DNA of 64,000 nucleotides, from the NCBI GenBank assembly GCA_027486585.1, contig JAIXOU010000039.1, forward strand, positions 1-64,000, written 5' to 3'. The translations under genes and the position numbers were made by a program. The notes below the pieces were generated by a model. The model had not been told where the DNA came from. It worked only from the letters and a program-made list of their open reading frames with translations, and made no database searches. Numbering within the stretch: position 1 is the stretch's first letter; the number at the start of each line of letters is the position of its first letter. This DNA comes from Verrucomicrobiaceae bacterium (GTDB taxonomy: Bacteria; Verrucomicrobiota; Verrucomicrobiia; Verrucomicrobiales; Verrucomicrobiaceae). Of this stretch, positions 1-64,000 are shown one piece after another.

Positions 1-82
1 CCGAGAACGTCGCGTTTGAGTGGTGGTGTTGAATCAGCTGTAAGCATAAGTGCCGTAGCTTGGCTGCTACGACCTTTACACA

Positions 83-250
83 CTACGACCTTCCAACGGT
101 GCTAGGTTTGACGGATACGTGGTAACGATTGACGGTCTTGATGCCGTTGCCATGCCATTCTTCCAGCATCTTACCGCTGGCATCGTAGCTCATGCCCCGC
201 CAGAGGAAGTCACCCGTGGAGCTGCCCTCATGGATGGAGCTGAGGAATCC
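83..250 (-). pseudogene. YD/Rhs-repeat protein fragment
   Basis: Reading the minus strand between an in-frame TGA (251-253) and a TAG (83-85) gives about 55 residues containing RGMSYDASGKMLEEW and NGIKTVNRYH, which fit the YD-repeat pattern (YDxxG...NG..T...Y) of Rhs/wall-associated proteins. There is no start codon or remaining repeat array, so this is gene debris rather than a gene. It lies downstream, in the same direction, of the Rhs C-terminal module at 946-1956 and its candidate immunity gene, so it is probably a displaced piece of the same toxin locus. A short hairpin (arms cgtagc/gctacg, 53-70) follows the fragment; the rest of 1-82 shows nothing recognisable. Confidence 0.5.
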
Positions 251-414
251 TCAAAAAGCACGAACGCGCCGAGTTATCCAAAGGGGGCTAAGTCACACTA
301 GGCATTGATAATGAAGGAATTAAATCTCAAAGAGCGTTGCAAATGCACTATGAGGCTGGCAACTTATTTGTGCCCGGTCCGAACCCAGCCAATGCCATTG
401 GTTGGCTCGTGGGT

Positions 415-885
415 TCATTTTTTATCTTGGCGCAATGACCCCGTTTCCCTCTTTGTTATCGACAAAACCTCTTTCCATAAGCCCAACTTGGTTTTGCCGT
501 AAAAGTATCTTTTTTTATCCTCAGTGAAAACAATAGTATCTGAAGCAACTATGAATATTTCAGTTTCACTATTAGAAGATTTAATCGACAGGCTGGCACC
601 AGTTAACATTATCAGTAATTCGTCACGTTGCACCCAAGTTGTATCCTTGGCAACAATAGCATCACATAGCATGTGAATCTGTTTCTGTTCGGCAATTTTT
701 TTGCTAAAGTTGCCGTCAATATCGCTATCAAAGTTTATGCAAAAAGTGACTGAGAGTGATGGTGCGTTCCGCATTGCTAGTTTAACAGAATCCAGACGCG
801 TCAACTCAGCAGAATGCTTGCATCCTACGATGACACAAAATAAACCCAAAAAGGTGCAACGAAATATTCGATTCATTTTTTCCAC
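415..885 (-). CDS. small lipoprotein, candidate immunity protein
   Basis: A 156-residue protein (or 153 from the second Met, MNRIF). It starts with a short basic n-region, a hydrophobic stretch (FLGLFCVIV) and the lipobox-like IVGC, so export and lipidation at about Cys22 are likely. The remainder has alternating beta-type segments (SLSVTFCINFDSD, TEIFIVASDTIVFTEDKKRYFYG) and no family I recognise. It begins only about 60 bases after the stop of the Rhs C-terminal module and runs in the same direction, the usual place for the cognate immunity gene of a polymorphic toxin. That role is inferred from position only. Base composition is AT-richer than the housekeeping genes nearby, as is common for toxin/immunity cassettes. 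Confidence 0.6.
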   Translation of the reverse strand: MEKMNRIFRCTFLGLFCVIVGCKHSAELTRLDSVKLAMRNAPSLSVTFCINFDSDIDGNFSKKIAEQKQIHMLCDAIVAKDTTWVQRDELLIMLTGASLSIKSSNSETEIFIVASDTIVFTEDKKRYFYGKTKLGLWKEVLSITKRETGSLRQDKK

Positions 886-945
886 ATTTGTTGTGATGCA
901 CCGTATTGCCTAGTCCACCATGCATCGTATGGCTTAAAGCTAGGA

Positions 946-1956
946 TTAGGAGAAATCCCCCCAAGCCCCCCCCATCACGGGTATTAACGTGGAAGAATAT
1001 CCATAAATTGCAATTTCCTTCCCCATGGCTTTTGCACTTATTCCAAGGCTAGACATGTAGTTCAAAGATTGCTTAGAGCCATCACCACAAAGACACGACG
1101 CAAAAACTATTTTTGTTCTAGTCGGTATTGCATTAACAAGATTCACCCAACTAGAACTGGTTGGCGTAAGCCCATTCCCTTTCTTGCCGAACTGCATTCC
1201 GAAGCCAAGCTTTGCATCTATAAATGAATGATCGATTATCATTACGCGATGAATATCATTGATTTCCATTACTTTAGCAAACTTTGCCATATCTAGATTA
1301 TTTAAATCCATAACCCAATCTTTGTTGTCAACTCCTGCATAATACCGAGCTGCATTTTCCATTTCAGCGCCGCCTTTGTCCTTGGAATCATAAAAAGCGA
1401 ATGTTTTTGTACTACGATCTGAAATCTCCCACATGTCGCTTGCTTCCTGATTAAACAAATGAAAGAAAGCCGCTGAATACGCACCATCGGCAAATTTACC
1501 ACCAAGCGCCACAGAGGCCAAACCGCCGCTGACTGAAGCAATGGCGGTTCTACCAATGACGGACGCAGCTGAACGGTATGTCGCACTTGTCTGATCGTAC
1601 AAGGTAGTATTCCCAAACAACTTCGTACCGACTCCTGATATTCCAGCTCCGACAATGCCACCAATGAAGCCGTCTTTGAAACTGCCTCCGTTGGCTGCTG
1701 ACATGGCACCGCCTGCCACGCCATGGGCAGCTAGATGAATGGCGGTTCCTGAAATACTTGTACCACCAGCCAACATACTCCCTTGGGCAACACCGAGTCC
1801 ATGCATGTATCCGCCGATGATGGCATTGACTGCCCCATTGGCTGCGCCTATGACCGCTGCTTTTAAGACGTCTCCAAAGGTGCCTCCAGCAATAGTGGTG
1901 TTGACTGCACTCCATGCGGCCCCCACGGTGGCACCGAAAACGGGGTCAGGGTGCAA
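946..1956 (-). CDS. 5'-truncated Rhs-type toxin C-terminal module with caspase-like tip
   Basis: A 336-codon open frame. Residues 1-165 are Gly/Ala-rich and hydrophobic (VGAAWSAVNTTIAGGTFGDV, GGSFKDGFIGGIVGAGISG, GGKFADGAYSAAFFHLFNQ), the segment that typically joins an Rhs/filamentous toxin shell to its variable C-terminal toxin. Residues 183-336 form a separate alpha/beta domain: strand FAFYD, strand WVMDL, strand IHRVMIIDHS ending in His243, then TKIVFASCLCG with Cys288 (and Cys290), and a last strand EIAIYGYSS. A strand-terminal His followed about 45 residues later by a strand-terminal Cys-Gly is the clan CD (caspase/CHAT/DUF4347-like) pattern, so I infer a cysteine-peptidase-fold effector. 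The YD-repeat shell is missing. The first usable codon is a TTG inside an inverted repeat; the frame closes at a TGA (1987-1989) with no ATG. It is probably an orphan toxin cassette; expression is doubtful. Confidence 0.6.
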   Translation of the reverse strand: MHPDPVFGATVGAAWSAVNTTIAGGTFGDVLKAAVIGAANGAVNAIIGGYMHGLGVAQGSMLAGGTSISGTAIHLAAHGVAGGAMSAANGGSFKDGFIGGIVGAGISGVGTKLFGNTTLYDQTSATYRSAASVIGRTAIASVSGGLASVALGGKFADGAYSAAFFHLFNQEASDMWEISDRSTKTFAFYDSKDKGGAEMENAARYYAGVDNKDWVMDLNNLDMAKFAKVMEINDIHRVMIIDHSFIDAKLGFGMQFGKKGNGLTPTSSSWVNLVNAIPTRTKIVFASCLCGDGSKQSLNYMSSLGISAKAMGKEIAIYGYSSTLIPVMGGAWGDFS

Positions 1957-2104
1957 CTGGCTGACAATTTTCAGCGAGCCATTGAATCAGATTATTTAGT
2001 CAAGCAGTTGCACCCTGACCCCGTTCTCTGACCCCGTTCTCCCCAGGGTAATTATCGCTGGAACGCTTGATCTTTAGGCTTTCATGTCGCCTGACCCCGT
2101 TCTC
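1936..2104. repeat. CTGACCCCGTTCTC repeat cluster with 21-bp inverted repeat
   Basis: The 14-mer CTGACCCCGTTCTC occurs at 2015-2028, overlapping at 2028-2041, and again at 2091-2104. A perfect 21-bp inverted repeat joins 1939-1959 to 2005-2025 (right arm begins cagttgcaccctgacc). The left arm covers the present 5' end of the Rhs module and provides its TTG. This looks like a dispersed REP-type or small non-autonomous element inserted in the toxin gene. The rest of 1957-2185 holds no gene. Confidence 0.7.
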
Positions 2105-2185
2105 ACTGACAACTTCCTACTTCTCGGCAACTTCTCTCTCAGGGTTCAGCGTTAGCCGCAAATGCGGTCACAAGCAGCTGGTGCG

Positions 2186-2836
2186 TTATGCGAAGAACCA
2201 GTCGCCTTCGGGATTGAGTGCGCTCGTGAAGCGGAAGTTGGTGAACTTGTGCGTCTCGACGAAATCCTTAAATCTCTGGGTGCAATACCGGTGACCAGAG
2301 CGGACGGTTGAGATGTAGAACAGGTCTGCTCCTTGCCATTGCGAAAAATCAAACTTCCAGAGGCGCATGCCGCCCTTTGAAAGGTCGTAAAAGCCTGTGG
2401 TAGCATCAATCGATTCTGGGGTAGCTCGGCTCACATCAATTTCTGCGGGGTGAAAAACTTCTCCCAACTTCTGGGTGCGGTCTCGCTGATAGGGCCGAGC
2501 CGGGACACCAGTGAGAGCTTGCGCCCAGTGATAATGAGGGTCTGGCAGCTTTTGTAGTGCTTTGGAATCTACTTTCCGCAATTTCTGCGGGTAGAAGTCC
2601 ACTCCCGATAGTCCAGCCTCCTGAAATGCCTTCACCACGCGTTCCGTCAACAGCATGCAGTCCAGAGAATGCATGATGTCAGGCCACCGTTTTGCATAAT
2701 AATAGACATCAATTTCATAGGCACCCGGCAAAACGTCTTGAACGACATGCTCACCCACTTGAATTGAACCAAAGGATTCCCCCCTGAGTTTTCCGCCAGG
2801 GCCAGGGTTGTGCGGTTCGATATGATAGAATTTCAT
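2186..2836 (-). CDS. Imm11/DUF1629-like immunity protein
   Basis: A 216-residue soluble protein without signal peptide. Two stretches match the Imm11/DUF1629 style found beside polymorphic toxins: LTERVVKAFQEAGLSGVDF (residues about 62-80, usually '.vserv.ell.e.gl.Gvef') and the C-terminal WKFDFSQWQGADLFYIST followed by CTQRFKDFVETHKFTNFRF. The duplicated 'xxRxxxxxxxxxxxxxxFxF' unit is typical of this family. It lies upstream of, and codirectional with, the truncated Rhs module, so its own toxin partner is not obviously the neighbour: it may be the leftover immunity gene of an earlier cassette. The start ATG at 2836 gives MKFYHIEPHN, a natural beta-strand N-terminus. Assignment rests on motif memory, not a search. 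Confidence 0.6.
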   Translation of the reverse strand: MKFYHIEPHNPGPGGKLRGESFGSIQVGEHVVQDVLPGAYEIDVYYYAKRWPDIMHSLDCMLLTERVVKAFQEAGLSGVDFYPQKLRKVDSKALQKLPDPHYHWAQALTGVPARPYQRDRTQKLGEVFHPAEIDVSRATPESIDATTGFYDLSKGGMRLWKFDFSQWQGADLFYISTVRSGHRYCTQRFKDFVETHKFTNFRFTSALNPEGDWFFA

Positions 2837-2997
2837 TGTTTGAGAGATAAGATGCCAAGCTTGTGATGTGGTTACATGACTTTTCGAGATATAACTTATT
2901 CACTTTCAATAACAACTACGGCTGATTTTCCTGAGGCTAGCTCGGCGTGTTTGATCATTTTTGGCTTCCTCAGTTCCGTGCATGAGGTGCAACGGTT

Positions 2998-3060
2998 AAA
3001 GTGGAACAGGTTTGCAACCTGTTTTCCACATACCAACAGGTTGCAAACCTGTTCCACTTT
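2998..3060. repeat. perfect 26-bp palindromic hairpin
   Basis: Two perfect 26-base arms, 2998-3023 and 3035-3060, are separated by an 11-base loop; the arm core reads gtggaacaggtttgcaacc. It lies in the 355-base gap between the divergently transcribed Imm11-like gene and nitroreductase, so it is not a 3'-end terminator of either. It has the look of a REP or attC-like folded element. The rest of 2837-3191 shows no gene. Confidence 0.75.
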
Positions 3061-3191
3061 CTTTTTAGATAACACCCACACGCTGCGCTAGGAATGCGCA
3101 CATCCAAGAAAGTGTATGTGGGGTGAATGCCAGATCGGGTGCAATCGTTCTGTCCTTGCTGCTTGAGCGAAGTGGAACTAACTGACCTTCC

Positions 3192-3794
3192 ATGCTCCCA
3201 GCCCTCACTGAACTCATTCGTCGACGTCGATCCATCAAGCCTGTGGACATGGATTCAGGGCGTGAGGTGGATCGCGCGCTGTTGGTGGAATTGATCGAGA
3301 ATGCCACCTGGGCACCCAATCATGGATTGACGGAACCCTGGAAGTTTCATGTGTTTCAGGGCGCTAACCGTGCTGATTTGGTGGCTATTATGCAGCAGAC
3401 TTATCGCGAGACCACGCCGACTGCTGAGTTCCGTGAGGATAAGCTCAAAAAGATGGGTGAGAATCCCTTGCTGGCTAACGTCGTCATCGCATGCGTCATG
3501 GAGCGGAATGGCGGCACCAAAATCCCCGAGATCGAAGAGATTGAAGCTTTGGCCTGTGCGATTCAAAACCTTCAGCTCAGTGCCACCGCTGCCGGGCTGG
3601 GTTGCTACTGGTCGTCGCCGCCTTTGCTAGAGGCTGCGCCTTTTCGTGAATGGCTAGGCCTGCGCTCGGAAGATCGCTGCATGGGGCTGATTTATCTTGG
3701 CTGGCCAAAAGCCAGTTTGAATTGGCCTCGCAGTGTCAGACAGCCTGTCGAAAACAGGATCGTCTGGCATGGGTGCATCGCCAGACCGATGTAG
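3192..3794 (+). CDS. nitroreductase family protein
   Basis: A 200-residue FMN-dependent nitroreductase of the compact YdjA type, expected to use NAD(P)H to reduce nitro or quinone substrates in the cytoplasm; the substrate is unknown. Visible features are the N-terminal RRRRSIKP (FMN phosphate contact), NATWAPNHGLTEPWKFHVF (family 'aPs..n.qPw.f.vv'), the central helix EIEALACAIQNLQLSATAAGLGCYW and the closing YLGWPKAS. The last residues after ...VENRIVWH, namely GCIARPM, are encoded by the left end of a MITE (3771-4010); removing the element and one target copy restores ...IVWH followed directly by TGA (now 4020-4022). The gene is therefore probably functional but carries a recent 7-residue non-native tail. 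Confidence 0.85.
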   Translation: MLPALTELIRRRRSIKPVDMDSGREVDRALLVELIENATWAPNHGLTEPWKFHVFQGANRADLVAIMQQTYRETTPTAEFREDKLKKMGENPLLANVVIACVMERNGGTKIPEIEEIEALACAIQNLQLSATAAGLGCYWSSPPLLEAAPFREWLGLRSEDRCMGLIYLGWPKASLNWPRSVRQPVENRIVWHGCIARPM

Positions 3795-4010
3795 GTTGGG
3801 AATGGCTGGCGGAGAGCAAGATCGCAAACACGAGAAATCTAGCCGCCAGTCTTCCCGACTTTCTCTGAAGGTGCGGGATTGACTCGGCCTTCGAGACTCC
3901 AAATCCAGTCGGGAAGATCGGCGATGGAAATCATGGGCGATATCCACACTCTTTTCCGCCGACCATTCCCAACCTACGGCTGCTCGGCACATCATTCCGG
4001 CGATGCACCC
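3771..4010. mobile_element. 240-bp MITE with 9-bp target site duplication
   Basis: The ends are perfect 12-bp terminal inverted repeats (gggtgcatcgcc at 3771-3782, its complement at 3999-4010). They are flanked by a 9-bp direct repeat gtctggcat at 3762-3770 and 4011-4019, i.e. a target site duplication. Inside are sub-terminal inverted arms that start with taggttgggaatgg (3792 and, inverted, ending 3976) and an inner pair around cttcccgact/agtcgggaag. No coding frame is present, so it must be moved by a transposase encoded elsewhere. The 9-bp duplication and short inverted ends would fit several DDE families; none is identified. The element covers most of the gap between nitroreductase and the DUF255 gene. 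Confidence 0.85.
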
Positions 4011-4054
4011 GTCTGGCATTGAGAGGTAGAGAAAATGACACCAAGACGCAGCTC

Positions 4055-6232
4055 TTATTTGTCCACAGGCTGATCCAAGAGTTTCTCCAAAGCAGCAGGA
4101 TCAGTCACCGGTTTTTGGCAGGTGTAGTTTTGGCAGACATAGGCGGCGGCTTGACCGTTGACGGGCTGCATGCTGACGAGGGCTTCGTTGTGGCTACCTA
4201 GCCAAGTCTGAGCAGATCCGCCATCGACATGGAGCAGGACGGCGGTGGGCAGGAGTCGGCTGTGGACGACTCGTAACAAGGCCTGGAATTCAGGGGATGC
4301 TGCGTCGCCTGCGAGCACGATCTGCTGTTTGCCGCGATGGAGGAAGTCAGCGGCGAGGACCAGCATGGGCACAGCGCTGGGGTTGCTTTCCAGGGTGGTG
4401 CCAAAGAGGGTGATGATCTTTTTAGCCTCATCAGCATAGGCTTGCTGGTCGAGCATGGCGGACAAGCGGGCTAGGTTCAGCGCGGCGAGAGAATTCGGGG
4501 AAGGCTCGGCGCCATCGTAGTCTTCTTTGATGCGGAGAACAGAGTGCGCCATGTCAGTGTGCACGCTGTAGTAACCGCCTTTGTCTTTGTCTAGGAAGAG
4601 GGTGTCCATTTCGCTTTGCAGAGCTAGGGCCCATTGCAGCCATTTCACATTCAGTCCGGCCTGATAAAGATCAATCAGCGCGTGAATGAGCGCGGCATAG
4701 TCCATGGCAAAGGCCTTGGGACCGCGCTCACCCTCACGCCAACTGCGGTGTAGTCCTTTGCCGGGTTGAGCACAGAGTTGGTCATGCAGGAACTGGGCTG
4801 CTTGGCTGGCGAGTTCGATGAATTTCGGTTCGTTTAAGGCAGCCCCGGCACGTGCTAGGCCAGAGATCATGAGGCCATTCCAGGCGGTGATGATCTTGTC
4901 ATCCAGATGCGGACGCGGGCGTTGAGTCCGGGCTTCAAAGAGGATTTTTAGGCCGCTGTCGACGATGGTTTGCACTTCTTCGGGCGTTTTCTTGAAGAAC
5001 TCAGCGGTCTTCTTGATGGAAAAGGCGCGGAAGAGCGTGTTGGTGCCTTTGAGTTCGCCATGGGGATCGCTTTCTGGACGGGCGTTGCCATCGCGTCTGG
5101 CACCATAGGCATAACGAAAAAGGCTGCCGTTTTCTTTGCCGAGGAGAGCATCAATCTCGGCGGCGGTCCAGATGTAGAAGGCTCCTTCCGTTTTATGGGC
5201 GTCGTCTAATTTGCCAAGGCTGTCAGCATCCTCAGCGGAAAAGAATCCGCCTTCTGCATGGCGCAGATCACGCTGGGCATAGTTGACGATCTGACGGGTC
5301 ACATCAGCCAGAAACGGCGCGCCCGTGACAAGGTAACCCTCCGCATAGGCCCAGAGGAGCTGGCCCTGATCGTAGAGCATCTTTTCGTAATGTGGGATGT
5401 GCCAGTAACTATCCACGCTGTAGCGGTGAAAGCCGCCGCCGACGTGATCCCAGATGCCGCCATTGGCCATGGCTTTCAGGGTGCGGAAAGACATCTCGGT
5501 CGCCCAGTCGCCTTCTGATTTCTTTTCGGGATGCTTGAGCCAGGCATGATGAATGCGCAGCAGCAGGTTGATGGAGGTGGAGCGTGGGAACTTCGGTGCG
5601 CCACTGAAGCCGCCTTCATGGTAGTCGTAGTTGCTGGCTAGTTCGTCATAGGCCTTTTGCAGCATGGCTTCCGTTTCGACGGCGGCACCGGTGTTTTCAC
5701 CATCCAGATGCTCCTGGAGTTTCACAATGCTGCGCTCGGAGCTTGCGTTGATTTTTTCACGCTCCTCATGCCAGGCTTTGTTCAGCTCGATGAGCAGATT
5801 TTTGAAGCCAATGCGACCGTCTTTGTTTTCTGGCGGATAGTAGGTGCCGCCGAAGAAGGGCTTTAAGTCAGGGGTCAGGAAAACGGACATGGGCCAGCCA
5901 CCACCGCCGCTGGCCGCCTGCACGTAGGTCATGTAGGTGAGGTCCACATCAGGCCGCTCCTCGCGATCCACTTTCACCGGCACAAAGTGATCATTGATCA
6001 TCTTGGCCATCTCTTCGTTTTCAAAGGATTCGCGTTCCATGACATGGCACCAGTGGCAGGTCGAGTAGCCGCTGGAGAGGAAGATGGGTTTGTCCTCAGC
6101 CTTGGCCTTGGCCACAGCGGCCTCTCCCCAGGGGAGCCAGTTCACCGGATTGTGCGCATGCTGGAGCAAGTAGGGCGACTTCTCTTTGGCGAGGGCATTG
6201 GTGTGCTTGGGGGTAGCGGTGGGTTCACTCAT
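4055..6232 (-). CDS. DUF255 (YyaL/SPATA20-like) thioredoxin-fold protein
   Basis: A 725-residue cytosolic protein of the YyaL/SSP411 family: an N-terminal thioredoxin-fold domain (residues about 10-170) with CHWC at 59-62 within [20 protein letters not shown], followed by an (alpha/alpha) barrel resembling N-acylglucosamine 2-epimerase. Signature stretches are [62 protein letters not shown] and HFEKMLYDQ-like [12 protein letters not shown]. Length and motif order are those of full-length members. The biochemical role of the family is not settled; a redox or sugar-related function is only suggested by the folds. It is divergent from polA, with about 100 bases between the start codons. Confidence 0.9.
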
Positions 6233-6335
6233 GGCGGGGAGGTAAACGTGCCCGTCTCGGCCAGGGTTGCAAGGTCTGTCATGTTGCTTGAATTCTTGCT
6301 TCTCTCTGGACGCATTCCCGCTAGTCTGCTGCCGA

Positions 6336-9152
6336 ATGTCTAAACGTCTTTTTCTTCTCGATGGTATGGCGCTACTCTACCGCGCGCACTTTGCCTTCAT
6401 CAAAGCTCCCATCCGCACCAGCGATGGGATGAATACTTCTGCCTTGTATGGCTTTGCCAACGCCCTTCTGGATATCCTTAAAAATCAATCGCCGACCCAT
6501 TTGGCGGTCGTTTTAGATACCTCGGCCCCAACACCGAGGCATGAAATTTTCCCCGAATACAAAGCCAAGCGTGAAGAGATGCCGGAGGATCTGGTGACCG
6601 CCATTCCGCAGCTGCACCGGCTCTGCGCGGCGATGCAAATCCCGCTGCTAACGCGGGATGGTTATGAGGCGGATGACATCATCGGCATCCTAGCCAAGCG
6701 GTCGGAAGGGCAGGGGTATGAAACCTTCATGGTCACTCCTGACAAGGACTTTGGCCAGCTCGTCTCTGACACCGTCAAGATCTACAAACCAGGTCGTCAG
6801 GGCGCAGACACGGAGATCCTGGGCGTGAAGGAAATCTGCGAGCGCTGGGGAATCGCGCGACCCGAGCAGGTGGTGGATATTTTAGCGATCATGGGAGATG
6901 CGGTGGACAATATCCCGGGCATCCCTGGTTTTGGTGAAAAAACGGCCACCAGCCTGATTCAGCAATATGGCAGCGTCGAGAATCTGATCGCCAATGCCGC
7001 TAACCTGAAGGGGAAACAAAAGGAAAAGGTGGAGCAGAATGTGGAGAAAGCCCTTCTCTCCAAACAACTGGCCACGATCATGCATGATGCGCCGTTGGCC
7101 GTTGAGTTGGATGATTTGGCGGTCAAAGGCCATGATGACGAGGCACTGAAAGCTCTGTTCACTGAGTTTGAATTCAATGCTTTGGGTCGCCGACTGTTTG
7201 GGGACGATTTTAAAGCTGGTCGTGGTCGTCAATTGGCGAAGGAGGCAGCAGCTCCGTTGGGCAATAACGGAGATCTATTCTCGATGGAAGAGACGATGCA
7301 GCAGGCAGCACCTTCTTTAAAAACGATCGCCGATACGGAACACAGCTATCACATGATTCGCAGCGCTGAAGAGCGTGCGGGTCTGCTCGCTGCTTTGGCT
7401 GCACAAAAGAGTTTTTGCTTTGATCTCGAGACCACATCTCTGGACCCACGTGATACGGAGATCGTCGGCATCGCCTTTTCATGGAAATCCCACGAGGGTT
7501 GGTTCGCGCTGCTGCCAGCAAATAGAGCGGAAGCAAAGGCCGTGCTGGAAGAATTCCGCTCCATCCTGACTTGTGAGGGCATCGAAAAAATTGGCCACAA
7601 TCTGAAGTTTGATCTCAGTGTGCTGTTGGCTCACGGAGTGGAGGTGGCGGGGCCTTACTTCGACACGATGCTGGCACATTCCTTGATCGAGCCTGATCAG
7701 CGACATGGCATGGATTATCTCTCAGAGACGTATCTGAGCTACACACCGGTGCCAATCACAGCCCTGATTGGCACGGAAAAGAACGATCTCTTTAGCCAAA
7801 CCACCATGGCTGACGTGGCGGCCAGTGATCCACAAAAAATCACGGATTACGCTGCTGAAGATGCCGATGTGACCTGGCAATTGGCAGAGAAGCTGCGCCC
7901 ACTATTGACCGAGTATGGCGCAGACCGTGTCTTCCATGAGATCGAGTGTCCATTGCTGCCTGTGCTCACCAGCATGGAGAATTTCGGTGTGAAGATTGAT
8001 GTACAGACGCTGCGTGAATTTGGCCTGGAGCTGGAGAAGAGGGCTAACCAAATGCATCAGCAGATCCATGAGGTAGCCGGCATGCCCTTCAATCTGAATA
8101 GCCCAAAACAACTCGGTGAGGTGCTCTTTGATAAGCTGAAGCTGATGGAGAAGCCCAAGAAGACTGCGACGGGCCAGTATCAAACGAACGAGCAGGTCCT
8201 GCAATCGCTCATGGGCACGCATCCGATCATTGCCGACATTTTAGAGTATCGGGAAGTGACGAAGCTCAAGAGCACCTATGTGGATGCTCTGCCGCAAGCC
8301 GTCTCCCGCGTCACCGGTCGCATTCATACCACCTTTCATCAGCTCATGGCAGCCACAGGGCGCATGGCTTCTAGCAATCCGAATCTTCAAAACATTCCCA
8401 TTCGCTCAGACTCTGGGAAAGAGATCCGCAAAGCCTTTGTGCCAGGGGAAGAAGGCTGGGTGCTGCTCAGTGCTGACTACAGTCAGGTGGAACTGCGCGT
8501 CATGGCGGCCATCAGTGAGGATCCTGCCATGATTGAGGCCTTTCAAAACGGGCTCGATATTCATCAGGCCACCGCAGCGCGCGTTTATGGTGTGCCGCTC
8601 GATGGCGTGCTGCCCGAGATGCGGCGCACGGCTAAGATGGTGAACTTTGGCATCATCTATGGCATCAGCGCATTTGGATTATCTCAAAGATTGGGCATTC
8701 CGCGTGGTGAAGCGGCCACAATCATCGAAAACTACTTCAAGCAGTTCCCTGGGGTGCATCGCTACATGGAGCAGATCGTGGCTGACGCGAACAAGTATGG
8801 CTATGTTGAGACCATCACTGGCCGCCGCCGAGTCATTCGCGACATCAGCAGCGGCAATGCCACCATTCGTGGTGGTGCCGAGCGCATGGCCATGAACACA
8901 CCGATTCAGGGCACCGCTGCAGATATGATCAAGCTAGCCATGATCAACGTCGCCAAGGCGCTCAAAGCCGCAGGCCTGCAAACACGCATGCTGCTGCAAG
9001 TGCATGATGAACTGCTCTTTGAGCTGCCAATGGCTGAAGTCGATCAGGCCAAAGCCATCATCTTAACCGAGATGCGCAATGCCCTGACATTGGGAGATGT
9101 GCCTGTGGATGTTGAAGCCGGCATTGGCGACAATTGGTTGAAAGCTCACTGA
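6336..9152 (+). CDS. polA: DNA polymerase I
   Basis: A 938-residue family A polymerase for Okazaki-fragment processing and excision repair. I place the start at the ATG of [21 protein letters not shown]; an upstream in-frame TTG at 6267 would add an unnatural Cys-rich leader. Residues 1-300 are the 5' nuclease ([38 protein letters not shown]). The 3'-5' exonuclease domain keeps its metal ligands ([10 protein letters not shown] near 362, [22 protein letters not shown]), so proofreading is predicted intact. Polymerase motifs are [16 protein letters not shown] (about 713), [15 protein letters not shown] (about 763) and [11 protein letters not shown] (about 889). A small gene follows after one base. 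Confidence 0.97.
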
Positions 9153-9153
9153 G

Positions 9154-9510
9154 ATGAACGCCCTGCTTATCCATCCTGATGGCCGCCCAGAGGTCGTGTT
9201 TGGTCAGATCGACGGAGATCTCACCACACTGGCTGTGCTCACTCAGTCAGCCCTCTCTGCCCTAGACGCGGCAGCAGGTCAGTCTGGGCAATCCAGCATC
9301 GGTTCTCTCCAACTCCAGCATGAAGACTGCTGCATCACCATTCTGCCAATGCCACCTGTGTGCTGGCTGCGAGTGCAACACGAAAGCGGAGCCAGCGTCG
9401 CCCAAGTTCGCGAGTGGGCCGAACAAAATGTGCAGATCCATACGCCAATCAAACCGACGGCATCTCGCATCACCTCATTGGCAGATGCGCTGAATATCAA
9501 TGCGTTGTGA
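9154..9510 (+). CDS. small conserved hypothetical protein downstream of polA
   Basis: A 118-residue acidic soluble protein whose ATG comes one base after the polA stop (TGAgATG), so it is almost certainly translationally coupled to polA. The pattern is strand (ALLIHPDGRPEVVFG), long helix (DLTTLAVLTQSALSALDAA), strands (IGSLQLQHEDCCITILPMP, VCWLRVQHE) and helix (VAQVREWAEQNV). This layout is faintly like a Roadblock/LC7-type regulator, but I see no diagnostic motif and leave the function open. There are no signal peptide or membrane segments. It converges on the dipeptidase gene after 64 bases. Confidence 0.6.
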   Translation: MNALLIHPDGRPEVVFGQIDGDLTTLAVLTQSALSALDAAAGQSGQSSIGSLQLQHEDCCITILPMPPVCWLRVQHESGASVAQVREWAEQNVQIHTPIKPTASRITSLADALNINAL

Positions 9511-9574
9511 GCAGCTGAATGTATGGGATCTAACGCCTTCGTCCCAATCAATGATTGGTTGATCGCTATCAGCA

Positions 9575-10252
9575 TTACTTAATCACCATCCCTAGACTTG
9601 CAGCGGTGATGACAGGAACGGGATGGTGAAGAAAATCTTCGTCGTCGAAGTGCCACCATTCGCCAGTCAAAGGTTTGAGGCCGGCGCTGCGCATGGCGTG
9701 GTGGAGGAGGTCGAGGTTGCGCTGAACTTCGGGGTTGTTGGGGCGGATGGTGCTGGCGGCTTTTTCGAGGTCTTCGTCAAAATAGGTGGGCATGCGCTGC
9801 TCGCGGCCTTCCCGGTCGACGAGTGTGGCATCGAGGGAGATGCCGCCGCAATGGCGTGACCAGCCTGTGCTGGGCGCTAGAAACATGCCGGTGCGGCCAC
9901 CGTGGGAATAGAGGACTTGCTGGGCCTCTGGGGGCCGCCAGGCATCCCAAATGCGGATGCCGTAACCCTTCTGACGCAGGGTTGCTTGTGCGTTTTTGAG
10001 TCGCTCGACGGTGGATGCTCGCAGCAGGCAGGGCATGAGTCTCGGATAAACGGGGCGACCCGCGACATTTTGTGCGGTGGCATACCGGAGATCGACGACA
10101 ATGTCCGGGATGGCCTCCCGCACGTCCACCAGTCCGTAAGCGAGGGCTTTGGAAATGGCTTGATGGGGCACAATGGCGGTTCGCCGCTCGGGCGGGCCTG
10201 AGCTGCAGGCCGTGAGATAAAGGAGAATCAGGAGGTTTTTCCAGGCTTGCAT
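9575..10252 (-). CDS. VanX-like D-alanyl-D-alanine dipeptidase lipoprotein (M15D)
   Basis: A 225-residue zinc dipeptidase counted from MQAWKNLL; longer in-frame starts up to 10318 would run into the divergent prepilin peptidase gene. The N-terminus ends in the lipobox YLTAC (Cys16), so it is a likely lipoprotein acting on D-Ala-D-Ala-type products of wall turnover in the periplasm. Family motifs are DIVVDLRYATAQN, WDAWRPPEAQ, then SRHCGGISLD, which supplies zinc ligands His134 and Asp141, and the closing EWWHF, which supplies catalytic Glu198 and zinc ligand His201. All essential residues of VanX/DdpX are present. There are no vanH/vanA genes nearby, so this is more likely peptidoglycan recycling than glycopeptide resistance. 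Confidence 0.88.
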   Translation of the reverse strand: MQAWKNLLILLYLTACSSGPPERRTAIVPHQAISKALAYGLVDVREAIPDIVVDLRYATAQNVAGRPVYPRLMPCLLRASTVERLKNAQATLRQKGYGIRIWDAWRPPEAQQVLYSHGGRTGMFLAPSTGWSRHCGGISLDATLVDREGREQRMPTYFDEDLEKAASTIRPNNPEVQRNLDLLHHAMRSAGLKPLTGEWWHFDDEDFLHHPVPVITAASLGMVIK

Positions 10253-10316
10253 GGCAGGCATGTGGCTTTTTTGCTTCCCTTGAGTGCAATGGCAAGGCAA
10301 GTTTCCGACATATCGC

Positions 10317-11480
10317 ATGTCACGCTACGAACTCCTCAACGCTTTCCTTCATTTTCTGTTCTTCTTCATGGGAGCAGGGATTGGCTCCTTTTTGAATGTG
10401 GTGATCTATCGCCTGCCGCGCGGCATGTCGGTGAATCAGCCTCGGCGTTCTTTTTGCCCGACCTGTAAAAATCAGATTCCGATGTGGCTAAACATTCCTC
10501 TGGTGAGTTGGATCATGCTACGGGGAAAATGTGCGAAGTGCGACTCGGCGATCTCAGCGCGCTATCTCGGCGTGGAGTTGCTGACGGGTCTGTTGTTTTA
10601 CGCGGTATTTTGGAAAGTTGGCGGTGACTGGGCGGCTTTTAAAGAATGGGGTCCGGCCATGCTGTGCCTGTGGATTTTTGTGAGTTTGCTGGTGTCCGGC
10701 AGTTTCATCGACATCGAGCATTTCATTTTGCCCCATGAGATCACCATTGGTGGCACGGTTATTGGATTGATCAGTGCGGCTTTAGTGCCGTCACTTGTGG
10801 GTGAGGAATTGCACTTGCGTGGATTCCTGATTTCGCTGGCCAGTGCAGCGCTGGGGCTAGGCGGTCTCTGGCTGGTGGTGGAGCTGGGGAAACTGGCATT
10901 TGGTCGCAAGAAGTATCGTTTTGATCAGGCCGCAGCCTGGAGCGTGACTCAACCCAATGACGAAGAACCGCCTGTGGTAACGCTGGCTGGTGAGGCCTAT
11001 GGCTGGGGGGATATCTATTCACGCGCATCAGATCGCATGATCATCACCTGCTCGACGCTGCGTGCCAATGAACAGAGCTGGGAGAATGTGACGGCTGAAC
11101 TCTGGATGGAAAAGCTCAAGGTCCGCGCAGCCGATGGAAAACTCGAAGAGTTTGCGCTAGAAGGTGTCACCACGCTCGAAGGCACCACCACGGAAGTCGT
11201 CATCCCACGCGAGGCGATGGGCTTTGGCGACGTGCTCTTGCTCATGATGATCGGCTCCTTCCTTGGTTGGAAAGCAGTGCTTTTCACCGTTCTTGCTGCA
11301 TCCGTCTTTGGCACGTTGATTGCCGGTCTGGCCCGATTGGTGGGCCACAGTGAGTGGGGAGCCAAGATTCCCTTTGGGCCATATTTAGCAGCAGGCGCAC
11401 TAGGCTGGCTGTTTTATGGTCAAGAAGTGCTGACCTGGTACATGGGCCTGATGGCACGTGGACAAGTGGAGGCTTTTTGA
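10317..11480 (+). CDS. prepilin peptidase (A24) with long insertion
   Basis: A 387-residue membrane aspartic protease that cleaves (and in two-domain forms N-methylates) type IV pilin/T2SS pseudopilin precursors. Start chosen at MSRYELLN. The N-terminal methylase-type domain has GSFLNVVIYRLPRG and a four-Cys zinc site CPTC...CAKC (about residues 52-78). The peptidase domain has the first aspartate in SFIDIEHFILP (Asp132) and the second in GFGDVLLLMMIG (Asp305). In usual PilD enzymes these lie about 65 residues apart; here a soluble, charged insert of roughly 100 residues (about 200-300) lies between membrane segments. No pilin genes are in the window. The start lies about 65 bases from the divergent dipeptidase start. 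Confidence 0.9.
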   Translation: MSRYELLNAFLHFLFFFMGAGIGSFLNVVIYRLPRGMSVNQPRRSFCPTCKNQIPMWLNIPLVSWIMLRGKCAKCDSAISARYLGVELLTGLLFYAVFWKVGGDWAAFKEWGPAMLCLWIFVSLLVSGSFIDIEHFILPHEITIGGTVIGLISAALVPSLVGEELHLRGFLISLASAALGLGGLWLVVELGKLAFGRKKYRFDQAAAWSVTQPNDEEPPVVTLAGEAYGWGDIYSRASDRMIITCSTLRANEQSWENVTAELWMEKLKVRAADGKLEEFALEGVTTLEGTTTEVVIPREAMGFGDVLLLMMIGSFLGWKAVLFTVLAASVFGTLIAGLARLVGHSEWGAKIPFGPYLAAGALGWLFYGQEVLTWYMGLMARGQVEAF

Positions 11481-11566
11481 TAGGGTTCGGCTCATCAGCT
11501 ATAGAATACCGCTAGACTTCAGAACGATGAGGCACAGCCTAGAGGCTGTCAGCACTCCCCCCAGGC

Positions 11567-14026
11567 ATGGCCATTCAAAAAAAAGCAAGCAGCTCAACGA
11601 AGGAAGCGCAACTACGCATCCAAATTCGTGACTTGCAGCAGCGATTGAAGCTTGAGCAGGCAACCCAGCAGGCCTTGGCTGAAAGCGAAGAGCGCTTTGC
11701 ATTGGCCGTTCGCGGCACAACTGATGGGATCTGGGATTGGAACATCCGCACCGGAACCGTGTATTTCGCGCCGAGATGGAAAAGCATGATTGGCTATGAG
11801 GATCATGAGCTGCCCAATCATTTCAAAACCTTTGAAGATCATCTGCACCCAGAAGATCATGATCGGGTTCTGCGTACGGTGAAGGAATACCTGGCGGGAG
11901 ATCTGGATCACTACGCGGCTGAGTTTCGATTTCGACATAAAGATGGCAGTTACCGCTGGATGCTGGCGCGTGGGAATGCGCTCAGGGATTCCAAAGGTAA
12001 GCCCTACCGCATGGCAGGCTCACACACGGATATCACAGAGCATCAGGAGGCATTGATGGCGCTGGCAGAGAGTGAAGAGCATCTATTATTAGCCAAGGAA
12101 GCCGCTGAAAGTGCGAATCGCGCCAAGAGTGAGTTTTTGGCAAATATGAGCCATGAGATTCGCACGCCAATGAACGGTATCTTGGGGCTTACCGAATTGC
12201 TGTTGGGCATGCCGCTGAGTCCTGAACAAAGAAATTATGAGGGCTTGGTCCGGCAGTCAGCTGAGTCACTGCTGACCATCCTCAACGACATTCTGGATTT
12301 TTCCAAGATCGAGGCTGGCAAGATGTCTCTGGATTTGCAGAAGTTTGATCCTCGCGAGGCGATCTCAGGCACGGTGCAGAGTCTTGGCGTGCATGCCTCA
12401 GAAAAGGGACTGGAGCTGGCTTGCGAGATTGATCCAGAGATTCCTGAGGTGCTCGTTGGTGATCAAGGACGGCTGCGGCAGATCCTCATGAATCTGGTGG
12501 GGAACGCACTCAAATTCACTCATGTGGGTGAGGTTGTGGTTAGTGCAGAGCAGGAGTCTCGGCAGGGCAATCGAGTGGTATTGCATTTTCAGGTGCGTGA
12601 CACGGGGATCGGGATTGCGCCAGATAAGCATGACAAGATTTTTGAGGCCTTTACTCAGGCGGAAAGTTCCACGACACGGCGCTATGGCGGCACGGGTTTA
12701 GGCCTCACGATTTGTCGTCAACTGGTGGATCTCATGGGCGGGCAGATTTGGATGGAGAGCACGCCAGGACTAGGCAGCAGTTTCCATTTCACGGCACACT
12801 TCACCGTAGGCTCACGGGCAGGGAGATCCCGGGTGCTGATCCCTGCCAAGATGCGTGGGTTGCCTGTGCTCGTGGTGGATGATCATGCCACAAGCGGGAA
12901 CATTCTGCAGCGTATGGTGGCGCATTGGGGATTGAAGCCGACGTTGGCTGCCAGCGGTGCGCAGGCCTTGCAAATCTTGAGGCAAAAACGATCCGTTCCC
13001 TTTAAATTGATTCTGCTGGATGTCATGATGCCGCAGATGGATGGGATCGAAGTGGCGCGTCGTTTGCATGAGGCCTTTGGGGCTAAGGCACCGCCGATCA
13101 TGCTACTGTCATCGGCTGGCGATTTCATGCAGTTGGCAGATGCACCGCCGCACCTTTTCTCCCGAGTCGTGACGAAGCCCATTAAGCCCAGTGATCTGCT
13201 TTTGGGAATGAAAGCCACGCTGGGACTGCTGAAAGACTCTGAGGCCAAGCCAGATGACATCATTCTCACCGCTGCTCGGCCACTGAAGATCTTGCTGGCT
13301 GAAGATGGGCGGGTGAATCAGATCGTGGCCTCAAAGCTTCTCCAGCAGCGTGGGCATTTGGTTACGGTCGTGGACAACGGTTTAGCCGCTCTGAGGGCCT
13401 TGGATCGGGAACGTTTCGACGCGGTGCTGATGGATGTGCACATGCCCGAGATGAGCGGTCTGGAGGCCACTCAAAAAATCCGTGAGCAAGAACAGCAAAC
13501 AGGCAAGCACCTGCACATCATCGCGATGACCGCCAATGCCATGGTTGGCGACCGAGAGCGCTGTTTGGCTGCCGGGTTGGATGATTATCTTTCCAAGCCG
13601 GTGCGCTCAGCTGATCTTTTTCGGGCGGTGGAGTCGGGAGTGCTTGGGCAAAAGTCCAGCACTGGAGCTTCTGCGGCGCGAAGTAAGGAGACGGTTTTTT
13701 CTGCCAGTGAATTTGCCCGCTGTACTGGGGATAAAGTTCTCATGCGTGAGCTCCTGGCGATCTTTTCCGAAGATGCGGGTGCGCTTCTGCGTGATGCTTC
13801 AGACGCGATGGCACGTGGAGATGCCTCTCTGTTGTATCAGGCTGCACATTCGCTCAAAGGCATGATCGGAGCCTATGCAGCACCGCAGGCCTTCCAGGCT
13901 GTGAGTCGCCTCGCGGAGTTGGCTCAGGAAGAGAAGATGTCAAAAGCCGCGGGTGCTTTTACCCGGGTGCGTCGTGAAATCCGGCGTCTGGAATCAGCGC
14001 TGACGGAGTTTGGCAGGACTTTGTAG
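11567..14026 (+). CDS. hybrid sensor histidine kinase with two receivers and Hpt
   Basis: An 819-residue cytosolic phosphorelay protein without membrane segments. The order is an N-terminal coiled-coil (residues 10-40), a PAS_3 fold (about 45-165, [16 protein letters not shown]...[15 protein letters not shown]), HisKA with [15 protein letters not shown] (phospho-His near 194), HATPase with [19 protein letters not shown] and [12 protein letters not shown], receiver 1 ([25 protein letters not shown]), receiver 2 ([29 protein letters not shown]), and a C-terminal Hpt with AAHSLKGM (His near 761). All phospho-acceptor residues are present, so a full His-Asp-Asp-His relay is possible. The architecture is BarA/RpfC-like. 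No dedicated response regulator is adjacent, so the output partner is unknown. Confidence 0.95.
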
Positions 14027-14037
14027 CCCACAGCCCA

Positions 14038-15360
14038 TTAGCTCTGCAAGGTTTCCACACGCATCCAGCTAGGCTCACTGCGCACGCATTTTAGAGCACG
14101 CAGGGCGTCAAGTGCTTGGAGCATGTCACCGAGTTTGGCATCGTGAATCATGAGCACCAGGCTGGTGCTGCCACTGGTGTCTTCCAGATCTTCAGGCTGA
14201 ATCATGGAGGAAATGCCAATGTGACGTTTGCCGAGTTCCGCGGAAACTTGGGCCAGCACACCCGGCACATCATCGACAGTGAGGCGCAGATAGTAATGAG
14301 AGATGGTTTCTTTGGCTGGTTTGCTCTTTCCGTAGAGTCCGTGTGGCACGAAACCGGTGTGACGTGCCCCATAAACAAGGACGGCTGCGGCCTCACAAAG
14401 GTCGCTGATGACGCTGCTGCTGGTCGGGTCCTGACCGGCACCGCGTCCGTAAAACAAGGTTTCACCGACGATGTCGCCATTCACGAGTACGGCATTGAAG
14501 CTGCCGCTGACATTGGCCAGCACGTGAGAAAGGGGGACCAGTGTTGGCTGAGTGCGCACTTCGACTAAGCCCTGTTCATCGGCACGAATGACAGAGAGCA
14601 GCTTGATGGTATAGCCGAGACGTTTAGCGAATTTGAAATCGGCGATGTCGATCTTATCCACACCTTCGACATGCACACAGGAGGTTGGTATCCAGAAGCC
14701 GTAACTGAGTGAGGCAAGGATGATAGCCTTATGTGCTGCATCCCAGCCACTGACATCCAGAGTCGGATCAGCTTCGGCGTAGCCTTTTTCTTGGGCTTCG
14801 CCCAGAGCTGCGGCATAGCTGAGCCCAGCCTGACTCATGCGGGTCAGAATGTAATTGCAGGTGCCATTGATGATGCCGTGAATGGACAGGATACGATTCC
14901 CCACCAGACCTTCTTGGAGCACCTGAATGATCGGGATGCCACCTGCGACAGCGGCTTCAAAATAGATTGGAACACCGCATTCCTCGGCAAGAGCAAAGAG
15001 CTCCTGACCGCGCTCGGCCAGCAGCGCTTTGTTTCCTGTCACGACGATCTTTTTAGCCCGAAGCGCCGCGCAGACGAGCTCGTAGGCCGTGGTCGTGCCG
15101 CCGATCAGTTCGACGATGACTTGGATCTCGCTATCTGAAATCAGATCCTGCCAATCCGTGCTGACCATCTCGGCAGGCACCGCGACATCGCGAGGACGGG
15201 AGAGATCACGCACAACGACACGTTTGACGCGGATATCGGCTCCCGTTCGCTGAAGGATCAGATCGCGGTTGGCGTCGAGATTTTTATAGACCCCAGCGCC
15301 GACGTTTCCCAGCCCAGCTAGGCCGACGTGAATAGTGCAGGGGGAATTGGAAGCGGACAT
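14038..15360 (-). CDS. hom: homoserine dehydrogenase
   Basis: A 440-residue enzyme reducing aspartate semialdehyde to homoserine with NAD(P)H, feeding threonine and methionine synthesis. I start it at MSASNSPCTIHVGLAGLGNVG, which places the GLGNVG dinucleotide motif near residue 16. Other signatures are VVTGNKALLA, YFEAAVAGGIPIIQ, HGIINGTCNYILT, EAQEKGYAEADPTLDVSGWDAAHK (catalytic region) and FYGRGAGQDPT. The C-terminus (about 355-435, YYLRLTVDDVPGVLAQVSAEL) is an ACT domain, consistent with threonine feedback. It lies downstream of and codirectional with the cyclic-nucleotide-binding gene (93-base gap) and converges on the sensor kinase with 11 bases between them. The preceding-step enzyme gene, asd, is also in the window at 47681. 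Confidence 0.96.
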   Translation of the reverse strand: MSASNSPCTIHVGLAGLGNVGAGVYKNLDANRDLILQRTGADIRVKRVVVRDLSRPRDVAVPAEMVSTDWQDLISDSEIQVIVELIGGTTTAYELVCAALRAKKIVVTGNKALLAERGQELFALAEECGVPIYFEAAVAGGIPIIQVLQEGLVGNRILSIHGIINGTCNYILTRMSQAGLSYAAALGEAQEKGYAEADPTLDVSGWDAAHKAIILASLSYGFWIPTSCVHVEGVDKIDIADFKFAKRLGYTIKLLSVIRADEQGLVEVRTQPTLVPLSHVLANVSGSFNAVLVNGDIVGETLFYGRGAGQDPTSSSVISDLCEAAAVLVYGARHTGFVPHGLYGKSKPAKETISHYYLRLTVDDVPGVLAQVSAELGKRHIGISSMIQPEDLEDTSGSTSLVLMIHDAKLGDMLQALDALRALKCVRSEPSWMRVETLQS

Positions 15361-15453
15361 GGATTTCAAAAGAAGAAAATGGGCCGCTAGACATGCAGCG
15401 CCCGGCCCAAAGTTCAAAGCCAAATGTCACATGGATGACGGAACTTACCGATC

Positions 15454-15912
15454 TCAGCCTCCGTAGAAGCTGGCGATCTTCTCGTTCACCGTGCGCAGAC
15501 GGCGGGCGATGGTCTTGCCGACACCGATCAGCAGCCAAGCTGCAGCCCTTGGGTATTCGTTGATGTAGGATTCTAGGCTCTTGGAATCGATGCACCAGAC
15601 TTGGCTGAATTCCACCGCTGTGACGGAGGCGCTGGCGGCAGAAGGGTCCAAGAGATTGATCTCGCCAACCGTTTCACCCGTGCCGACGGCACCGAGCAAA
15701 ACCTTGTGTCCTGCACGCATGGCCGTCGCGTGGAGCTTGCCACTGATGATGAAATAAAGGCTGGTCTGCACGCTGCCTTCTTCGATCAAGTGGCTACCTG
15801 GCTGCACTGGGCGGAATTCGCCATAGCCGCTGAGGATATCGCGATCCTCATCACCGAGGGGTTCCATGATACCAAGGGCTGGGATTTGGGGAGTTGAAAA
15901 GTCTGCGCTCAT
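15454..15912 (-). CDS. cyclic nucleotide-binding domain protein
   Basis: A 152-residue single-domain protein counted from MSADFSTPQIPAL. It has the cNMP-binding beta-roll: GEFRPVQPGSHLIEEGSVQTSLYFIISGKLHATA, GHKVLLGAVGTGETVGEINLLDPSAASASVTAVEFSQVWCID. In canonical cAMP sites the phosphate-binding cassette reads GE.....Ra.t; here it is GEINLLDPSAASASV, which lacks the arginine, so high-affinity cAMP binding is doubtful. There is no DNA-binding domain. The C-terminal helices (AAAWLLIGVGKTIARRLRTVNEKIASFYGG) may serve dimerisation. The 93-base gap before hom and common direction suggest a shared transcript; a regulatory link is inference. Confidence 0.85.
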   Translation of the reverse strand: MSADFSTPQIPALGIMEPLGDEDRDILSGYGEFRPVQPGSHLIEEGSVQTSLYFIISGKLHATAMRAGHKVLLGAVGTGETVGEINLLDPSAASASVTAVEFSQVWCIDSKSLESYINEYPRAAAWLLIGVGKTIARRLRTVNEKIASFYGG

Positions 15913-16053
15913 GTTTTTGTGGGGGATAATGAATTTTTTAGGTGACGGCACTGGGAATGGCAAGCTCACAGACAAACTTTTGCCAAAAATGATTTTCTCA
16001 GCTGTCGGAAAGGGTTGCTAGGTCATGCCCGTCTTTAATGCTCCTTCTTTCAC

Positions 16054-17349
16054 ATGACCCTTGCTCAACACCTGCTTTTCGCCTCAGTTTTATTCAGCTT
16101 ATCCGCATTAGCAGCCGAGCCTGATCTCCCTCTGGCACCAGCAGTGGAATGCACGGCAAGACAAGGATTGCCTAACTTTCTGGCCAAAGTAAACCAGGTC
16201 GGTGCTGAGGTGAAAATAGGCTATTTTGGTGGCTCCATCACTGCCCAGTCTGGCTGGAGACCGAAAACATTGGCGCATTTCCAGAAGACCTATCCCCAGG
16301 CTAAAATCAGTGAGATCAATGCAGCCATCGGCGGCACAGGCTCGGATCTTGGCGTCTTTCGCCTGAAGCAGGACATGCTCGATCATCAGCCTGATCTTTT
16401 GTTTGTCGAGTTTGCCGTCAATGACGGAGGAGCCCCACCAAAGCAGATCTTCCAATGCATGGAAGGCATCGTCCGCCAGACTTGGCGCAGTCTTCCCAAA
16501 TGTGATATCTGCTTCGTTTACACGATTACCGAGGCTCTGGTGCCTCCGATGTTGGAGGGCAAATTTCAGCGCTCAGCAAGTGCCATGGAAAAGATCGCCG
16601 ATCACTATGGCATCCCCAGCATTCACATGGGCATGGAGGTGGCCAAGTTAGCCAAGGCAGGGAAGCTACTCTGGAAGGCCAAGCTGCCAAAGACGCCTGA
16701 GGAAAAACAAGCTGTGGGTGAAAAATTCGTTTTTGCTCCAGACAGTGTACACCCGCATCCCGAGACCGGCCATGAGCTCTATCTTCAGGCCATCATTCGC
16801 TCATGGCCCCCGATTACCAGCGCCTCGAAAAGCCCTGCCGATCATGTCTTAGGTGCCCCCTTTGTGGCCAATCATTATGAAACGGCTAAACTCGTACCGA
16901 TCCAAGAAGCCGCACTATCCGCAGGCTTCTTGGCCCTTGATCCAAAGACAGACGACTTTGGCAAGCGCTGGTCCAACCGCATGACCAGTCTCCACAAAGG
17001 CAGCAAACCTGGTGAAACGATCTCCTTTCAATTCAAAGGCACCCGCTGCGCCATCTATGACATCATTGGCCCCGATTGCGGTCAAGTCACCCTCACTCTG
17101 GATGATCAACCTGTGCGCATCATTCCGCGCTTTGATGCTTATTGCACCTATCACCGCCTATCAGCACTCATGATTGGCACCGACCTGCCAGACATCGTTC
17201 ACAGCGTAAAGCTTCAAATTCACCCCGATCAGCCCAACAAGGCTGCCATCCTCGCTAAAAACAAAAACACCATCGACAAACCCGAGCGCTTCAACGGCAC
17301 CGCTTTTTATCCAGGTGCTTTATTGCTCGTCGGTGAATTGGTGAAATGA
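16054..17349 (+). CDS. secreted SGNH/GDSL hydrolase
   Basis: A 431-residue exported hydrolase. The N-terminus (LAQHLLFASVLFSLSALAAE) is a Sec signal peptide with cleavage after ALA. The SGNH blocks are visible: I, IGYFGGSITAQSGW (nucleophile Ser in GGSIT rather than GDS); II, INAAIGGTGSDLG; III, LLFVEFAVNDGG; V, PDSVHPHPETGHELY (Asp and His). The C-terminal 150 residues (about 280-431) form an added beta-rich domain (KPGETISFQFKGTRCAIYDIIGPDCGQVTLTLDD) resembling carbohydrate-active esterase accessory folds. It probably removes acyl groups from polysaccharides; the exact substrate is unknown. It stands alone, converging on ssrA. Confidence 0.88.
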   Translation: MTLAQHLLFASVLFSLSALAAEPDLPLAPAVECTARQGLPNFLAKVNQVGAEVKIGYFGGSITAQSGWRPKTLAHFQKTYPQAKISEINAAIGGTGSDLGVFRLKQDMLDHQPDLLFVEFAVNDGGAPPKQIFQCMEGIVRQTWRSLPKCDICFVYTITEALVPPMLEGKFQRSASAMEKIADHYGIPSIHMGMEVAKLAKAGKLLWKAKLPKTPEEKQAVGEKFVFAPDSVHPHPETGHELYLQAIIRSWPPITSASKSPADHVLGAPFVANHYETAKLVPIQEAALSAGFLALDPKTDDFGKRWSNRMTSLHKGSKPGETISFQFKGTRCAIYDIIGPDCGQVTLTLDDQPVRIIPRFDAYCTYHRLSALMIGTDLPDIVHSVKLQIHPDQPNKAAILAKNKNTIDKPERFNGTAFYPGALLLVGELVK

Positions 17350-17400
17350 CGCTGACTCTCAGAGGTAACGGATCAAAATTCACCACCCTGGAAATCAAGG

Positions 17401-17752
17401 TGGTGGAGGCGAGGGGAGTTGAACCCCTGTCCGAATGGCCATAAGCCGAAGCTTCTACATGCTTATCAGATGTTTTAATCTCGGAGAGGGGCTTCCATCT
17501 GCAGAATCCCTTTCTCCCAGCGTCCTGTTTGATCTCGCTTTCGATCCGGTCGCCCGATCAGCCAGCCAGCCTGGTAGTTGCGTCGTCAAAGCTACCAGAC
17601 ATTGCTTTGAAGACGTCGCGGGGCTTAGGCCGCGAGAGCTAGCTCAGAAGAGTTTGCTGTTGTTTGTTTGATCCGATTTTTTACGAGGCCAACGAATCAT
17701 CCTCGGCATGCCACCCCGACCGCAGACTACCCGTCGAAACCAGGACGCCCCC
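17401..17752 (-). ncRNA. ssrA: transfer-messenger RNA
   Basis: A 352-nt one-piece tmRNA on the minus strand. The 5' end GGGGGCG pairs with CGCCUCC before the encoded 3' CCA, giving a 7-bp acceptor stem with one G-U pair. The T-arm reads CAGGGGTTCAACTCCCCT and the 5' domain has the invariant GGTTTCGACGGG. The mRNA-like part (17657 to 17625) resumes at GCA and encodes the tag ANSSELALAA followed by TAA; the C-terminal LAA is the protease recognition end. It rescues ribosomes stalled on broken mRNA together with SmpB, which is not in the window. Just beyond the 3' end a CACCACC/GGTGGTG hairpin (about 17381-17407) could act as a weak terminator. Confidence 0.97.
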
Positions 17753-17867
17753 AATCAGTTTAACAATGCTAGACTCGGTCATCTCAACGAAAGGTCAAGG
17801 CATCGTCTGGGAAATGATTAATGCGATCAAAATCAACGAATTTGTTTGAATCCACCATTGGCGCCTC

Positions 17868-18740
17868 ATGAAGAATCGCTTCAAGGATCAAGCTTCTTTT
17901 TGCCCCTTGGAATCTTCTTTCATGCCCTTTAAAAATCGACCCCGCTCCTTAAAAATCACGGCCAAGCTGGAAAAACGGCTGTGTTTGCCGCAGGCGGCTC
18001 TGTGTGTCTGGTGGGCTGATGGTCTGATGCTGATCAAGCGGGCTCGGGCATGGTCGGCAACGCATTGTTTTTACATGTGGGCTTATATCCTGCTTTGTAT
18101 GACCGCTCTGGTGATGCTCATGCCTGTCGATCTGGAGTTACTCCAAATCATCCGCAAAGTTGGCGCTGGAAACCGTCTAGAGTGGATGCACCGCGCGGCT
18201 TTGGAACTCAGTTACTGGGGAGATTTTATGGGATTCAATATGCTGGTCTTTTTGGGACTGGGGTTGACCGCAAGAGTTCGCAAGTCCTTGTTTTTCCGTC
18301 GGCTCGTCGTTGCTGCGGTCATTGGGACAGTTAGTTGCGGGACGATCGCCAATTTGAGCCGATTGCTAACTGGGCGCTCTAGGCCCAGTGATCAGGGGCA
18401 GCATGGGTTTCATGGCCCGAGCTTAGCGGCGAGTCGCCAGTCCTTTCCGAGTGCGCACACGGCCACAGCTTTTGGTGCCAGTGTGCCTGTGGCAGTGGCA
18501 TTCCCGCCGGTCGGTGTGCCGATGCTGATCGTCTCAGCAGGAGTTTCGTGGTCAAGGATGCATAATAATCGCCATCATCCCTGTGATGTTTTGGCCTCTA
18601 TTGCGATGGCGATTTTCTTCGGTGTCCCGCTGGGAGTCGTCGTGCGGCGGATGCGGCGTGCTGAACTTCAAAGCCGACGGATAAAAACCACCACTTCTGT
18701 CCAACTAGATCTAGCGCCATTGAACCCTTGGACCACGTGA
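17868..18740 (+). CDS. PAP2-superfamily membrane phosphatase
   Basis: A 290-residue inner-membrane lipid phosphatase of the PAP2 family. The three catalytic motifs are present: the motif 1 region SRLLTGRSRPSD, motif 2 SFPSAHTAT (His acid) and motif 3 SRMHNNRHHPCDV (His nucleophile, Asp). Hydrophobic helices surround them (FYMWAYILLCMTALVMLM, FNMLVFLGLGLT, VPMLIVSAGVSW, VLASIAMAIFFGVPLGVVV). The basic first 60 residues may include false start: MPFKNRPRSL at 17922 is an alternative. Likely substrates are undecaprenyl pyrophosphate or lipid A phosphates. Its 3' end overlaps the convergent ArnT-like gene by 73 bases, and the two may act on the same envelope lipids, which is inference. Confidence 0.88.
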   Translation: MKNRFKDQASFCPLESSFMPFKNRPRSLKITAKLEKRLCLPQAALCVWWADGLMLIKRARAWSATHCFYMWAYILLCMTALVMLMPVDLELLQIIRKVGAGNRLEWMHRAALELSYWGDFMGFNMLVFLGLGLTARVRKSLFFRRLVVAAVIGTVSCGTIANLSRLLTGRSRPSDQGQHGFHGPSLAASRQSFPSAHTATAFGASVPVAVAFPPVGVPMLIVSAGVSWSRMHNNRHHPCDVLASIAMAIFFGVPLGVVVRRMRRAELQSRRIKTTTSVQLDLAPLNPWTT

Positions 18741-20368
18741 CGGGTTATGTCGGGAAAGGCTGCTTGAAAGGCATCGACTTCCGCCGAGCGATACTTGCTT
18801 GCTTGATCTCGCGGTCTTTGACCTAATAGCGACTTAAACCAGCCATCCAGAGTCCACTCACGGCGCAGCAGGACCACGGAGCAGGGGCCTGGGAGTGCTA
18901 ATTGCTTTTTGATTTCACTCATGGGGATTCCCATTTCCCAAGTATGCTGTGTGTAGAAGACCAAGCTCGGCTCGTCGAATCCTTGGGCCAGTAGGCGCAT
19001 CTCCGGTGTCAAAGGCTCTAGGTGTTTGGCCACTTGCAATGTCACTGAAGTCTCACGCAACTTCTGACTGAACGGTAATAGTGCCAGAGAACAGCTGATC
19101 ACAGCGATGAGCGGCATGCCCCATCGGATCGTGCCATTGCCTTTCCAGGCGCAAAGAGCCGCAATTCCGCCAAGTGAAAAAAGTGCCATAACCAGAGCTG
19201 CGGTGCTTTGGGCGAGAGCGCGAACTTCGGGAATCGCGATTGGCATGAACCAAGCCGTCACCGCCAAAGCGAAGATCAGTCCAGCTAAACCCAAAAGACC
19301 GATGGTGGCTAGTTTTGGCGGCTGTTGTTTTTTGTCCCAGGCGAGAGCAAGCAGGATCAGAAAACCGGGGTATCCAGGCATCACATAATGAGGCAGCTGC
19401 GTGGCATAAAACGAAAAAACGATCTGCGGAGTCACAAACCAAGCGACAAGAAAAGCCTTATCCATGGACCATTCAGCGCGCAGTAGACGCCAAACAGGCA
19501 TCAGAAAAAAGAGCCACGGAAAAAGACTCAGCCAAGTGCTGATCAAATAGTAGCCTGGGATGAATTTGCGTCCATTGAGCACTTCGACCCCGCGCTTCAC
19601 CACATGACGCCCCATGCCGATGTCCCAAAAGAGGCCCTGCGTCTCGATCAGCGCAGGGATACCCCAGGCTGCAACGGGCAGCATCATGACGGCCAACCCA
19701 GGTATGACGTGCAGAGGCTTCCATGAAATGGGTCTGCGCCAGAAGCCATAACGCCAAAGCAGTAGAGTCAATCCTGGGACCAGCCATGCGATGGGGCCTT
19801 TCGCTAGGAATCCAAAGCCAAGGGACAACCACAAGGTCCACCACCAAATGGCGTGCGGCTTGTCATCGGGTTTCACCACCAGTTCGATCAGTGCGCGACA
19901 GGCAAGAGTCACGCAAAGAATCATGGGCATGTCGGCCACACAAAGCCGACCATGGATTAACGTCTGTGCCGTCGTCAGCCACAGCAGAGCGGCGGTGAGA
20001 CCCGTGGTGGCCTTTCCTGAAAGACGCTGAGCTAGACCTCGGATGATGAGCGCGGTCAAAAAAACGGCCAAAACACCATGCAAGCGTGCACCGATCTCGC
20101 TAATGCCAAGGAGTCTGTAATTCAGCCACATCCACCAGTAAGTGAGCGGTGGTTTATCAAAGCGGTATTCTCCATTAAAATAGGGCACTGACCAACTCCC
20201 ACGCTCCATCATTTCCACCGTTGCCTGAGCGAAGCGAGGCTCATCCCGATCCATGAGCGGTAAGATGCTGGTGCCTGGCAGATACAGCAGCAAAGTAAGC
20301 AGCAGCAGCACCCACCATCCATGCCTGCGGCAAAAGGAATCAGTCCAGAAAAGTCGAAGATCAAACAC
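18668..20368 (-). CDS. ArnT/PMT-like membrane glycosyltransferase
   Basis: A 566-residue GT-C fold transferase that uses a lipid-linked sugar donor on the periplasmic side. N-terminal signature: a first membrane helix, then LPLMDRDEPRFAQATVEMMERGSWSVPYFNGEYRFDKPPLTYWW, with the acidic DRDEPR pair and RFDKPPL typical of ArnT-type PMT_2 enzymes. About eleven further hydrophobic segments follow up to residue 430, then a soluble periplasmic tail (about 440-566). The start codon is GTG (20366-20368); an ATG five bases upstream is out of frame. ArnT adds aminoarabinose to lipid A, but PVC homologues have diverse acceptors, so the sugar is not assigned. Three-prime overlap with the PAP2 gene. Confidence 0.88.
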   Translation of the reverse strand: MFDLRLFWTDSFCRRHGWWVLLLLTLLLYLPGTSILPLMDRDEPRFAQATVEMMERGSWSVPYFNGEYRFDKPPLTYWWMWLNYRLLGISEIGARLHGVLAVFLTALIIRGLAQRLSGKATTGLTAALLWLTTAQTLIHGRLCVADMPMILCVTLACRALIELVVKPDDKPHAIWWWTLWLSLGFGFLAKGPIAWLVPGLTLLLWRYGFWRRPISWKPLHVIPGLAVMMLPVAAWGIPALIETQGLFWDIGMGRHVVKRGVEVLNGRKFIPGYYLISTWLSLFPWLFFLMPVWRLLRAEWSMDKAFLVAWFVTPQIVFSFYATQLPHYVMPGYPGFLILLALAWDKKQQPPKLATIGLLGLAGLIFALAVTAWFMPIAIPEVRALAQSTAALVMALFSLGGIAALCAWKGNGTIRWGMPLIAVISCSLALLPFSQKLRETSVTLQVAKHLEPLTPEMRLLAQGFDEPSLVFYTQHTWEMGIPMSEIKKQLALPGPCSVVLLRREWTLDGWFKSLLGQRPRDQASKYRSAEVDAFQAAFPDITRHVVQGFNGARSSWTEVVVFIRRL

Positions 20369-20559
20369 AGCATTTCAGTGCCAAAACAGATCCAACTCGA
20401 CAGTAAAAAGCGGTGACATTCTTGTCACTGGCAGCTTGTTTTGAACGATGGATCAACGCCGCACCTGGTCTAAAAGTCAGTTCTTGAAGTAGTTGAAAAC
20501 AAGACGGCCCAGCCACTTGTCATCCGATTACAACTAGGTCACCTTCATCTCCCAGCTTC

Positions 20560-21267
20560 ATGAATCAAGAGGTTCGGCTTGAATCTCTACCTCCTATGCA
20601 CTGCCAGACTTCTTTAAATCACGACGGCTACATTTTGCTCCGAGGCGCGATTCCTGGGGAATGGTTGGATGACCTGCGTGTGGCCTTCGATGCTGGCGTC
20701 AAGCCTTCGGACCAATGGCCCATACCACGAGGAGCCGATTGGAGGCATTCCTCACTGGATTTAGTTCCGAGAGTGCAGGCCGTTTGTCGCCTGCCAAGAG
20801 TGCTTGAAACAGCTGGCGCGCTGATCGGTGAGCGGTTTTTTCTTTCTCAGGTCGAGGGACGCGAACCTTTGCTGGGTGGCGGCCATCAGAAATTGCATCG
20901 CGATATGTGCGCTCAGCGACCCGGAGATACGGTCATCGCCATTGCTTACTTTGATGATTTTGGTCCTGAAAATGGCGCAACTCGTCTCATTCCTAGCAGC
21001 CATCGCCGCGCCCCAGATGAGCCAGAATTCGATTTCAATGACGAGTCCAAGTCCATGCAAATCTCAGGCAGGGCAGGTGACATTTTGGTTTTTGACGCGG
21101 ACCTCGTTCATGCTGGTAGCCTCAACTCAACGGGCGCTCGCCGCCGCACCATCCTTTTCTGCTTTCAAGCCGAGCCCTGCTACGCTGCCCATCTGGAAAC
21201 GCTGGCACTGCGAAGCATTCAAATGGATACGAGCGAAAGATTCGATCCAAGCCCTGATTATACTTGA
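20560..21267 (+). CDS. phytanoyl-CoA dioxygenase family protein
   Basis: A 235-residue Fe(II)/2-oxoglutarate-dependent oxygenase of the PhyH type. Iron ligands are in LHRDMCAQRPGD (HxD, His and Asp) and DADLVHAGSLNSTGARRR (distal His, then the Arg that binds 2-oxoglutarate). The family N-terminus HDGYILLRGAIP and the block FGPENGATRLIPSSHR are clear. It is cytosolic, with no signal peptide. Substrate is unknown; bacterial members hydroxylate small metabolites. The sialate esterase starts 12 bases downstream, so the two may be cotranscribed, though they differ strongly in base composition and may have been joined recently. The 191 bases upstream show no other gene. Confidence 0.88.
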   Translation: MNQEVRLESLPPMHCQTSLNHDGYILLRGAIPGEWLDDLRVAFDAGVKPSDQWPIPRGADWRHSSLDLVPRVQAVCRLPRVLETAGALIGERFFLSQVEGREPLLGGGHQKLHRDMCAQRPGDTVIAIAYFDDFGPENGATRLIPSSHRRAPDEPEFDFNDESKSMQISGRAGDILVFDADLVHAGSLNSTGARRRTILFCFQAEPCYAAHLETLALRSIQMDTSERFDPSPDYT

Positions 21268-21278
21268 ACTCACTGCCC

Positions 21279-23231
21279 ATGAAGACGCTCCTCTATTTCC
21301 TCCTGCTCGCTCCTGCCGCACATGCTGCGGTGAAGCTTCCCTCCATCTTCACCGACCACATGGTGCTTCAGCGGGACAAAGCGGTGCCGGTTTGGGGCAA
21401 AGCCGCGCCCGGTGAGGAAGTCGTCGTGGAGTTCGCGGGACAAAAGAAGACCACGAAAGCCGATGCGGGCGGCGAGTGGATGGTGAAGCTCGAACCCATG
21501 CCCGCAAACGCGGAGCCGCAGGTGCTCAAGGCGGGCAACGTGAGCGTGCAGGACGTTTTGATCGGCGAGGTGTGGCTCGCCTCCGGCCAGTCGAACATGG
21601 AGTGGGAAATGCAGATGAAGCCCGACTCGAAGGCCGACATCCCGAACACCACGCATCCGAATCTGCGCCTCATCGAGGTGCCAAAAACGACCGCGCTCAC
21701 GCCGCAGGACGATGTGCCCGCGAAATGGGATCGCAGCTCGCCAGAGACAGCCGCTAGCTTTTCGGCGGTCGGTTATTACTTCGGCCTGAAACTGCACGAG
21801 GAGCTCAAAGTGCCCGTCGGCATCATTCAGAGCGCTTGGGGCGGCACACGTATCGAGCCGTGGACGAGCATTGATGGCTTTGATGCCGTGCCGGAGCTGA
21901 AGGACTTCGTCGCCGATGTCCGCGCGAACCTGCCCGGCAGCGAGGCGTATCGCACCGCGCATGAAAAGCACCTCGCCGCCGTCACGCAGTGGCAGCAGGC
22001 CGTGAAGACCGCGCTGGAGAAAAATCAGCCCGTGCCCGCCATGCCCGGCCAACCTCAAACATTCACCGCCGACGCCGGCACGCCCACCGCGCTCTACCAT
22101 GCCATGATCCATCCGCTCGTGCCCTTCGCCCTCCGCGGCGCCATCTGGTATCAGGGCGAGTCGAACCACAATGAAGGCTTCGTTTATACCGACAAGAAAA
22201 AGGCCCTGCTCGCCTCCTGGCGCAGCGTGTTCCAGCAGCCCGAGCTGCCGTTCTACTTCGTGCAGATCGCCCCCTTCCAATACGGCACTGAGGAGCCGGA
22301 GATCCTCGCGCAGTTCTGGCAGGCGCAGACAAAGTGCCTCGACATCCCGCACACCGGCATGGCCGTCATCAGCGACATCGGCGAGGTGCCGGACATCCAT
22401 CCCGCGAAGAAAAAAGAAGTCGCCCGCCGCCTCTCGCTCTGGGCCATGGCAAAGACCTACGGCAAGACCGACATCGACCCCAGCGGTCCGCTCTACGCCA
22501 GCCACCGCATCGAAGGCTCCGCCATCCGTGTGAAGTTCGACCACGCCACCGGCGGCCTCGCCGCACGCGATGGCAAAGCGCTCACGCATTTCGAGATCGC
22601 CGGCCGCGATGGCCTTTTCCAGCCCGCCGAGGCCAAAATCGATGGCGACAGCGTCGTGCTCACCTCCGCGAAGGTCCCGCAGCCGCGTCGGGCCCGCTTC
22701 GCGTGGAGCAAGCTCGCCATCGCCAACCTCATGAATGGCGACGGCCTGCCCGCCACCGCCTTCCACACCCACTGGCCCGTCGATCCCGACCTCGGCGACA
22801 ATTTTGCTAAAGGCTGCACCTGGACCAGCAGCGACAAAAACACCTACGGCTGGGACACCGGCCTCACTGACGGCTCCTGGGCCTCCTTCGCGCCGAACTG
22901 CTACGCCACCAGCAACACCGACCAGTTCCCGAAGCACGTCACCATCGACCTCAAGCAGCCGCGCATGCTGAATCTCATCGTCCTCGGCGCTCCCGAGATC
23001 GGCTCCACCAAAACCGTCGCCATCTCCGTCAGCACCGATGGCAAAACCTTCCGCGAAGTCGGCAAACACGTCTTCCCCCTCGCCAAATCCACCCGCGCCT
23101 CCATCACCTTCCCCGACACCGAAGCCCAGCACATCCGCCTCACCTACCTCGACCACCACACGCAGCTCGCCGGTGGCTTTCCGAATACCTTCGGCTTCAC
23201 GACCGAGGTGGAGGCTTATCGGGTGAGGTGA
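21279..23231 (+). CDS. sialate O-acetylesterase with C-terminal discoidin-like domain
   Basis: A 650-residue exported carbohydrate esterase. Start at MKTLLYFLLLAPAAHAA, a signal peptide cut after AHA. The first domain is a beta-sandwich (LPSIFTDHMVLQRDKAVPVWGKAAPGE); the SGNH core follows with WLASGQSNMEW (Ser near 105), SAWGGTRIEPW, IWYQGESNHNE (near 290) and DIHPAKKKEVARRL (Asp and His near 372-375). Residues about 520-650 (ATSNTDQFPKHVTIDLKQPR...VAISVSTDGKTFREV) look like an F5/8 type C (discoidin) carbohydrate-binding fold. It is typical of PVC glycan scavengers. The gene is strikingly GC-rich compared with both neighbours and carries a long antisense open frame as a by-product. Confidence 0.92.
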   Translation: MKTLLYFLLLAPAAHAAVKLPSIFTDHMVLQRDKAVPVWGKAAPGEEVVVEFAGQKKTTKADAGGEWMVKLEPMPANAEPQVLKAGNVSVQDVLIGEVWLASGQSNMEWEMQMKPDSKADIPNTTHPNLRLIEVPKTTALTPQDDVPAKWDRSSPETAASFSAVGYYFGLKLHEELKVPVGIIQSAWGGTRIEPWTSIDGFDAVPELKDFVADVRANLPGSEAYRTAHEKHLAAVTQWQQAVKTALEKNQPVPAMPGQPQTFTADAGTPTALYHAMIHPLVPFALRGAIWYQGESNHNEGFVYTDKKKALLASWRSVFQQPELPFYFVQIAPFQYGTEEPEILAQFWQAQTKCLDIPHTGMAVISDIGEVPDIHPAKKKEVARRLSLWAMAKTYGKTDIDPSGPLYASHRIEGSAIRVKFDHATGGLAARDGKALTHFEIAGRDGLFQPAEAKIDGDSVVLTSAKVPQPRRARFAWSKLAIANLMNGDGLPATAFHTHWPVDPDLGDNFAKGCTWTSSDKNTYGWDTGLTDGSWASFAPNCYATSNTDQFPKHVTIDLKQPRMLNLIVLGAPEIGSTKTVAISVSTDGKTFREVGKHVFPLAKSTRASITFPDTEAQHIRLTYLDHHTQLAGGFPNTFGFTTEVEAYRVR

Positions 23232-23337
23232 TATTTAATGTATCAGATTTATCCGATAGAACGGTCGCCTTTAGTGTTGTTGGCATACTCACCATTATGT
23301 TTCCCATCAATCAGTTCGGCCAATTAGCAGCAAACTC

Positions 23338-24024
23338 GTGAAGGCCCCAAAGCGAACCCAATGCTATTTGTGTGGTATCACGCTTGATGACTCGAATAGG
23401 ACTGTTGACCATATTCCACCAAAGGGACTTTTTCCGAGGCCGCTTCCCAGCAATTTGATGACCGTCCCATGCTGTGAAGCCTGCAATAACGGTTATTCAA
23501 GAGAGGATGAGTTTTTTAGGCTCGTTACGACACTTGGAGTCCATAAGACCCCCGAGAAGGAGCTTGTTTACCATACACGAACTGTGGCAAGAACGCTCGC
23601 CAGAGGAAGGCTTAGATCGGAGATCACTGCACTACTGTCAGGGATGAAGCGCCAGTGGAAACAGGTAAACGGTGTTATGATCTATGCTGGATTGGTCAGG
23701 CTACCTGTTGAACTGATTAGGCGGGTATCTATCCGTATTGCACAGGGTATGTTGGCATACCATCATCCATTACTGCCGACGCATTTTCTGAACTACGACG
23801 CCTATGTGCAGCCTGAGCACGGAAAGATTTTAGAGATCATTGCAGACCTTGGCACCGATCTGACAGAACTACGGCTTGGAGGTAGGACGTTTCATGCTTA
23901 TCACGGGACTGTTCCTGGACAACCAAGCTACGGCGTGGTCTTGATGTGCTTTCACGAGACTATCACGGCAGCAGTATTCCATTTTCCAGATGGACAGACA
24001 TCCCACGTCACCAACTGTATCTAA
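23338..24024 (+). CDS. HNH-type nuclease domain protein
   Basis: A 228-residue protein with GTG start (lower-scoring alternatives not obvious). Residues 8-50 form a zinc-bound HNH/McrA-like finger: CYLCG, then DHIPPKGLFP carrying the catalytic Asp-His, then CCEACNNGYSREDEF. The remaining 180 residues are mixed alpha/beta and unrecognised; they may be a targeting or substrate domain. It is AT-richer than the flanking genes and has no evident partner methylase or immunity gene, suggesting an isolated accessory or mobile-defence gene. In the adjacent forward frame an open stretch continues from about 24022 to 24161, so a frameshift near the 3' end cannot be excluded. It converges on the PVC cytochrome gene. 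Confidence 0.7.
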   Translation: MKAPKRTQCYLCGITLDDSNRTVDHIPPKGLFPRPLPSNLMTVPCCEACNNGYSREDEFFRLVTTLGVHKTPEKELVYHTRTVARTLARGRLRSEITALLSGMKRQWKQVNGVMIYAGLVRLPVELIRRVSIRIAQGMLAYHHPLLPTHFLNYDAYVQPEHGKILEIIADLGTDLTELRLGGRTFHAYHGTVPGQPSYGVVLMCFHETITAAVFHFPDGQTSHVTNCI

Positions 24025-24175
24025 AAACGATACCTCATCATGAGCTGCATCCTATAAATAGGGTTGATTTGTCGCATGGTAGGAAAGTGGTTGCCATTCT
24101 ATCGACGCTCCAATTTCGAATGGCTGAGGAGGTGCGCCGCATTAAGCGGGGTGAGCTGTGATATACTCAAGGAGC

Positions 24176-24192
24176 GGGACTTGCCAAGTCCC
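24176..24192. repeat. 17-base palindrome between convergent genes
   Basis: gggacttg and caagtccc flank a single central c, making a perfect 8+1+8 palindrome, with a partial further copy (cttggcaagt) at about 24209-24218. It lies between the converging HNH gene and PVC cytochrome gene. It may be a small dispersed repeat or a bidirectional 3' hairpin; no T-tract supports a classical terminator. Confidence 0.5.
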
Positions 24193-24229
24193 GGCGAAGT
24201 GAAGGCCCTTGGCAAGTGATTCTTCTTGG

Positions 24230-27200
24230 TCACTTCCTCATCAGGTAAGCAAAGAAATTCTTCAAATCGGTGTCGCTCATGCCGGTGGTGAGGCCTTCGG
24301 GCATGAGGGAGATGGGGGAGGCTTCGAGTTTGTCGATGTCAGTTTGCTTGATGGCGGTTTTGTTGCCTGCCATGTCTTTGATGACGATGCCGTTGGTGTC
24401 TTGAGCATCCATGAGGCCGCTGAGGATTTGGCCGCCTTTGGTTTTCACGATGTAAGCACCGAAGCCTTCGCGGATTTCTAGGCTGGGGGTGAAGAGGTTG
24501 TCGAGCCAGAAGTCGGCGTTTGTGCGGTCGTAGCCGGTGAGCTCGGGGCCGATCTTGCCGCCCTCACCGAAGAGACTGTGGCAGACGGAGCAACGGGCAG
24601 TGAATTGCAGCTTGCCTTTGTCGGCATCGCCGAGGCCAGTTTTGAGGACGGCTTTGATGCGCTCGGCTTCCTTTTTCTTCTCGGGTGTGGGTCCAGTGGC
24701 GAGCAGGCCCTTCCAGTGCTTTTCGATGCTGGCGTCAATGTCGGCATCTTTGTGTAGGCTGAGCTGGCGGACGATGTCGATGGTGAAATGCTTCGCGGGC
24801 ACTTTCCATTCGTTGACGAAGTTCATCAAAATCTGCGCCCATTCTTTGCGTCCGGCCATGACGCGAAGGGCATCCTCGCGCAGGGCTTTGTCTCCGGCGA
24901 TTTGACTTTCCCAACCGAGCAGGAGGGCCTCGGGGAGGCGTTTGTCGTCAAACTTGGCTGCGGCCTGCAAAATGCCGCGTTTGAGGCTGGGAGCCGCGCT
25001 GGACTTCAAAATAGCCACCATGGGCATCACGGCCTCTTGCTTGCCGAGTTCGGCTAATGTCTTCGCGATGGCGATTCGGGCGGTGTTGGTGGCCTTCTTG
25101 TCCTCAAGCAACTTCAGAGCGTCTTTAAGCGCGTCTTTGCTGCCGCTGCGTAACGCGAGAGTGAGGTCGCCACCACTTTGCTTGGCCATGTAGTCGTTGA
25201 GCGCCTTGGTGAGCGACTCCGGTAGTTTTGGCATCTCCGCGCCTTCAAAGGCGGAGGCGATGCCTGCGATGAACTTGCCACGCAGGGCTTCATCGTTGGT
25301 CAGAGCAAGCAGATCGGCGCAGGAGTTTAGGTTCTCTTCACCACCGGCCAGAGCGTAGCGTTTCGCGAGCTTTTCGGCGAGGTGGTCGCGGAAGAGTTTG
25401 GTTTGGAGGAAGGCAGGATCAGCTTTGAAGTATTTAAAGACGGCTTCGCGTTCCTTTTCGGCCTTCGATTCGAGTGCCCACCAGGCGAGAAGCGGGAGAT
25501 GACCGCTGGGGTCGTAGGCTTCTTCGCCAGAAGAAGGGGTTTGGGAGTTTGCGGTGTCCTGGGAGTCTGCGTTCTGGCGAACGCGCCTACGATCGGAGGC
25601 TTCGCCGCTCCAGAGAAGAGGCAGCGCAATGTTGGCTGGCAGCCTTTTAGCGGTTGCGAGAATTTGGGCGCGGACTTCGAGGTGTTGTTCCTCCCACGCC
25701 AAGCGGACAAGAGTGTCCGCGCTTCCTTCATGCCCTTCGCCAATCATTTTGACGGCCCAGCGACGAATGTAAGGATCTTTGGATGCGAGCGGAAGCTCTT
25801 TGATGGCTCCGAGCGCATCAAGGGACCAAAGAGACTCAAGAGACGTAAATGACTGTGAGATTTTGGGAGCCAAGTCTTGCAGGTTACGCCACCCGATCTC
25901 CAACACCGCCTGCTTGCGGAACCACTCGTTTTGATGGCTCAGATAGCCCAGCAACTCCTCGCCACTTGCTTTGCTCAAATCGAAGGGCTTCTGCTTTGGG
26001 GCACCGCTGGCAGGACGCACACGGTAGATGCGGCCGCTGGTTTTGTGCCAGTCATCGACGGGGCTGACGTGGCTGAGGCGGGTGTCATACCAGTCGAGCA
26101 TGTAAAAGCCGCCATCAGGGCCGACGCCGCTCCAGACTGGGCGGAACCAGCGGTCGGTGGTCGTGATGAGCTGCTCTTCGTCTTTGTTGCTGAAGGTGGA
26201 GCCATCTGGGAGCAGTTGACTGACATAGACAAGATTGTGCAGAGAATTTGGCGCGATGATTTTGCCTTCGTAGGCGCTGCCGAGCAGGCCGCCTTCATAG
26301 ATGGTGAAGGCTTGGGAGAAGCGTTTGTTGTCGCCTTCCAGCTTCATGTGCTCAAACCAGCCGAAGGCATACGGATTGGTGAGCGGGCCGTGTTTTCCCC
26401 AACCTTTGATGCCGTAGCTGCCTTGCTCGTAGTGCATGCCGCGTGTGGCGTTGTTGGTGCCTGAGAAAATCCGACCTTTGCTGTCGATGTCGAGACTGAA
26501 GGTGTTGCCGCCGCCTTCGGCGTAAATTTCGAAGGTCTTTTTCTTCGGATGGTAGCGCCAGATGCATTGGCCTTCCCATTTCACATTCTTGGAGTTGGCG
26601 CTGCTGACGTTGCCGGTGGTGGTGCTGCCGTTGGCTCCGTAAAGCCAGCCGTCCATGCCCCATTGCAGGCTAGTGGCGACGCTGTGGGTGTCTTCGAGGC
26701 CGAAGCCGCTGAGCTCGACCTCGGGGTCGCCATCCGGTTTGGCATCGAAGTCGGTATCGGGATAACTGAGTAGATAAGGCGGATTCAACACCCAGATGCG
26801 ACCCATGCCATGCAGCGCAGCGCTGGCGATGTTCAGGCCGGTGATGACGTCTTCGTGCTTGTCGAAAAAGCCGTCGCCGTCGGTGTCCTCGAAGACGGTG
26901 ATCTTGTCCGCACCTTTTTCACCACGCGGCGGCGGCAGCGGCACTTTGTCGAACTTTGCTCGGAGATGCTGGTCGTAGCTGACGATCTTTAATCCAGCGG
27001 GGAACTGGTATTGGCGATACATGGTGACCCACATGCGACCTTTGCTGTCCCAACTCGCATAAAGAGGCTGCTCGACATCGGGTTCGGAGGCCATGAGATC
27101 GATGGCGACATCGCTGCGGTGTTTGAACTGTTTCACAGCCTCAGCGGCGGGGGTGGGGGGAGTGTCATCCCTCATGACACCGCGGCCGGCTCGCGTTTCG

Positions 27201-27295
27201 ATGATCTTTTTGACCGCTTCATTGCCTGCGACCTCGGTTTGGGCAGAGGCAGGAAGGACTGAAAGAACTAAAAGGACAGAAAGGACGCGGAACAT
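24230..27295 (-). CDS. PVC-type propeller/HEAT/cytochrome c protein
   Basis: A 1,021-residue exported protein of the PVC-specific large cytochrome type. Start at MFRVLSVLLVLSVLPASAQ (signal peptide); the longer TTG/ATG frame to 27418 would overlap the divergent gene. Residues about 45-430 form a membrane-bound-dehydrogenase-like six/seven-bladed propeller (SWDSKGRMWVTMYRQYQFPAG, TVFEDTDGDGFFDKHED, DGWLYGANGS, GPDGGFYMLDWYDTR). Residues 450-870 are HEAT-like helical repeats. The C-terminal 130 residues are a c-type cytochrome with CSVCH and a distal Met region. It probably oxidises a sugar or alcohol in the periplasm and passes electrons to the chain; the substrate is unknown. A REP-like repeat lies in frame inside the helical part (25569-25591). 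Confidence 0.9.
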   Translation of the reverse strand: MFRVLSVLLVLSVLPASAQTEVAGNEAVKKIIETRAGRGVMRDDTPPTPAAEAVKQFKHRSDVAIDLMASEPDVEQPLYASWDSKGRMWVTMYRQYQFPAGLKIVSYDQHLRAKFDKVPLPPPRGEKGADKITVFEDTDGDGFFDKHEDVITGLNIASAALHGMGRIWVLNPPYLLSYPDTDFDAKPDGDPEVELSGFGLEDTHSVATSLQWGMDGWLYGANGSTTTGNVSSANSKNVKWEGQCIWRYHPKKKTFEIYAEGGGNTFSLDIDSKGRIFSGTNNATRGMHYEQGSYGIKGWGKHGPLTNPYAFGWFEHMKLEGDNKRFSQAFTIYEGGLLGSAYEGKIIAPNSLHNLVYVSQLLPDGSTFSNKDEEQLITTTDRWFRPVWSGVGPDGGFYMLDWYDTRLSHVSPVDDWHKTSGRIYRVRPASGAPKQKPFDLSKASGEELLGYLSHQNEWFRKQAVLEIGWRNLQDLAPKISQSFTSLESLWSLDALGAIKELPLASKDPYIRRWAVKMIGEGHEGSADTLVRLAWEEQHLEVRAQILATAKRLPANIALPLLWSGEASDRRRVRQNADSQDTANSQTPSSGEEAYDPSGHLPLLAWWALESKAEKEREAVFKYFKADPAFLQTKLFRDHLAEKLAKRYALAGGEENLNSCADLLALTNDEALRGKFIAGIASAFEGAEMPKLPESLTKALNDYMAKQSGGDLTLALRSGSKDALKDALKLLEDKKATNTARIAIAKTLAELGKQEAVMPMVAILKSSAAPSLKRGILQAAAKFDDKRLPEALLLGWESQIAGDKALREDALRVMAGRKEWAQILMNFVNEWKVPAKHFTIDIVRQLSLHKDADIDASIEKHWKGLLATGPTPEKKKEAERIKAVLKTGLGDADKGKLQFTARCSVCHSLFGEGGKIGPELTGYDRTNADFWLDNLFTPSLEIREGFGAYIVKTKGGQILSGLMDAQDTNGIVIKDMAGNKTAIKQTDIDKLEASPISLMPEGLTTGMSDTDLKNFFAYLMRK
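25569..25591 (-). repeat. REP-like repeat copy inside the PVC cytochrome gene
   Basis: On the minus strand this reads cgtaggcgcgttcgccagaa and continues cgc: the same cgtaggcgc plus short hairpin found intergenically at 51037, 50952 and 59653. It is translated as the RRRVRQN part of a segment (DRRRVRQNADSQDTANSQTPSSGEEAYDPSG) that is low-complexity and unlike the surrounding HEAT-type helices. Frame is kept across the copy. Confidence 0.65.
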
Positions 27296-27425
27296 GTTTG
27301 GACTAAACGGTCGAGGGATGGCATTTTGTCCGAGGCTTGTTGCAGGAACAGATATTCCTGTGACCGATGGTTGATCAGCAGGCTTGCTTTTATCATGCAG
27401 ATCCCGTTTTCTTGGCAACTCTCTC

Positions 27426-28391
27426 GTGACTTCTGATTCTATCCACTCTCCGCAGGCTTCTCCATTTTGGCTTTGGTTGCATCTTCTTAGCCTTGAAGCG
27501 CCGCTAGTGGCGGTGGCCTGGGCCTGGGGTTTGGCGCATTTTCATCATTTATCCATCATGCCTGGGGTATTGCCAGGATTAGGTCTATGCGTGTGGATTG
27601 TTTATGTGCTGGATCGGGTGATAGATGGCGTTGGGCAGTCGAAAGAGGGTTTGGATCGCAGGCATGCTTTTCATCGGCGCTGGCGTTGGGTGCTCATGAT
27701 TCTAGTCGTGGTAGCTTCAGTTTGGGCGGGTTGGCTGGCTTTATGGACCGTGCCTAGCGGACTTTTATGGCAGTGTGCGTCACTGGGAGTTTTGATGCTG
27801 CTTTATCTGATCCTTTTTCCGGCGGCGGGTGGCGGGCGGTTTCGCTGGATAGTTATGCCGTTGACTTGTCTGGGGACTATGTCCCTAGCTCATACCTTGC
27901 CGTTTTCTCCTGCCTTTCAGCTGTTGATGATCGTTTTATCGGTGGGCATTTTGGCTTTATTGATTTTCCGAAGTCTTCACCAGCGGTTGATGACGGCGCT
28001 TTCCAAAGACGTGGTGGGCGGACTGCTTTTTGCCCTTGGTTGCTTGGCTTGGACCAGCTTTAGCTTGGAAGGTGGAGAGGCTTTGTCGGGGACAATTGAA
28101 CTGTTATTGCTCAGTGTTCTCTTCATCAGCAATCTGACGGGTATTTCTTCTCGTGAATCTCAGGGCCGCTGGCTGGCTTCGGGTTTTGGAACGGTGGGCG
28201 GCGTTTTAATGTTGGTATTCACTGGTCGCATTTCGGGATCTTTGGGAGTTTTGGCTGGGGCGACTGCAGGTGGCTTGGTCTTGTTAGTCCTATTAAACCG
28301 AAAACGTGAGACGATGTCTGCGGATGCCTTCCGTGTCTGGGCAGATTTGGCAGTGCTAGTTCCTGTTCTTGGTCTCCTGATTCGGGCATGA
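27426..28391 (+). CDS. UbiA-like polytopic membrane protein
   Basis: A 321-residue membrane protein read from a GTG giving MTSDSIHSPQASPFWLW. About eight to nine hydrophobic helices. The segment VYVLDRVIDGVGQSKEGLDRRHAFHRR near residue 60 resembles the first Asp-rich motif of UbiA-type prenyltransferases (DxxxD with downstream Arg/His). A second Asp-rich motif is not evident, so it may be a divergent or non-catalytic relative. It is divergent from the PVC cytochrome gene (130-base gap), an arrangement that would allow shared control. Its stop codon (28389-28391) abuts the amt terminator. Confidence 0.6.
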   Translation: MTSDSIHSPQASPFWLWLHLLSLEAPLVAVAWAWGLAHFHHLSIMPGVLPGLGLCVWIVYVLDRVIDGVGQSKEGLDRRHAFHRRWRWVLMILVVVASVWAGWLALWTVPSGLLWQCASLGVLMLLYLILFPAAGGGRFRWIVMPLTCLGTMSLAHTLPFSPAFQLLMIVLSVGILALLIFRSLHQRLMTALSKDVVGGLLFALGCLAWTSFSLEGGEALSGTIELLLLSVLFISNLTGISSRESQGRWLASGFGTVGGVLMLVFTGRISGSLGVLAGATAGGLVLLVLLNRKRETMSADAFRVWADLAVLVPVLGLLIRA

Positions 28392-28421
28392 AAAAGGCCG
28401 GAGCACTTTCGCACTCCGGCC
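28391..28421 (-). terminator. rho-independent terminator of the ammonium transporter gene
   Basis: On the minus strand an 8-bp GC stem (ggccggag/ctccggcc, 28396-28403 with 28414-28421) closes a 10-base loop and is followed by TTTTT. It lies about 30 bases after the amt stop. No T-run follows on the plus strand, so it serves mainly the minus-strand gene. Confidence 0.85.
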
Positions 28422-28452
28422 TCAGATTCAGTCAGGGATTACCTGATCCCAA

Positions 28453-30066
28453 TTAATGTTCGTAACCAGCTTCGTCGTGATCCGAGAGATCGAGACCGAT
28501 GGACTCTTCTTCTGGTGATGGACGGAGACCGACGATCAGCTTGACGATGATCGTGATGATCAGTGTAGCAACAATGCTCAGGACGATGGTCAAGGCGCAT
28601 GCTTTCAACTGATTCATGAGGATACCACCGGTGCCACCTGCATCGACGATCAGCTTGGCCATGTCTTTGTTCACATAGGCGTTCACGGTGGTGAGGTTAC
28701 CGTTGATGCTGTTGTTAGCGAAGATACCAGTGACGAGAGCACCCATGGTGCCACCGACGCCGTGGATACCGAAGGTATCAAGAGCATCGTCGTAACCGAG
28801 TTTGCTCTTAGCGAAGACGACTGCGAAGTAAGGAACCACAGCGGCGAGAACACCGATGATCATGGCAGCTTTAGCATCGACGAAACCAGCAGCAGGAGTG
28901 ATGACGACCAGGCCAGCAACAGCGCCGGAGCAGAAACCAAGGATGGAAGGCTTGCCTTTGTGGAGCTTCTCGATCAGAGCCCATACGAAGCAAGCAGTGG
29001 CAGCAGCCAAGGTGGTGGTCATGAAAGCGTTGGCAGCGAGACCGTCAGCAGCAAGAGCAGAACCGGCGTTGAAACCATACCAACCGACCCAGAGCATTCC
29101 GGTGCCGACCATGCAAAGAACCATGCTGTGTGGGGACATCTTTTCTTTGCCGAAGCCTTGGCGTTTGCCAAGCATGATGCAAAGAACAAGAGCGGACCAA
29201 CCGGAGGACATGTGAACTACGGTGCCACCAGCGAAGTCGATCGCAGGAAGAGCTGAAGCGCTGTTCCATACACCGTTCATAAGACCGTCGAAGCCCCAAA
29301 CCATGTGAGCAAGAGGGAAGTAAACCACGAACATCCAGATGGCGACGAAGAGCATCACTGCGGAGAACTTCATGCGCTCAGCGATAGCACCCACGATCAG
29401 AGCTGGAGTGATGATAGCGAACATCAGCTGATACATGGAGAACACAGATTGGCTAGGCCAGCCGGCGTAGTTCGTGTTTGGAGCAGCGCCGACACCTTCA
29501 AGGAAGAAGTATTTGAAGCTACCAAGGTAAGGTGACCACCAAGGTGCGCCTTCTGCAGGATGCTCACCGAAGACGAAGGAATAACCAACGAAATACCAGA
29601 GGATCGTCACGAGACCGGCAATGCCGAGGCATTGAGCGAGAACGCTGAGAACATTCTTCGAGCGGACCAGACCACCGTAGAAGAGAGCCAGACCAGGGAG
29701 GGTCATGAAGAGCACGAGAGCCGCGCAGATCATTAGGAAACCGTTGTGACCAGGGCCAGAAAGGTTTGCCAGCTTGCCGTCAGCGGCAGGGGCCATATTA
29801 TTGAAGTATTGCTCGACGTCTGCGATTCGCTTCTCCAAGGCCTCAGTGGTTGGGGCGGCAGGAGCAGCTTCAGCAGCAGGGGCTGCTGCAGCAGGTTCGG
29901 GGGCAGGTGCTGGAGCTGCGGCAGCGGCGGGAGCCGGTGCAGCAGGAGCAGGTGCCGCCGCATCTTGCGCCCAGGATGAACTGGTGCTGAATGCGATGGC
30001 AGTGGTGGCGACGACCGCAGCGGAGAGTAAGCTGCGCCAGTTACTGGAGTGGTTGATTTTGAGCAT
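28453..30066 (-). CDS. amt: ammonium transporter with Ala/Pro-rich N-terminal extension
   Basis: A 537-residue Amt/Rh channel for ammonium uptake. An N-terminal signal peptide (AVVATTAIAFSTSSSWAQ) is followed by about 40 residues of Ala/Pro repeats and a short helix (TEALEKRIADVEQYF), then the eleven-helix Amt fold from residue 105. Key residues are visible: AIDFAGGTVVHMSSG (Asp and first pore His), FGIHGVGGTMGAL (second pore His), ALFYGGLVRSKNVLS and the IVGAIAERMKFSA signature. The C-terminal tail (GLRPSPEEESIGLDLSDHDEAGYEH) is the usual cytosolic regulatory tail, a GlnK contact. No glnK gene is adjacent. The 106 bases upstream are AT-rich and suitable for a nitrogen-responsive promoter, but I cannot define one. 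Confidence 0.95.
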   Translation of the reverse strand: MLKINHSSNWRSLLSAAVVATTAIAFSTSSSWAQDAAAPAPAAPAPAAAAAPAPAPEPAAAAPAAEAAPAAPTTEALEKRIADVEQYFNNMAPAADGKLANLSGPGHNGFLMICAALVLFMTLPGLALFYGGLVRSKNVLSVLAQCLGIAGLVTILWYFVGYSFVFGEHPAEGAPWWSPYLGSFKYFFLEGVGAAPNTNYAGWPSQSVFSMYQLMFAIITPALIVGAIAERMKFSAVMLFVAIWMFVVYFPLAHMVWGFDGLMNGVWNSASALPAIDFAGGTVVHMSSGWSALVLCIMLGKRQGFGKEKMSPHSMVLCMVGTGMLWVGWYGFNAGSALAADGLAANAFMTTTLAAATACFVWALIEKLHKGKPSILGFCSGAVAGLVVITPAAGFVDAKAAMIIGVLAAVVPYFAVVFAKSKLGYDDALDTFGIHGVGGTMGALVTGIFANNSINGNLTTVNAYVNKDMAKLIVDAGGTGGILMNQLKACALTIVLSIVATLIITIIVKLIVGLRPSPEEESIGLDLSDHDEAGYEH

Positions 30067-30172
30067 ATTGTGTTACGAAGTGGATTGGCTCCGCAAAGAA
30101 TCATTAAGCACCCCGCGTGCCAAGTCTGCCCAACTTTTTTCCGATCTAGGTTCCCTCCCAGTAAAATGGGCT

Positions 30173-31042
30173 TTAAATTTTTCGCCAAAGCATGGCCAAA
30201 AAGAGCGGAAACTCTTTTCGGGCATGGTTTTCGGCCCGGGCACGCGGTCCAGGCTGACTTTCTTTGTGCGAATGCCACTCACTGAGGCCGATCATGGCCA
30301 TGCCTGCGGTAAATCCGGCTTTGCTGAGTGATTCTAGACTGCGGTGAAAGGAGGTGGTGCTCTCGCTGTTTGCTTTTCCAGGGTGCATCAGAATGGGAAT
30401 GCTGAGCGTGCTACTGTAAGCATCAACACGTCGATATTGAGCCGAATGATCCTTGGCAAATTCCCAGCTCGTCTGTTTCGGGATGCGAAAAGCCGGGTGA
30501 TTGAGCACCCAAAGCATCCGAGCACCCGGTTTTAACACGCTGGCCACAGAGGCACAGACTTTTTCCAAATGCTCCATGTTTTGCAGGCAAAGGATGGCAG
30601 AGGCCGCATCAAATTCGCCAATGCCTTGGAGATTGGCAGCATCCCGATCAAAATAACGAATGGGCGTGCGACTCCTATAAGTACGGGCTTTTTCGATCAA
30701 TGTCGGTGCGGCATCTACACCAGTGACTTGGGCACCTGTTTCTGAAATGGCGCGCGAAAAGACACCCTGTCCGCAGCCGAGATCTAAAATGCGCTCACCC
30801 TTTTGTGGGGCCAGCATGGTCAGCGCATTCGGAATGACGACGGCTTGATAAAGTTCTGATCCACGCTCGCCCAAAATGCGGTCATACCAATCGGCTGACT
30901 TTTCCCAAGACGTGCCTCCTTGACTGCGATCCTGAGCTGGGCGCTGTGCTGGTCGTCCGTGTTTTGGAGCTGGCGGACGCTGCTGAGAGAAGCGTGGTGG
31001 CGTGCGTGAACCGGTCGGTTTGCGGGGGCGATCTGGAGTCAT
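30173..31042 (-). CDS. class I SAM-dependent methyltransferase
   Basis: A 289-residue methyltransferase. The first 50 residues are basic and Pro/Gln-rich (disordered, GSRTPPRFSQQRPPAPKHGRP). The Rossmann core starts near 80: motif I ERILDLGCGQGVFSRAI, motif II VTGVDAAPTLIEKAR, then FDAASAILCLQNMEH and LKPGARMLWVLNHPAFRIP. The pattern fits methyltransferase type 11/25 acting on small molecules or lipids; the acceptor is unknown. The C-terminus (ARKEFPLFLAMLWRKI) is the common 'P.FL.....K' ending of this family. It is upstream of and codirectional with amt (about 106 bases), and downstream of the FmdB-like gene (50 bases), so the minus-strand genes from 32409 may form one transcript. Confidence 0.85.
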   Translation of the reverse strand: MTPDRPRKPTGSRTPPRFSQQRPPAPKHGRPAQRPAQDRSQGGTSWEKSADWYDRILGERGSELYQAVVIPNALTMLAPQKGERILDLGCGQGVFSRAISETGAQVTGVDAAPTLIEKARTYRSRTPIRYFDRDAANLQGIGEFDAASAILCLQNMEHLEKVCASVASVLKPGARMLWVLNHPAFRIPKQTSWEFAKDHSAQYRRVDAYSSTLSIPILMHPGKANSESTTSFHRSLESLSKAGFTAGMAMIGLSEWHSHKESQPGPRARAENHARKEFPLFLAMLWRKI

Positions 31043-31092
31043 GATGTCTTTATATGCCTCAGGCCCGTGTCATCTGCCACCAAGGAATGCAC

Positions 31093-31614
31093 TCAGTCAA
31101 CGAGCCAGTCACGCATTTCATAAAGCTTGGGGTCACGCACAGGCGGCCTGCCGACGCGCATGATTTTTTTGACTTGAGAGAAAAGAGCCTCCGCTTCGCC
31201 GCCCTCTTCCATGCCGCCAAACTCGGACTCTAGCTTCTCGGGATCTTCGCCAGATTCCAGGCGGCGCACCATTTCACGGAGTTCGGGGGGCGTTTTATCT
31301 CCCATGAGATCGGTCATTTTACGCATGAAATGGCCGAGCTGTCGCGGATCGGGATTGTCGCTGTCCAGCGCGCTCATATCCCCCTCCATATCTGCCATGA
31401 GGCTTTCCATTTGAGCATCGTCGATCCCAGCAAAGGGATCATTCGCGCTTTCTTCTTTGGCCCGTCCGATGACAGCGAACTGGGAGACGCGCTTTTCCAG
31501 TTTAAAGGCTGCATTGTCAGGGCAAGTCGGCACTCGGTCCCGATAGGCTAGACTGCGGGCTAGGAATTGATAGAGCGTGTTGTTTTCCTGGCAGTAAAAT
31601 TCGTAAATGGGCAT
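31093..31614 (-). CDS. FmdB-like zinc-ribbon protein with degenerate ribbon
   Basis: A 173-residue soluble protein. The N-terminus MPIYEFYCQENNTLYQFLARS matches the FmdB regulatory-type ribbon start (MP.YeY.C..C...F), and PTCPDNAAFKLEKRVSQFAV matches its second knuckle, but each knuckle keeps only one cysteine, so normal four-Cys zinc binding seems lost. The remaining 110 residues are acidic and helical (DAQMESLMADMEGDMSALDSDNP, LGHFMRKMTDLMG, PPELREMVRRLESGEDPEKLE). Similar two-part proteins occur widely in Verrucomicrobia as far as I recall, with unknown function. Codirectional with the methyltransferase and DUF2071 genes (57 and 50-base gaps). Confidence 0.7.
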   Translation of the reverse strand: MPIYEFYCQENNTLYQFLARSLAYRDRVPTCPDNAAFKLEKRVSQFAVIGRAKEESANDPFAGIDDAQMESLMADMEGDMSALDSDNPDPRQLGHFMRKMTDLMGDKTPPELREMVRRLESGEDPEKLESEFGGMEEGGEAEALFSQVKKIMRVGRPPVRDPKLYEMRDWLVD

Positions 31615-31671
31615 GTTGGCGGGCAGGGGCTGTTGCCATGATCAAACGAAACTCTGCTGCAATGGCAAGGG

Positions 31672-32409
31672 CTATCTGGTCAATGGATAAACCTGCACCT
31701 GAACGCCAGACGAGCCGATGACGTGATCGGGTGGCCGTGTTGGCATGGCGTAACCATTGAGACGAAAGAGATCGGCATCCCATTTCCCCAGCTCGACTTC
31801 GGCTAGCGGATAGGGAGCGTGATGGACGCGTCCGCAACGCAAGCCGCCCGGGGTTTGGGTGAAGAGCAGGTAGCGCTCTGCCAAGAAAAATTCGAGCGAT
31901 CCAGGCTCTGAGTGATGGGTCTCCGGTTTGAGACGATAGGCAAACTCAGACGTCACCGCATCACCACGCCGCTGAGAGCGGTAGTGGATCACGCCCGCGG
32001 GCGTCTTGGTAGCAGACATCTGCGCATTTTGATACGGCAAATGAAACAGCGTGCGCGCTGTCCACACGGCCAGGGATTGATTGCAGTCCAGAGAATCAAA
32101 CCACACGCCGGGGCGTCCCTGATCATCGTGGACATAGGTGCGGAGATTCATTTCCAGAAAGTTACTCAGGCCAGGCACGGCGGGGCAGAAGCGCGGGCGG
32201 ATGCCTTTCATGAAAAATGGCACGATGGCGATCCAGCCTTTTCCATCAAAGGTATCCACGTGCAGTCCTGGAGGCAGCCTTTTTTGGATCTCCGCAGGAT
32301 CCCAGGCCCAGTGAAGAAACAGCAGATCCTCCCAGTGCTGCCGCATGACCACGGACTGATCAGGGACTGCGCGCATGGCTTGTCGTTGGGCGTCGGTGGG
32401 GGATGGCAT
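31672..32409 (-). CDS. YqjF-type DUF2071 protein
   Basis: A 245-residue cytosolic protein of the DUF2071 (YqjF) family, read from MPSPTDAQRQAMRAVP; the frame is open up to 32571 but that part reads like translated intergenic sequence. Family signatures are QHWEDLLFLHWAWDPAEIQKRLPPGL (usually 'W..llF.hw.vp...l...lP.gl..d'), WIAIVPFFMKGIRPR, FLEMNLRTYV and GRPGVWFDSLDCNQ. The fold is related to acetoacetate decarboxylase but the function is unknown. First gene of a likely four-gene minus-strand run. Confidence 0.85.
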   Translation of the reverse strand: MPSPTDAQRQAMRAVPDQSVVMRQHWEDLLFLHWAWDPAEIQKRLPPGLHVDTFDGKGWIAIVPFFMKGIRPRFCPAVPGLSNFLEMNLRTYVHDDQGRPGVWFDSLDCNQSLAVWTARTLFHLPYQNAQMSATKTPAGVIHYRSQRRGDAVTSEFAYRLKPETHHSEPGSLEFFLAERYLLFTQTPGGLRCGRVHHAPYPLAEVELGKWDADLFRLNGYAMPTRPPDHVIGSSGVQVQVYPLTR

Positions 32410-32582
32410 TGTTTTTGATACGCCTGGAAGAGCTCTGTGGTGTCTTCCGCTGAGAAACTCCAGCACCCAACAAGCAATGTCCAAACCCATTGCTGCCCAG
32501 CCTGATTTCAGCCTTCGGAGTTCCTTGTTCGATATTGGATACTCAAATCCCCCAGATTCTACCGTTAGCATACCATAGGGTT

Positions 32583-32602
32583 AAGATTATTTTAATAATC
32601 TT
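32583..32602. promoter_or_regulatory. AT-rich 20-base palindrome upstream of giant protein
   Basis: aagattatt and aataatctt are separated by tt, a perfect 9+2+9 palindrome, 58 bases before the first start candidate of the giant surface protein and in the gap to the divergent DUF2071 gene. It could be an operator for a dimeric regulator controlling either gene. There is no adjacent regulator to link it to. Confidence 0.4.
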
Positions 32603-32659
32603 ACTGGGCTTTAGTTGTAAAATAAACGGTTCAGGCTAATAGCGCTGGTCGCTTCTGCC

Positions 32660-35600
32660 ATGAAAGTTCAGAAGGCGTCACAGGCTGATTTCAAGCGGAT
32701 GAAGCGATGCCTGAAAATGAACACATTCCGCTTTTTACGGAGGTCTCGTTTCATCATGCGCTGTTTTTCCACTCTTGTTCAGCAGGCCGTTTGGGCGGCA
32801 GTGGCCGGTTTCACGTTTTGGCAGCCGCTGGTGAGTCAGGCGGCTCCTGGGGATCTCGACCTGAGCTTTTCTCAATCACCGCTTCCATTGGGTGGGGCTC
32901 CCGATGGCTTGGCGATGCAGCCGGATGGCAAGATGGTTCTCGTCGGTGGCTTTGGCCCCATACCCCGAAACACAACCAACAATCGCTACATCGCTAGGCT
33001 GGATGGTAGTGCGGGGGCGCAGGATACGAGTTTCGTGGCAACGATGGGATTCGGGCCTGCCCCGCGGATCGTTCGGGCACAGCGGGATGGAAAATTGATG
33101 GTCGGCGGTGAGTTCGAGCTGATCAACGGCGTGACCATGACCGGTGTTGCTCGTCTGAACGCTGACGGCACTCTGGACACGTCCTTTGCCAATCCGACGT
33201 TCACGGGCATCTTCCAGATCTTCTCAATCATCGTGCAGCCAGATGGCAAGGTGATCGTGGGCGGATACTTCTCGACCGTGGGCGGTGTGACAAGGAATCA
33301 CCTTGTGCGGCTGAATGCCGATGGCTCGGTCGATACTAGCTTCAATCCTAATCCTAACAGTGACATTACATCTTTGGCCCTGTTGCCCGATGGCAAGATC
33401 GTGGTGGTCGGCGGTTTTAACCAGATCGCTGGTTCGACGAACTTCTCGCGCATCGGCATCGCCATTTTAAACAGCGATGGCACCTTGGATCCCACGCCGC
33501 TGCCGCACATTTCTCCAGCCAGATGCGTGGCAGTTCAGGGTGACGGCAAGATCGTCGTTGGCGGCTCTTTCGGTAGGGTCAATAACCAGAAGTTTTACGG
33601 ATTGCTCCGATTAAACACTGACCGCACTCTGGATATGGCCTTCAGACCAACGTTCAGCCTCTTGCCTAATACCAACACGAGCACGGTGCGCACGCTCGCC
33701 ATCCAGGCAGATGGGAAAATGATCGTCGGTGGCAACTTTCGAGCCGTGGGTGTGGATGCTGCCCAGGTGGATGTGAATGGTGATTACCTCCTCAACCCTG
33801 ACGGTAGCTTTGTGGGCAGCACACCGCGTGTGCGCGCCGCACTGATCAATGCCGATGGCAGTCTGGATGCAGCCTTTAATCCGAGCTTCCACACGACGGC
33901 TGCGCCTTATTTGAATGACTCCTTCAACTTCCACGGGGTGATAGGTGCGGCCCTCCAGCCGAATGGCAAGATCATGCTCAGTGGTTACTTCTCCGATGTG
34001 GGCAATGTCGCCGCCGCCTCCCTGGTGCGCTTTGAGAATACGGTGGCTATGGAGAAACTTAGTTTCACCAGCTCACGCATCGAATGGCTGCGCGGAGGCT
34101 CCGCACCGGAAGCGACCCAAGTGCTCTTTGATCAATCCACCGATGGCGGTACGACTTGGACTCTTCTTGGCAGCGCTTCACGAATCACTGGCGGCTGGGA
34201 ATTGACCGGCTTGTCATTGCCCTCCAGCGCGAAGATCCGCGCCAGCGCTATCACCAATAGCGGCGTCAATAATGGCTCCGGTGGCGTCGTGCAGATCATC
34301 GAGGATTTCCCGCTGGTGCCGCCTGCCATCGTGGTGGAGCAACCGACGAGCACACCGCTCAGCAGTGGTTCATCGACGATTGATTTTGGCAATGTGGTGA
34401 CGGGCTTCAGCAGCAGCACTTTGACCTTCACGGTGCGCAATACGGGCAGCGGTTTGTTGAAGCGCTTGCAGGTCGGCATCGACGGCGCGCAGCTCTCAGA
34501 TTTTGCCCTCACCGCGCCTACCGTGAACGAGATCGCAGCGGGTGGCAGCACCACCCTCAGCATCATCTTTACGCCAAGTGCCAAGCTCGTCCGCAATGCC
34601 ACACTGCGCATCAGCAGCAATGATACGACGACACCTTTATTCAGCGTAGCCCTGACAGGCACTGGCATCGCCTCACCGAACGCTGACCTCGCTGGCATCG
34701 GCCTGCCATTGCCGATGACCCTCTCGCCTACCTTTGCAGCCAATACGCTAAGCTATACCGCAGACGCAGTGTTCAATCGGCGCAGCATCACCATCACACC
34801 CACGGCGCAGAACGCGATCTCCGGCATCACGATCAACGGCACTTCCGTGACCAGCGGCTCGCCTTCCGCCTCCATCAATCTCACGACGGGGGCCAATGTC
34901 TTCACCCTCGTCGTGACCGCTGAGAATGGCATCAACACCAAGACCTACACCTTGACAGTTACCCGTGCGACGACCCCTCTGCCTGGCGAGCTGGATTATG
35001 GTTTTGATCCCTTTGCGAACGCGGAGGTCCTTACTGCCGCTCAGCAAACAGATGGCAAAGTGCTCATTGGCGGACGCTTCGTTTATGGTGGTGCCAACAT
35101 CACTGAGGCAGGCAGCCTGAATCGCCCTGGCCTCGGACGCATCAACCCCAACGGCAGCTTTGACAGCTTCAATCCACTCGTCTTTGGCGGGCAGGTTAGT
35201 GCGTTTCAATTACTCCCTAGCGGACAGATACTGGCTAGTGGCACCTTTGCTCCTTGGTCGGGCACTGGCAATGTCCTCACCCACAGCATCGTCTTGATCA
35301 ATGCCGACGGCTCGCGCGAGGCGACGTTTGATCCAGTGAGTGATGCCCAAACCTCACAGATGGCCCTCGCGAGTGGTGGCAAGATTCTCATCGTCGGCGA
35401 CTTCACCTCTCTTCAACCCAACGGCGCAGCCTCGGCGACGACGCGCAACCGCGTCGCACGACTCAATGCCAACGGCACGCTCGACACCGCCTTTAACCCC
35501 AATGTGAACGGCATCGTCCGCTGCGTGGTGGTGCAACCCAATGGCATGGCGATCATTGGCGGCACCTTCACCATGGTCGGCAGCACCGCGCGTAGTCATC

Positions 35601-38600
35601 TGGCACGCATCACGACGACGGGGGCCGTGGATGCTACCTTTACCGCAGCCAGTGAAGTGGACTTTGGCGTGAATTGCCTGGCCCTTCAGCCGGATGGCAA
35701 AGTCTTTGTCGGTGGTAACTTCAGTAACGGTGGGCTCGTGCGATTAAACACGAACGGTAGCCTAGACAGCACCTTCACGCCGCCAGCCTCCTCTGCTGGA
35801 CGCACGCCTTTCACACTCGCCTTGCAGGAAAACGGCAAGATCATCGTCGCGGGCAATGGCGGTCTGTTGCGATCTGCTGTCGAACGACTGAACGCCGATG
35901 GCAGCATGGACACGACTTTTGCTGGTGTCAGCGCGATGGAAGGCAGCAACCCTGGCTGGGTGAATAGCCTCAGCATTCAGGACAACGGCCTGATCGTCAT
36001 CGCGGGCCGCTTTGCGAGTGTGAATGGTATCTCAAGGACCAACATCGCACGCATCGACGGGGCAACGCCGCAGTCACTTGTCCAGCTTAGCGGCAGTCTT
36101 CTTGAGTGGTCACGCGGCGGCCAGCCACCTGCTGTTTCGACGGCCTTTGATTTCTCCACCGATAGCGGCGCGACTTGGACGGTGATCGATGCCGCCGGAA
36201 CGTTCGTTGACGGAGTCTGGCAGGGCACCATCACCACGCCGCTACCCACAGCGGGTGGTTTGCTGCGTGGGCGTGCGATCATCGCTGGCGGTCAATATGG
36301 TGAAATGATTTACCAGACCTCCTTCTCCCCACCTGCCCCAAAAATCGATGTCGAGCAGCCGGTGAATGATGACTTGGCCGATGGAGATGCGATCGATCTC
36401 GGCACGCTGGGGCTGAATGTGCTGGTGCCGGCGGTCGTCACCATCCGCAATGCAGGCGGGCAGAATCTGACGCTGAGCAATGTGACCATCACCGGCACGA
36501 ATGCGAACCAGTTCAGCATCATTGATCAGCCCGCGCTGACAGTGGCTCCGCTGGAAAGCACGACCTTCACGGTGCATGCGAGAGTCACCACGGCTGGTCT
36601 GAAAACGGCGACGCTAAACATCGCTAGCAATGACACCACGGCGACTCCCTTTAACATCGTGGTCAATGCCACGGGAGCACCCGCCGTGCTGCCAGTGGCC
36701 ACGACGCTGGCGGCCACGGGGCTGGACTTTGATGGCACAGCCGTCAATGCTATGCGGGCGACTCTAAACGGCACGGTGGATGCCAATGGCCAGCCGCGTG
36801 AGGTCAGCTTTGAGTATGGACCGACCACGGCTTATGGCACCACGGTCACGCTGCCCGGCACTTTTAACTCGGCGAATCCAGAGCCTGTCTCGACTCAACT
36901 CATGGGGCTAGCACCACACACGACCTACAACTTCCGCGTCCGTGTGGATGGGGATCTGGGCAATGCTCTGGGAACGAATCGCACCTTTACCACGGCGAAT
37001 CGAGCGCCTGTGGCTGGCGATGATACCGCCTCTGCCTTGGCCAGTGCGGCTACGACTATTGCTGTGCTGGATAATGATTCCGATGCGGATGGTGATACGC
37101 TTACCATTTCTACAAGAACTGCGGTCACACCGAGCACGGCTGGCACAGTGGCCATTGTGTCCAATCAGCTGGTCTTTACGGCCAGTGCAGCGTTTGGCAC
37201 AGCTCCGAATTTGACAGCCACTTTTGGCTACAGGATTAGCGATGGTGAAGGCAGCACGGACGACGGCACTGTCACTGTCAGTCCCGGCAGTGCTACTTTA
37301 GGAGAGACGACCAAGAGCATCGCGGCTGAAGGCACGGCCTTTGAAACGCCGAGTAGTTATCCTGTGACCATCCAGACATCAGGCTCTTGGGCTGTCACCG
37401 AGGCGCTTACCTGGGCCACAGTGTCACCCCTGAGTGGACGTGATGATGGCGCCGTGAATATTACGGTGCAGCCAAATACGACGACCGCCCAGCGTGTAGG
37501 TGTCATCAGAATCGGCGGCGTGTCCCACACGATCACTCAATCGGGCACAGTGAAGCCAACGCTCGGGCCGCTGACGAACACCGCTTATCAGGCTATCGTT
37601 GGGGGTTACTTTGAGCTGGTTATCCCGACGGTGAATGCCCCGGTAACTTACACCACGACAGGGATGCCGCCTGGGCTAACCCTCAGCAATACGACAGGCA
37701 TGATCACAGGCCGACCTACCATGACGGGGACGGCACCCACGACCTACAACGTGACCGTGAGAGCTAGCAATGCCTCAGGTCCAGCTGCCGCTGACACGGC
37801 AGGGAAAGCTGCGGCGACGGTGAGCTTCACCATCAATGTCGTCCCACTTCCAGCAGGTGTCGTCGGCACCTTTCATGGACTCATTGAGCGCAGCAGCACA
37901 GTGAACGTCGGCAGCATAATAAACCTCGGAGCTCGCTGGGAAATGACCATCAACGCGCTGGGTGCCGTCAGTGGAAAGATCGTCGAAGGTGTGACCTCAC
38001 GCAGCTTCACGAGTAAACTGGAAGTCACAGCCGATACGGCCAATACACCCACAATCACCGCAGCCATCACAGGCACAGCTTTGAGCCTAGTTCTGAAACT
38101 GAGTGCGTTGACGGATAGCCTGAGTAGCGGAGTCGGCGAGAATGTGCTGCGTAATGCTGGCAATACGCAAAGCAGCATCGTCACCGGCTGGGGAAATGCT
38201 TGGAGCACGACTGCGCCGATCAAAAGAGCCACGCAGTTCAGAGGCCCGTATAGCTTTGCCATCATCAATCCCGCGACGATAACCACAACCAATACCGCAG
38301 CGCCAGATGGCTTCGGTTTCGGCAGCTTCATCGTCAGTGAAACAAACGGCGCGCTTCGAATAACCGGTGATCTGCCTGACGGCAGCAAAATCTTGTGCGA
38401 CACTTTCATCGGTCAAAATGGCCAATTGCTGCTCTACACGCCGCTGCATGGAAACAAAGGCAGCATCCATGGCCAACTCACCGTCACACCAGTGAATGCA
38501 CCGACGGATAATACAGTAGTGGGTCCTATCACTTGGCTGAAGCCCACCCTTCTCGCAACGGATAAAGACAAGTCCTACCAGTCCGGCTTTGGTCCGCTCA

Positions 38601-39079
38601 CGCTGGATGCCGACGGCAGCACCTACCTGCCACCTGCCAGAGGTCAGCGCGTGCTCGGTCTGCCAGCACCTGCCGCCGTGCCGACGACGGCCACGAATGC
38701 CAAGCTAGCCTTCACTCTCGGTGGACTAGACCTCGCCACACCGAACAGTCTGGCCTTTAATCAGCTCATTCGTGTCAGCAATCCCAGCACGACTGGCCTA
38801 ACGAACACCGCCACCGTCGTCCCCTTCAATGCCACGACCCTGACCAATCCGAATAAAGTGGCGATCACCACCTTCACCGCAGCGACGGGTGCTTTTGCAG
38901 GTAACTTCACCCTACCCGGCACTCCAGCCCGAGTCGGCCCCTTTGCGGGTCAGATCGTCCGCATCATCGACGTTAACACCACGACGCAGGGCTACGGCTA
39001 CTTCCTGCTTCCTACGGGTGTGCCCAATGTGACCACATCGCCAAAACTCAGTGGTCGTGTGGAACTGAGCCCCCCGTAG
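32660..39079 (+). CDS. giant secreted Delta-60/choice-of-anchor-D/BACON protein
   Basis: A 2,139-residue exported protein. The start is uncertain (ATGs at 32660, 32699, 32717, 32756); the signal-like stretch is AVWAAVAGFTFWQPLVSQAA. Order: seven Delta-60 repeats (core xQPDGKxxVGGxF, residues about 65-460); a beta module with IEWLRGGSAPEATQVLFDQSTDGG; choice-of-anchor-D (about 559-670, STIDFGNVVTGFSSSTLTF); cadherin-like sandwich (672-770); seven more Delta-60 repeats (775-1125); a second copy of the beta module (LLEWSRGGQPPAVSTAFDFSTDSG); a second anchor-D (1229-1340); FN3-like (1347-1445); cadherin/Big-like NRAPVAGDD (1447-1545); BACON (1550-1630); putative Ig He_PIG (1633-1725); and a C-terminal beta domain (1733-2139) ending GYGYFLLP...LSGRVELS. 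It is probably a surface or released adhesin. Its TAG stop lies at the edge of the repeat element 39077-39223. Confidence 0.9.
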   Translation: MKVQKASQADFKRMKRCLKMNTFRFLRRSRFIMRCFSTLVQQAVWAAVAGFTFWQPLVSQAAPGDLDLSFSQSPLPLGGAPDGLAMQPDGKMVLVGGFGPIPRNTTNNRYIARLDGSAGAQDTSFVATMGFGPAPRIVRAQRDGKLMVGGEFELINGVTMTGVARLNADGTLDTSFANPTFTGIFQIFSIIVQPDGKVIVGGYFSTVGGVTRNHLVRLNADGSVDTSFNPNPNSDITSLALLPDGKIVVVGGFNQIAGSTNFSRIGIAILNSDGTLDPTPLPHISPARCVAVQGDGKIVVGGSFGRVNNQKFYGLLRLNTDRTLDMAFRPTFSLLPNTNTSTVRTLAIQADGKMIVGGNFRAVGVDAAQVDVNGDYLLNPDGSFVGSTPRVRAALINADGSLDAAFNPSFHTTAAPYLNDSFNFHGVIGAALQPNGKIMLSGYFSDVGNVAAASLVRFENTVAMEKLSFTSSRIEWLRGGSAPEATQVLFDQSTDGGTTWTLLGSASRITGGWELTGLSLPSSAKIRASAITNSGVNNGSGGVVQIIEDFPLVPPAIVVEQPTSTPLSSGSSTIDFGNVVTGFSSSTLTFTVRNTGSGLLKRLQVGIDGAQLSDFALTAPTVNEIAAGGSTTLSIIFTPSAKLVRNATLRISSNDTTTPLFSVALTGTGIASPNADLAGIGLPLPMTLSPTFAANTLSYTADAVFNRRSITITPTAQNAISGITINGTSVTSGSPSASINLTTGANVFTLVVTAENGINTKTYTLTVTRATTPLPGELDYGFDPFANAEVLTAAQQTDGKVLIGGRFVYGGANITEAGSLNRPGLGRINPNGSFDSFNPLVFGGQVSAFQLLPSGQILASGTFAPWSGTGNVLTHSIVLINADGSREATFDPVSDAQTSQMALASGGKILIVGDFTSLQPNGAASATTRNRVARLNANGTLDTAFNPNVNGIVRCVVVQPNGMAIIGGTFTMVGSTARSHLARITTTGAVDATFTAASEVDFGVNCLALQPDGKVFVGGNFSNGGLVRLNTNGSLDSTFTPPASSAGRTPFTLALQENGKIIVAGNGGLLRSAVERLNADGSMDTTFAGVSAMEGSNPGWVNSLSIQDNGLIVIAGRFASVNGISRTNIARIDGATPQSLVQLSGSLLEWSRGGQPPAVSTAFDFSTDSGATWTVIDAAGTFVDGVWQGTITTPLPTAGGLLRGRAIIAGGQYGEMIYQTSFSPPAPKIDVEQPVNDDLADGDAIDLGTLGLNVLVPAVVTIRNAGGQNLTLSNVTITGTNANQFSIIDQPALTVAPLESTTFTVHARVTTAGLKTATLNIASNDTTATPFNIVVNATGAPAVLPVATTLAATGLDFDGTAVNAMRATLNGTVDANGQPREVSFEYGPTTAYGTTVTLPGTFNSANPEPVSTQLMGLAPHTTYNFRVRVDGDLGNALGTNRTFTTANRAPVAGDDTASALASAATTIAVLDNDSDADGDTLTISTRTAVTPSTAGTVAIVSNQLVFTASAAFGTAPNLTATFGYRISDGEGSTDDGTVTVSPGSATLGETTKSIAAEGTAFETPSSYPVTIQTSGSWAVTEALTWATVSPLSGRDDGAVNITVQPNTTTAQRVGVIRIGGVSHTITQSGTVKPTLGPLTNTAYQAIVGGYFELVIPTVNAPVTYTTTGMPPGLTLSNTTGMITGRPTMTGTAPTTYNVTVRASNASGPAAADTAGKAAATVSFTINVVPLPAGVVGTFHGLIERSSTVNVGSIINLGARWEMTINALGAVSGKIVEGVTSRSFTSKLEVTADTANTPTITAAITGTALSLVLKLSALTDSLSSGVGENVLRNAGNTQSSIVTGWGNAWSTTAPIKRATQFRGPYSFAIINPATITTTNTAAPDGFGFGSFIVSETNGALRITGDLPDGSKILCDTFIGQNGQLLLYTPLHGNKGSIHGQLTVTPVNAPTDNTVVGPITWLKPTLLATDKDKSYQSGFGPLTLDADGSTYLPPARGQRVLGLPAPAAVPTTATNAKLAFTLGGLDLATPNSLAFNQLIRVSNPSTTGLTNTATVVPFNATTLTNPNKVAITTFTAATGAFAGNFTLPGTPARVGPFAGQIVRIIDVNTTTQGYGYFLLPTGVPNVTTSPKLSGRVELSPP

Positions 39080-39223
39080 CTTGGGAATGGTTGGCGTTTT
39101 GAATGTGCTCACACACGGGATCTCGTCGCCAATCTTCCCGAAGCTTTCCAAGCCAGTCGGGAAGATCGGCGATGGGGCCCTGGGTGCTTTCAGAGCGTGT
39201 TTCCGCCGCACATTCCCGACCTA
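39077..39223. repeat. 147-bp nested inverted-repeat element sharing arms with the 3771-4010 MITE
   Basis: The outer arms start tagcttgggaatggttggcg (39077) and, inverted, taggtcgggaatgtgcggcg (from 39223); the inner arms cgccaatcttcccga (39127-39141) and tcgggaagatcggcg (39157-39171) form a hairpin. Both arm types match the interior of the MITE at 3771-4010, but its gggtgcatcgcc ends are absent. The whole space between the giant protein gene and the flavin/FeS gene is this element, and both genes stop on its terminal TAGs. Confidence 0.75.
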
Positions 39224-40894
39224 CGACAAGACCGCACCCACCACCAGCAAACCTGCGGCGATCCAATCGCGAGCTCCCAGTCGATCAGCATCTCCGGTGA
39301 AGCGGATGAGCTTGAAGATGGCACCAGTGGGGCAGGTGTATTTGCAGTAGGCTAGGGGCTGGAAAAGCGATGCGATCAGGCCGGTGATAGCGATGGCTAG
39401 ACTGGCCCAGCCCGCGACGCGAAAGACGTAGGCGTCAAAGGGCTCCAGCGCATTCAAGTTGATAGCCCAACCTCCAATGAGACTGACGAAAATGAAGGCC
39501 AGTAAAAGAAAGGGAATCTGTGTCAGCCAGCGTTCAAGCTTGGCCGGCACACGCCATTGCCAGGGCAGTCGGCGGGCCACGAGTTGCTGCAAAGCGCCGT
39601 GAGGGCAGATGTGATGACAATAAAGCTGCTTGCTGGTGAAGATCGGCCCGAGCAGAGAAATGACTGCAAGCATGAGCAGACCGGGGGCACTCTGGCAAGG
39701 CGTGCCATGCGCGGCCCAGCCGGTGAGTAAGCCCTGAGACAAAAGCTCACTGGCGATGAAACCGCCATAAACGACCAACCAAACATGATGCAAATGCCGT
39801 GCCCAGGCGATGCCGCGCAGCTTGCTGAAAGCCATGATGAAAGCGGCGATGAGTGTGATGGCGTGCCCAGTGTCTTGCCAGCGCCAGTGGATTTTTCTCA
39901 GCCAACCAGTCGGGCGTGATTCCAGCAGATTCTTGGCACGCTTTTTCAGGCCTTCGGCGATGGAGTAGCTGGTCTCAGTGGCTCCAGAAACGCCTTCGAT
40001 CTTGGCCTGCTTAAAGTCCAGATCAGCCAGCTTTTCCAGCGTCATGTCATTGAAGAGCTTTTGGAAATAGTCGTCACCGGTGACATAGGCTACGTAGCGT
40101 TTGGTATCGTAGCTTTTGCGCAGAGACATGCGTTTGAAAATCTGACCGCTGGCGTCTAGCAGCATCAGGGAATCCGTCGGCCCTTTGTAACCGACGAGGG
40201 TGTCAGTGACAGGAGAGGTGCGGGTGGCGATGCCGATGCGGGTGCCATTGATATCTAGTACTTCCTGGCTGCCTGGATGCAGCTTGGCTGGCTGTAATTT
40301 CGCGGCTTTTGGTTCTAAAACCTGCACCTCGGCCAGCGTGATTTCGTCTGGAAAGCGCAAAGACGTGCCTGAGGCCTGACCAAGTTTGGCCAGCACGCCC
40401 TGAGCGATAGCTGTGCTGGTCAAAGTGGCTCCTGTGACGACATGCAGCGGTTTGGCCTCATCAGGTTTCTTCATCTGCTCGGGGAATTGAGCAAAAAAAG
40501 CCCGGTCTGCCACGACCTCGGCCACATGATCCGAGGTGTCGTGACTTTTGATGAGGCGCACTCGAGTCAGCGTACCTTTGGCATCAAAGACGAGCAAGCT
40601 GTTGGTCGGGCCAGAGTAGCCTATAAAAGCATTCGATTCAGGAGCGGTCGTGGTCACGTAGCCCAGCTTTTCCCCTTCACTACCCAGCACAGCGCGCCAA
40701 CCGCTGGTGGCGTTTAGCGGACCTAGGCTGTGGATTTTGGGGAAGTCTCCCCGTAGGCGCTCAGGCTGGAGGGCTGCGGCGGCTTCTTCCAGATTCCGCA
40801 GGCTGGCAGTTTCTCTGATCACCAGCACTGCAGACACCAGCAGCCCCAGCCGCCAGAGGCGGATGAGGCGTGGACGTAGTTTCTTCAGCAGCAT
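39221..40894 (-). CDS. NosR/NapH-like membrane flavin and Fe-S electron-transfer protein
   Basis: A 557-residue inner-membrane protein. After one N-terminal helix come two extracytosolic FMN_bind domains (about 50-175 and 195-320), each ending in the flavinylation-type motif S/T-GAT: VVTGATLTSTAI and GVSGATETSYSI, where ApbE would attach FMN to Thr. Then about six membrane helices (340-557) with two cysteine motifs CHHICPHGAL and CKYTCPTGAI, like the ferredoxin-type sites of NapH/NosR/RsxAB relatives; each has C-x3-CP rather than a full CxxCxxCxxxCP. It should carry electrons across the membrane to an extracytosolic acceptor; the partner is not in the window. The last codon and the TAG stop fall in the repeat element. 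Divergent from pfkA. Confidence 0.85.
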   Translation of the reverse strand: MLLKKLRPRLIRLWRLGLLVSAVLVIRETASLRNLEEAAAALQPERLRGDFPKIHSLGPLNATSGWRAVLGSEGEKLGYVTTTAPESNAFIGYSGPTNSLLVFDAKGTLTRVRLIKSHDTSDHVAEVVADRAFFAQFPEQMKKPDEAKPLHVVTGATLTSTAIAQGVLAKLGQASGTSLRFPDEITLAEVQVLEPKAAKLQPAKLHPGSQEVLDINGTRIGIATRTSPVTDTLVGYKGPTDSLMLLDASGQIFKRMSLRKSYDTKRYVAYVTGDDYFQKLFNDMTLEKLADLDFKQAKIEGVSGATETSYSIAEGLKKRAKNLLESRPTGWLRKIHWRWQDTGHAITLIAAFIMAFSKLRGIAWARHLHHVWLVVYGGFIASELLSQGLLTGWAAHGTPCQSAPGLLMLAVISLLGPIFTSKQLYCHHICPHGALQQLVARRLPWQWRVPAKLERWLTQIPFLLLAFIFVSLIGGWAINLNALEPFDAYVFRVAGWASLAIAITGLIASLFQPLAYCKYTCPTGAIFKLIRFTGDADRLGARDWIAAGLLVVGAVLS

Positions 40895-41035
40895 CCGCCC
40901 ATGGTGGCAGGAAGACCGCCGCTGTCACGCGCATCCTAACATTCCAGATAAAGCCGTGGCTTGCCATGGCGCTTCGGCACGCTATGACTGGCCACCTGTC
41001 ACCCCGACCCACGTCGGATCAATGGCCCTCTAACT

Positions 41036-42181
41036 ATGTCTATCTCCCCCGTAAGTCCCGTAGCCGTCCTTTGCAGTGGCGGTGATGCCCCTGGAATGAA
41101 TGCCTTTTTACGCGCGATGGTGCGTTTGGGCCTAAATCGCCACGAAACGCCTGTTTATGGTATCCGCGATGGCTATCGCGGGCTCGTCCGTGCTGCTCGC
41201 CAAGCTAATGGTGATTCCGAAGCAATCGTCCGCTTGAAGCTGGAAATCGAGCGTAATACGGGTCACCGCGGCTTGATCGACGGACAGCAAAACATCATTC
41301 AAATGGATCATGCCAGCGTTTCCGGCATCATGGGAAAAGGTGGCACCATTCTGGGTTCGGCGCGCTGCCTGGATTTCCATAAGCCTGAAGTCCGCCGAGA
41401 AGTCATCACCCTTTTAGAAAAGCTAGGCGTGCGCGCACTCGTCGTTAGTGGCGGTGACGGCTCGCTCACGGGCGCACGCCTACTGGCAGAGGAGAGTAAC
41501 TTGCGGATTATCGGTGTCCCAGCCACGATCGATAATGACCTGCAATTCACCGAAATGGCGCTGGGCGTCGATACGGCTGTACACACGCTTGTTTGGGCCG
41601 TGGATCACTTCATCGACACCGCCCGCAGTCATCGCCGCGTCATGGTGCTGGAAACGATGGGCCGTGAAAGCGGAGATCTGGCCCGAATGGCGGCTTTAGC
41701 CTCAGGAGCAGAAATGGTAATCACCCCTGAAGGTGGCCCGATGACTGAGACTAGCATGGCTGCCTTAGCTGAAAAGATCGAAGGAGCCATGACGCGCGGT
41801 CGTGGTCACGCCATCATTTTGATTGCCGAAGGCGTGCGTTTTGAGCCACCTCAGTCTCGCAATGGTGCCTATATCCTGCGGGATGCTTTCCAAAAATACT
41901 TCCAGCGTGAAGGTGCGCCATTCCAGGATTTGGAGGTGCGTCCTTCCGTGCTCGGGCATTTGCAGCGCGGCGGTCACACCACCCCTGGAGATTGCATTCT
42001 GGCGGCCCGCTTTGCCGAGGAAGCCTGGAAAGCGCTACTCGATCCAAACGGCATCAATGGCATCACGGCACTCCGCTACAATAAGGTGGAGATCGTGCCT
42101 TTCGGCTGTCCTGATCTTCCAGAGCGCGCCATCCACTCGCGTGCGATGGAGCATTTGCATGATGATTTAAGCAGCTGGTAG
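41036..42181 (+). CDS. pfkA: 6-phosphofructokinase
   Basis: A 381-residue group A phosphofructokinase, committing fructose 6-phosphate to glycolysis. Motifs: VLCSGGDAPGMNAFLRAM (phosphate loop), GGTILGSARC, VVSGGDGSLTGA, GVPATIDNDL, MGRESGDLARMAALASGA and LGHLQRGG. Gly in GGDGS (E. coli position 104) points to ATP as donor, whereas PPi enzymes have Asp there; the second selector, normally Gly (ATP) or Lys (PPi) before TIDND, is Ala here, an intermediate state, so ATP use is likely but not certain. Downstream a run of secreted-protein genes begins after 15 bases, possibly in the same transcript. Confidence 0.93.
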   Translation: MSISPVSPVAVLCSGGDAPGMNAFLRAMVRLGLNRHETPVYGIRDGYRGLVRAARQANGDSEAIVRLKLEIERNTGHRGLIDGQQNIIQMDHASVSGIMGKGGTILGSARCLDFHKPEVRREVITLLEKLGVRALVVSGGDGSLTGARLLAEESNLRIIGVPATIDNDLQFTEMALGVDTAVHTLVWAVDHFIDTARSHRRVMVLETMGRESGDLARMAALASGAEMVITPEGGPMTETSMAALAEKIEGAMTRGRGHAIILIAEGVRFEPPQSRNGAYILRDAFQKYFQREGAPFQDLEVRPSVLGHLQRGGHTTPGDCILAARFAEEAWKALLDPNGINGITALRYNKVEIVPFGCPDLPERAIHSRAMEHLHDDLSSW

Positions 42182-42196
42182 TGCCTTAAAACTCCG

Positions 42197-42955
42197 ATGA
42201 AACGTGACACATCCTTTGGCAGAAAAAGTGGGATCGCTCTGGTGCTCCTGCTTTCACTGACCAGTTGTGTCACATCACCGTTCTACGATCCTGTCCCAAA
42301 GCAGCCTGCGGCACTCAGGCAGCACATCGTAGATCGGATCGCCATGATCGTGACTCTGCCACCCCAGCAGGCGGCTAAGCTCATGCGTCATTCGAGCCTG
42401 AATTCATCCCAACCCGTCTCTGTAAGCACCGCCACGCCTATCGGCCCGAATGGTCTGCTGCTGACGGCGGCACACGGGGTAAAAGGCATGAGTCCAAATG
42501 ATGTCACCCTGGTTTATTATTCCCCGACAAAGCACAATCGCCGAGGCCAAGCACGAGTCCTGTGGAAAGACGAGCGTGCGGATTTAGCGCTCATTCAGGT
42601 CTCATTTCCCACGCCCTCTTATTACTCATGGACACCCCGTGATCGCACGCTGCCAGCCGGCACCCGCGTGATCCACGGCGGACTAGCGACGGGTCCAAAA
42701 GCGCAGGTCGGTCAGCTGCTAGAATCACTGGCAGGCACAGGCCATTTTGCACGTCCTTGGGTTCGGCATAGTCTGCGCCTCCAGCCGGGTGACAGCGGAG
42801 GCCCTCTCCTAGCTACAAGCGGCGAACTCATTGGCATCAATCGTGCGGTAGGGTACGTCGGAGTCATGGATACCAGCTTTTTCACCGAATCCCAAAGCAC
42901 CCGGCCTGATCCGGCAAAAATCAACTCGCTGATCGCGGGGATGTCTGCTCATTGA
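42197..42955 (+). CDS. trypsin-like serine protease lipoprotein
   Basis: A 252-residue exported protease. LVLLLSLTSC is a lipobox (Cys near 24). The chymotrypsin-fold triad is complete: LLLTAAHGV (His), DERADLALIQV (Asp) and LQPGDSGGPLL (Ser). There is no PDZ domain. An unknown helical segment (residues 35-75, QHIVDRIAMIVTLPPQQAAKLMRH) precedes the catalytic domain. It heads a row of four envelope genes (small lipoprotein, HtrA, pseudo-HtrA), suggesting periplasmic protein quality control or processing; this grouping is inference. It starts 15 bases after pfkA. Confidence 0.85.
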   Translation: MKRDTSFGRKSGIALVLLLSLTSCVTSPFYDPVPKQPAALRQHIVDRIAMIVTLPPQQAAKLMRHSSLNSSQPVSVSTATPIGPNGLLLTAAHGVKGMSPNDVTLVYYSPTKHNRRGQARVLWKDERADLALIQVSFPTPSYYSWTPRDRTLPAGTRVIHGGLATGPKAQVGQLLESLAGTGHFARPWVRHSLRLQPGDSGGPLLATSGELIGINRAVGYVGVMDTSFFTESQSTRPDPAKINSLIAGMSAH

Positions 42956-42966
42956 GAAAACTCGAC

Positions 42967-43398
42967 ATGCATCCCTTCCTCAAAAAATTGCCTCTCCTTC
43001 TAGCGGCCTGGTGGACTCTCACCAGCTGCCAGGTTTCTCAGGACGCCTTTGAGCTAGGGGCCACCCAAGCCAACTCAAATGGCCTCATGTCTGTGCGCTC
43101 GGCACCGCCTACGATTGGCTTCCGCCGCTTGCAGGCATATTCGGGATTGAATCCAGCGATCAAAGTCTTCGTGCAAGCCAAGGGCTATCCTGATTTCATC
43201 ATCGAGCAACGGAAGCTGGGGAAAATGGCCATGGTGTGTTTTTATCCCAAAAAGAATCAAGCCTACATGATCCAGACACTGCTGAATCTTCCTGGAGAGA
43301 CTCAAGTGCTAGGCCCCGAGCCCATTGGTGAAAAAGACAAACGTCTCTTTAAAGCCATTCGCGAGGTGGAAAATGCGGCATCAGCTTATGGGCAGTAG
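42967..43398 (+). CDS. small lipoprotein of unknown function
   Basis: A 143-residue protein counted from the ATG of MHPFLKKLPLLLAAWWTLTSC, whose TLTSC is a lipobox; a TTG at 42952 overlapping the upstream stop is an alternative start. After the Cys there is a spacer, then a compact fold (IKVFVQAKGYPDFIIEQRKLGKMAMVCFYPKKNQAYMIQ...GPEPIGEKDKRLFKAIREVE). I do not recognise the family. Spacing to the protease lipoprotein is 11 bases from ATG, so cotranslation or at least cotranscription is likely. About 150 bases of apparently empty sequence follow before the HtrA gene. Confidence 0.75.
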   Translation: MHPFLKKLPLLLAAWWTLTSCQVSQDAFELGATQANSNGLMSVRSAPPTIGFRRLQAYSGLNPAIKVFVQAKGYPDFIIEQRKLGKMAMVCFYPKKNQAYMIQTLLNLPGETQVLGPEPIGEKDKRLFKAIREVENAASAYGQ

Positions 43399-43547
43399 GG
43401 GCTGGGGCTATGAATGATTTTTTCAGTTGGGTTGCAGACTTTCTAGAGAAAAAGGTCTTATAGGATCTGACTGACCTATTCTGACTTGCCAAATACGTAA
43501 CCTTTCCAGACATTACTGGATCTTCACAGACGTACTCTTTTGCCGTC

Positions 43548-44519
43548 ATGCGCTTCATTCTTCCCGCGATTCTTCTCAGTATCTGCTGCCAAGCAGAGAT
43601 TGCAGAGAATCCATCGGCACGGACGACGATCGCGGATCTACTAAAAACCCAACAAACCGTGCAATCGCAGCTACCGCGAGTGCGGCCAGCCGTCGTCGCC
43701 ATTCAGACGAATGATGGCACGGCCAGTGGAGTCATCATTTCTGAAGATGGCCTGATCCTCACCGCTGCTCATGTGGCGGAGAAGCCGGGTCGCCAAATGC
43801 GTGTCATTTTGCAGGATGGGAAGCGCGTGATCGCCACCACACTAGGACTGGATAAATCTGCCGATGCCGCCCTGATGCAGCTCAATGACAACGACCTCAA
43901 ATGGCCCTGCGTCAAAGTGAGTCGCGAAGTCCTGAAAACAAAGTCAGGGCAATGGTGCTTCGCCCTCGGACACCCAGGTGGATTTGATCAGGAACGCGGC
44001 GTGGTTTTACGTGTCGGGAAAATCGTCAAGCAAACCGCCAACTCTCTGCAAAGCGACTGCGTGCTGATGGGCGGAGATTCCGGCGGCCCCCTCTTTAATC
44101 TCGAAGGTGAAGTCATCGGCATTCACAGCCAAATCTGGGAGGAGCGGGATCAAAACATGCATGTCTCCATGGCACCTTTTTTCCGCTCATGGGATGATTT
44201 AAAAAGCAGCCAAATCATCCACGTCTGGGGCACTGGCAGTGGCGGCTATTTAGGTGTCGAAATTGGCTCTGAAAAAGATGCGGCAGTCATCAAAGTGAAT
44301 CGAGTGGACAAAGGCAGCGCCGCTGAACGTGCTGGTCTTCAGCTAGGAGACATCATCCTCAGCCTAGACGGCGAGTCGATGCAATCAGCGGCCCAGTTTT
44401 TGAATGCCGTGCGCGCCCGAGCTGCGGGCACTCAAATTCAAATCCAAGTCCAGCGCTCCGGTAATCAGATCGACCTGAAAGCCATGCTCGGTAGCTTACC
44501 CAAGGAGGATGCTGCATGA
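43548..44519 (+). CDS. HtrA-like serine protease with one PDZ domain
   Basis: A 323-residue secreted protease. Signal peptide MRFILPAILLSICCQAEI. The S1C domain (residues about 35-215) has the complete triad: GLILTAAHVA (His), KSADAALMQL (Asp), LMGGDSGGPLFNLEGEVIGIH (Ser). A single PDZ follows (about 230-310: GYLGVEIGSEKD...VDKGSAAERAGLQLGDIILSLDGESM). Layout matches DegS/DegQ-type quality-control proteases with one PDZ. Its last codons overlap the next gene by four bases (ATGA, 44516-44519), so the active and inactive paralogues are translationally coupled. Confidence 0.92.
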   Translation: MRFILPAILLSICCQAEIAENPSARTTIADLLKTQQTVQSQLPRVRPAVVAIQTNDGTASGVIISEDGLILTAAHVAEKPGRQMRVILQDGKRVIATTLGLDKSADAALMQLNDNDLKWPCVKVSREVLKTKSGQWCFALGHPGGFDQERGVVLRVGKIVKQTANSLQSDCVLMGGDSGGPLFNLEGEVIGIHSQIWEERDQNMHVSMAPFFRSWDDLKSSQIIHVWGTGSGGYLGVEIGSEKDAAVIKVNRVDKGSAAERAGLQLGDIILSLDGESMQSAAQFLNAVRARAAGTQIQIQVQRSGNQIDLKAMLGSLPKEDAA

Positions 44520-45541
44520 GCTGGCGAATCACCCTTTTGATGTGTGCTACATTAAGTTCGGCAAAGGCTGATTTACGCGCTCCTCTATCTGCTTCGGAGC
44601 GCACCAACGGTGCCCAAACGCTGACTGCTGTTGCAGCGCTCGAGAAGCGAATTCAGATCATGACTGCTCCTGTGATCGATGCAGAGGGTCTTACTCTCAG
44701 CACTGCATCCTGGGTCGGTTCAGAAGGATACTTCCTCACCAAAGCCAGCGACACCCCGAAACTAGAAGCGTGTAAAGTCCTCATCAGTCCCAGTGTCACT
44801 GTTGCTATTCGTGAGATCCATCGCTCAGCCGCTCATGATCTCGTTTTAGCTCAGGCGGTGGGTGTCAGCGGACTGCCCACACTTACCTTTGAATCCAAAG
44901 CGCGCCCCACTCGCTATGGCCAGTGGCTAGCGGCACCCGTTAAAGGTGGCAAAGCCGTGCGTATCGGTGTTATCAGTGCCCAGCGTCGAAAGATCCCTGG
45001 CGGTGGTGCCGCCATGGGCGTGCGCATGGATGAAAAAACCAACAGCAAAGGCGTGCGTATCGCTGGAATCGCCGAGGACAGCCCTGCGGCAGCCGCGGGT
45101 CTCTTGGAAGACGATGTTCTGCTTTCTCTGGATGGACACACACTCAATTCCTATCAAAGTGTGCACGACCTCGTCCGTGATCGCCAGCCCGGTGAGCAGA
45201 TCGAGATCATCTATCGCCGTTCAGGAAAGGTGGCCAAAGTGCAAATCCGTTTGGCCAGCCGCAGCAAGATCCTGCAAAATTGGGAAGGCGAAGATTTTGC
45301 CAACGGTGGCATCTCCATCCGCACGGACAACTTTGCTCAAGTCATCCAGCACGATCTTCCTCTTTCTGCCCAGGACATGGGTAGCCCCTTATTTGATCTT
45401 GAAGGCCACCTGCTCGGCATCAACATCGCCCGCGTCGATCGCATCACCACCTTTGCCCTTCCGGTAGAAACCTTCTGGCCAACCTTCCTTCCCTACCTCG
45501 AAGCCGACCGCCACCCGCCCAAGGCGGCAAAGGCTAACTGA
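44516..45541 (+). CDS. inactive HtrA paralogue with PDZ nested inside the protease fold
   Basis: A 341-residue exported protein (signal peptide ITLLMCATLSSAKA). It aligns by eye with the upstream HtrA but the catalytic residues are changed: LTAAHVA becomes LTKASDT (His to Ser), the Asp segment SAAHDLVLAQ is kept, and GGDSGGPLFNLEG becomes AQDMGSPLFDLEG (Ser to Met). The PDZ domain (residues about 168-250: MGVRMDEKT...AEDSPAAAAGLLEDDVLLSLDGHTL) lies between the GVISAQRR strand and the FAQVIQHDLPLSAQDMGSPLF strand, so it is inserted within the chymotrypsin fold rather than following it. A chaperone, adaptor or inhibitor partner of the coupled active HtrA is a reasonable inference. Confidence 0.85.
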   Translation: MSWRITLLMCATLSSAKADLRAPLSASERTNGAQTLTAVAALEKRIQIMTAPVIDAEGLTLSTASWVGSEGYFLTKASDTPKLEACKVLISPSVTVAIREIHRSAAHDLVLAQAVGVSGLPTLTFESKARPTRYGQWLAAPVKGGKAVRIGVISAQRRKIPGGGAAMGVRMDEKTNSKGVRIAGIAEDSPAAAAGLLEDDVLLSLDGHTLNSYQSVHDLVRDRQPGEQIEIIYRRSGKVAKVQIRLASRSKILQNWEGEDFANGGISIRTDNFAQVIQHDLPLSAQDMGSPLFDLEGHLLGINIARVDRITTFALPVETFWPTFLPYLEADRHPPKAAKAN

Positions 45542-45633
45542 ATCTGAAAACACCCAGCTATGAACAGAAGTCACTCTGATTTCCATCATTGCCTTCGACT
45601 TTAAGGATCTGTTTGCTTAATGATAACTGTCGC

Positions 45634-46077
45634 ATGAATAAAATCCTCAAATTCCTGTCATTCATTTTTCTGTTTTCAGTGCAAGCCTATGCGGGCGGTA
45701 AATCCGGCTAGGATGACAATTATGAAAAGGCTTTGCTTGAAGCCAAAGAAACCAAAAAGCTGGTCTTGCTTGATTTTACGGGTTCGGACTGGTGTGGCTG
45801 GTGCGTGAAGCTTGATGAAGAAGTGTTTTCAAAGTCTGACTTCAAGAAGTTTGCCAAGGAGAACCTCGTGCTCGTTGAGCTCGACTTTCCGCATGGAAAA
45901 AGATTGCAAAAGAAGACCAAGGAACAAAATGAAGCTCTCAAAACCAAATTCGCTGTGAGCGGTTTCCCAAACATCATCATCGTAGATAGCGAAGGCAAAG
46001 AACAGGCTCGTTGGAGCGGTTACAGCAAAGATTTTCTGACTGAATTAAAGGCAAAGCTAAGTTCCCTGAAGCAATAG
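45634..46077 (+). pseudogene. thioredoxin-like exported protein interrupted by an amber codon
   Basis: From the ATG at 45634 the frame encodes a signal peptide (MNKILKFLSFIFLFSVQAYA) and GGKSG, then TAG (45709-45711), then continues in the same frame with DDNYEKALLEAKETKKLVLLDFTGSDWCGWCVKLDEEVF to a normal stop at 46077. The downstream part is a thioredoxin fold with WCGWC and the cis-Pro region SGFPNIIIVD. In related exported thioredoxins the residue after GG.xG is commonly Trp, so TGG to TAG is the simplest change. The rest of the frame is intact, so the mutation is recent, a sequencing error, or suppressed. A TTG at 45733 could only give a form without signal peptide. Confidence 0.8.
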
Positions 46078-46083
46078 TTCAGT

Positions 46084-47562
46084 TCACCCCAGCGTCGTCC
46101 GCTCAAGCGCTTGATTCCAACCTGCGGTCAGTGCTTTTCTCTGCGAAGCTTTCATGCTGGGCAGGAAGCGGCGTTCAGCTTGCCATTGGGTGGCAATGTC
46201 AGACTGGTTTTTCCAGTAGCCGATGCCCAATCCAGCAAGATAAGCCGCCCCAAGCGCCGTGGTTTCTGTGACGACGGGCCTAACCACCGGCACGCCAAGG
46301 AGATCAGCCTGAAATTGCATGAGCAGGTTGTTGTTGCTAGCACCGCCATCGACACGTAGCTCCCGCAGTTTTACTCCTGCGTCGGCTTGCATGGCGGTGA
46401 GGATGTCGGTCACTTGGTAAGCGATTCCTTCCAGCGCAGCTCGGGCGATGTGGGCCTTGGTGGTGCCACGAGTGATGCCCGACATCAGCGCCCGTGCGTG
46501 CGGGTCCCAATGCGGGGCACCGAGCCCTGCAAAAGCGGGCACCAGATACACGCCGCCCGTATCGGGCACTTGCGCTGCTAGCGGCTCGATCTCAGAGGAA
46601 TGTTTGATGATTCCCAGGCCATCTCTCAGCCATTGAACAACGGCTCCGGCGATGAAAACACTGCCTTCCACGGCATATTCAAGAGGACCGTCTCCGAGTT
46701 GCCAAGCCACGGTGGTGAGTAGCTTGTTTTTCGAGACGATCTTCTTGGTGCCCGTGTGCATGAGCATGAAGCACCCTGTGCCATAGGTGTTTTTGACCAA
46801 GCCGGGCTTGGTGCAGACTTGGCCAAACAACGCTGACTGCTGATCTCCGGCCATGCCAGCAATGGGGATTCGACCGCCGAGAAGCGTAGTCTCTCCAAAG
46901 AAACCGCTGGAAGGTTTCACTTCAGGTAAGGTGCTGGCGGGTATGCCGATGAGCTTCATGAGCTCCTTATCCCAGCGACCTTCCGTGATGTTAAACAGCA
47001 TGGTTCGTGAAGCATTGCTGACATCGGTGGCATGGACGAGACCGCGCGTTAGATTCCACAGCAGCCAGGAGTCAATGGTGCCAAAGGCTAGCTGTCCTGA
47101 TTTAGCCAGAGTCTTGGCTTCAGGATTGTTTTGGAGAAACCAGCGCATTTTCGTGGCCGAAAAGTAGGCATCCACGACCAGACCCGTTTTCTCGGCAATC
47201 ATCGCAGCGGCGCCTTTAGCCTTCAATTGATCACAGAAGCCAGCCGTGCGCCGATCCTGCCAAACGATGGCCTTGCCGACTGGTTTTCCCGTCTTCTTAT
47301 CCCAAGCAACGGTGGTTTCCCGCTGGTTCGTGATGCCAATAGCAGCAATGTCCTTGGCTGTGAGCTTGGCCTTTTTCAGCGCTTCTTTGGCCGTTCGAAG
47401 CTGAGTCTGCCAGATCTCCTCCGCATCATGTTCCACCCAGCTTGGTTTCGGATAATGCTGGGTGAACTCCCGCTGCGCCGTTGCGACGACTCTACCCGCA
47501 TGATCAAAAATAATGCTGCGGCTGCTCGTCGTGCCCTGATCCAATGCGAGGATGTATTTCAT
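46084..47562 (-). CDS. glpK: glycerol kinase
   Basis: A 492-residue FGGY-family kinase making glycerol 3-phosphate with ATP. Motifs: [18 protein letters not shown] (phosphate 1), [71 protein letters not shown] and [20 protein letters not shown]. Length and motif order are those of bacterial GlpK; residues for fructose-bisphosphate or EIIA-Glc control cannot be judged by eye. Its stop is 6 bases from the convergent thioredoxin-like gene. No glpF or glpD is in the window. A 12-bp hairpin lies between it and asd upstream. Confidence 0.96.
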
Positions 47563-47623
47563 GCTGCATGATTTTTCACATCAGCGCGGGGATGACAAGC
47601 TAGATTGCAATGTGGGCAATCAA

Positions 47624-47656
47624 GTGATTCACAAAACAGCGAGATTTGTGAATCAC
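47624..47656. other. 12-bp hairpin between asd and glpK
   Basis: gtgattcacaaa (47624-47635) and tttgtgaatcac (47645-47656) are perfect complements with a 9-base loop. It lies 62 bases upstream of the glpK start and 25 bases after the asd stop. It lacks a T-run on the minus strand, so it could be an attenuator, an operator for glpK or a non-canonical terminator of asd. Confidence 0.55.
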
Positions 47657-47680
47657 ATGGATGGCAGGGTCGACCTCGAA

Positions 47681-48706
47681 TCAGATCAAGCACTCCGCAA
47701 TCTGAACCGCATTCAGCGCGGCACCTTTGAGGAGCTGATCGCCGACGATCCAGAAGGAAAGGCCATTATCCAAGGCACAGTCGAGACGGAGGCGGCCGAC
47801 GGCACAGTTATCACGGCCCGCGATGTCGAGGGCGAGGGGATACTGCTTGTTGGCTGGATCGTCGATGACGTCCAGACCTGGAGCCTTACTGAGGATCTCG
47901 CGGGCGGTGGCCAAATCGACGGGCTTTTCAAACTCGGCGCTGATGGCGATGCTGTGAGCGCGGAAGACGGGAATGCGGACGCATGTGACGCTGGCACGGA
48001 AGTCTGGGTGATGCATGATCTTCCGACCCTCGTTTTCCATCTTCATTTCTTCCTTTGTGTAGCCGCTATCCAGGAACGAATCCACATGCGGGATGGCATT
48101 GAAGGCGATCTGATGCGGATAGACCGTCGGCTTGGAGTCTAGCTTCGCAGCATCCCAGGCACGGTTTTCACTGGCCCATTCGCGGGACTGTTTGGCGAGT
48201 TCCTCGATGGCTTGTGCGCCGGTGCCGGAAACGGCTTGGTAGCTGCTGGCGATGATGCGCTTCACGCCAAAGGCTTGATGTAAGGGGTAAAGCGCCATGA
48301 GTGAGATGGCGGTGGTGCAGTTGGGATTAGCGATGATGCCCTGATGGTTTTTCACATCGGCAGCATTGATTTCAGGCACCACGAGCGGGACCGTTGGGTC
48401 CTGGCGGAAGTAGGAGGAATTATCCACCACCACGGCACCAGCTTTCACCGCATGGGGGGCGAAATCACGTGAGATACCGCCACCTGCACTGAACAGAGCG
48501 ATGTCCACACCGGCGAAGCTGTCGGCTGTGAGTTCCTTGATGGTCACGTCTTCACCTTTGAATTTCATCGTCTTGCCTGCACTACGGGCACTGGCGAGAA
48601 GGGTGAGCTGGCCGACGGGGAATCCGCGCTCTTCGAGGCAGCGCAGCATTTCCACTCCCACCGCTCCGGTGGCACCGACGACGGCGACGTGTTTCAGGTT
48701 ACTCAT
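47681..48706 (-). CDS. asd: aspartate-semialdehyde dehydrogenase
   Basis: A 341-residue NADPH enzyme reducing aspartyl phosphate to aspartate semialdehyde, the branch point to lysine/diaminopimelate, threonine and methionine. Start at MSNLKHVAVVGATGAVG; upstream codons to 48823 would overlap the transketolase leader. Motifs: GATGAVG dinucleotide loop, ALFSAGGGISRDFAP, VVDNSSYFRQDPTVPLVVPEIN, IIANPNCTTA (catalytic Cys), SSYQAVSGTGAQAIEEL and CVRIPVFRAHS (His). It belongs to the Gram-positive-like/ASADH type by the SGTG block. Divergent from tkt; upstream of glpK in the same direction. Confidence 0.96.
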   Translation of the reverse strand: MSNLKHVAVVGATGAVGVEMLRCLEERGFPVGQLTLLASARSAGKTMKFKGEDVTIKELTADSFAGVDIALFSAGGGISRDFAPHAVKAGAVVVDNSSYFRQDPTVPLVVPEINAADVKNHQGIIANPNCTTAISLMALYPLHQAFGVKRIIASSYQAVSGTGAQAIEELAKQSREWASENRAWDAAKLDSKPTVYPHQIAFNAIPHVDSFLDSGYTKEEMKMENEGRKIMHHPDFRASVTCVRIPVFRAHSIAISAEFEKPVDLATAREILSKAPGLDVIDDPANKQYPLALDIAGRDNCAVGRLRLDCALDNGLSFWIVGDQLLKGAALNAVQIAECLI

Positions 48707-48904
48707 GGTTGTATTGGTTCTTAGTTGGGGAAAAAGGGCGCGCAAAATAGGTGGGATCTGTGGGAATGCAAGGGGCTCAGTCTTCTTGGGCCGCTGGTTT
48801 TCTTCCTTGAAAAGCCACCTCACGCCAGTAAAGAACCTGCCCGTGCGCTGGGCCGCCTCTCGCGCTGCCTAAAATCCATCACGCACACCGCTCTACAATC
48901 TCTC

Positions 48905-50881
48905 ATGAATAAAGCCCTCCTCGCTCAAGCTGCCAATGAAGCCCGTGGTCTCGCCATGGATGCCGTTCACAAGTGCTCCTCAGGTCATCTCGGCCTTCCT
49001 CTCGGCTCGGCTGAGATCGGTGCCGTTCTTTTTGGTGAAAGCCTCCAGTGTGATCCAGCCGATCCGAAATGGCTGAACCGTGACCGTTTCATCCTGAGCG
49101 CAGGTCACGGCTCCATGTTCATCTATTCTTGGCTACACCTCAGCGGTTACGCCGTGAGTATTGATGATGTGTCGAAGTTCCGTGTCCTCCACAGCATCAC
49201 CCCAGGTCACCCAGAGTTCCATGAAACCCCAGGCGTGGAATCCACCACTGGCCCACTCGGTCAGGGCATTGGCAATGCAGCTGGTTATGCGCTTTCTGGC
49301 AAAATGGCAGCCGCCAAATACAATACAGCTGACCACACGATCATCGACAATCACATCATCGCTCTTGCTGGTGACGGCTGCCTTCAAGAAGGTGTGGCCC
49401 GTGAGGCGATTGCCTTTGCTGCCCACAACCAGCTCGATAATCTCATCGTCATCTATGACTCCAATGATGTGACTTTGGATGCCATGGCCAAAGTGACTCA
49501 AAGTGAAGACGCGCAAGCTCTTTACACCGCTCTCGGCTGGGAAACCGTGACCATCGACGGTCACGATCTGGAGGCCGTCAGTGCCGCCGTCGCCGCAGCT
49601 AAGAAGAACGACAACGGCAAGCCCAAGATGATCATCGCCAAGACGGTCATCGGTAAAGGTATCCCCGAAGTCGCTGGCACCGCCAAAGGCCACGGAGAAG
49701 GCGGCGCTAAATTTGTCGATTCCGCTAAAAAGGGTCTTGGTATCCCTGAAGGCACTCATTTCTATGTCAGCGACGCGGTGAAAGCCTACTTCGCTGACCT
49801 GAAGGCCAAGCGCGCGGCCGCTCACAGTGAGTGGAACGCCACCTTTGCCGCCTGGAGCGCTGCCAATGCAGGCTTGGCCGCTGAACTGGATGCTGCCCGC
49901 AATGGCAGCCTGAAGGCCGAAGATCTGCTCAAGGTGATCCCTGAATATCCATCCGAAGGCAAAGCTGCTACTCGTAACAGCGGTGGTGAGATCATCAACC
50001 ATCTGGCCAAAGCAGTTCCAAATCTGATCACTGGCAGTGCCGACCTCTTTGGCTCCACGAAAAACTACATCACGGGTGGTGGTGACTTCAGCGCGTCCAA
50101 TCGCACAGGTCGTAATATTTGGTTCGGTATCCGTGAGCACGCCATGGGCGCTATCTGCAACGGTATCGCCTACGACGGTCTTTTCCTCGGCAGCTGCGCC
50201 ACGTTCCTGGTCTTTGCTGACTACTGCCGCCCAAGCATTCGCTTAGCTGCCTTGGCTAAACTTCCAGTCACCTACATCTTTACGCATGACAGCGTCGGCG
50301 TCGGTGAAGATGGCCCGACCCATCAACCTGTCGAGACCGTCAGTGGTCTGCGCGTGATTCCGAACCTCGACGTCATTCGCCCTGGCGATGCCGAAGAAGC
50401 CGCCGGTGCCTTTGCTGCTGCTTTCAGCCGCGCGGATGGCCCGACACTGCTTGCTCTTAGCCGCCAGGATCTGCCTCATCAGGGTGGAGCCAGCGCTACG
50501 GCACGCCGTGAAGGCACGCTCAAAGGCGGTTACATCCTCGTCAAGGAAACGGCTACTCTTGAAGCCATCGTCATCGCCACCGGATCTGAAGTTCAGTGGG
50601 CCGTCGAAGGTGCCAAAGGTAAGCCCGGCGTCCGCGTCGTCAGCCTGCCATGCTTCGAGCGCTTTGATCGCCAGGACGCTGCTTATCGCGAGTCCGTCTT
50701 GCCAGCAGCCTGCACCAAGCGCGTCGCCATTGAAGCCGGCGTCTCCGGCCTCTGGTGGAAATACGTTGGCACCCAGGGTCAGATCATCGGCATCGACCGC
50801 TTCGGCATCAGCGCCCCAGGAAACACCGTCTTCAAAGAACTCGGCATCACCGCTGAAGCCGTGGCCAAGGCGCTTGCCTGA
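48905..50881 (+). CDS. tkt: transketolase
   Basis: A 658-residue thiamine-diphosphate enzyme of the pentose phosphate pathway. Start at [21 protein letters not shown]; the frame is open 60 codons further but reads like leader. Motifs: [82 protein letters not shown] (ThDP GDG...N motif), [30 protein letters not shown] (catalytic Glu) and [23 protein letters not shown] (catalytic His). All are intact. A strong terminator follows. Confidence 0.97.
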
Positions 50882-50911
50882 TCCATCCCTTAGATCTCCA
50901 AGGATCTCTTC

Positions 50912-50950
50912 AAAACCTCCCGTCGCCCAAAAGCACGGGAGGTTTTTTCT
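50912..50950 (+). terminator. rho-independent terminator of tkt
   Basis: aaaacctcccgt (50912-50923) pairs with acgggaggtttt (50935-50946) around an 11-base loop and runs into TTTTTTCTT. It lies 31 bases after the tkt stop. Confidence 0.92.
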
Positions 50951-50951
50951 T

Positions 50952-51060
50952 GTAGGCGCACTCGCCAGAGTGCGGTGGTTTGGTGCGGGGAGTGGCACTC
51001 CCGATCCCCTCGTTCTGGCGAACGATCCTACGACGCGTAGGCGCAATCGCCAGGGTGCGG
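50952..51060. repeat. REP-like repeat cluster (three copies)
   Basis: A unit beginning gtaggcgcactcgcc and ending gagtgcgg occurs at 50952-50975 and, with three changes, at 51037-51060. A related inverted unit (cgttctggcgaacgatcct, 51011-51032) lies between them. Each unit contains a small imperfect hairpin centred on cgcca. The same family recurs at 59627-59676 and inside the PVC cytochrome gene at 25569. No gene is present between the tkt terminator and the ATG at 51181. Confidence 0.75.
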
Positions 51061-51180
51061 AGGATTGACGGTGTCGTGGCATTCCCGGTCTCTCATTCTA
51101 TCGAAAAATTCTGCAATACAAAGATCCAAAGGAAAGACTGGAGACTTGCCGGACTTTGCGTAGTACCTGCGCTCCCCAAA

Positions 51181-51516
51181 ATGCACAAAGACGATTCAAA
51201 TGACACAACAACCCCAGGCAGCTATGATGCTGAGGTGGTTGAAAGTGTGTGGCAATCGGCTCAGATTGTACCTGGAAATGATCCGCAAGTTTGGCGGAAA
51301 GATGAATTCGGTGCGTGGATACACCGGCGGGATTACCGTCGGCGTCACAGTGAATTCGGTTGGGAGATCGCTGACTACGGCTATCGAATGCGGGCTACAG
51401 GCCTGACATCGCTGCGGCCCATGCAGTGGCAGAATCATGTAGATTTTCAGGTGGCCGCACGGCATCAGGCCGTGATCAGTGCGGATGGCCTACGCAATGC
51501 TCGAAGGCTAGTCTAG
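51181..51516 (+). CDS. small HNH-family relative lacking the catalytic histidine
   Basis: A 111-residue protein from MHKDDSNDTTTPG; codons further upstream are repeat sequence. QVWRKDEFGAWIHRRDYRRRHSEFGWEI and SLRPMQWQNHVDF match the small HNH proteins that read 'W.kD.fGawI.r.dYG...S.fGWEiDHI.P.s.GG.d...NLrPLqW.NN'. Here the DHIxP segment is replaced by ADYGYRMRATG and no Asp-His pair remains, so nuclease activity is unlikely. The motif spacing is otherwise kept, implying selection for another role (for example nucleic-acid binding) rather than decay. It converges with the next gene, overlapping by four bases. Confidence 0.65.
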   Translation: MHKDDSNDTTTPGSYDAEVVESVWQSAQIVPGNDPQVWRKDEFGAWIHRRDYRRRHSEFGWEIADYGYRMRATGLTSLRPMQWQNHVDFQVAARHQAVISADGLRNARRLV

Positions 51517-52568
51517 AACGCCTTCAATGGCTGATCACCACAGTCTTTACAAAGTGCTGTTGGATCGCGGAACTGGGCGGAACACTGTGGACAGTAAGCC
51601 ATGGAGCCAGACTGTTTTTCTGGGATCTCTATCAACTGCTCTTCGTTGATGTTTTGGGCTTTGAGAAAAGCTGCCATGGCGCTCTGTTGCAGAGCTTTGG
51701 ATTGAGCAGTTGAATGTTGTAGCGACTTCCAGAAGGGGCGCAGTAGCTTCAGTTTGTCGGCATCGCCCATTTCTGACATGGCCGCCAATGGATGCGCTTC
51801 GGGGGAAAGGGCTTCACAAACATGATCCGCTGCTCGCATGGCATGCTGGGGAAGAAAGGCGCAGGCTAGCATTTTCCAGAAACGATGCTTTAAAGGATGG
51901 GCTAGGCGTCCACTAGATCGCCAAAAAAGTATGGCCTGAATCCACTGAAGGCTGATCAAAGCCGCCGCAGCATAGAGTACTTCGTGGCCATCGCCATAGC
52001 GGCGATAAATTACGGTGATGACGCCGAAACAGGTGAAGAAAATAATCGTCCCAAAAAGTCTCAAGAGTCGCGTCTCAGAGGCGATGTGCTTCATGGCCGC
52101 GCTTAGTTCTGTGCCGTTGAGGGTCTTTGTCATCAGTTTGAGAAAATCCTTTTCTCGGGCGGCCTCGGGTGACTTTTTCCAGCGCTGCAGCCTTTCTAGC
52201 CAGGCTTTGGCGCTGGTTTGATTGATGCAGTGCAGCTGATGCTCCGTCGTGAGGATCAGCTTTGTGCCATCTAAAGTGGGCTGAACACTCTCCCACGGCA
52301 AGATTTGGTGATTGGAGTTTTGCTGATCCAAAAGCTCCAGACCCTCAGAACAGGGCGCGAGCTCCCAACGACGCAGATTTCCAAAAGCCTGTAAAGGCGG
52401 CAGGATGGGGAGTAGAATCAAATGTCTGCCTGCAAAATTGAGAGGTAAAAAGGGTCTGCTTAGCCCGCTGCGGGATGTCCATAACCAAGCGGACTTGGGC
52501 TGGAGTCGGAGACTCTCGACCAAGTACAGGAGCAAAAAGAGAGTGAACAGCCACTGCCCGTCGGTCAT
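51513..52568 (-). CDS. hypothetical membrane protein with C-terminal zinc ribbon
   Basis: A 351-residue protein with an N-terminal hydrophobic segment (WLFTLFLLLYLVESL), a PH-like or b-type soluble part (RWELAPCSEGLELLDQQNSNHQILPWESVQPTLDGTKLILTT), two central membrane helices (LFGTIIFFTCFGVITVIY and VLYAAAALISLQWIQAILFW), and a closing four-Cys zinc ribbon YCPQCSAQFRDPTALCKDCG. I do not recognise the family; the double-zinc-ribbon end is common in membrane proteins of unknown role. Its start is six bases after the DUF2167 gene, so the two are cotranscribed. Confidence 0.75.
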   Translation of the reverse strand: MTDGQWLFTLFLLLYLVESLRLQPKSAWLWTSRSGLSRPFLPLNFAGRHLILLPILPPLQAFGNLRRWELAPCSEGLELLDQQNSNHQILPWESVQPTLDGTKLILTTEHQLHCINQTSAKAWLERLQRWKKSPEAAREKDFLKLMTKTLNGTELSAAMKHIASETRLLRLFGTIIFFTCFGVITVIYRRYGDGHEVLYAAAALISLQWIQAILFWRSSGRLAHPLKHRFWKMLACAFLPQHAMRAADHVCEALSPEAHPLAAMSEMGDADKLKLLRPFWKSLQHSTAQSKALQQSAMAAFLKAQNINEEQLIEIPEKQSGSMAYCPQCSAQFRDPTALCKDCGDQPLKAF

Positions 52569-52574
52569 GGCAGA

Positions 52575-53504
52575 TCAGGGTTCTTTGGTGCAGAACAGCT
52601 TGGTGAACAGTGACTTAAGGCCTGCCCCAATTGCGACGATCACCACGATGATGCCTTTGCCCAGCTTAGCGATGAGTCCACCAAGCTTGGCAAATAGGCC
52701 CATCTTTCCCGCAGCGACAGCCGCACCGCCTGCAACAAGAGCGGTAAGTCCGTATTTGGCCACTTTATCACCTTCACGATACTCGGCATAAGTATTGCCA
52801 GCAAGGTATTGGAAGTCAGCCATGATGGCTTGGTATTGTGGCAGAAGTGTCTGCATTTCATCGGGCGCACAGACCAGCTCAATCTCCATGACTCCGCTGC
52901 GGCCAAGAAGTCGAGTGTTGTAGTTGATGGATTCACCGCCGTCCTCAGAGCCAATCCGCAGAGCCCACTCAAGGTTTTTGGTTTGATCATTGAAACGTGG
53001 CGGCAGCGCCCAGCCGAGTACATGCAAAGCACCGAGTCCCTGTTCCTTGCGGTACTCATTGCTAGCCTCCTGGCCTTCTTGGTGGCCCTTGAGCAGTTCA
53101 TCCGCGTTCAGGTCATTTTTTTCATCGTCTTTAACGTAGCCCGTTTCATTGAACTGAAAGATAACCCAAGGGCCCATGCCTTCAGTAGTCAGCAGTCCCA
53201 GCTCCTCACCGCTCGGGATGTTATCAAACATTTTCAGCATGTCGCCTGTGCCTTGAGTGGCGGTGAAGCGCCAGCCTTTTGGAATGTTCACCTCGGCCAT
53301 GCTGCCGATCTTGGCTTTGCCTTCTCGGGTCCAGCCAAAGGTCTCAATTTTATCCAGCATCGCTTTTCGACGGGTGGCGATTTCCTCCTCTGTCGGTTTG
53401 GCTGGAGCGGGTGCCGAGGGAGCGACCTCCTGAGCAGAAATAAAAGATAGGGAGATCAGACCCAAAAGAAGGCCTGCCAATGCACGTGAGTTTGGCTTTT
53501 TCAT
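52575..53504 (-). CDS. DUF2167 membrane protein
   Basis: A 309-residue exported protein: signal peptide (ALAGLLLGLISLSFISAQ), then a domain with the DUF2167 pattern (AEVNIPKGWRFTATQGTGDMLKMFDN, EELGLLTTEGMGPWVIFQFNETGYVKDDEKNDLNADELLKGHQEGQEASNEYRKEQG, LHVLGWALPPRFNDQTKNLEWALR, NYNTRLLGRSGVMEIELVC), and a C-terminal Gly/Lys-rich membrane segment (LVAGGAAVAAGKMGLFAKLGGLIAKLGKGIIVVIVAIGAG). Family members are usually single-gene membrane-anchored periplasmic proteins of unknown function. First gene of a two-gene transcript with the zinc-ribbon membrane protein. Confidence 0.88.
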   Translation of the reverse strand: MKKPNSRALAGLLLGLISLSFISAQEVAPSAPAPAKPTEEEIATRRKAMLDKIETFGWTREGKAKIGSMAEVNIPKGWRFTATQGTGDMLKMFDNIPSGEELGLLTTEGMGPWVIFQFNETGYVKDDEKNDLNADELLKGHQEGQEASNEYRKEQGLGALHVLGWALPPRFNDQTKNLEWALRIGSEDGGESINYNTRLLGRSGVMEIELVCAPDEMQTLLPQYQAIMADFQYLAGNTYAEYREGDKVAKYGLTALVAGGAAVAAGKMGLFAKLGGLIAKLGKGIIVVIVAIGAGLKSLFTKLFCTKEP

Positions 53505-53625
53505 AGAATCTCCCTGTAGGAGTGAGCTTCAGCCTATCGGCAAGAAACAGCTTGGGTCAAGCCTGTTGGTTTCTTACCCTGAAGAAATCCGTGGAGCTGG
53601 TGCGACTGCTGCGTCATCTTTCAGC

Positions 53626-54387
53626 ATGGCTGATTCAGCGCTCACTCCACCAGCAAAAGTACGATCCGCTTCAGGTTGCCTGCGCTGGGTAGCGATGGGG
53701 CTGCTCTTCCTCTTTCTGATCTTCGCAGGATTAGCTTTTTTCTTTTTCAGCACCCTCAAAGAGGCTGCGGCTTGGCTCAGTGAGCTACCGACTCGATTGG
53801 TTCAGCAGGAGATCAGCACGACTTTTCGCCAGTCGATCACTAAGATTGCCTCGACCAAAGGTGACATTTTAGAAGTGGCGACGATGCAGACCGATGAGAC
53901 GGTGACGAAATTCGACATGAAGAGTGCCTTCAATCAGGCAGTTTATCTTGGGACGACGGTGTCGGAGATTCGCACCCCAGTGGTCTATCGCTACCACATC
54001 AAGCTTTCTGACCCATGGCAGCTCAGTCTTGACGAGGGTGTCTGTACCGTTCGCGGTCCCACTTTAAGGCCGACTTTGCCCCCCGCAATCCGCACTGAGG
54101 GCATGGAAAAGAAGTCTGAAGCTGGCTGGCTGCGCTTCAATGCAGCGGAGAATCTAGCCGCTTTGGAAAAGGAGCTCACCCCCACATTGGAAAAGCGCGC
54201 CGGCAATAAAGCCCACCTCGATCTGGTGCGAGAGGCTGCGCGGAAATCTGTGGCTGAATTTGTGAAAGTCTGGCTCCTCAAAGAAGGAAAGCCCCCCCAG
54301 GAAGACGTCCGATCCATCACCGTCATCTTCCCTGACGAACCACAAACTGGTCCCGTGCCCCTGCCGCCGACCTTGCAGATTCAGTGA
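53626..54387 (+). CDS. membrane-anchored DUF4230-like protein
   Basis: A 253-residue protein from MADSALTPPAK. One membrane helix (VAMGLLFLFLIFAGLAFFFFS) anchors a large outer domain. The stretch ILEVATMQTDETVTKFDMKS...TPVVYRYHIKLSDPWQLSLDEGVCTVRGPTLRPTLPPAI resembles the DUF4230 theme (an early 'eL.t....' strand and later lPpp ending), but I am not certain. A predicted helix near 190-230 (NLAALEKELTPTLEKRAGNKAHLDLVREAARKSVAEFVKVWL) fits the family's C-terminal helix. It is divergent from the DUF2167 gene and slightly overlaps a convergent pseudogene fragment. Confidence 0.6.
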   Translation: MADSALTPPAKVRSASGCLRWVAMGLLFLFLIFAGLAFFFFSTLKEAAAWLSELPTRLVQQEISTTFRQSITKIASTKGDILEVATMQTDETVTKFDMKSAFNQAVYLGTTVSEIRTPVVYRYHIKLSDPWQLSLDEGVCTVRGPTLRPTLPPAIRTEGMEKKSEAGWLRFNAAENLAALEKELTPTLEKRAGNKAHLDLVREAARKSVAEFVKVWLLKEGKPPQEDVRSITVIFPDEPQTGPVPLPPTLQIQ

Positions 54388-54677
54388 GCAGTTGGACTGG
54401 GATGCTTTGAGGCAAGTCTATACTGCCAATGAAGGCCAAGGCCGATGAAACCATGCAAGATGCTAATGAAAAGAACAAGCCACCCAAAAGCGATCTGGAC
54501 AGGTGCATTAGTCCTGCCTTGGAAGAGTGAGGCGGCGATCTGTTCTCTGACCCCAAGCCCCCCAACGCCAATGGGGAGAAGCACCGCCAGATTTAACAAG
54601 CAGGTGTAAATGCCAATCTGCCACCAAGAGTCACTGCTTCCATAAATTCGGAGATTTTGATATTCTAACTGATCCAA
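54381..54677 (-). pseudogene. 3' remnant of a lysylphosphatidylglycerol-synthase/flippase-type membrane protein
   Basis: A 98-codon frame entered after an in-frame TGA, with only TTG available as a start. It contains WWQIGIYTCLLNLAVLLPIGVGGLGVREQIAASLF, the conserved C-terminal block (LPI..GGlGvrE) of LPG_synthase_TM-type proteins that are normally about 300 residues with eight helices. The N-terminal two thirds are gone. It follows the polytopic glycosyltransferase-like gene and the acetyltransferase in the same direction, suggesting a decayed surface-glycan or lipid cluster. 54678-54774 shows nothing else. Confidence 0.6.
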
Positions 54678-54774
54678 TCAGGATTAAGTTCAGCCTCTGA
54701 AGCGCTAGGATTTCATCACTTATCCCTGAATGTTCAGGCTAGGTTAAAGAAGGCACTTTTAAATAGCCGCTGTA

Positions 54775-56730
54775 TCAATTGACCGTATCCCGGATTTCTG
54801 GAGTGACCGGTGGGGCACTCACCGGTAGTAACTCATAGAGCACAAGACCGCCAGCCTCAGCGATAGGTTTGCAAAGCGCCTTCACACTTTTGGGCAGTTT
54901 ATCGTCTGGCGTTTCCAGTAAGTGGCGGATGCCCAGCTTTCTAGCCAATCGAATCGACCAAGTGAAGGCTTTTTCTCCCGGCTCAGGCGGCAGCCAAACA
55001 AGGGGAATATTGAATGCCTGGGCTGAAAAGAAGATCGAGGCACGCTGATCAATGGGATTGAGGCGCACGATACGTGACTCCAAATGCCCGCCGAGCATGG
55101 CGTTTTTAGGTATCCACCAGGGACGATCCTGCACAGAGAAATAGCCGACAGGCTGACCCGCGAGGTGTTGCCGAATAGTGGCTATGTGCGCCATGTTCCA
55201 GGGTTCTGGGTCACGTCGTAGGGCTGGCCCTAGGATAGTTTGGCAGCCCATCGCCACAGCTGCCGCTAGCAGGCTGATAGCCACTAGGCGGGGCCATTTT
55301 GAAGATGAAAGGGCCATTCCCAAAAGGCCACAGGCCCCCACGGGCATCACTAGCACGGCGTGTGTCATGAGCACGACGTGAAAACGATCCGCTAGGGTCA
55401 TGGCATGAAGAGCAACGCATGCCCCCGCTAAACCGCACAGGCTCAACCAGCCGAGCATCTTTGTTTGGTGCGTGGATTTTGGTGCCTTGCCACGAATGAG
55501 GGAAAAAACACCAACCATCAAAATGGCGGACAGCAGCAATGTCACCACTGAGTCCAGCGCACCAAATTTGACAGCGTCAAAGAGTTTCTGGACGGTGATC
55601 AAAGACACGCCGTTACCGGTATTAAGAGGCAAGCTGGCCTGAAAGATAAAATGTACGGTGGCCCAGCCCGCAAGCGCCGTGGTGACGGCCAAAGCACCTG
55701 TTTTAAACATACTAGCATCACGCCGCAGCAGGCCAAGCAGCGCTAATGGGGCTGCTGAAACCCCGACAACCGCCACTGTATGCGGAGCACTACATGCCGC
55801 AACGTAGATCATTCCCAGCGCCAGTGCAGACCGCTGAGACTGCCATAGTGCCAGCGATGTAAAAACAAGAATACCCTCGAATTTATATGGCAAAGTGAGT
55901 GCCACTGGCACACGCAGGTGATGGAAATTATCGAACGGTAGCCAGTGCATGAGCAGATCCATCAGCGTAGCCGATCGCAAAACGTTCACGGCAGTAATCA
56001 TCGCCCCGCCCATCAACAGCGCGCGGAGGGTGGAAAGCCGGAGTACGCTGCTAGCCAGAGCTCCGGCGCTGATGATCAGGAGGAAGTTCAGCACTGAATT
56101 TGTCACCACCATCAGCGCTTGTGCGGCAGATAAAAACGTTACTGAGCGAATACCTACAGCCAGAAACAAACTTCCCCAATGATACCAGACATCTTGTACG
56201 CCAATGGCCTCAGTGGTCTGATTTCCCATGAAGATAGACCAGGCATTGGCCGCCTTGGACTCAGGTAGAGCCACGACCATGTCCACAAAGTAGCCCATGT
56301 CTTCATGCATACGAAAGATCTGACCTTCACCGTCAGTGTAGCGGAATGGCAGATGGAAAAATAACAGCAGCAGGCCACTCACAAAGGCCAAGCCAGCGAT
56401 CTCTCGCCTTGTCCATTGCTCAGTCACTGGGACCGACTCGCTGAGCGCTCGGCGGCTGCGGAACCAAGCCGCGAGAAACAATTGACAGAGCGACAGCCAC
56501 GCAAAATAGCTCACGCGCTGGAAGCAAACTGTGGCGATGAAGCCTTGCGCAAAAACCATTCCGCTAGTCAACATCACGGCCAGTCGGAGCATCTTTGGGC
56601 CTGGTAACAGCGTCCGCGGCACCAGCAGCCATCCCAGCATGATAAAGACACCGAGAGTGGCAAGAATGATCATGGGCGCTGCTAGGCCATCACGAAGGGT
56701 GTGTAGCAGATGAAATAGGGTGTCCAACAT
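54775..56730 (-). CDS. large polytopic membrane protein, possible GT-C-type glycosyltransferase
   Basis: A 651-residue protein from MLDTLFHLLH with about 12 hydrophobic helices between residues 15 and 500, then a soluble tail (500-651) containing HIATIRQHLAGQPVGYFSVQDRPWWIPKNAMLGGHLESRIVRLNP. The long periplasmic loop after the early helices (FRYTDGEGQIFRMHEDMGYFVDMVVALPE) has acidic residues in the position used by GT-C enzymes, but no established motif is clear. It is therefore only probably a lipid-donor glycosyltransferase or an O-antigen-type membrane protein. Between the acetyltransferase upstream and the flippase fragment downstream. Confidence 0.65.
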   Translation of the reverse strand: MLDTLFHLLHTLRDGLAAPMIILATLGVFIMLGWLLVPRTLLPGPKMLRLAVMLTSGMVFAQGFIATVCFQRVSYFAWLSLCQLFLAAWFRSRRALSESVPVTEQWTRREIAGLAFVSGLLLLFFHLPFRYTDGEGQIFRMHEDMGYFVDMVVALPESKAANAWSIFMGNQTTEAIGVQDVWYHWGSLFLAVGIRSVTFLSAAQALMVVTNSVLNFLLIISAGALASSVLRLSTLRALLMGGAMITAVNVLRSATLMDLLMHWLPFDNFHHLRVPVALTLPYKFEGILVFTSLALWQSQRSALALGMIYVAACSAPHTVAVVGVSAAPLALLGLLRRDASMFKTGALAVTTALAGWATVHFIFQASLPLNTGNGVSLITVQKLFDAVKFGALDSVVTLLLSAILMVGVFSLIRGKAPKSTHQTKMLGWLSLCGLAGACVALHAMTLADRFHVVLMTHAVLVMPVGACGLLGMALSSSKWPRLVAISLLAAAVAMGCQTILGPALRRDPEPWNMAHIATIRQHLAGQPVGYFSVQDRPWWIPKNAMLGGHLESRIVRLNPIDQRASIFFSAQAFNIPLVWLPPEPGEKAFTWSIRLARKLGIRHLLETPDDKLPKSVKALCKPIAEAGGLVLYELLPVSAPPVTPEIRDTVN

Positions 56731-56796
56731 GATCAATGAAACTGTAACGATTTTTTAAACTGTTTCGTCTATACACGACTTTATAACACTACCTCT

Positions 56797-57231
56797 CTAG
56801 CGTAGTTGGTGCGCGGGCATACCCGCGACCTCCGCCCCGGCATTTACATCTTGAGTGACCACTGCGCCTGCGCCAATCATGGCCTCTTCTCCAATAGTCA
56901 CTCTGCATAGTATGGCAGCACCGCTTCCAATCGATGCACCCTTACCTACGAGAGTGGGAACGACAGTCCAGTCTGCCTCGGTTTGAAGAACGCCGTCGTC
57001 GGTAGCACGGGGGACTCTATCATTCAAGACCTCGTCCTCCAGTGTGACTCCTTCACAGGTAAGGCTATCTGAAGGGACCTTGCAGCGTGCTTCAATGGGT
57101 GCGCCTTTTTGAATCTGTACAAAGATTCCGACCTTCGTTTCATCGCCAATCTGGAAACCGTAAAGATTGACCAGATCTGGTGGAAAAATCTGTAAACGGT
57201 CTCCTTGGATAGTGGTTGAGGCGATGGGCAT
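56797..57231 (-). CDS. left-handed beta-helix N-acetyltransferase (WbpD/WlbB-like), possibly degenerate
   Basis: A 144-residue hexapeptide-repeat protein similar to UDP-amino-sugar N-acetyltransferases of surface-polysaccharide pathways: VNLYGFQIGDETKVGIFVQIQKGAPIEARCKV, CEGVTLEDEVLNDRVPRATDDGVLQTEADWTVVPTLVGKGASIGSGAAILCRVTIGEEAMIGAGAVVTQDV and AGMPAHQLR. Compared with the pattern I know for this family (EDEVFIGHGVMFxNDxxPRAT) about nine residues of one coil are missing in EDEVLNDRVPRAT, including the conserved Gly-His-Gly. The N-terminal metal/helix lead-in is also short. It may be non-functional. Upstream, 57232-57320 is very AT-rich. Confidence 0.65.
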   Translation of the reverse strand: MPIASTTIQGDRLQIFPPDLVNLYGFQIGDETKVGIFVQIQKGAPIEARCKVPSDSLTCEGVTLEDEVLNDRVPRATDDGVLQTEADWTVVPTLVGKGASIGSGAAILCRVTIGEEAMIGAGAVVTQDVNAGAEVAGMPAHQLR

Positions 57232-57838
57232 AGGAGGAAGATATTAACTGTGAATCACACCATTAAAACGAATATTTTACAATTATTTATATTTATTATA
57301 ATTTTAATACAAAATGACGAGGCTTTTCTCAAGTCGAATCCCTGTGCTACCTGACTGGATCATGTCTTAAAAGGCGCGATGATCGGGTTTACCCCACGAA
57401 GGCGCGCGAGCAGGATCTTGTATTTGACAAGATTCCGATTCCTAAAATGGTTATGGCTCTGGCTGGAGTCATCTACCTCGGATCTGGGTGTCTGATAGCT
57501 TCCTTTGGGTTAGTTCCTCCATTGCCTACAGAAATGGTAGATTCATTAAAAACCATTTTCAAGGGCACAGAACTGATTCTTTGCCAGAATCATCTGAATC
57601 TTTGCCTAAACCCCATCATTGATCGTTACCGGTTCTCCTCTGCGGAATTGGCTCCAAAAAAGTGCTTTCAGGGCCATTTGGAGTAAACTCTCTTCTTGCC
57701 AAAAGGCAGAATGAATCGACTATGGCGACCCTTTTGTCCGGCAACCCTCTGGTTGTGCGGGACATCAGCCCGCCTTGATCCTCCGGAGTGGAAGATGATG
57801 AGCGGTTCACCCACCAACACTCCCAACCCAACAATAGC
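57232..57838. other. 607-base intergenic region upstream of rpsA
   Basis: No convincing gene. 57240-57310 is strongly AT-rich and could hold the promoter of the acetyltransferase. An open frame at 57447-57686 has no family likeness or good context. Close to rpsA, a short frame 57721-57777 (MATLLSGNPLVVRDISPP) and a caacc/ggttg stem occupy the likely rpsA leader, where S1 autoregulation acts in other bacteria; no defined element is recognised. Confidence 0.4.
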
Positions 57839-59512
57839 ATGAGCGCACAAACACTCTCGGAAATGATCGCCGCATCATTCCGTGAACTCCACGAAGGATC
57901 GATCGTTAAAGGTCGCATTCTTGAAATCAAACCGCAGGTCGTCCTCGTTGACATCGGTTACAAATCCGAAGGAGCTATCCCCTCCAACGAATTCGAAGAT
58001 GAAGACATCCAAGTCGGTGACGAGATCGAGGTCCTCCTCGAGAAACTCGAAAACGATGAAGGCATGGTCGTTCTCTCCAAAGAGAAGGCTGCCTACAAAC
58101 AAAACTGGGAAAAGATCGCTTCCGTGTTCCGCGATGGCGGACTCGTCAAAGGCAAGGTCAAGTCTGTCGTCAAAGGTGGCCTTATGGTCAACGTCGGCGT
58201 CGAAGCCTTCCTTCCTGGCAGCCAGATCGACATCATTCCACCGAAGGACCTCAACGAATACGTTGGCAAGGTCTTCGAATTCAAGATCGTCAAAATCAAC
58301 GACGACCGCAAAAACATTGTCCTCTCCCGCCGCGAAGTTATCGAGGCAGAGCGCGCCGAGCAACGCCAGAAATTCCTCGAATCCGTTAACGCGGGTGACA
58401 AGGTTATCGGCGTGGTCAAGAACATCACCGACTTCGGTGTCTTCGTGGACCTCAATGGCATGGACGGTCTCCTCCACATCACGGATATGTCGTGGGGCCG
58501 CCTGAACCACCCAACGGAATTGGTCGGTATCGGCCAGCGTCTGGAAGTGCAGATCTTGGAAGTGAACCGCGAGAAAGAGCGTGTTTCCCTTGGCCTGAAA
58601 CAACTCCAGAACAACCCATGGGAAAACATCGAAGGCCGCTACCCAGTGGGCCAAAACGTCAAGGGCAAGGTCACCAAGCTCGTCGCTTACGGTGCCTTCT
58701 GTGAGATCGAAGAAGGGGTCGAAGGCCTCATCCACGTCTCCGAACTGTCCTGGACTAAGCGTATCGCTCGCCCATCTGACGTTCTCACTGTCGGTCAGGA
58801 AATCAATGCCGTCGTTCTTGGCATCAACAAGGACGAGCGCAAGATCAGCCTTGGCGTCCGTCAGCTTGACACCAATCCTTGGGATGACATCGACGTCCGC
58901 TACCCAGTAGGCACCCAGATCTCTCGCCCGGTCCGCAACCTCACCGCTTACGGTGCCTTTGTGGAACTGGAAGAAGGTATCGACGGCATGATCCACGTTT
59001 CTGACCTCAGCTGGACACGCAAGATCAATCACCCATCCGAAATGCTCAAAAAGGGCCAGGATGTGGAAGCTACCGTTCTCGGTATCGACAAAGCCAATCA
59101 GCGCATCAGCCTCGGCATGAAGCAGCTCGATACCGACCCATGGTCGATCATCGACAACCGCTTCAAAGTCGGTGATGTCGTGAAGGGTAAAGTCGCCAAG
59201 ATCGCCAGCTTCGGTGCCTTTGTGGAACTGGAAGGCGATATCGACGGTCTCGTCCATATCTCCCAGCTCAGCGAAGATCACGTGGCCAAGGTCAAGGACA
59301 TCATCAACGTCGGCGACGACGTCGAAGCTCGCGTCATCAAAGTGGACAAAGTGGAGCGCCGCATCGGCCTTTCCATCAAGGCCATGAACTACAGCGAAGC
59401 CGACATCCAGAAAGAAAGCCAAGCTTTCGAAGCCCTCCGCCCAAGCACCGACCTCGTCGGACTCGAGCAGGCCTTCAAGTTCGCCAGCGAAGAATGGCGT
59501 CCAGGCGAATAA
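57839..59512 (+). CDS. rpsA: 30S ribosomal protein S1
   Basis: A 557-residue S1 protein, the same length as the E. coli protein, which binds mRNA leaders for translation initiation. Start at MSAQTLSEMIAASF; the 17-codon upstream extension is unlikely. Six S1 OB folds can be counted: GSIVKGRILEIKPQVVLVDIG, GGLVKGKVKSVVKGGLMVNVG, GDKVIGVVKNITDFGVFVDL, GQNVKGKVTKLVAYGAFCEI, GTQISRPVRNLTAYGAFVEL and GDVVKGKVAKIASFGAFVEL. Domains 3-6 are the best conserved (G.V.gV......GaFV.l...G.iH.s.ls). A good terminator follows 32 bases after the stop. A long antisense open frame here is a codon-bias artefact. Confidence 0.97.
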   Translation: MSAQTLSEMIAASFRELHEGSIVKGRILEIKPQVVLVDIGYKSEGAIPSNEFEDEDIQVGDEIEVLLEKLENDEGMVVLSKEKAAYKQNWEKIASVFRDGGLVKGKVKSVVKGGLMVNVGVEAFLPGSQIDIIPPKDLNEYVGKVFEFKIVKINDDRKNIVLSRREVIEAERAEQRQKFLESVNAGDKVIGVVKNITDFGVFVDLNGMDGLLHITDMSWGRLNHPTELVGIGQRLEVQILEVNREKERVSLGLKQLQNNPWENIEGRYPVGQNVKGKVTKLVAYGAFCEIEEGVEGLIHVSELSWTKRIARPSDVLTVGQEINAVVLGINKDERKISLGVRQLDTNPWDDIDVRYPVGTQISRPVRNLTAYGAFVELEEGIDGMIHVSDLSWTRKINHPSEMLKKGQDVEATVLGIDKANQRISLGMKQLDTDPWSIIDNRFKVGDVVKGKVAKIASFGAFVELEGDIDGLVHISQLSEDHVAKVKDIINVGDDVEARVIKVDKVERRIGLSIKAMNYSEADIQKESQAFEALRPSTDLVGLEQAFKFASEEWRPGE

Positions 59513-59544
59513 GCCTAGACATCCTGATTCATCAAAGATCCCCG

Positions 59545-59574
59545 GAGGGGCACCGCAAGGTGCCCCTCTTTTTT
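59545..59574 (+). terminator. rho-independent terminator of rpsA
   Basis: gaggggcacc (59545-59554) and ggtgcccctc (59559-59568) form a 10-bp stem with a GCAA tetraloop, followed by six T residues. Confidence 0.95.
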
Positions 59575-59626
59575 GGTTAGCGCACTTATCGTGATCTTGA
59601 TATTTTCAAAGCATCATCAATCCTCT

Positions 59627-59709
59627 CGTTCTGGCGAAGGATCCTACGGCACGTAGGCGCACTCGCCAGAGTGCGGTGGATTGTGGGTGGCGAGGTATTC
59701 CCGATCCTA
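59627..59709. repeat. REP-like repeat pair and TAG-bearing repeat edge
   Basis: An inverted unit (cgttctggcgaaggatcct, 59627-59648) faces a direct unit (gtaggcgcactcgcc...gagtgcgg, 59653-59676), the same family as at 50952-51060. The right edge, read on the minus strand from 59709, is taggatcgggaatacc, whose first three bases are the TAG stop of the NlpC/P60 gene. Confidence 0.7.
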
Positions 59710-60210
59710 CAGACCAGGAGGATGACGCTGAACGTAGCCTTTTGTGGGACGGGAACGAGTGGACCATTTGGGGCCTTCGTTTTCGCCATTGTAACCAGTA
59801 TCTAGGCGCAGACCGGCAATGATGATGAAGGTATGGCCGCTTTTTGCATAAACAGTCATGTATTTGCCCGCGCCAGCACGGCCATACTTGCGCAGGCTAT
59901 CCGAGGTGCCGACAGAACCGATCAATCCAGCCCCATGCAAAGCATAGGAGACGGTTCCAGAGCAATCGTAACCCGTGTCTTTGAATGAGGCATGGCCACC
60001 ACCGTATTTGTAAGGCTTGCCGACGATCTCATTCGCAGCACTGATGGCCTGCATCACTTTTTTGGGCAAACCTGCTGGTGGCACGGCTTTTCCACCGACG
60101 ATCACGGCGGTCTTTCCGCGGACATACTGATACTCCCAACGCTTGGGCTTGGAAGAACAACTGCTCAGAAAGATGATGGCGGCGATGAAGCAGATGTGTT
60201 TTGAAGTCAT
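59707..60210 (-). CDS. NlpC/P60-family lipoprotein
   Basis: A 167-residue exported peptidase-like lipoprotein: MTSKHICFIAAIIFLSSCSS has the lipobox LSSC. The NlpC/P60-type core is recognisable from GKPYKYGGGHASFKDTGYDCSGTVSYALHGAGL (catalytic Cys in YDCSG) and GHTFIIIAGLRLDTG (catalytic His in SGHTF). Domain is compact, about 120 residues, as in peptidoglycan endopeptidases or lipid-acting members. The stop TAG lies at the edge of a repeat element. A basic tail (RSRPTKGYVQRHPPGL) is usual for this subfamily, where it includes 'RxRPxxGyVxRHPxGL'-like ends. Confidence 0.85.
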   Translation of the reverse strand: MTSKHICFIAAIIFLSSCSSKPKRWEYQYVRGKTAVIVGGKAVPPAGLPKKVMQAISAANEIVGKPYKYGGGHASFKDTGYDCSGTVSYALHGAGLIGSVGTSDSLRKYGRAGAGKYMTVYAKSGHTFIIIAGLRLDTGYNGENEGPKWSTRSRPTKGYVQRHPPGL

Positions 60211-60341
60211 GATCTTTGAGCGAGTTTAGAAAGCAGACTAACATCAACCTGCAACCTAGGTATCGTTCAGCAAGTTTTTCTGAATAAGCCTGTCTATTCA
60301 GGGATCATTGGCCATCGCTCAATCTGTGTTTAGAATGTCGA

Positions 60342-61040
60342 ATGCGAATCTCAGAAATTTTTTATTCAGTCCAGGGTGAGGGGGGGCTAACAGGCGTGCC
60401 TTCCGTGTTTGTGCGCACCTCTGGCTGCAATCTTCGCTGTGATTGGTGTGATACTCCTTATGCTTCTTGGTCGCCTGAAGGTCCTGAGATGAGTCTGGGC
60501 CAGATTGTCGAGGCTGTATCGCAGTATTCTGCGAGGCATGTCGTGATCACGGGTGGAGAGCCGATGGTAGCCAAGGAAATTCGTGAATTGATTGCTCTTT
60601 TTCAAGAGCAAGGAACGCATGTGACCGTGGAGACGGCGGGAACTGTTTCTCCAGATGGCTTAACCGTCGATTTGGCCTCACTGAGTCCGAAGTTAGCGAA
60701 TTCGACCCCAAGCCTAGAGAAAGCCGGAGCTGCCTGGGTAAAGAGACATGAGCAGACGCGCCTCCAGCCGGACGTGCTGCGGGCTTGGATCGAGTCCTCT
60801 CGAGACTACCAGTTGAAATTCGTGATCTCTTCTGAGGCTGATTTGATCGAGGCCCAAAGCGTGGTGACAAGCATTGGCATTCCGATCCTGCCAGAGAAGA
60901 TCCTGCTAATGCCGGAGGGCGTCTCGATGGAGGTCATGCGCACTCGATACCCACTTTTGATCCAGGCTTGTCTGAGCCATGGCTATAGGCTCAGTCCGCG
61001 TCTGCACATTGAGCTATTCGGAAACAAGCGCGGGACTTGA
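60342..61040 (+). CDS. queE: 7-carboxy-7-deazaguanine synthase
   Basis: A 232-residue radical SAM enzyme that contracts carboxytetrahydropterin in queuosine (7-deazaguanine) synthesis. MRISEIFYSVQGEGGLTGVPSVFVRTSGCNLRCDWCDTPYA shows the EIFYSVQGEG substrate loop and the CxxxCxxC cluster site; VVITGGEPM and VTVETAGT follow. It is compact and full length. queC, queD and tgt are not in the window. The ATG at 60342 is about 130 bases from the divergent NlpC gene start. Confidence 0.95.
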   Translation: MRISEIFYSVQGEGGLTGVPSVFVRTSGCNLRCDWCDTPYASWSPEGPEMSLGQIVEAVSQYSARHVVITGGEPMVAKEIRELIALFQEQGTHVTVETAGTVSPDGLTVDLASLSPKLANSTPSLEKAGAAWVKRHEQTRLQPDVLRAWIESSRDYQLKFVISSEADLIEAQSVVTSIGIPILPEKILLMPEGVSMEVMRTRYPLLIQACLSHGYRLSPRLHIELFGNKRGT

Positions 61041-61163
61041 ATGGTCAGAATTGGTTCCTCATTCGTTGGGAATGGCTGAAAATTGTTCCTTTCACGCATT
61101 TGTGAAAGCACAGTCGTGACAGCTAAAGGCGCAGGCGCTTTAACTGATGGTCTTCACAAGATC

Positions 61164-63290
61164 ATGCATCAGCTATCATTCGCCATCCTTCTAGCCTCAA
61201 CACTAGCCGCCGCCCAAGAGCCGACATCGTCCACTGAGACGACTGAAAAACTTCCTGAAATGGTCATCACCGCCACTCGTGGTCAGACAGACCTTTTGAA
61301 AGTGCCTTCCGTGGTCCGCACATTGACAGCTGAGCAGCTCCAAGAACGTCAGGTGCGCACGCTGCCAGAAGCACTGCGCGAAGTGCCTGGCGTGAATGTA
61401 CAAAAAACCTCCAACGGCCAAGGATCACCCTTCATTCGTGGATTCACGGGTTTCAGAAATCTGGCGCTCATTGATGGCATTCGTTTTAACAACTCGACCT
61501 TCCGTGATGGACCCAACCAATACTGGAATACCATCGACTCTTATGCCATCGACCGCATCGAATTAGTGCCTGGTCAGGGGAGTGTGCTCTATGGAAGTGA
61601 TGCGATTGGCGGCACGTTGAACATGTTCACAAAAGGATCGGGTTATCTCACGGAGCAACCTGGCTTTTTCTTCCACGGACTCACCTCCTATCGTGGGTCT
61701 ACGGCAGAGGAGAGTAATGTAGCGCATCAAGAGATCCAGTTTGGTGAAGGAGGGAAATGGGGCTTCCATCTCGGTGCCAGTCTGAAATCCTTTGGAGATG
61801 TGCACGATGCGAAGCTAGGCGATCAACCTCACACAGGTTATGATGAATGGGCCTATGATGCCAAATTGGAGGTCTCTCTTGATCCGAACTGGACTCTGAC
61901 AGCCGTCCATCAGCAGCTACGTCAAAATGATGTCTGGCGCACGCATGCCACGATTTATGGCATCTCCTATGAAGGCAGCACCATTGGCACCGATCTCAAA
62001 CGCAGTTTTGATCAAGAACGCTCGCTATCTTACCTCCGCTTGGCCGGGCAGGATCTAGACGGTTTTATCGACAGCGTCAGCTTCACGGTCTCCCTCCAAA
62101 CAACGAGTGAGGATGAGGATCGTATCCGTCGTCGTTCCGAAAACCGCGTGGACTACAATCAGACTCGCCTTTCTACTATTGGCTTTGATCTGCAATTCCA
62201 AAGTCAGACACCCCTGGGCCGCTTAACGTATGGGGCAGACTACTTCCGTGACTCCGTGAATAGTGCCAGTCAGCGCTATCGTCTGAATGGCACACTGAAC
62301 TCAATTGGCATTCAAGGGCCTGTGGGCGATGACTCCACCTATCACCTGCTGGGCTTGTATCTCCAGGATGAGATCGACCTTGGTGACCGCGTTCACCTCT
62401 TTGTCGGGGGACGCTACACTTACGCCAAAGCCAGCGTTGGGATTTACAATGACAGAGGTATAGCCAAAAGCGACAAAGATGACTGGAGAAACTATTCTGC
62501 CAGCGCGCGGGTGACGGTGGATCTGGATGAAAAAGACCAATATCGCTTTTATGCTGGAGTATCTCAGGGTTTCCGAGCGCCGAATCTTTCCGATCTGAGT
62601 CGCTTTGACTTAGCTCGTAATGGCGAGCAGGACATTCCATCTGTAGGATTGAGCCCAGAAAAGTATATCAACTTTGAATTAGGTCTCAAAGCCGATACCG
62701 AGCACTTCAGTGGTAACTTGGGTTACTTTTACACACTCATTGACGATATGATTATTCGTCATTATACGGGTAAGTCAACCCCTCTACCTAACCCTAGACC
62801 ATTGGTAGAGAGGCGTAATGGTGGCAATGGCTACATGCATGGCATCGAGCTTAGTGGGCAGTATCGCTTCAACCCGAGCTGGTCTGTTTTTGGCCATATG
62901 ACCTGGACTGAAGGTCGCGTGGAGCAGTTCGTCGGCAACAGTGTGACAAAGAAACAAATGGAGCCAATCAGCCGCGTGGTGCCGATCATGTGGCGTGCGG
63001 GTGTGCGCTGGCAGACGGTAGATCGCCGCTATTGGACCGAATTGGTAGCCCTCGGTCAGTCGGATGCAGATCGTCTGAATTCGGGTGACCAATTCGACTC
63101 CCAGCGCATCCCACCGAATGGCAATCCAGGTTTTGTCTGGCTGACTTTACGCGGTGGGGTACAAGTCACCCAAAATCTCGATGTCACCGTTGCTCTAGAG
63201 AACCTTTTGGATCGTCAGATCCGCTACGCTGGGTCTGGATCCAATGAGGCCGGTTTTGGTGCTGTTCTTGGTGCTACGGTGAAGTGGTAA
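61164..63290 (+). CDS. TonB-dependent outer-membrane receptor
   Basis: A 708-residue receptor read from MHQLSFAILLASTLAAAQE (signal peptide); 27 codons upstream are open but unlike a leader. The TonB box region is PEMVITATRG, the plug follows (VPSVVRTLTAEQLQERQVRTLPEALREVPGVNVQ, SPFIRGFTGFRNLALIDGIRFNNSTFRDGPNQYWN, RIELVPGQGSVLYGSDAIGGTLNMFT), and the 22-strand barrel ends with the aromatic GAVLGATVKW. The QGFRAPNLSDLSRFD block with ENLLD near the end is typical of siderophore, haem and vitamin receptors; the ligand is not assigned. No transporter genes are adjacent. A strong terminator follows. Confidence 0.92.
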   Translation: MHQLSFAILLASTLAAAQEPTSSTETTEKLPEMVITATRGQTDLLKVPSVVRTLTAEQLQERQVRTLPEALREVPGVNVQKTSNGQGSPFIRGFTGFRNLALIDGIRFNNSTFRDGPNQYWNTIDSYAIDRIELVPGQGSVLYGSDAIGGTLNMFTKGSGYLTEQPGFFFHGLTSYRGSTAEESNVAHQEIQFGEGGKWGFHLGASLKSFGDVHDAKLGDQPHTGYDEWAYDAKLEVSLDPNWTLTAVHQQLRQNDVWRTHATIYGISYEGSTIGTDLKRSFDQERSLSYLRLAGQDLDGFIDSVSFTVSLQTTSEDEDRIRRRSENRVDYNQTRLSTIGFDLQFQSQTPLGRLTYGADYFRDSVNSASQRYRLNGTLNSIGIQGPVGDDSTYHLLGLYLQDEIDLGDRVHLFVGGRYTYAKASVGIYNDRGIAKSDKDDWRNYSASARVTVDLDEKDQYRFYAGVSQGFRAPNLSDLSRFDLARNGEQDIPSVGLSPEKYINFELGLKADTEHFSGNLGYFYTLIDDMIIRHYTGKSTPLPNPRPLVERRNGGNGYMHGIELSGQYRFNPSWSVFGHMTWTEGRVEQFVGNSVTKKQMEPISRVVPIMWRAGVRWQTVDRRYWTELVALGQSDADRLNSGDQFDSQRIPPNGNPGFVWLTLRGGVQVTQNLDVTVALENLLDRQIRYAGSGSNEAGFGAVLGATVKW

Positions 63291-63326
63291 CCGCTTCTCA
63301 GGAACTTCACTCATCCGCTTTCACAG

Positions 63327-63364
63327 AAAGCTCCGAGTCGCAATTTTGACTCGGAGCTTTTTGT
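63327..63364 (+). terminator. rho-independent terminator of the TonB receptor gene
   Basis: aaagctccgagtc (63327-63339) and gactcggagcttt (63348-63360) make a perfect 13-bp stem with an 8-base loop, followed by a T-rich run. Confidence 0.93.
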
Positions 63365-63431
63365 TGTTCACACGATGCGTGGGTTCATCTTTGATTGCTT
63401 GATCACAAGCAACGGAGGTCGCTTATCCTAA

Positions 63432-63586
63432 AAACAGGAATGGCTGGCCGCCGATTTGCATCCGTCATTGATTCCACAAGGCTTTTCGCCTCTCGGGCGG
63501 TGTCACCCAAGATACAGCCGCTTCGAGTCGAAGAAGCCTTGTGAAACCAAGCCCTGGCGCAACTCAACGATCTTCCATTCCTGTTT
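63432..63586. repeat. 155-bp nested inverted repeat
   Basis: Outer arms aaacaggaatgg (63432-63443) and ccattcctgttt (63575-63586), and inner arms cacaaggctt (63475-63484) and aagccttgtg (63534-63543), are perfect complements. There is no coding frame inside. It occupies most of the 350-base gap between the TonB receptor and the gene cut by the window edge, and resembles the other nested-hairpin elements in size and layout but not in sequence. Confidence 0.7.
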
Positions 63587-63640
63587 CTAGGCTTATGTGA
63601 CTGACAATCGATTTCGAAGTTTGGTTGCCCGGCACCTGTT

Positions 63641-64000
63641 TCATTGAGTGATCTTCATGCTACCGCTGAGGATGGGGGAGGTGAGAATTGTCTGTCCTGT
63701 GAGTGGCTTTTGTGGCAGTAAAAAATAGCCTTTCGCAATGACGTTGCCACTGTCGAAACGAATGACCATGCCCTGATAGGTCACGGCGCGGGTGAGTGCT
63801 GGACTGCTGTCCATCAAGCTGAATGTCCCGCTGATGGCTCCGCTGTTCTTGTTGATTGTGAGTGTGGTCTTGCCGGGGTTGTTGCCACTGGCGAAGGTGG
63901 GTGCGGTGACGACGTTAGTGCTGCTGTAGGTGAATGGGATGTCGGAATTGGTCGCTGAGGGCGTGGTTCCAGCTTCGGTAAAGTCGAGAGCAGCGCTACC
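63641..64000 (-). CDS. C-terminal part of a secreted protein sharing the giant protein's end module
   Basis: The minus-strand frame runs from the window edge for 119 codons to a TGA at 63641-63643; the start is outside. It reads SAALDFTEAGTTPSATNS, then TLTINKNSGAISGTFSLMD, RAVTYQGMVIRFDSGN, IAKGYFLLPQKPLTG and LSGSMKIT. This matches the last 120 residues of the giant protein at 32660-39079 (FTAATGAFAGNFTLP, RVGPFAGQIVRIID, GYGYFLLPTGVP, LSGRVELS) in order and spacing, so the two share a C-terminal beta-domain common to PVC surface proteins. The full length is unknown. Confidence 0.8.
   Translation of the reverse strand, partial: GSAALDFTEAGTTPSATNSDIPFTYSSTNVVTAPTFASGNNPGKTTLTINKNSGAISGTFSLMDSSPALTRAVTYQGMVIRFDSGNVIAKGYFLLPQKPLTGQTILTSPILSGSMKITQ

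Follow-up and report, generated by a model that had tools for sequence, protein, structure and literature searches.

A MITE with putative ISKra4-type ends and a REPIN-like core at the stop codon of a Verrucomicrobiaceae nitroreductase gene

The window analyzed here (the whole stretch of 64,000 nucleotides from contig JAIXOU010000039.1 of a Verrucomicrobiaceae bacterium, genome G000) contains a nitroreductase-family gene whose reading frame runs into a short element with inverted ends, and the locus raises the question of what this element is made of and which transposase may have brought it there. The original prediction, made from the letters alone, was that a MITE had been inserted with a 9-bp target duplication and had rewritten the end of the protein. 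The features to which the text refers are as follows.

3192..3794, + strand: nitroreductase-family gene, 200 aa (PF00881, E 3.8e-24); last seven codons and stop derived from the element
3762..3770, no strand: left copy of the target duplication gtctggcat, 9 bp; single copy in the relatives G038 and G003
3771..4010, + strand: MITE, 240 bp; further full copies with 9-bp duplications at G000 C101 and C139 and at G024 C29 and C507 (8/9 match at C507)
3771..3792, + strand: left terminal inverted repeat, putative ISKra4 type, aligned with the 22-bp IS ends of L078
3791..3977, + strand: REPIN-like core, 187 bp, arranged R1(+) R2(-) R2(+) R1(-), with GTAG at both outer ends (begins GTAG, ends CTAC)
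3791..3811, + strand: R1 arm of the core, GTAGGTTGGGAATGGCTGGCG
3792..3794, + strand: current stop TAG of the nitroreductase gene, inside the GTAG
3844..3860, - strand: R2 arm of the core, inverted
3907..3923, + strand: R2 arm of the core
3957..3977, - strand: R1 arm of the core, inverted
3989..4010, - strand: right terminal inverted repeat, identical (22/22) to the IS ends
4011..4019, no strand: right copy of gtctggcat, followed by TGA (4020-4022), the ancestral stop
39076..39225, + strand: free core copy, shortened (150 bp), without ISKra4 ends

The insertion and the end of the nitroreductase

The 240-bp element is short and non-coding, with no gene of its own, and its ends, gggtgcatcgcc and ggcgatgcaccc, form the predicted inverted pair, which was confirmed to be perfect over 12 bp and is imperfect over 22 bp (the 22-bp arms are 86% complementary). 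The direct repeat gtctggcat is intact on both sides, and when inverted pairs were sought at a spacing of 100-3000 bp, a perfect 12-bp pair with adjacent perfect 9-bp direct repeats occurred once in the window and in none of 50 mononucleotide shuffles. The interval originally proposed, 3762-4022, encloses the element and both duplications, but overshoots the second duplication by three bases, which belong to the old TGA. An Rfam search of 3000-4500 gave no family above threshold; its candidate mir-2755 scored 22 bits, far below the 76-bit cut-off, and the match arises from another palindrome at 3001-3059. This second palindromic repeat, aagtggaacaggtttgcaacctgtt...aacaggttgcaaacctgttccactt, lies directly upstream of the nitroreductase gene, with one pair in the window.

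Orthologues of the nitroreductase occur in 66 of the 96 genomes counted, the window's own genome included. Those of G038 and G003, which belong to the same genus, have 95% identity (97% for G038 over residues 1-193) and end at residue 193 with VENRIVWH-stop; the DNA of both aligns across the insertion point, where one gtctggcat is followed by TGA. These empty sites match the ancestor that had been reconstructed by excising the element together with one target copy. The gene now ends ...VENRIVWH-GCIARPM-TAG, so the predicted extension is real, and no relative that lacks the element yet encodes GCIARPM was encountered. After landing at the stop codon, the element would have been translated through its left end as far as the TAG of GTAG; that the new stop codon lies within the GTAG tag had not been noticed at first reading. 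The G024 orthologue (89% identity) ends at a TGA after ...TTTGGCAT, and in more distant orthologues the same VWH/WH region is followed by short tails that differ (VKKA, RH, RTTADA, HHD). Because the C-terminus of the family tolerates such variation, the effect of the seven added residues is probably small, and to say that the end of the protein was "rewritten" is strong wording for a tail that is itself real.

Two further full copies are present in G000, one at C101:2918-3156 (80% identity, duplication tcgtccaat) and one at C139:79775-80015 (73% identity, duplication tcattgacc), which brings the genome to three, a low copy number. Two more were found in the close relative G024: the copy on C29 (92% identity, duplication cctacgccc) is nested, having inserted into the sequence that borders another core copy on its right, and the copy on C507 (76% identity) has a duplication matching at 8/9 positions. 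Across copies, the duplication is therefore exactly 9 bp in four and an 8/9 match in one. The coordinates of the nested insertion on C29 are L034 1300-1800. At the C139 site, G038 and G003 have a single-copy target, and at the C101 site G038 has one target copy beside a 41-nt difference. Together with the empty sites in two relatives, these additional copies bear out the proposed MITE insertion and its target duplication. Only exact end pairs were used for these comparisons; when three mismatches were allowed, GGGTGYAYCGCCRGA gave as many matches in the own genome as the reversed control.

The predicted hairpin of the element is very stable (-125.5 kcal/mol, z -9.5), and it could be asked whether the element was retained as a bidirectional terminator or mRNA stabilizer. 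Genes do converge on it from both sides (3192-3794 on the + strand and 4055-6232 on the - strand), and the C139 copy likewise lies between converging ORFs. However, two close relatives lack the element at the corresponding position, and convergent spacers simply tolerate insertions, so that a selected function of this kind appears very unlikely.

The partner IS and its ISKra4-family transposase

Among 84,980 genomes scanned, GGGTGYAYCGCCGGAWTGATG occurred in four contigs from two MAGs. In L078 (UBA11399, G015), which belongs to the genus of the window, an IS of 1495 bp has perfect 22-bp inverted ends, both of which are identical at 22/22 positions to the right end of the MITE. This IS encodes one protein of 467 aa that matches the ISKra4 transposase model NF033572 (E 7e-53, 180 bits, below the NCBIfam cut-off of 205). 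When the flanks of L078 and L076, which we infer to border one IS insertion, are joined, the interrupted ORF continues in frame and the duplication is 8 bp, agcggtac, versus 9 bp for the MITEs. A broken relative of the IS with a 21/22 end is present in G044, of the same genus. The IS of L078 lies in the 3' end of a RAYT-like ORF (L078 3049-3249), to which it adds the tail GCIAGMM-stop; this parallels the GCIARPM of the nitroreductase, since the end repeat codes for such a tail in that frame.

Mutator-like (p-MULT) elements, ISKra4 included, have inverted repeats of 18-39 bp and target duplications of 8 or 9 bp (PMC3942029). Like the ISKra4 family (p-MULT 4, Mutator superfamily; Guerillot et al. 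2014, PMC3942029), the element has terminal repeats of suitable length with G as their first base, duplications in the 8-9-bp range, and a partner IS that encodes an ISKra4-family transposase, but it differs in being a non-coding unit of 240 bp whose interior is unrelated to the IS and whose transposase is missing from its own assembly. The outer 20-22 bp on each side would be terminal inverted repeats of a Mutator-like DDE transposon. A transposase with the same ends, for which the original prediction had suggested a search, does exist in a congeneric genome; it was not detected in the own genome, and its duplication is 8 rather than 9 bp. Searches by protein and by family found no ISKra4-family transposase in G000, G024 or G038, and a plasmid collection held only distant ones, all below 60% identity. 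G000 is a draft assembly of 147 contigs, from which IS copies are often lost, and the IS may either have been lost from these genomes or have dropped out of draft assemblies. On the strength of the shared ends, the 1495-bp IS is a likely autonomous partner of the MITE, and we consider it very probable that an ISKra4-type transposase acted in trans to move the 240-bp unit and thereby produced the 9-bp target duplications.

The REPIN-like core and the RAYT gene

The interior of the element was passed over at first reading: it is a RAYT-linked, REPIN-like unit that also exists outside the element. As a GTAG-tagged inverted REP pair, the 187-bp core has the form of a REPIN, but its R1 arm is not self-palindromic and the hairpin pairs R1 with R2 across a loop of ~31 nt, giving units of ~69 nt rather than the self-contained hairpins of 20-40 bp that define REP units; the core is called REPIN-like, and not a classical REPIN, since its short units are not self-contained small hairpins. 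Covariation in the core amounted to one pair with double changes and gave no support beyond sequence conservation; that there is so little of it reflects the conservation of the arms in sequence. R1 motifs number about 16 per genome.

Cores without outer ends were found in G000 (C31, C144, C6 and window positions 39076-39225), in G024 (C619, C231, C584) and in G038 (C79, C35). In relatives, the site of the core at 39076-39225 lacks the core and has CCGTA-like sequence instead, and such a site at two free-core positions is suggestive only; alignments at the free cores were ambiguous and yielded no clean empty sites. The distribution of the free cores nevertheless suggests that the core could move without ISKra4 ends. 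On G000 C6 (L172 2054-2418), cores form a BIME-like tandem cluster in which ~143 nt are repeated at a spacing of 233 nt.

On G038 C79, a full core lies immediately upstream of a gene for a 239-aa protein, and a half core starts at the gene's stop codon, the TAG lying within GTAG. The protein exceeds the Pfam cut-off for Y1_Tnp and matches REP_Tyr_transpos NF047646 (E 2.4e-19, 69.7 bits, with a cut-off of 80), and by these matches it is a REP-associated tyrosine transposase (RAYT, HUH). In G000, contigs C144 and C145 both end inside one RAYT gene (C144:1-258 and C145:3804-4379) and are probably neighbours. Each carries a part of the gene seen in G038 (97% identity each), and cores lie on either side of it. 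The core repeat flanks the RAYT gene both at L164 and at C144/C145. RAYT orthologues elsewhere in the genus (48-62% identity) have their own, different GTAG-type repeats beside the gene, e.g. GTAGGTTGGGAAGG, GTAGGCCGGATG and GTAGGGCGGGTG. This arrangement fits the published pattern of RAYTs with cognate REPs (PMC3116915, PMC3733652), and the core, a GTAG-tagged dimer of the repeat kind thought to be mobilized by the RAYT whose gene it flanks, is in all likelihood a REPIN in origin.

Compared with REPINs and GTAG REP dimers with their RAYTs (REPtrons; PMC3116915, PMC3733652), the core shares the outer GTAGs, the inverted dimer, the flanking of a RAYT in two genomes, the intergenic copies and the occurrence of separate repeats at orthologous RAYTs. 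It departs from them in its longer units with a long loop and distinct R1/R2 arms (classical REPs have 20-40 bp), in a number of motifs per genome well short of hundreds, and in that some copies lie within DDE-transposon ends.

An ordinary MITE, that is, an internally deleted ISKra4-type IS with an interior palindromic by chance, would account for ends that match the IS perfectly, and the free cores would then be old MITEs that have shed their ends, a process for which the clearly decayed right end of one nested G024 copy offers a precedent. Yet there is no visible kinship between the core and the interior of the IS, whose two ends diverge from each other past 22 bp, and the end repeat extends into the core by no more than the GT of GTAG. 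No remnant of ISKra4 ends is seen at free copies whose GTAG arms are well preserved, cores directly flank a RAYT gene, one of them starting at its stop codon, and orthologous RAYTs possess GTAG repeats of their own. The ordinary-MITE explanation thus seems improbable.

Even less probable is that the RAYT moves the whole 240-bp unit, with the outer ends as part of an extended RAYT substrate. From what is known of IS200/IS605, HUH Y1 transposition is not expected to yield target duplications, whereas the element has clean 9-bp duplications and shares an identical 22-bp end with a DDE IS; moreover, the outer ends are missing from the cores that flank the RAYT. Speaking for such a role are the presence of the RAYT in the own genome, flanked by the same core, and the precedent of TIRtrons, in which long inverted repeats adjoin RAYT-like genes (PMC3733652).

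A putative chimera and its significance

The explanation that we favour as a whole, with good confidence, is a chimera in which DDE-transposon ends enclose a REPIN-like core. The left end repeat joins GTAG directly in all full copies (TGATGTAGG), the last two bases of the repeat, GT (of 3771-3792), being the first two of the GTAG of the core, and on the right side ~11 bp lie between CTAC and the end repeat; this constant arrangement probably goes back to one junction. A REPIN would thus have come to lie between two ISKra4-type ends, and the unit would then have transposed as a MITE. For this founding event, insertion of the REPIN into a derivative that lacked the transposase, at the GT with which the end repeat closes on its inner side (TGATGT and GTAG share GT), stands at about an even chance.

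The cores do not group by the presence of ISKra4 ends. In G024, the C507 MITE has a core with 92% identity to a free core of G000 C6 (bootstrap 99) and 66-71% identity to the remaining intact MITE cores, and the cores of the C101 and C139 MITEs are 88% and 84% identical, respectively, to a core that stands free in G024. These values, which come from a short alignment with weak deep nodes, are most simply read as repeated capture or exchange of cores and provide a lead rather than proof. A further-reaching version, in which the 240-bp unit is a working substrate for both the ISKra4-type DDE transposase (through the ends) and the RAYT (through the GTAG core), with cores exchanged between MITEs and free REPINs, is conceivable but rather unlikely; if it were true, each mobility system would spread the repeats of the other.

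MITEs and REPINs are each familiar from bacteria, and section 7 of PMC3733652 already mentions REP dimers in larger palindromes. There, in A. variabilis GTAG-15 and H. neapolitanus CGTC-1, a REP dimer likewise lies regularly inside an outer palindrome, but that section links the outer palindromes neither to a transposase nor to target duplications (PMC3733652), whereas the ends here belong to an identified IS and come with duplications and empty sites. The TIRs of P. putida and P. fluorescens, in which degenerate GTAG-1 units adjoin unrelated stem-loops (PMC3733652), also fuse REP units to an unrelated inverted repeat, but they flank tyrosine-transposase genes, while the partner repeat here would come from a DDE transposon. 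In the open-access literature, we found no account of identified DDE-transposon ends that enclose a REPIN and come with target duplications and empty sites, and the part of it that was covered contained no paper on ISKra4-type MITEs.

The origin and the change of cargo of REPINs and MITEs are poorly documented, and here closely related genomes allow one to name the end repeats and a candidate transposase whose own ends match them, along with the RAYT of the core, free cores and empty sites. For the nitroreductase, the insertion is a dated and reversible change of a protein C-terminus, probably of minor effect. An HUH-transposase repeat nested in DDE ends would offer a concrete, testable way for mobile DNA of one family to spread that of another.

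Follow-up and report, generated by a model that had tools for sequence, protein, structure and literature searches.

Gene organization at the locus

The window analysed here is a stretch of 64,000 nucleotides from a Verrucomicrobiaceae bacterium. On its forward strand it contains two adjacent genes for HtrA-related proteins. The upstream gene (43548–44519) encodes an active HtrA-type serine protease with a trypsin-like domain and a C-terminal PDZ domain, the downstream gene (44516–45541) a 341 aa pseudoprotease with an embedded PDZ domain. Both N-termini resemble signal peptides, which was read from the sequence without a predictor. The genes share the four bases ATGA (44516–44519, + strand). 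These are the last four bases of the active gene and contain the start of the second ORF; the four-base overlap reported in the initial annotation was thus found. A Shine-Dalgarno-like AGGAGG (44503–44508, + strand) lies in the 3'-terminal part of the upstream gene. The ORF at 44516–45541 (+ strand) is genuine.

Directly upstream, another pair of genes (42197–42955 and 42952–43398) overlaps by 4 nt. It encodes a trypsin-like lipoprotein-type protease with an intact-looking triad and a 148 aa lipoprotein-like protein, and it was seen in the closest relatives only. The gene at 45634–46077 codes for a thioredoxin-like secreted protein and carries an in-frame TAG just past the signal-peptide region, where the relative L008 is intact. 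This TAG could be a genuine nonsense mutation or an assembly error.

The active partner

In the active partner, the triad is intact (H75, D106, S178), and all three residues are retained in 91 of 91 partner domains. Pfam assigns Trypsin_2 to aa 59–192 and PDZ_2 to aa 233–311. Against the model for Do family serine endopeptidases, TIGR02037, the protein reaches 150.5 bits at a curated cut-off of 416; by this score it is HtrA-like and falls outside the subfamily cut-off. The PDZ domain is absent from the active protein in L087, L097, L098 and L099 as well as in the fusions L137 and L138 (see below), which had escaped the initial annotation; Pfam agrees in the cases of L087, L097 and L137. A cysteine, C171 (44058–44060), stands shortly before the catalytic Ser loop and is found in 88 of 91 partners.

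Loss of the catalytic residues

The downstream protein had been annotated as a catalytically dead HtrA paralogue in which His and Ser are replaced (LTKASDT, QDMGSPL). Alignment with the partner supports both replacements: LTKAS aligns with LTAAH, which places Ser78 at the His position, and AQDMGSPL aligns with GGDSGGPL, which places Met288 at the Ser position. On the + strand, K76-A77-S78-D79 (44741–44752; family consensus KASE) replaces the catalytic His motif and Q286-D-M288-G-S-P (45371–45388) the motif GDSGGP, while Asp108 (44837–44839) is retained according to the alignment with partner and family. The same holds for the family as a whole. In a set of 95 distinct pseudoprotease domains, Ser stands at the His position in 90, Thr in three, Glu in two and His in none; the Asp is kept in 90. 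The Ser position is non-Ser in 93, with Met in 61, Cys in 12 and Val, Ala, Ile or others in further members; one domain has an S without GG context and one is unresolved. The oxyanion glycine preceding the Asp is mostly replaced. With the His lost in every member, the His-Asp-Ser triad of HtrA (S1C) is absent from the pseudoprotease family, and the annotation as catalytically dead is supported.

The substitute for the His motif shows conservation of its own: the Ser is flanked by Lys in 89 and by Glu or Asp in 89 of the 95 domains. In codon comparisons of close pairs, dN/dS amounts to 0.05–0.10 for the pseudoprotease and 0.03–0.12 for the active partner, and to 0.07–0.09 in each of three pseudoprotease segments. 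These values and the conserved pattern indicate a maintained pseudoenzyme instead of a decaying gene and rule out a pseudogene. We regard it as almost certain that the window protein is a pseudoenzyme.

An alternative nucleophile was considered, either a Lys76/Ser78 dyad or the Cys that one sub-family has in place of the Ser. It was set aside, as the catalytic His is absent and the oxyanion Gly replaced. Second, paralogous pairs from further families of the Verrucomicrobiales (L130–L149) form another sub-family, in which the lost Ser is often replaced by Cys (CGGPL) and the His is absent.

A PDZ domain within loop L3 of the protease fold

Four consecutive segments can be delimited on the + strand. 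The first part of the protease fold (aa 50–160, 44663–44995) is defined by model strands and a profile match. It is followed by the PDZ domain (aa 163–250, 45002–45265), assigned by Pfam, model and profile alignment, and by a strongly conserved return segment around NWEGEDFANGGISIRTDNF (aa 254–273, 45275–45334). The second part of the fold, which includes Gln278 (aa 271–332, 45326–45511), rests on model, superposition and alignment.

Pfam detects PDZ_2 at aa 166–246 and the second portion of Trypsin_2 at aa 257–302. In the profile alignment to a DegP-like chain, positions 58–162 match residues 94–201 and positions 274–328 match residues 205–264, with the PDZ domain between them as an insertion. 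It falls between DegP-like residues 201 and 205, i.e. in loop L3 right after SAKGR. When the PDZ domain is cut out, the remainder aligns colinearly with the protease domain of the partner (181 columns, E 7e-22), a better match than that of the uncut sequence (E 1e-17). An AlphaFold model built from 25 homologues (pLDDT 79.5, pTM 0.70) contains strands 273–279, 291–294, 299–306 and 312–316 and helix 317–330 after the PDZ domain. Superposition of model residues 37–331 with VIA-align yielded Z 22.1 for the protease domain of AlgW (186 residues, rmsd 2.4 A) and Z 21.1 for that of MamO. By AlphaFold and VIA-align, the pseudoprotease has the HtrA-related chymotrypsin-like two-barrel fold, and the C-terminal ~70 residues are predicted to complete it. 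The model thus does not bear out one of the two refuting conditions of the initial annotation, a C-terminus that leaves the fold incomplete. The pseudoprotease does not show the HtrA (S1C) order with the PDZ after the protease domain, since here the PDZ lies within the fold.

Because Pfam boundaries, profile alignment and AlphaFold model agree, the PDZ domain can be considered embedded in the protease fold, between two of its strands as initially annotated. That the insertion site is loop L3, as inferred from the alignment, goes beyond this annotation. By contrast, the term paralogue is justified at the level of the HtrA superfamily only: the protease parts of the two proteins are ~22% identical, which reflects a deep divergence. 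The architecture is not a product of chance, as it is common, together with the lost His, to all 95 distinct members, and close pairs show the dN/dS of 0.05–0.10 mentioned above.

Distribution, linkage and natural fusions

When a single protein served as query, 206 of 288 Verrucomicrobiales genomes yielded relatives. Profile searches for both partners (E 1e-40) covered 276 genomes of the order. The pseudoprotease was detected in 197 and the active partner also in 197: both in 194, the pseudoprotease alone in three, the partner alone in three and neither in 76, i.e. presence and absence agree in 270 of 276 genomes. The pseudoprotease-only cases are a contig start (G153) and fragments (G087, G179), and the partner-only genomes (G055, G144, G223) are all 62–81% complete. 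Genomes with neither gene include several small-genome members of genus g12, other members of which hold two copies of the pair. Related genomes are non-independent data points for such counts.

In 82 of 87 distinct fetched loci, the partner is located directly upstream on the same strand, and at one further locus (L016) it is masked by a read-through ORF. Three of the remaining loci are cut by contig ends, and in L075 (genome G025) the genes lie on different contigs, both retained. Of the 84 testable loci, 83 thus have the active gene immediately upstream. The same 4-nt overlap occurs at 35 junctions. At eight loci, both proteins form a single polypeptide, in the order active-dead in L084, L132, L137, L138, L139, L141 and L148 and dead-active in L136. 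The fusions appear at about four places on the pseudoprotease tree, in which support is weak for some nodes. Beyond the order, a single family from another class (G362, G494) provided the only full-length matches. No plasmid copies were found. The pair is old, which the initial annotation had not recognized; its other refuting condition, a pair that is not conserved, is contradicted by the 194 genomes with both partners and the eight natural fusions.

A gene for aminopeptidase P (M24) is located directly downstream in L013, L060, L062, L063, L064, L069, L071 and L081, which belong to several families. It is the only neighbour gene that recurs downstream, and these eight loci are too weak a basis for a pathway assignment.

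Taken together, co-inheritance, gene adjacency, fusions, the loss of the His beside an intact partner triad and similar purifying selection make it very likely that the pseudoprotease is a functional partner of the adjacent HtrA. A physical complex of the two proteins is inferred from the fusions and the strict co-inheritance and appears probable, but co-loss could also follow, without any contact between the proteins, if the operon was lost as a whole. The stoichiometric partnership, originally deduced from the gene overlap, is well supported by genomics, while the complex itself is an inference.

Conserved residues in loop L3 and the PDZ domain

In DegS, the signal is transmitted from the PDZ domain to loop L3, whose Arg178 contacts loop LD' of the neighbouring subunit (PMC11642142, a review). 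Arg158 of the pseudoprotease (44987–44989, + strand) aligns with this L3 sensor Arg (DegS R178, DegP R187) and is invariant in 95 of 95 domains. Gln278, kept in 93 of 95, aligns with DegS Q191 of the HtrA activation cluster. Both rank among the most conserved columns of the pseudoprotease, whose LD region shows no such constancy. The active partner, by contrast, maintains the LD loop as G-H-P/S-G-G-aromatic-D, and the activation-cluster Gln is present in only 46 of 91 partners. The idea that the active partner lacks an L3 sensor residue was rejected, since R or K is found there in 89 of 91. The pattern fits a split into a putative donor, the dead protein, and an acceptor, the active one; fold-related conservation is not excluded.

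The embedded PDZ domain retains a carboxylate-loop pattern M/L/I-G-V/I and the invariant Asp200 in nearly all members. Unlike the PDZ of the active partner, it is never missing, and where the partner has none, it is the sole PDZ domain of the system. The return segment aa 254–273 is nearly invariant in the genus and has in part pLDDT <50 in the monomer model. In a hetero-oligomer, it would be a candidate contact region.

Comparison with known systems

Among the closest known systems is the magnetosome protein MamO of magnetotactic bacteria. It is an HtrA-fold pseudoprotease encoded with the active HtrA MamE, whose proteolysis requires it non-catalytically (PMC4794232). The window pair resembles it in that an HtrA-fold pseudoprotease is encoded beside an active HtrA, and the protease domain of MamO is structurally close. 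However, MamO has a metal-binding role, is confined to magnetosome genes and lost its activity independently. Moreover, it possesses a C-terminal TauE-like membrane transporter domain. Pfam finds none in the 341 aa window protein, which ends shortly past the helix closing the protease fold. The NCBIfam model for MamO (cut-off 800 bits) did not match the window protein at E 0.01. In plant Deg7, active and degenerate HtrA protease domains are joined in one chain and the degenerate one mediates trimerisation (PMC3473262). Such a single polypeptide is absent from the window, where the genes are separate, but occurs at the eight fusion loci. Deg7 differs in being eukaryotic and in having tandem PDZ domains, none of which is reported to be inserted into a protease domain. 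An embedded PDZ is reported for neither MamO nor plant Deg7.

DegS, DegP and DegQ (S1C) share the fold, the PDZ type and the L3 Arg and Gln of the activation cluster, but they are homo-oligomers with an intact triad and a PDZ after the protease domain. For Prc, CtpA and CtpB (S41), a PDZ that is inserted in the protease and regulates it has been reported (PMC6686036). In contrast to the pseudoprotease, they have an unrelated fold and are catalytically active. The 'uncommon protease' of V. cholerae (PMC3575494) and SpoIVB (PMC6581720) were discarded as precedents, because the consulted passages do not show an embedded PDZ. No description of the present family was found in the searched literature, which left subscription papers mostly uncovered.

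Proposed function and alternative explanations

The position of the PDZ domain in L3, its constant retention and the conservation of R158 and Q278 suggest a regulatory reading. We consider it rather probable that the pseudoprotease serves a two-part HtrA protease as its regulatory subunit, without catalysis of its own and probably in the periplasm. Dead and active subunits would form a stoichiometric hetero-oligomer, by inference similar to the HtrA trimer. With less certainty, the embedded PDZ may bind peptides or misfolded protein tails and thereby directly move L3, and L3 of the dead subunit (Arg158/Gln278) may act on the LD, L1 and L2 loops of the neighbouring active subunit. This trans step is modelled on DegS, where L3 of one subunit acts on LD' of the next. 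That PDZ and L3 control the active site in trans is a hypothesis that falls somewhat short of even odds. The complete formulation is more doubtful still: an obligate heteromeric HtrA in which catalysis and peptide sensing are split, the dead subunit, with the PDZ inside its own L3 relay loop, acts in trans as the switch for the neighbouring active site, and evolution has separated the between-subunit step of allostery. The active partner has a basic L3 residue and usually its own PDZ and may be self-sufficient. Furthermore, the conservation of R158 and Q278 could reflect needs of the fold.

Two alternatives also assume cooperation with the protease. The dead fold might serve merely as an oligomerisation scaffold that builds a trimer or cage, with the PDZ just tethering substrate. 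Deg7 provides a precedent for trimerisation by a degenerate domain (PMC3473262), and the natural active-dead fusions look like it. A scaffold would, however, leave both the placement of the PDZ in L3 beside an invariant sensor Arg and its strict retention unexplained and is considered unlikely. Alternatively, a substrate-delivery adaptor would bind particular protein tails via the PDZ and pass them to the active protease without allostery. The conserved carboxylate loop with Asp200 and the lack of a PDZ in some active partners would suit this idea, yet an adaptor would have no need of an entire protease fold, and the PDZ position in L3 is again not accounted for. We view it as quite unlikely.

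Some pseudoenzymes act as inhibitors or buffers of active relatives. Accordingly, the dead protein could restrain the active HtrA within mixed oligomers and free it only upon a signal, and the gene overlap suggests co-expression. This is very improbable: release by dissociation is impossible in single-chain fusions, and the active gene was seen without the dead one only in incomplete genomes. Barely plausible is an independent non-protease function such as metal binding, with operon linkage as a mere relic of history. It is the metal-binding pseudoprotease domain of MamO (PMC4794232), a close structural match (Z 21), that speaks for it, whereas co-inheritance and fusions point to a joint role. 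A MamO-like metal-binding di-His is unsupported, since the family alignment has no invariant His pair and H279 is present in 76 of 95 domains.

Significance

HtrA proteases are homo-oligomers in which every subunit both senses and cuts, so that signalling in cis and in trans is hard to tell apart. If the proposed regulatory role of the pseudoprotease is true, a natural pair of a sense-only and a cutting subunit would open the trans relay, from PDZ via L3 to the neighbour's LD loop, to direct testing. Irrespective of the mechanism, the pair appears to be a standard, hitherto undescribed component of the cell envelope throughout a bacterial order, gut species probably among its members.
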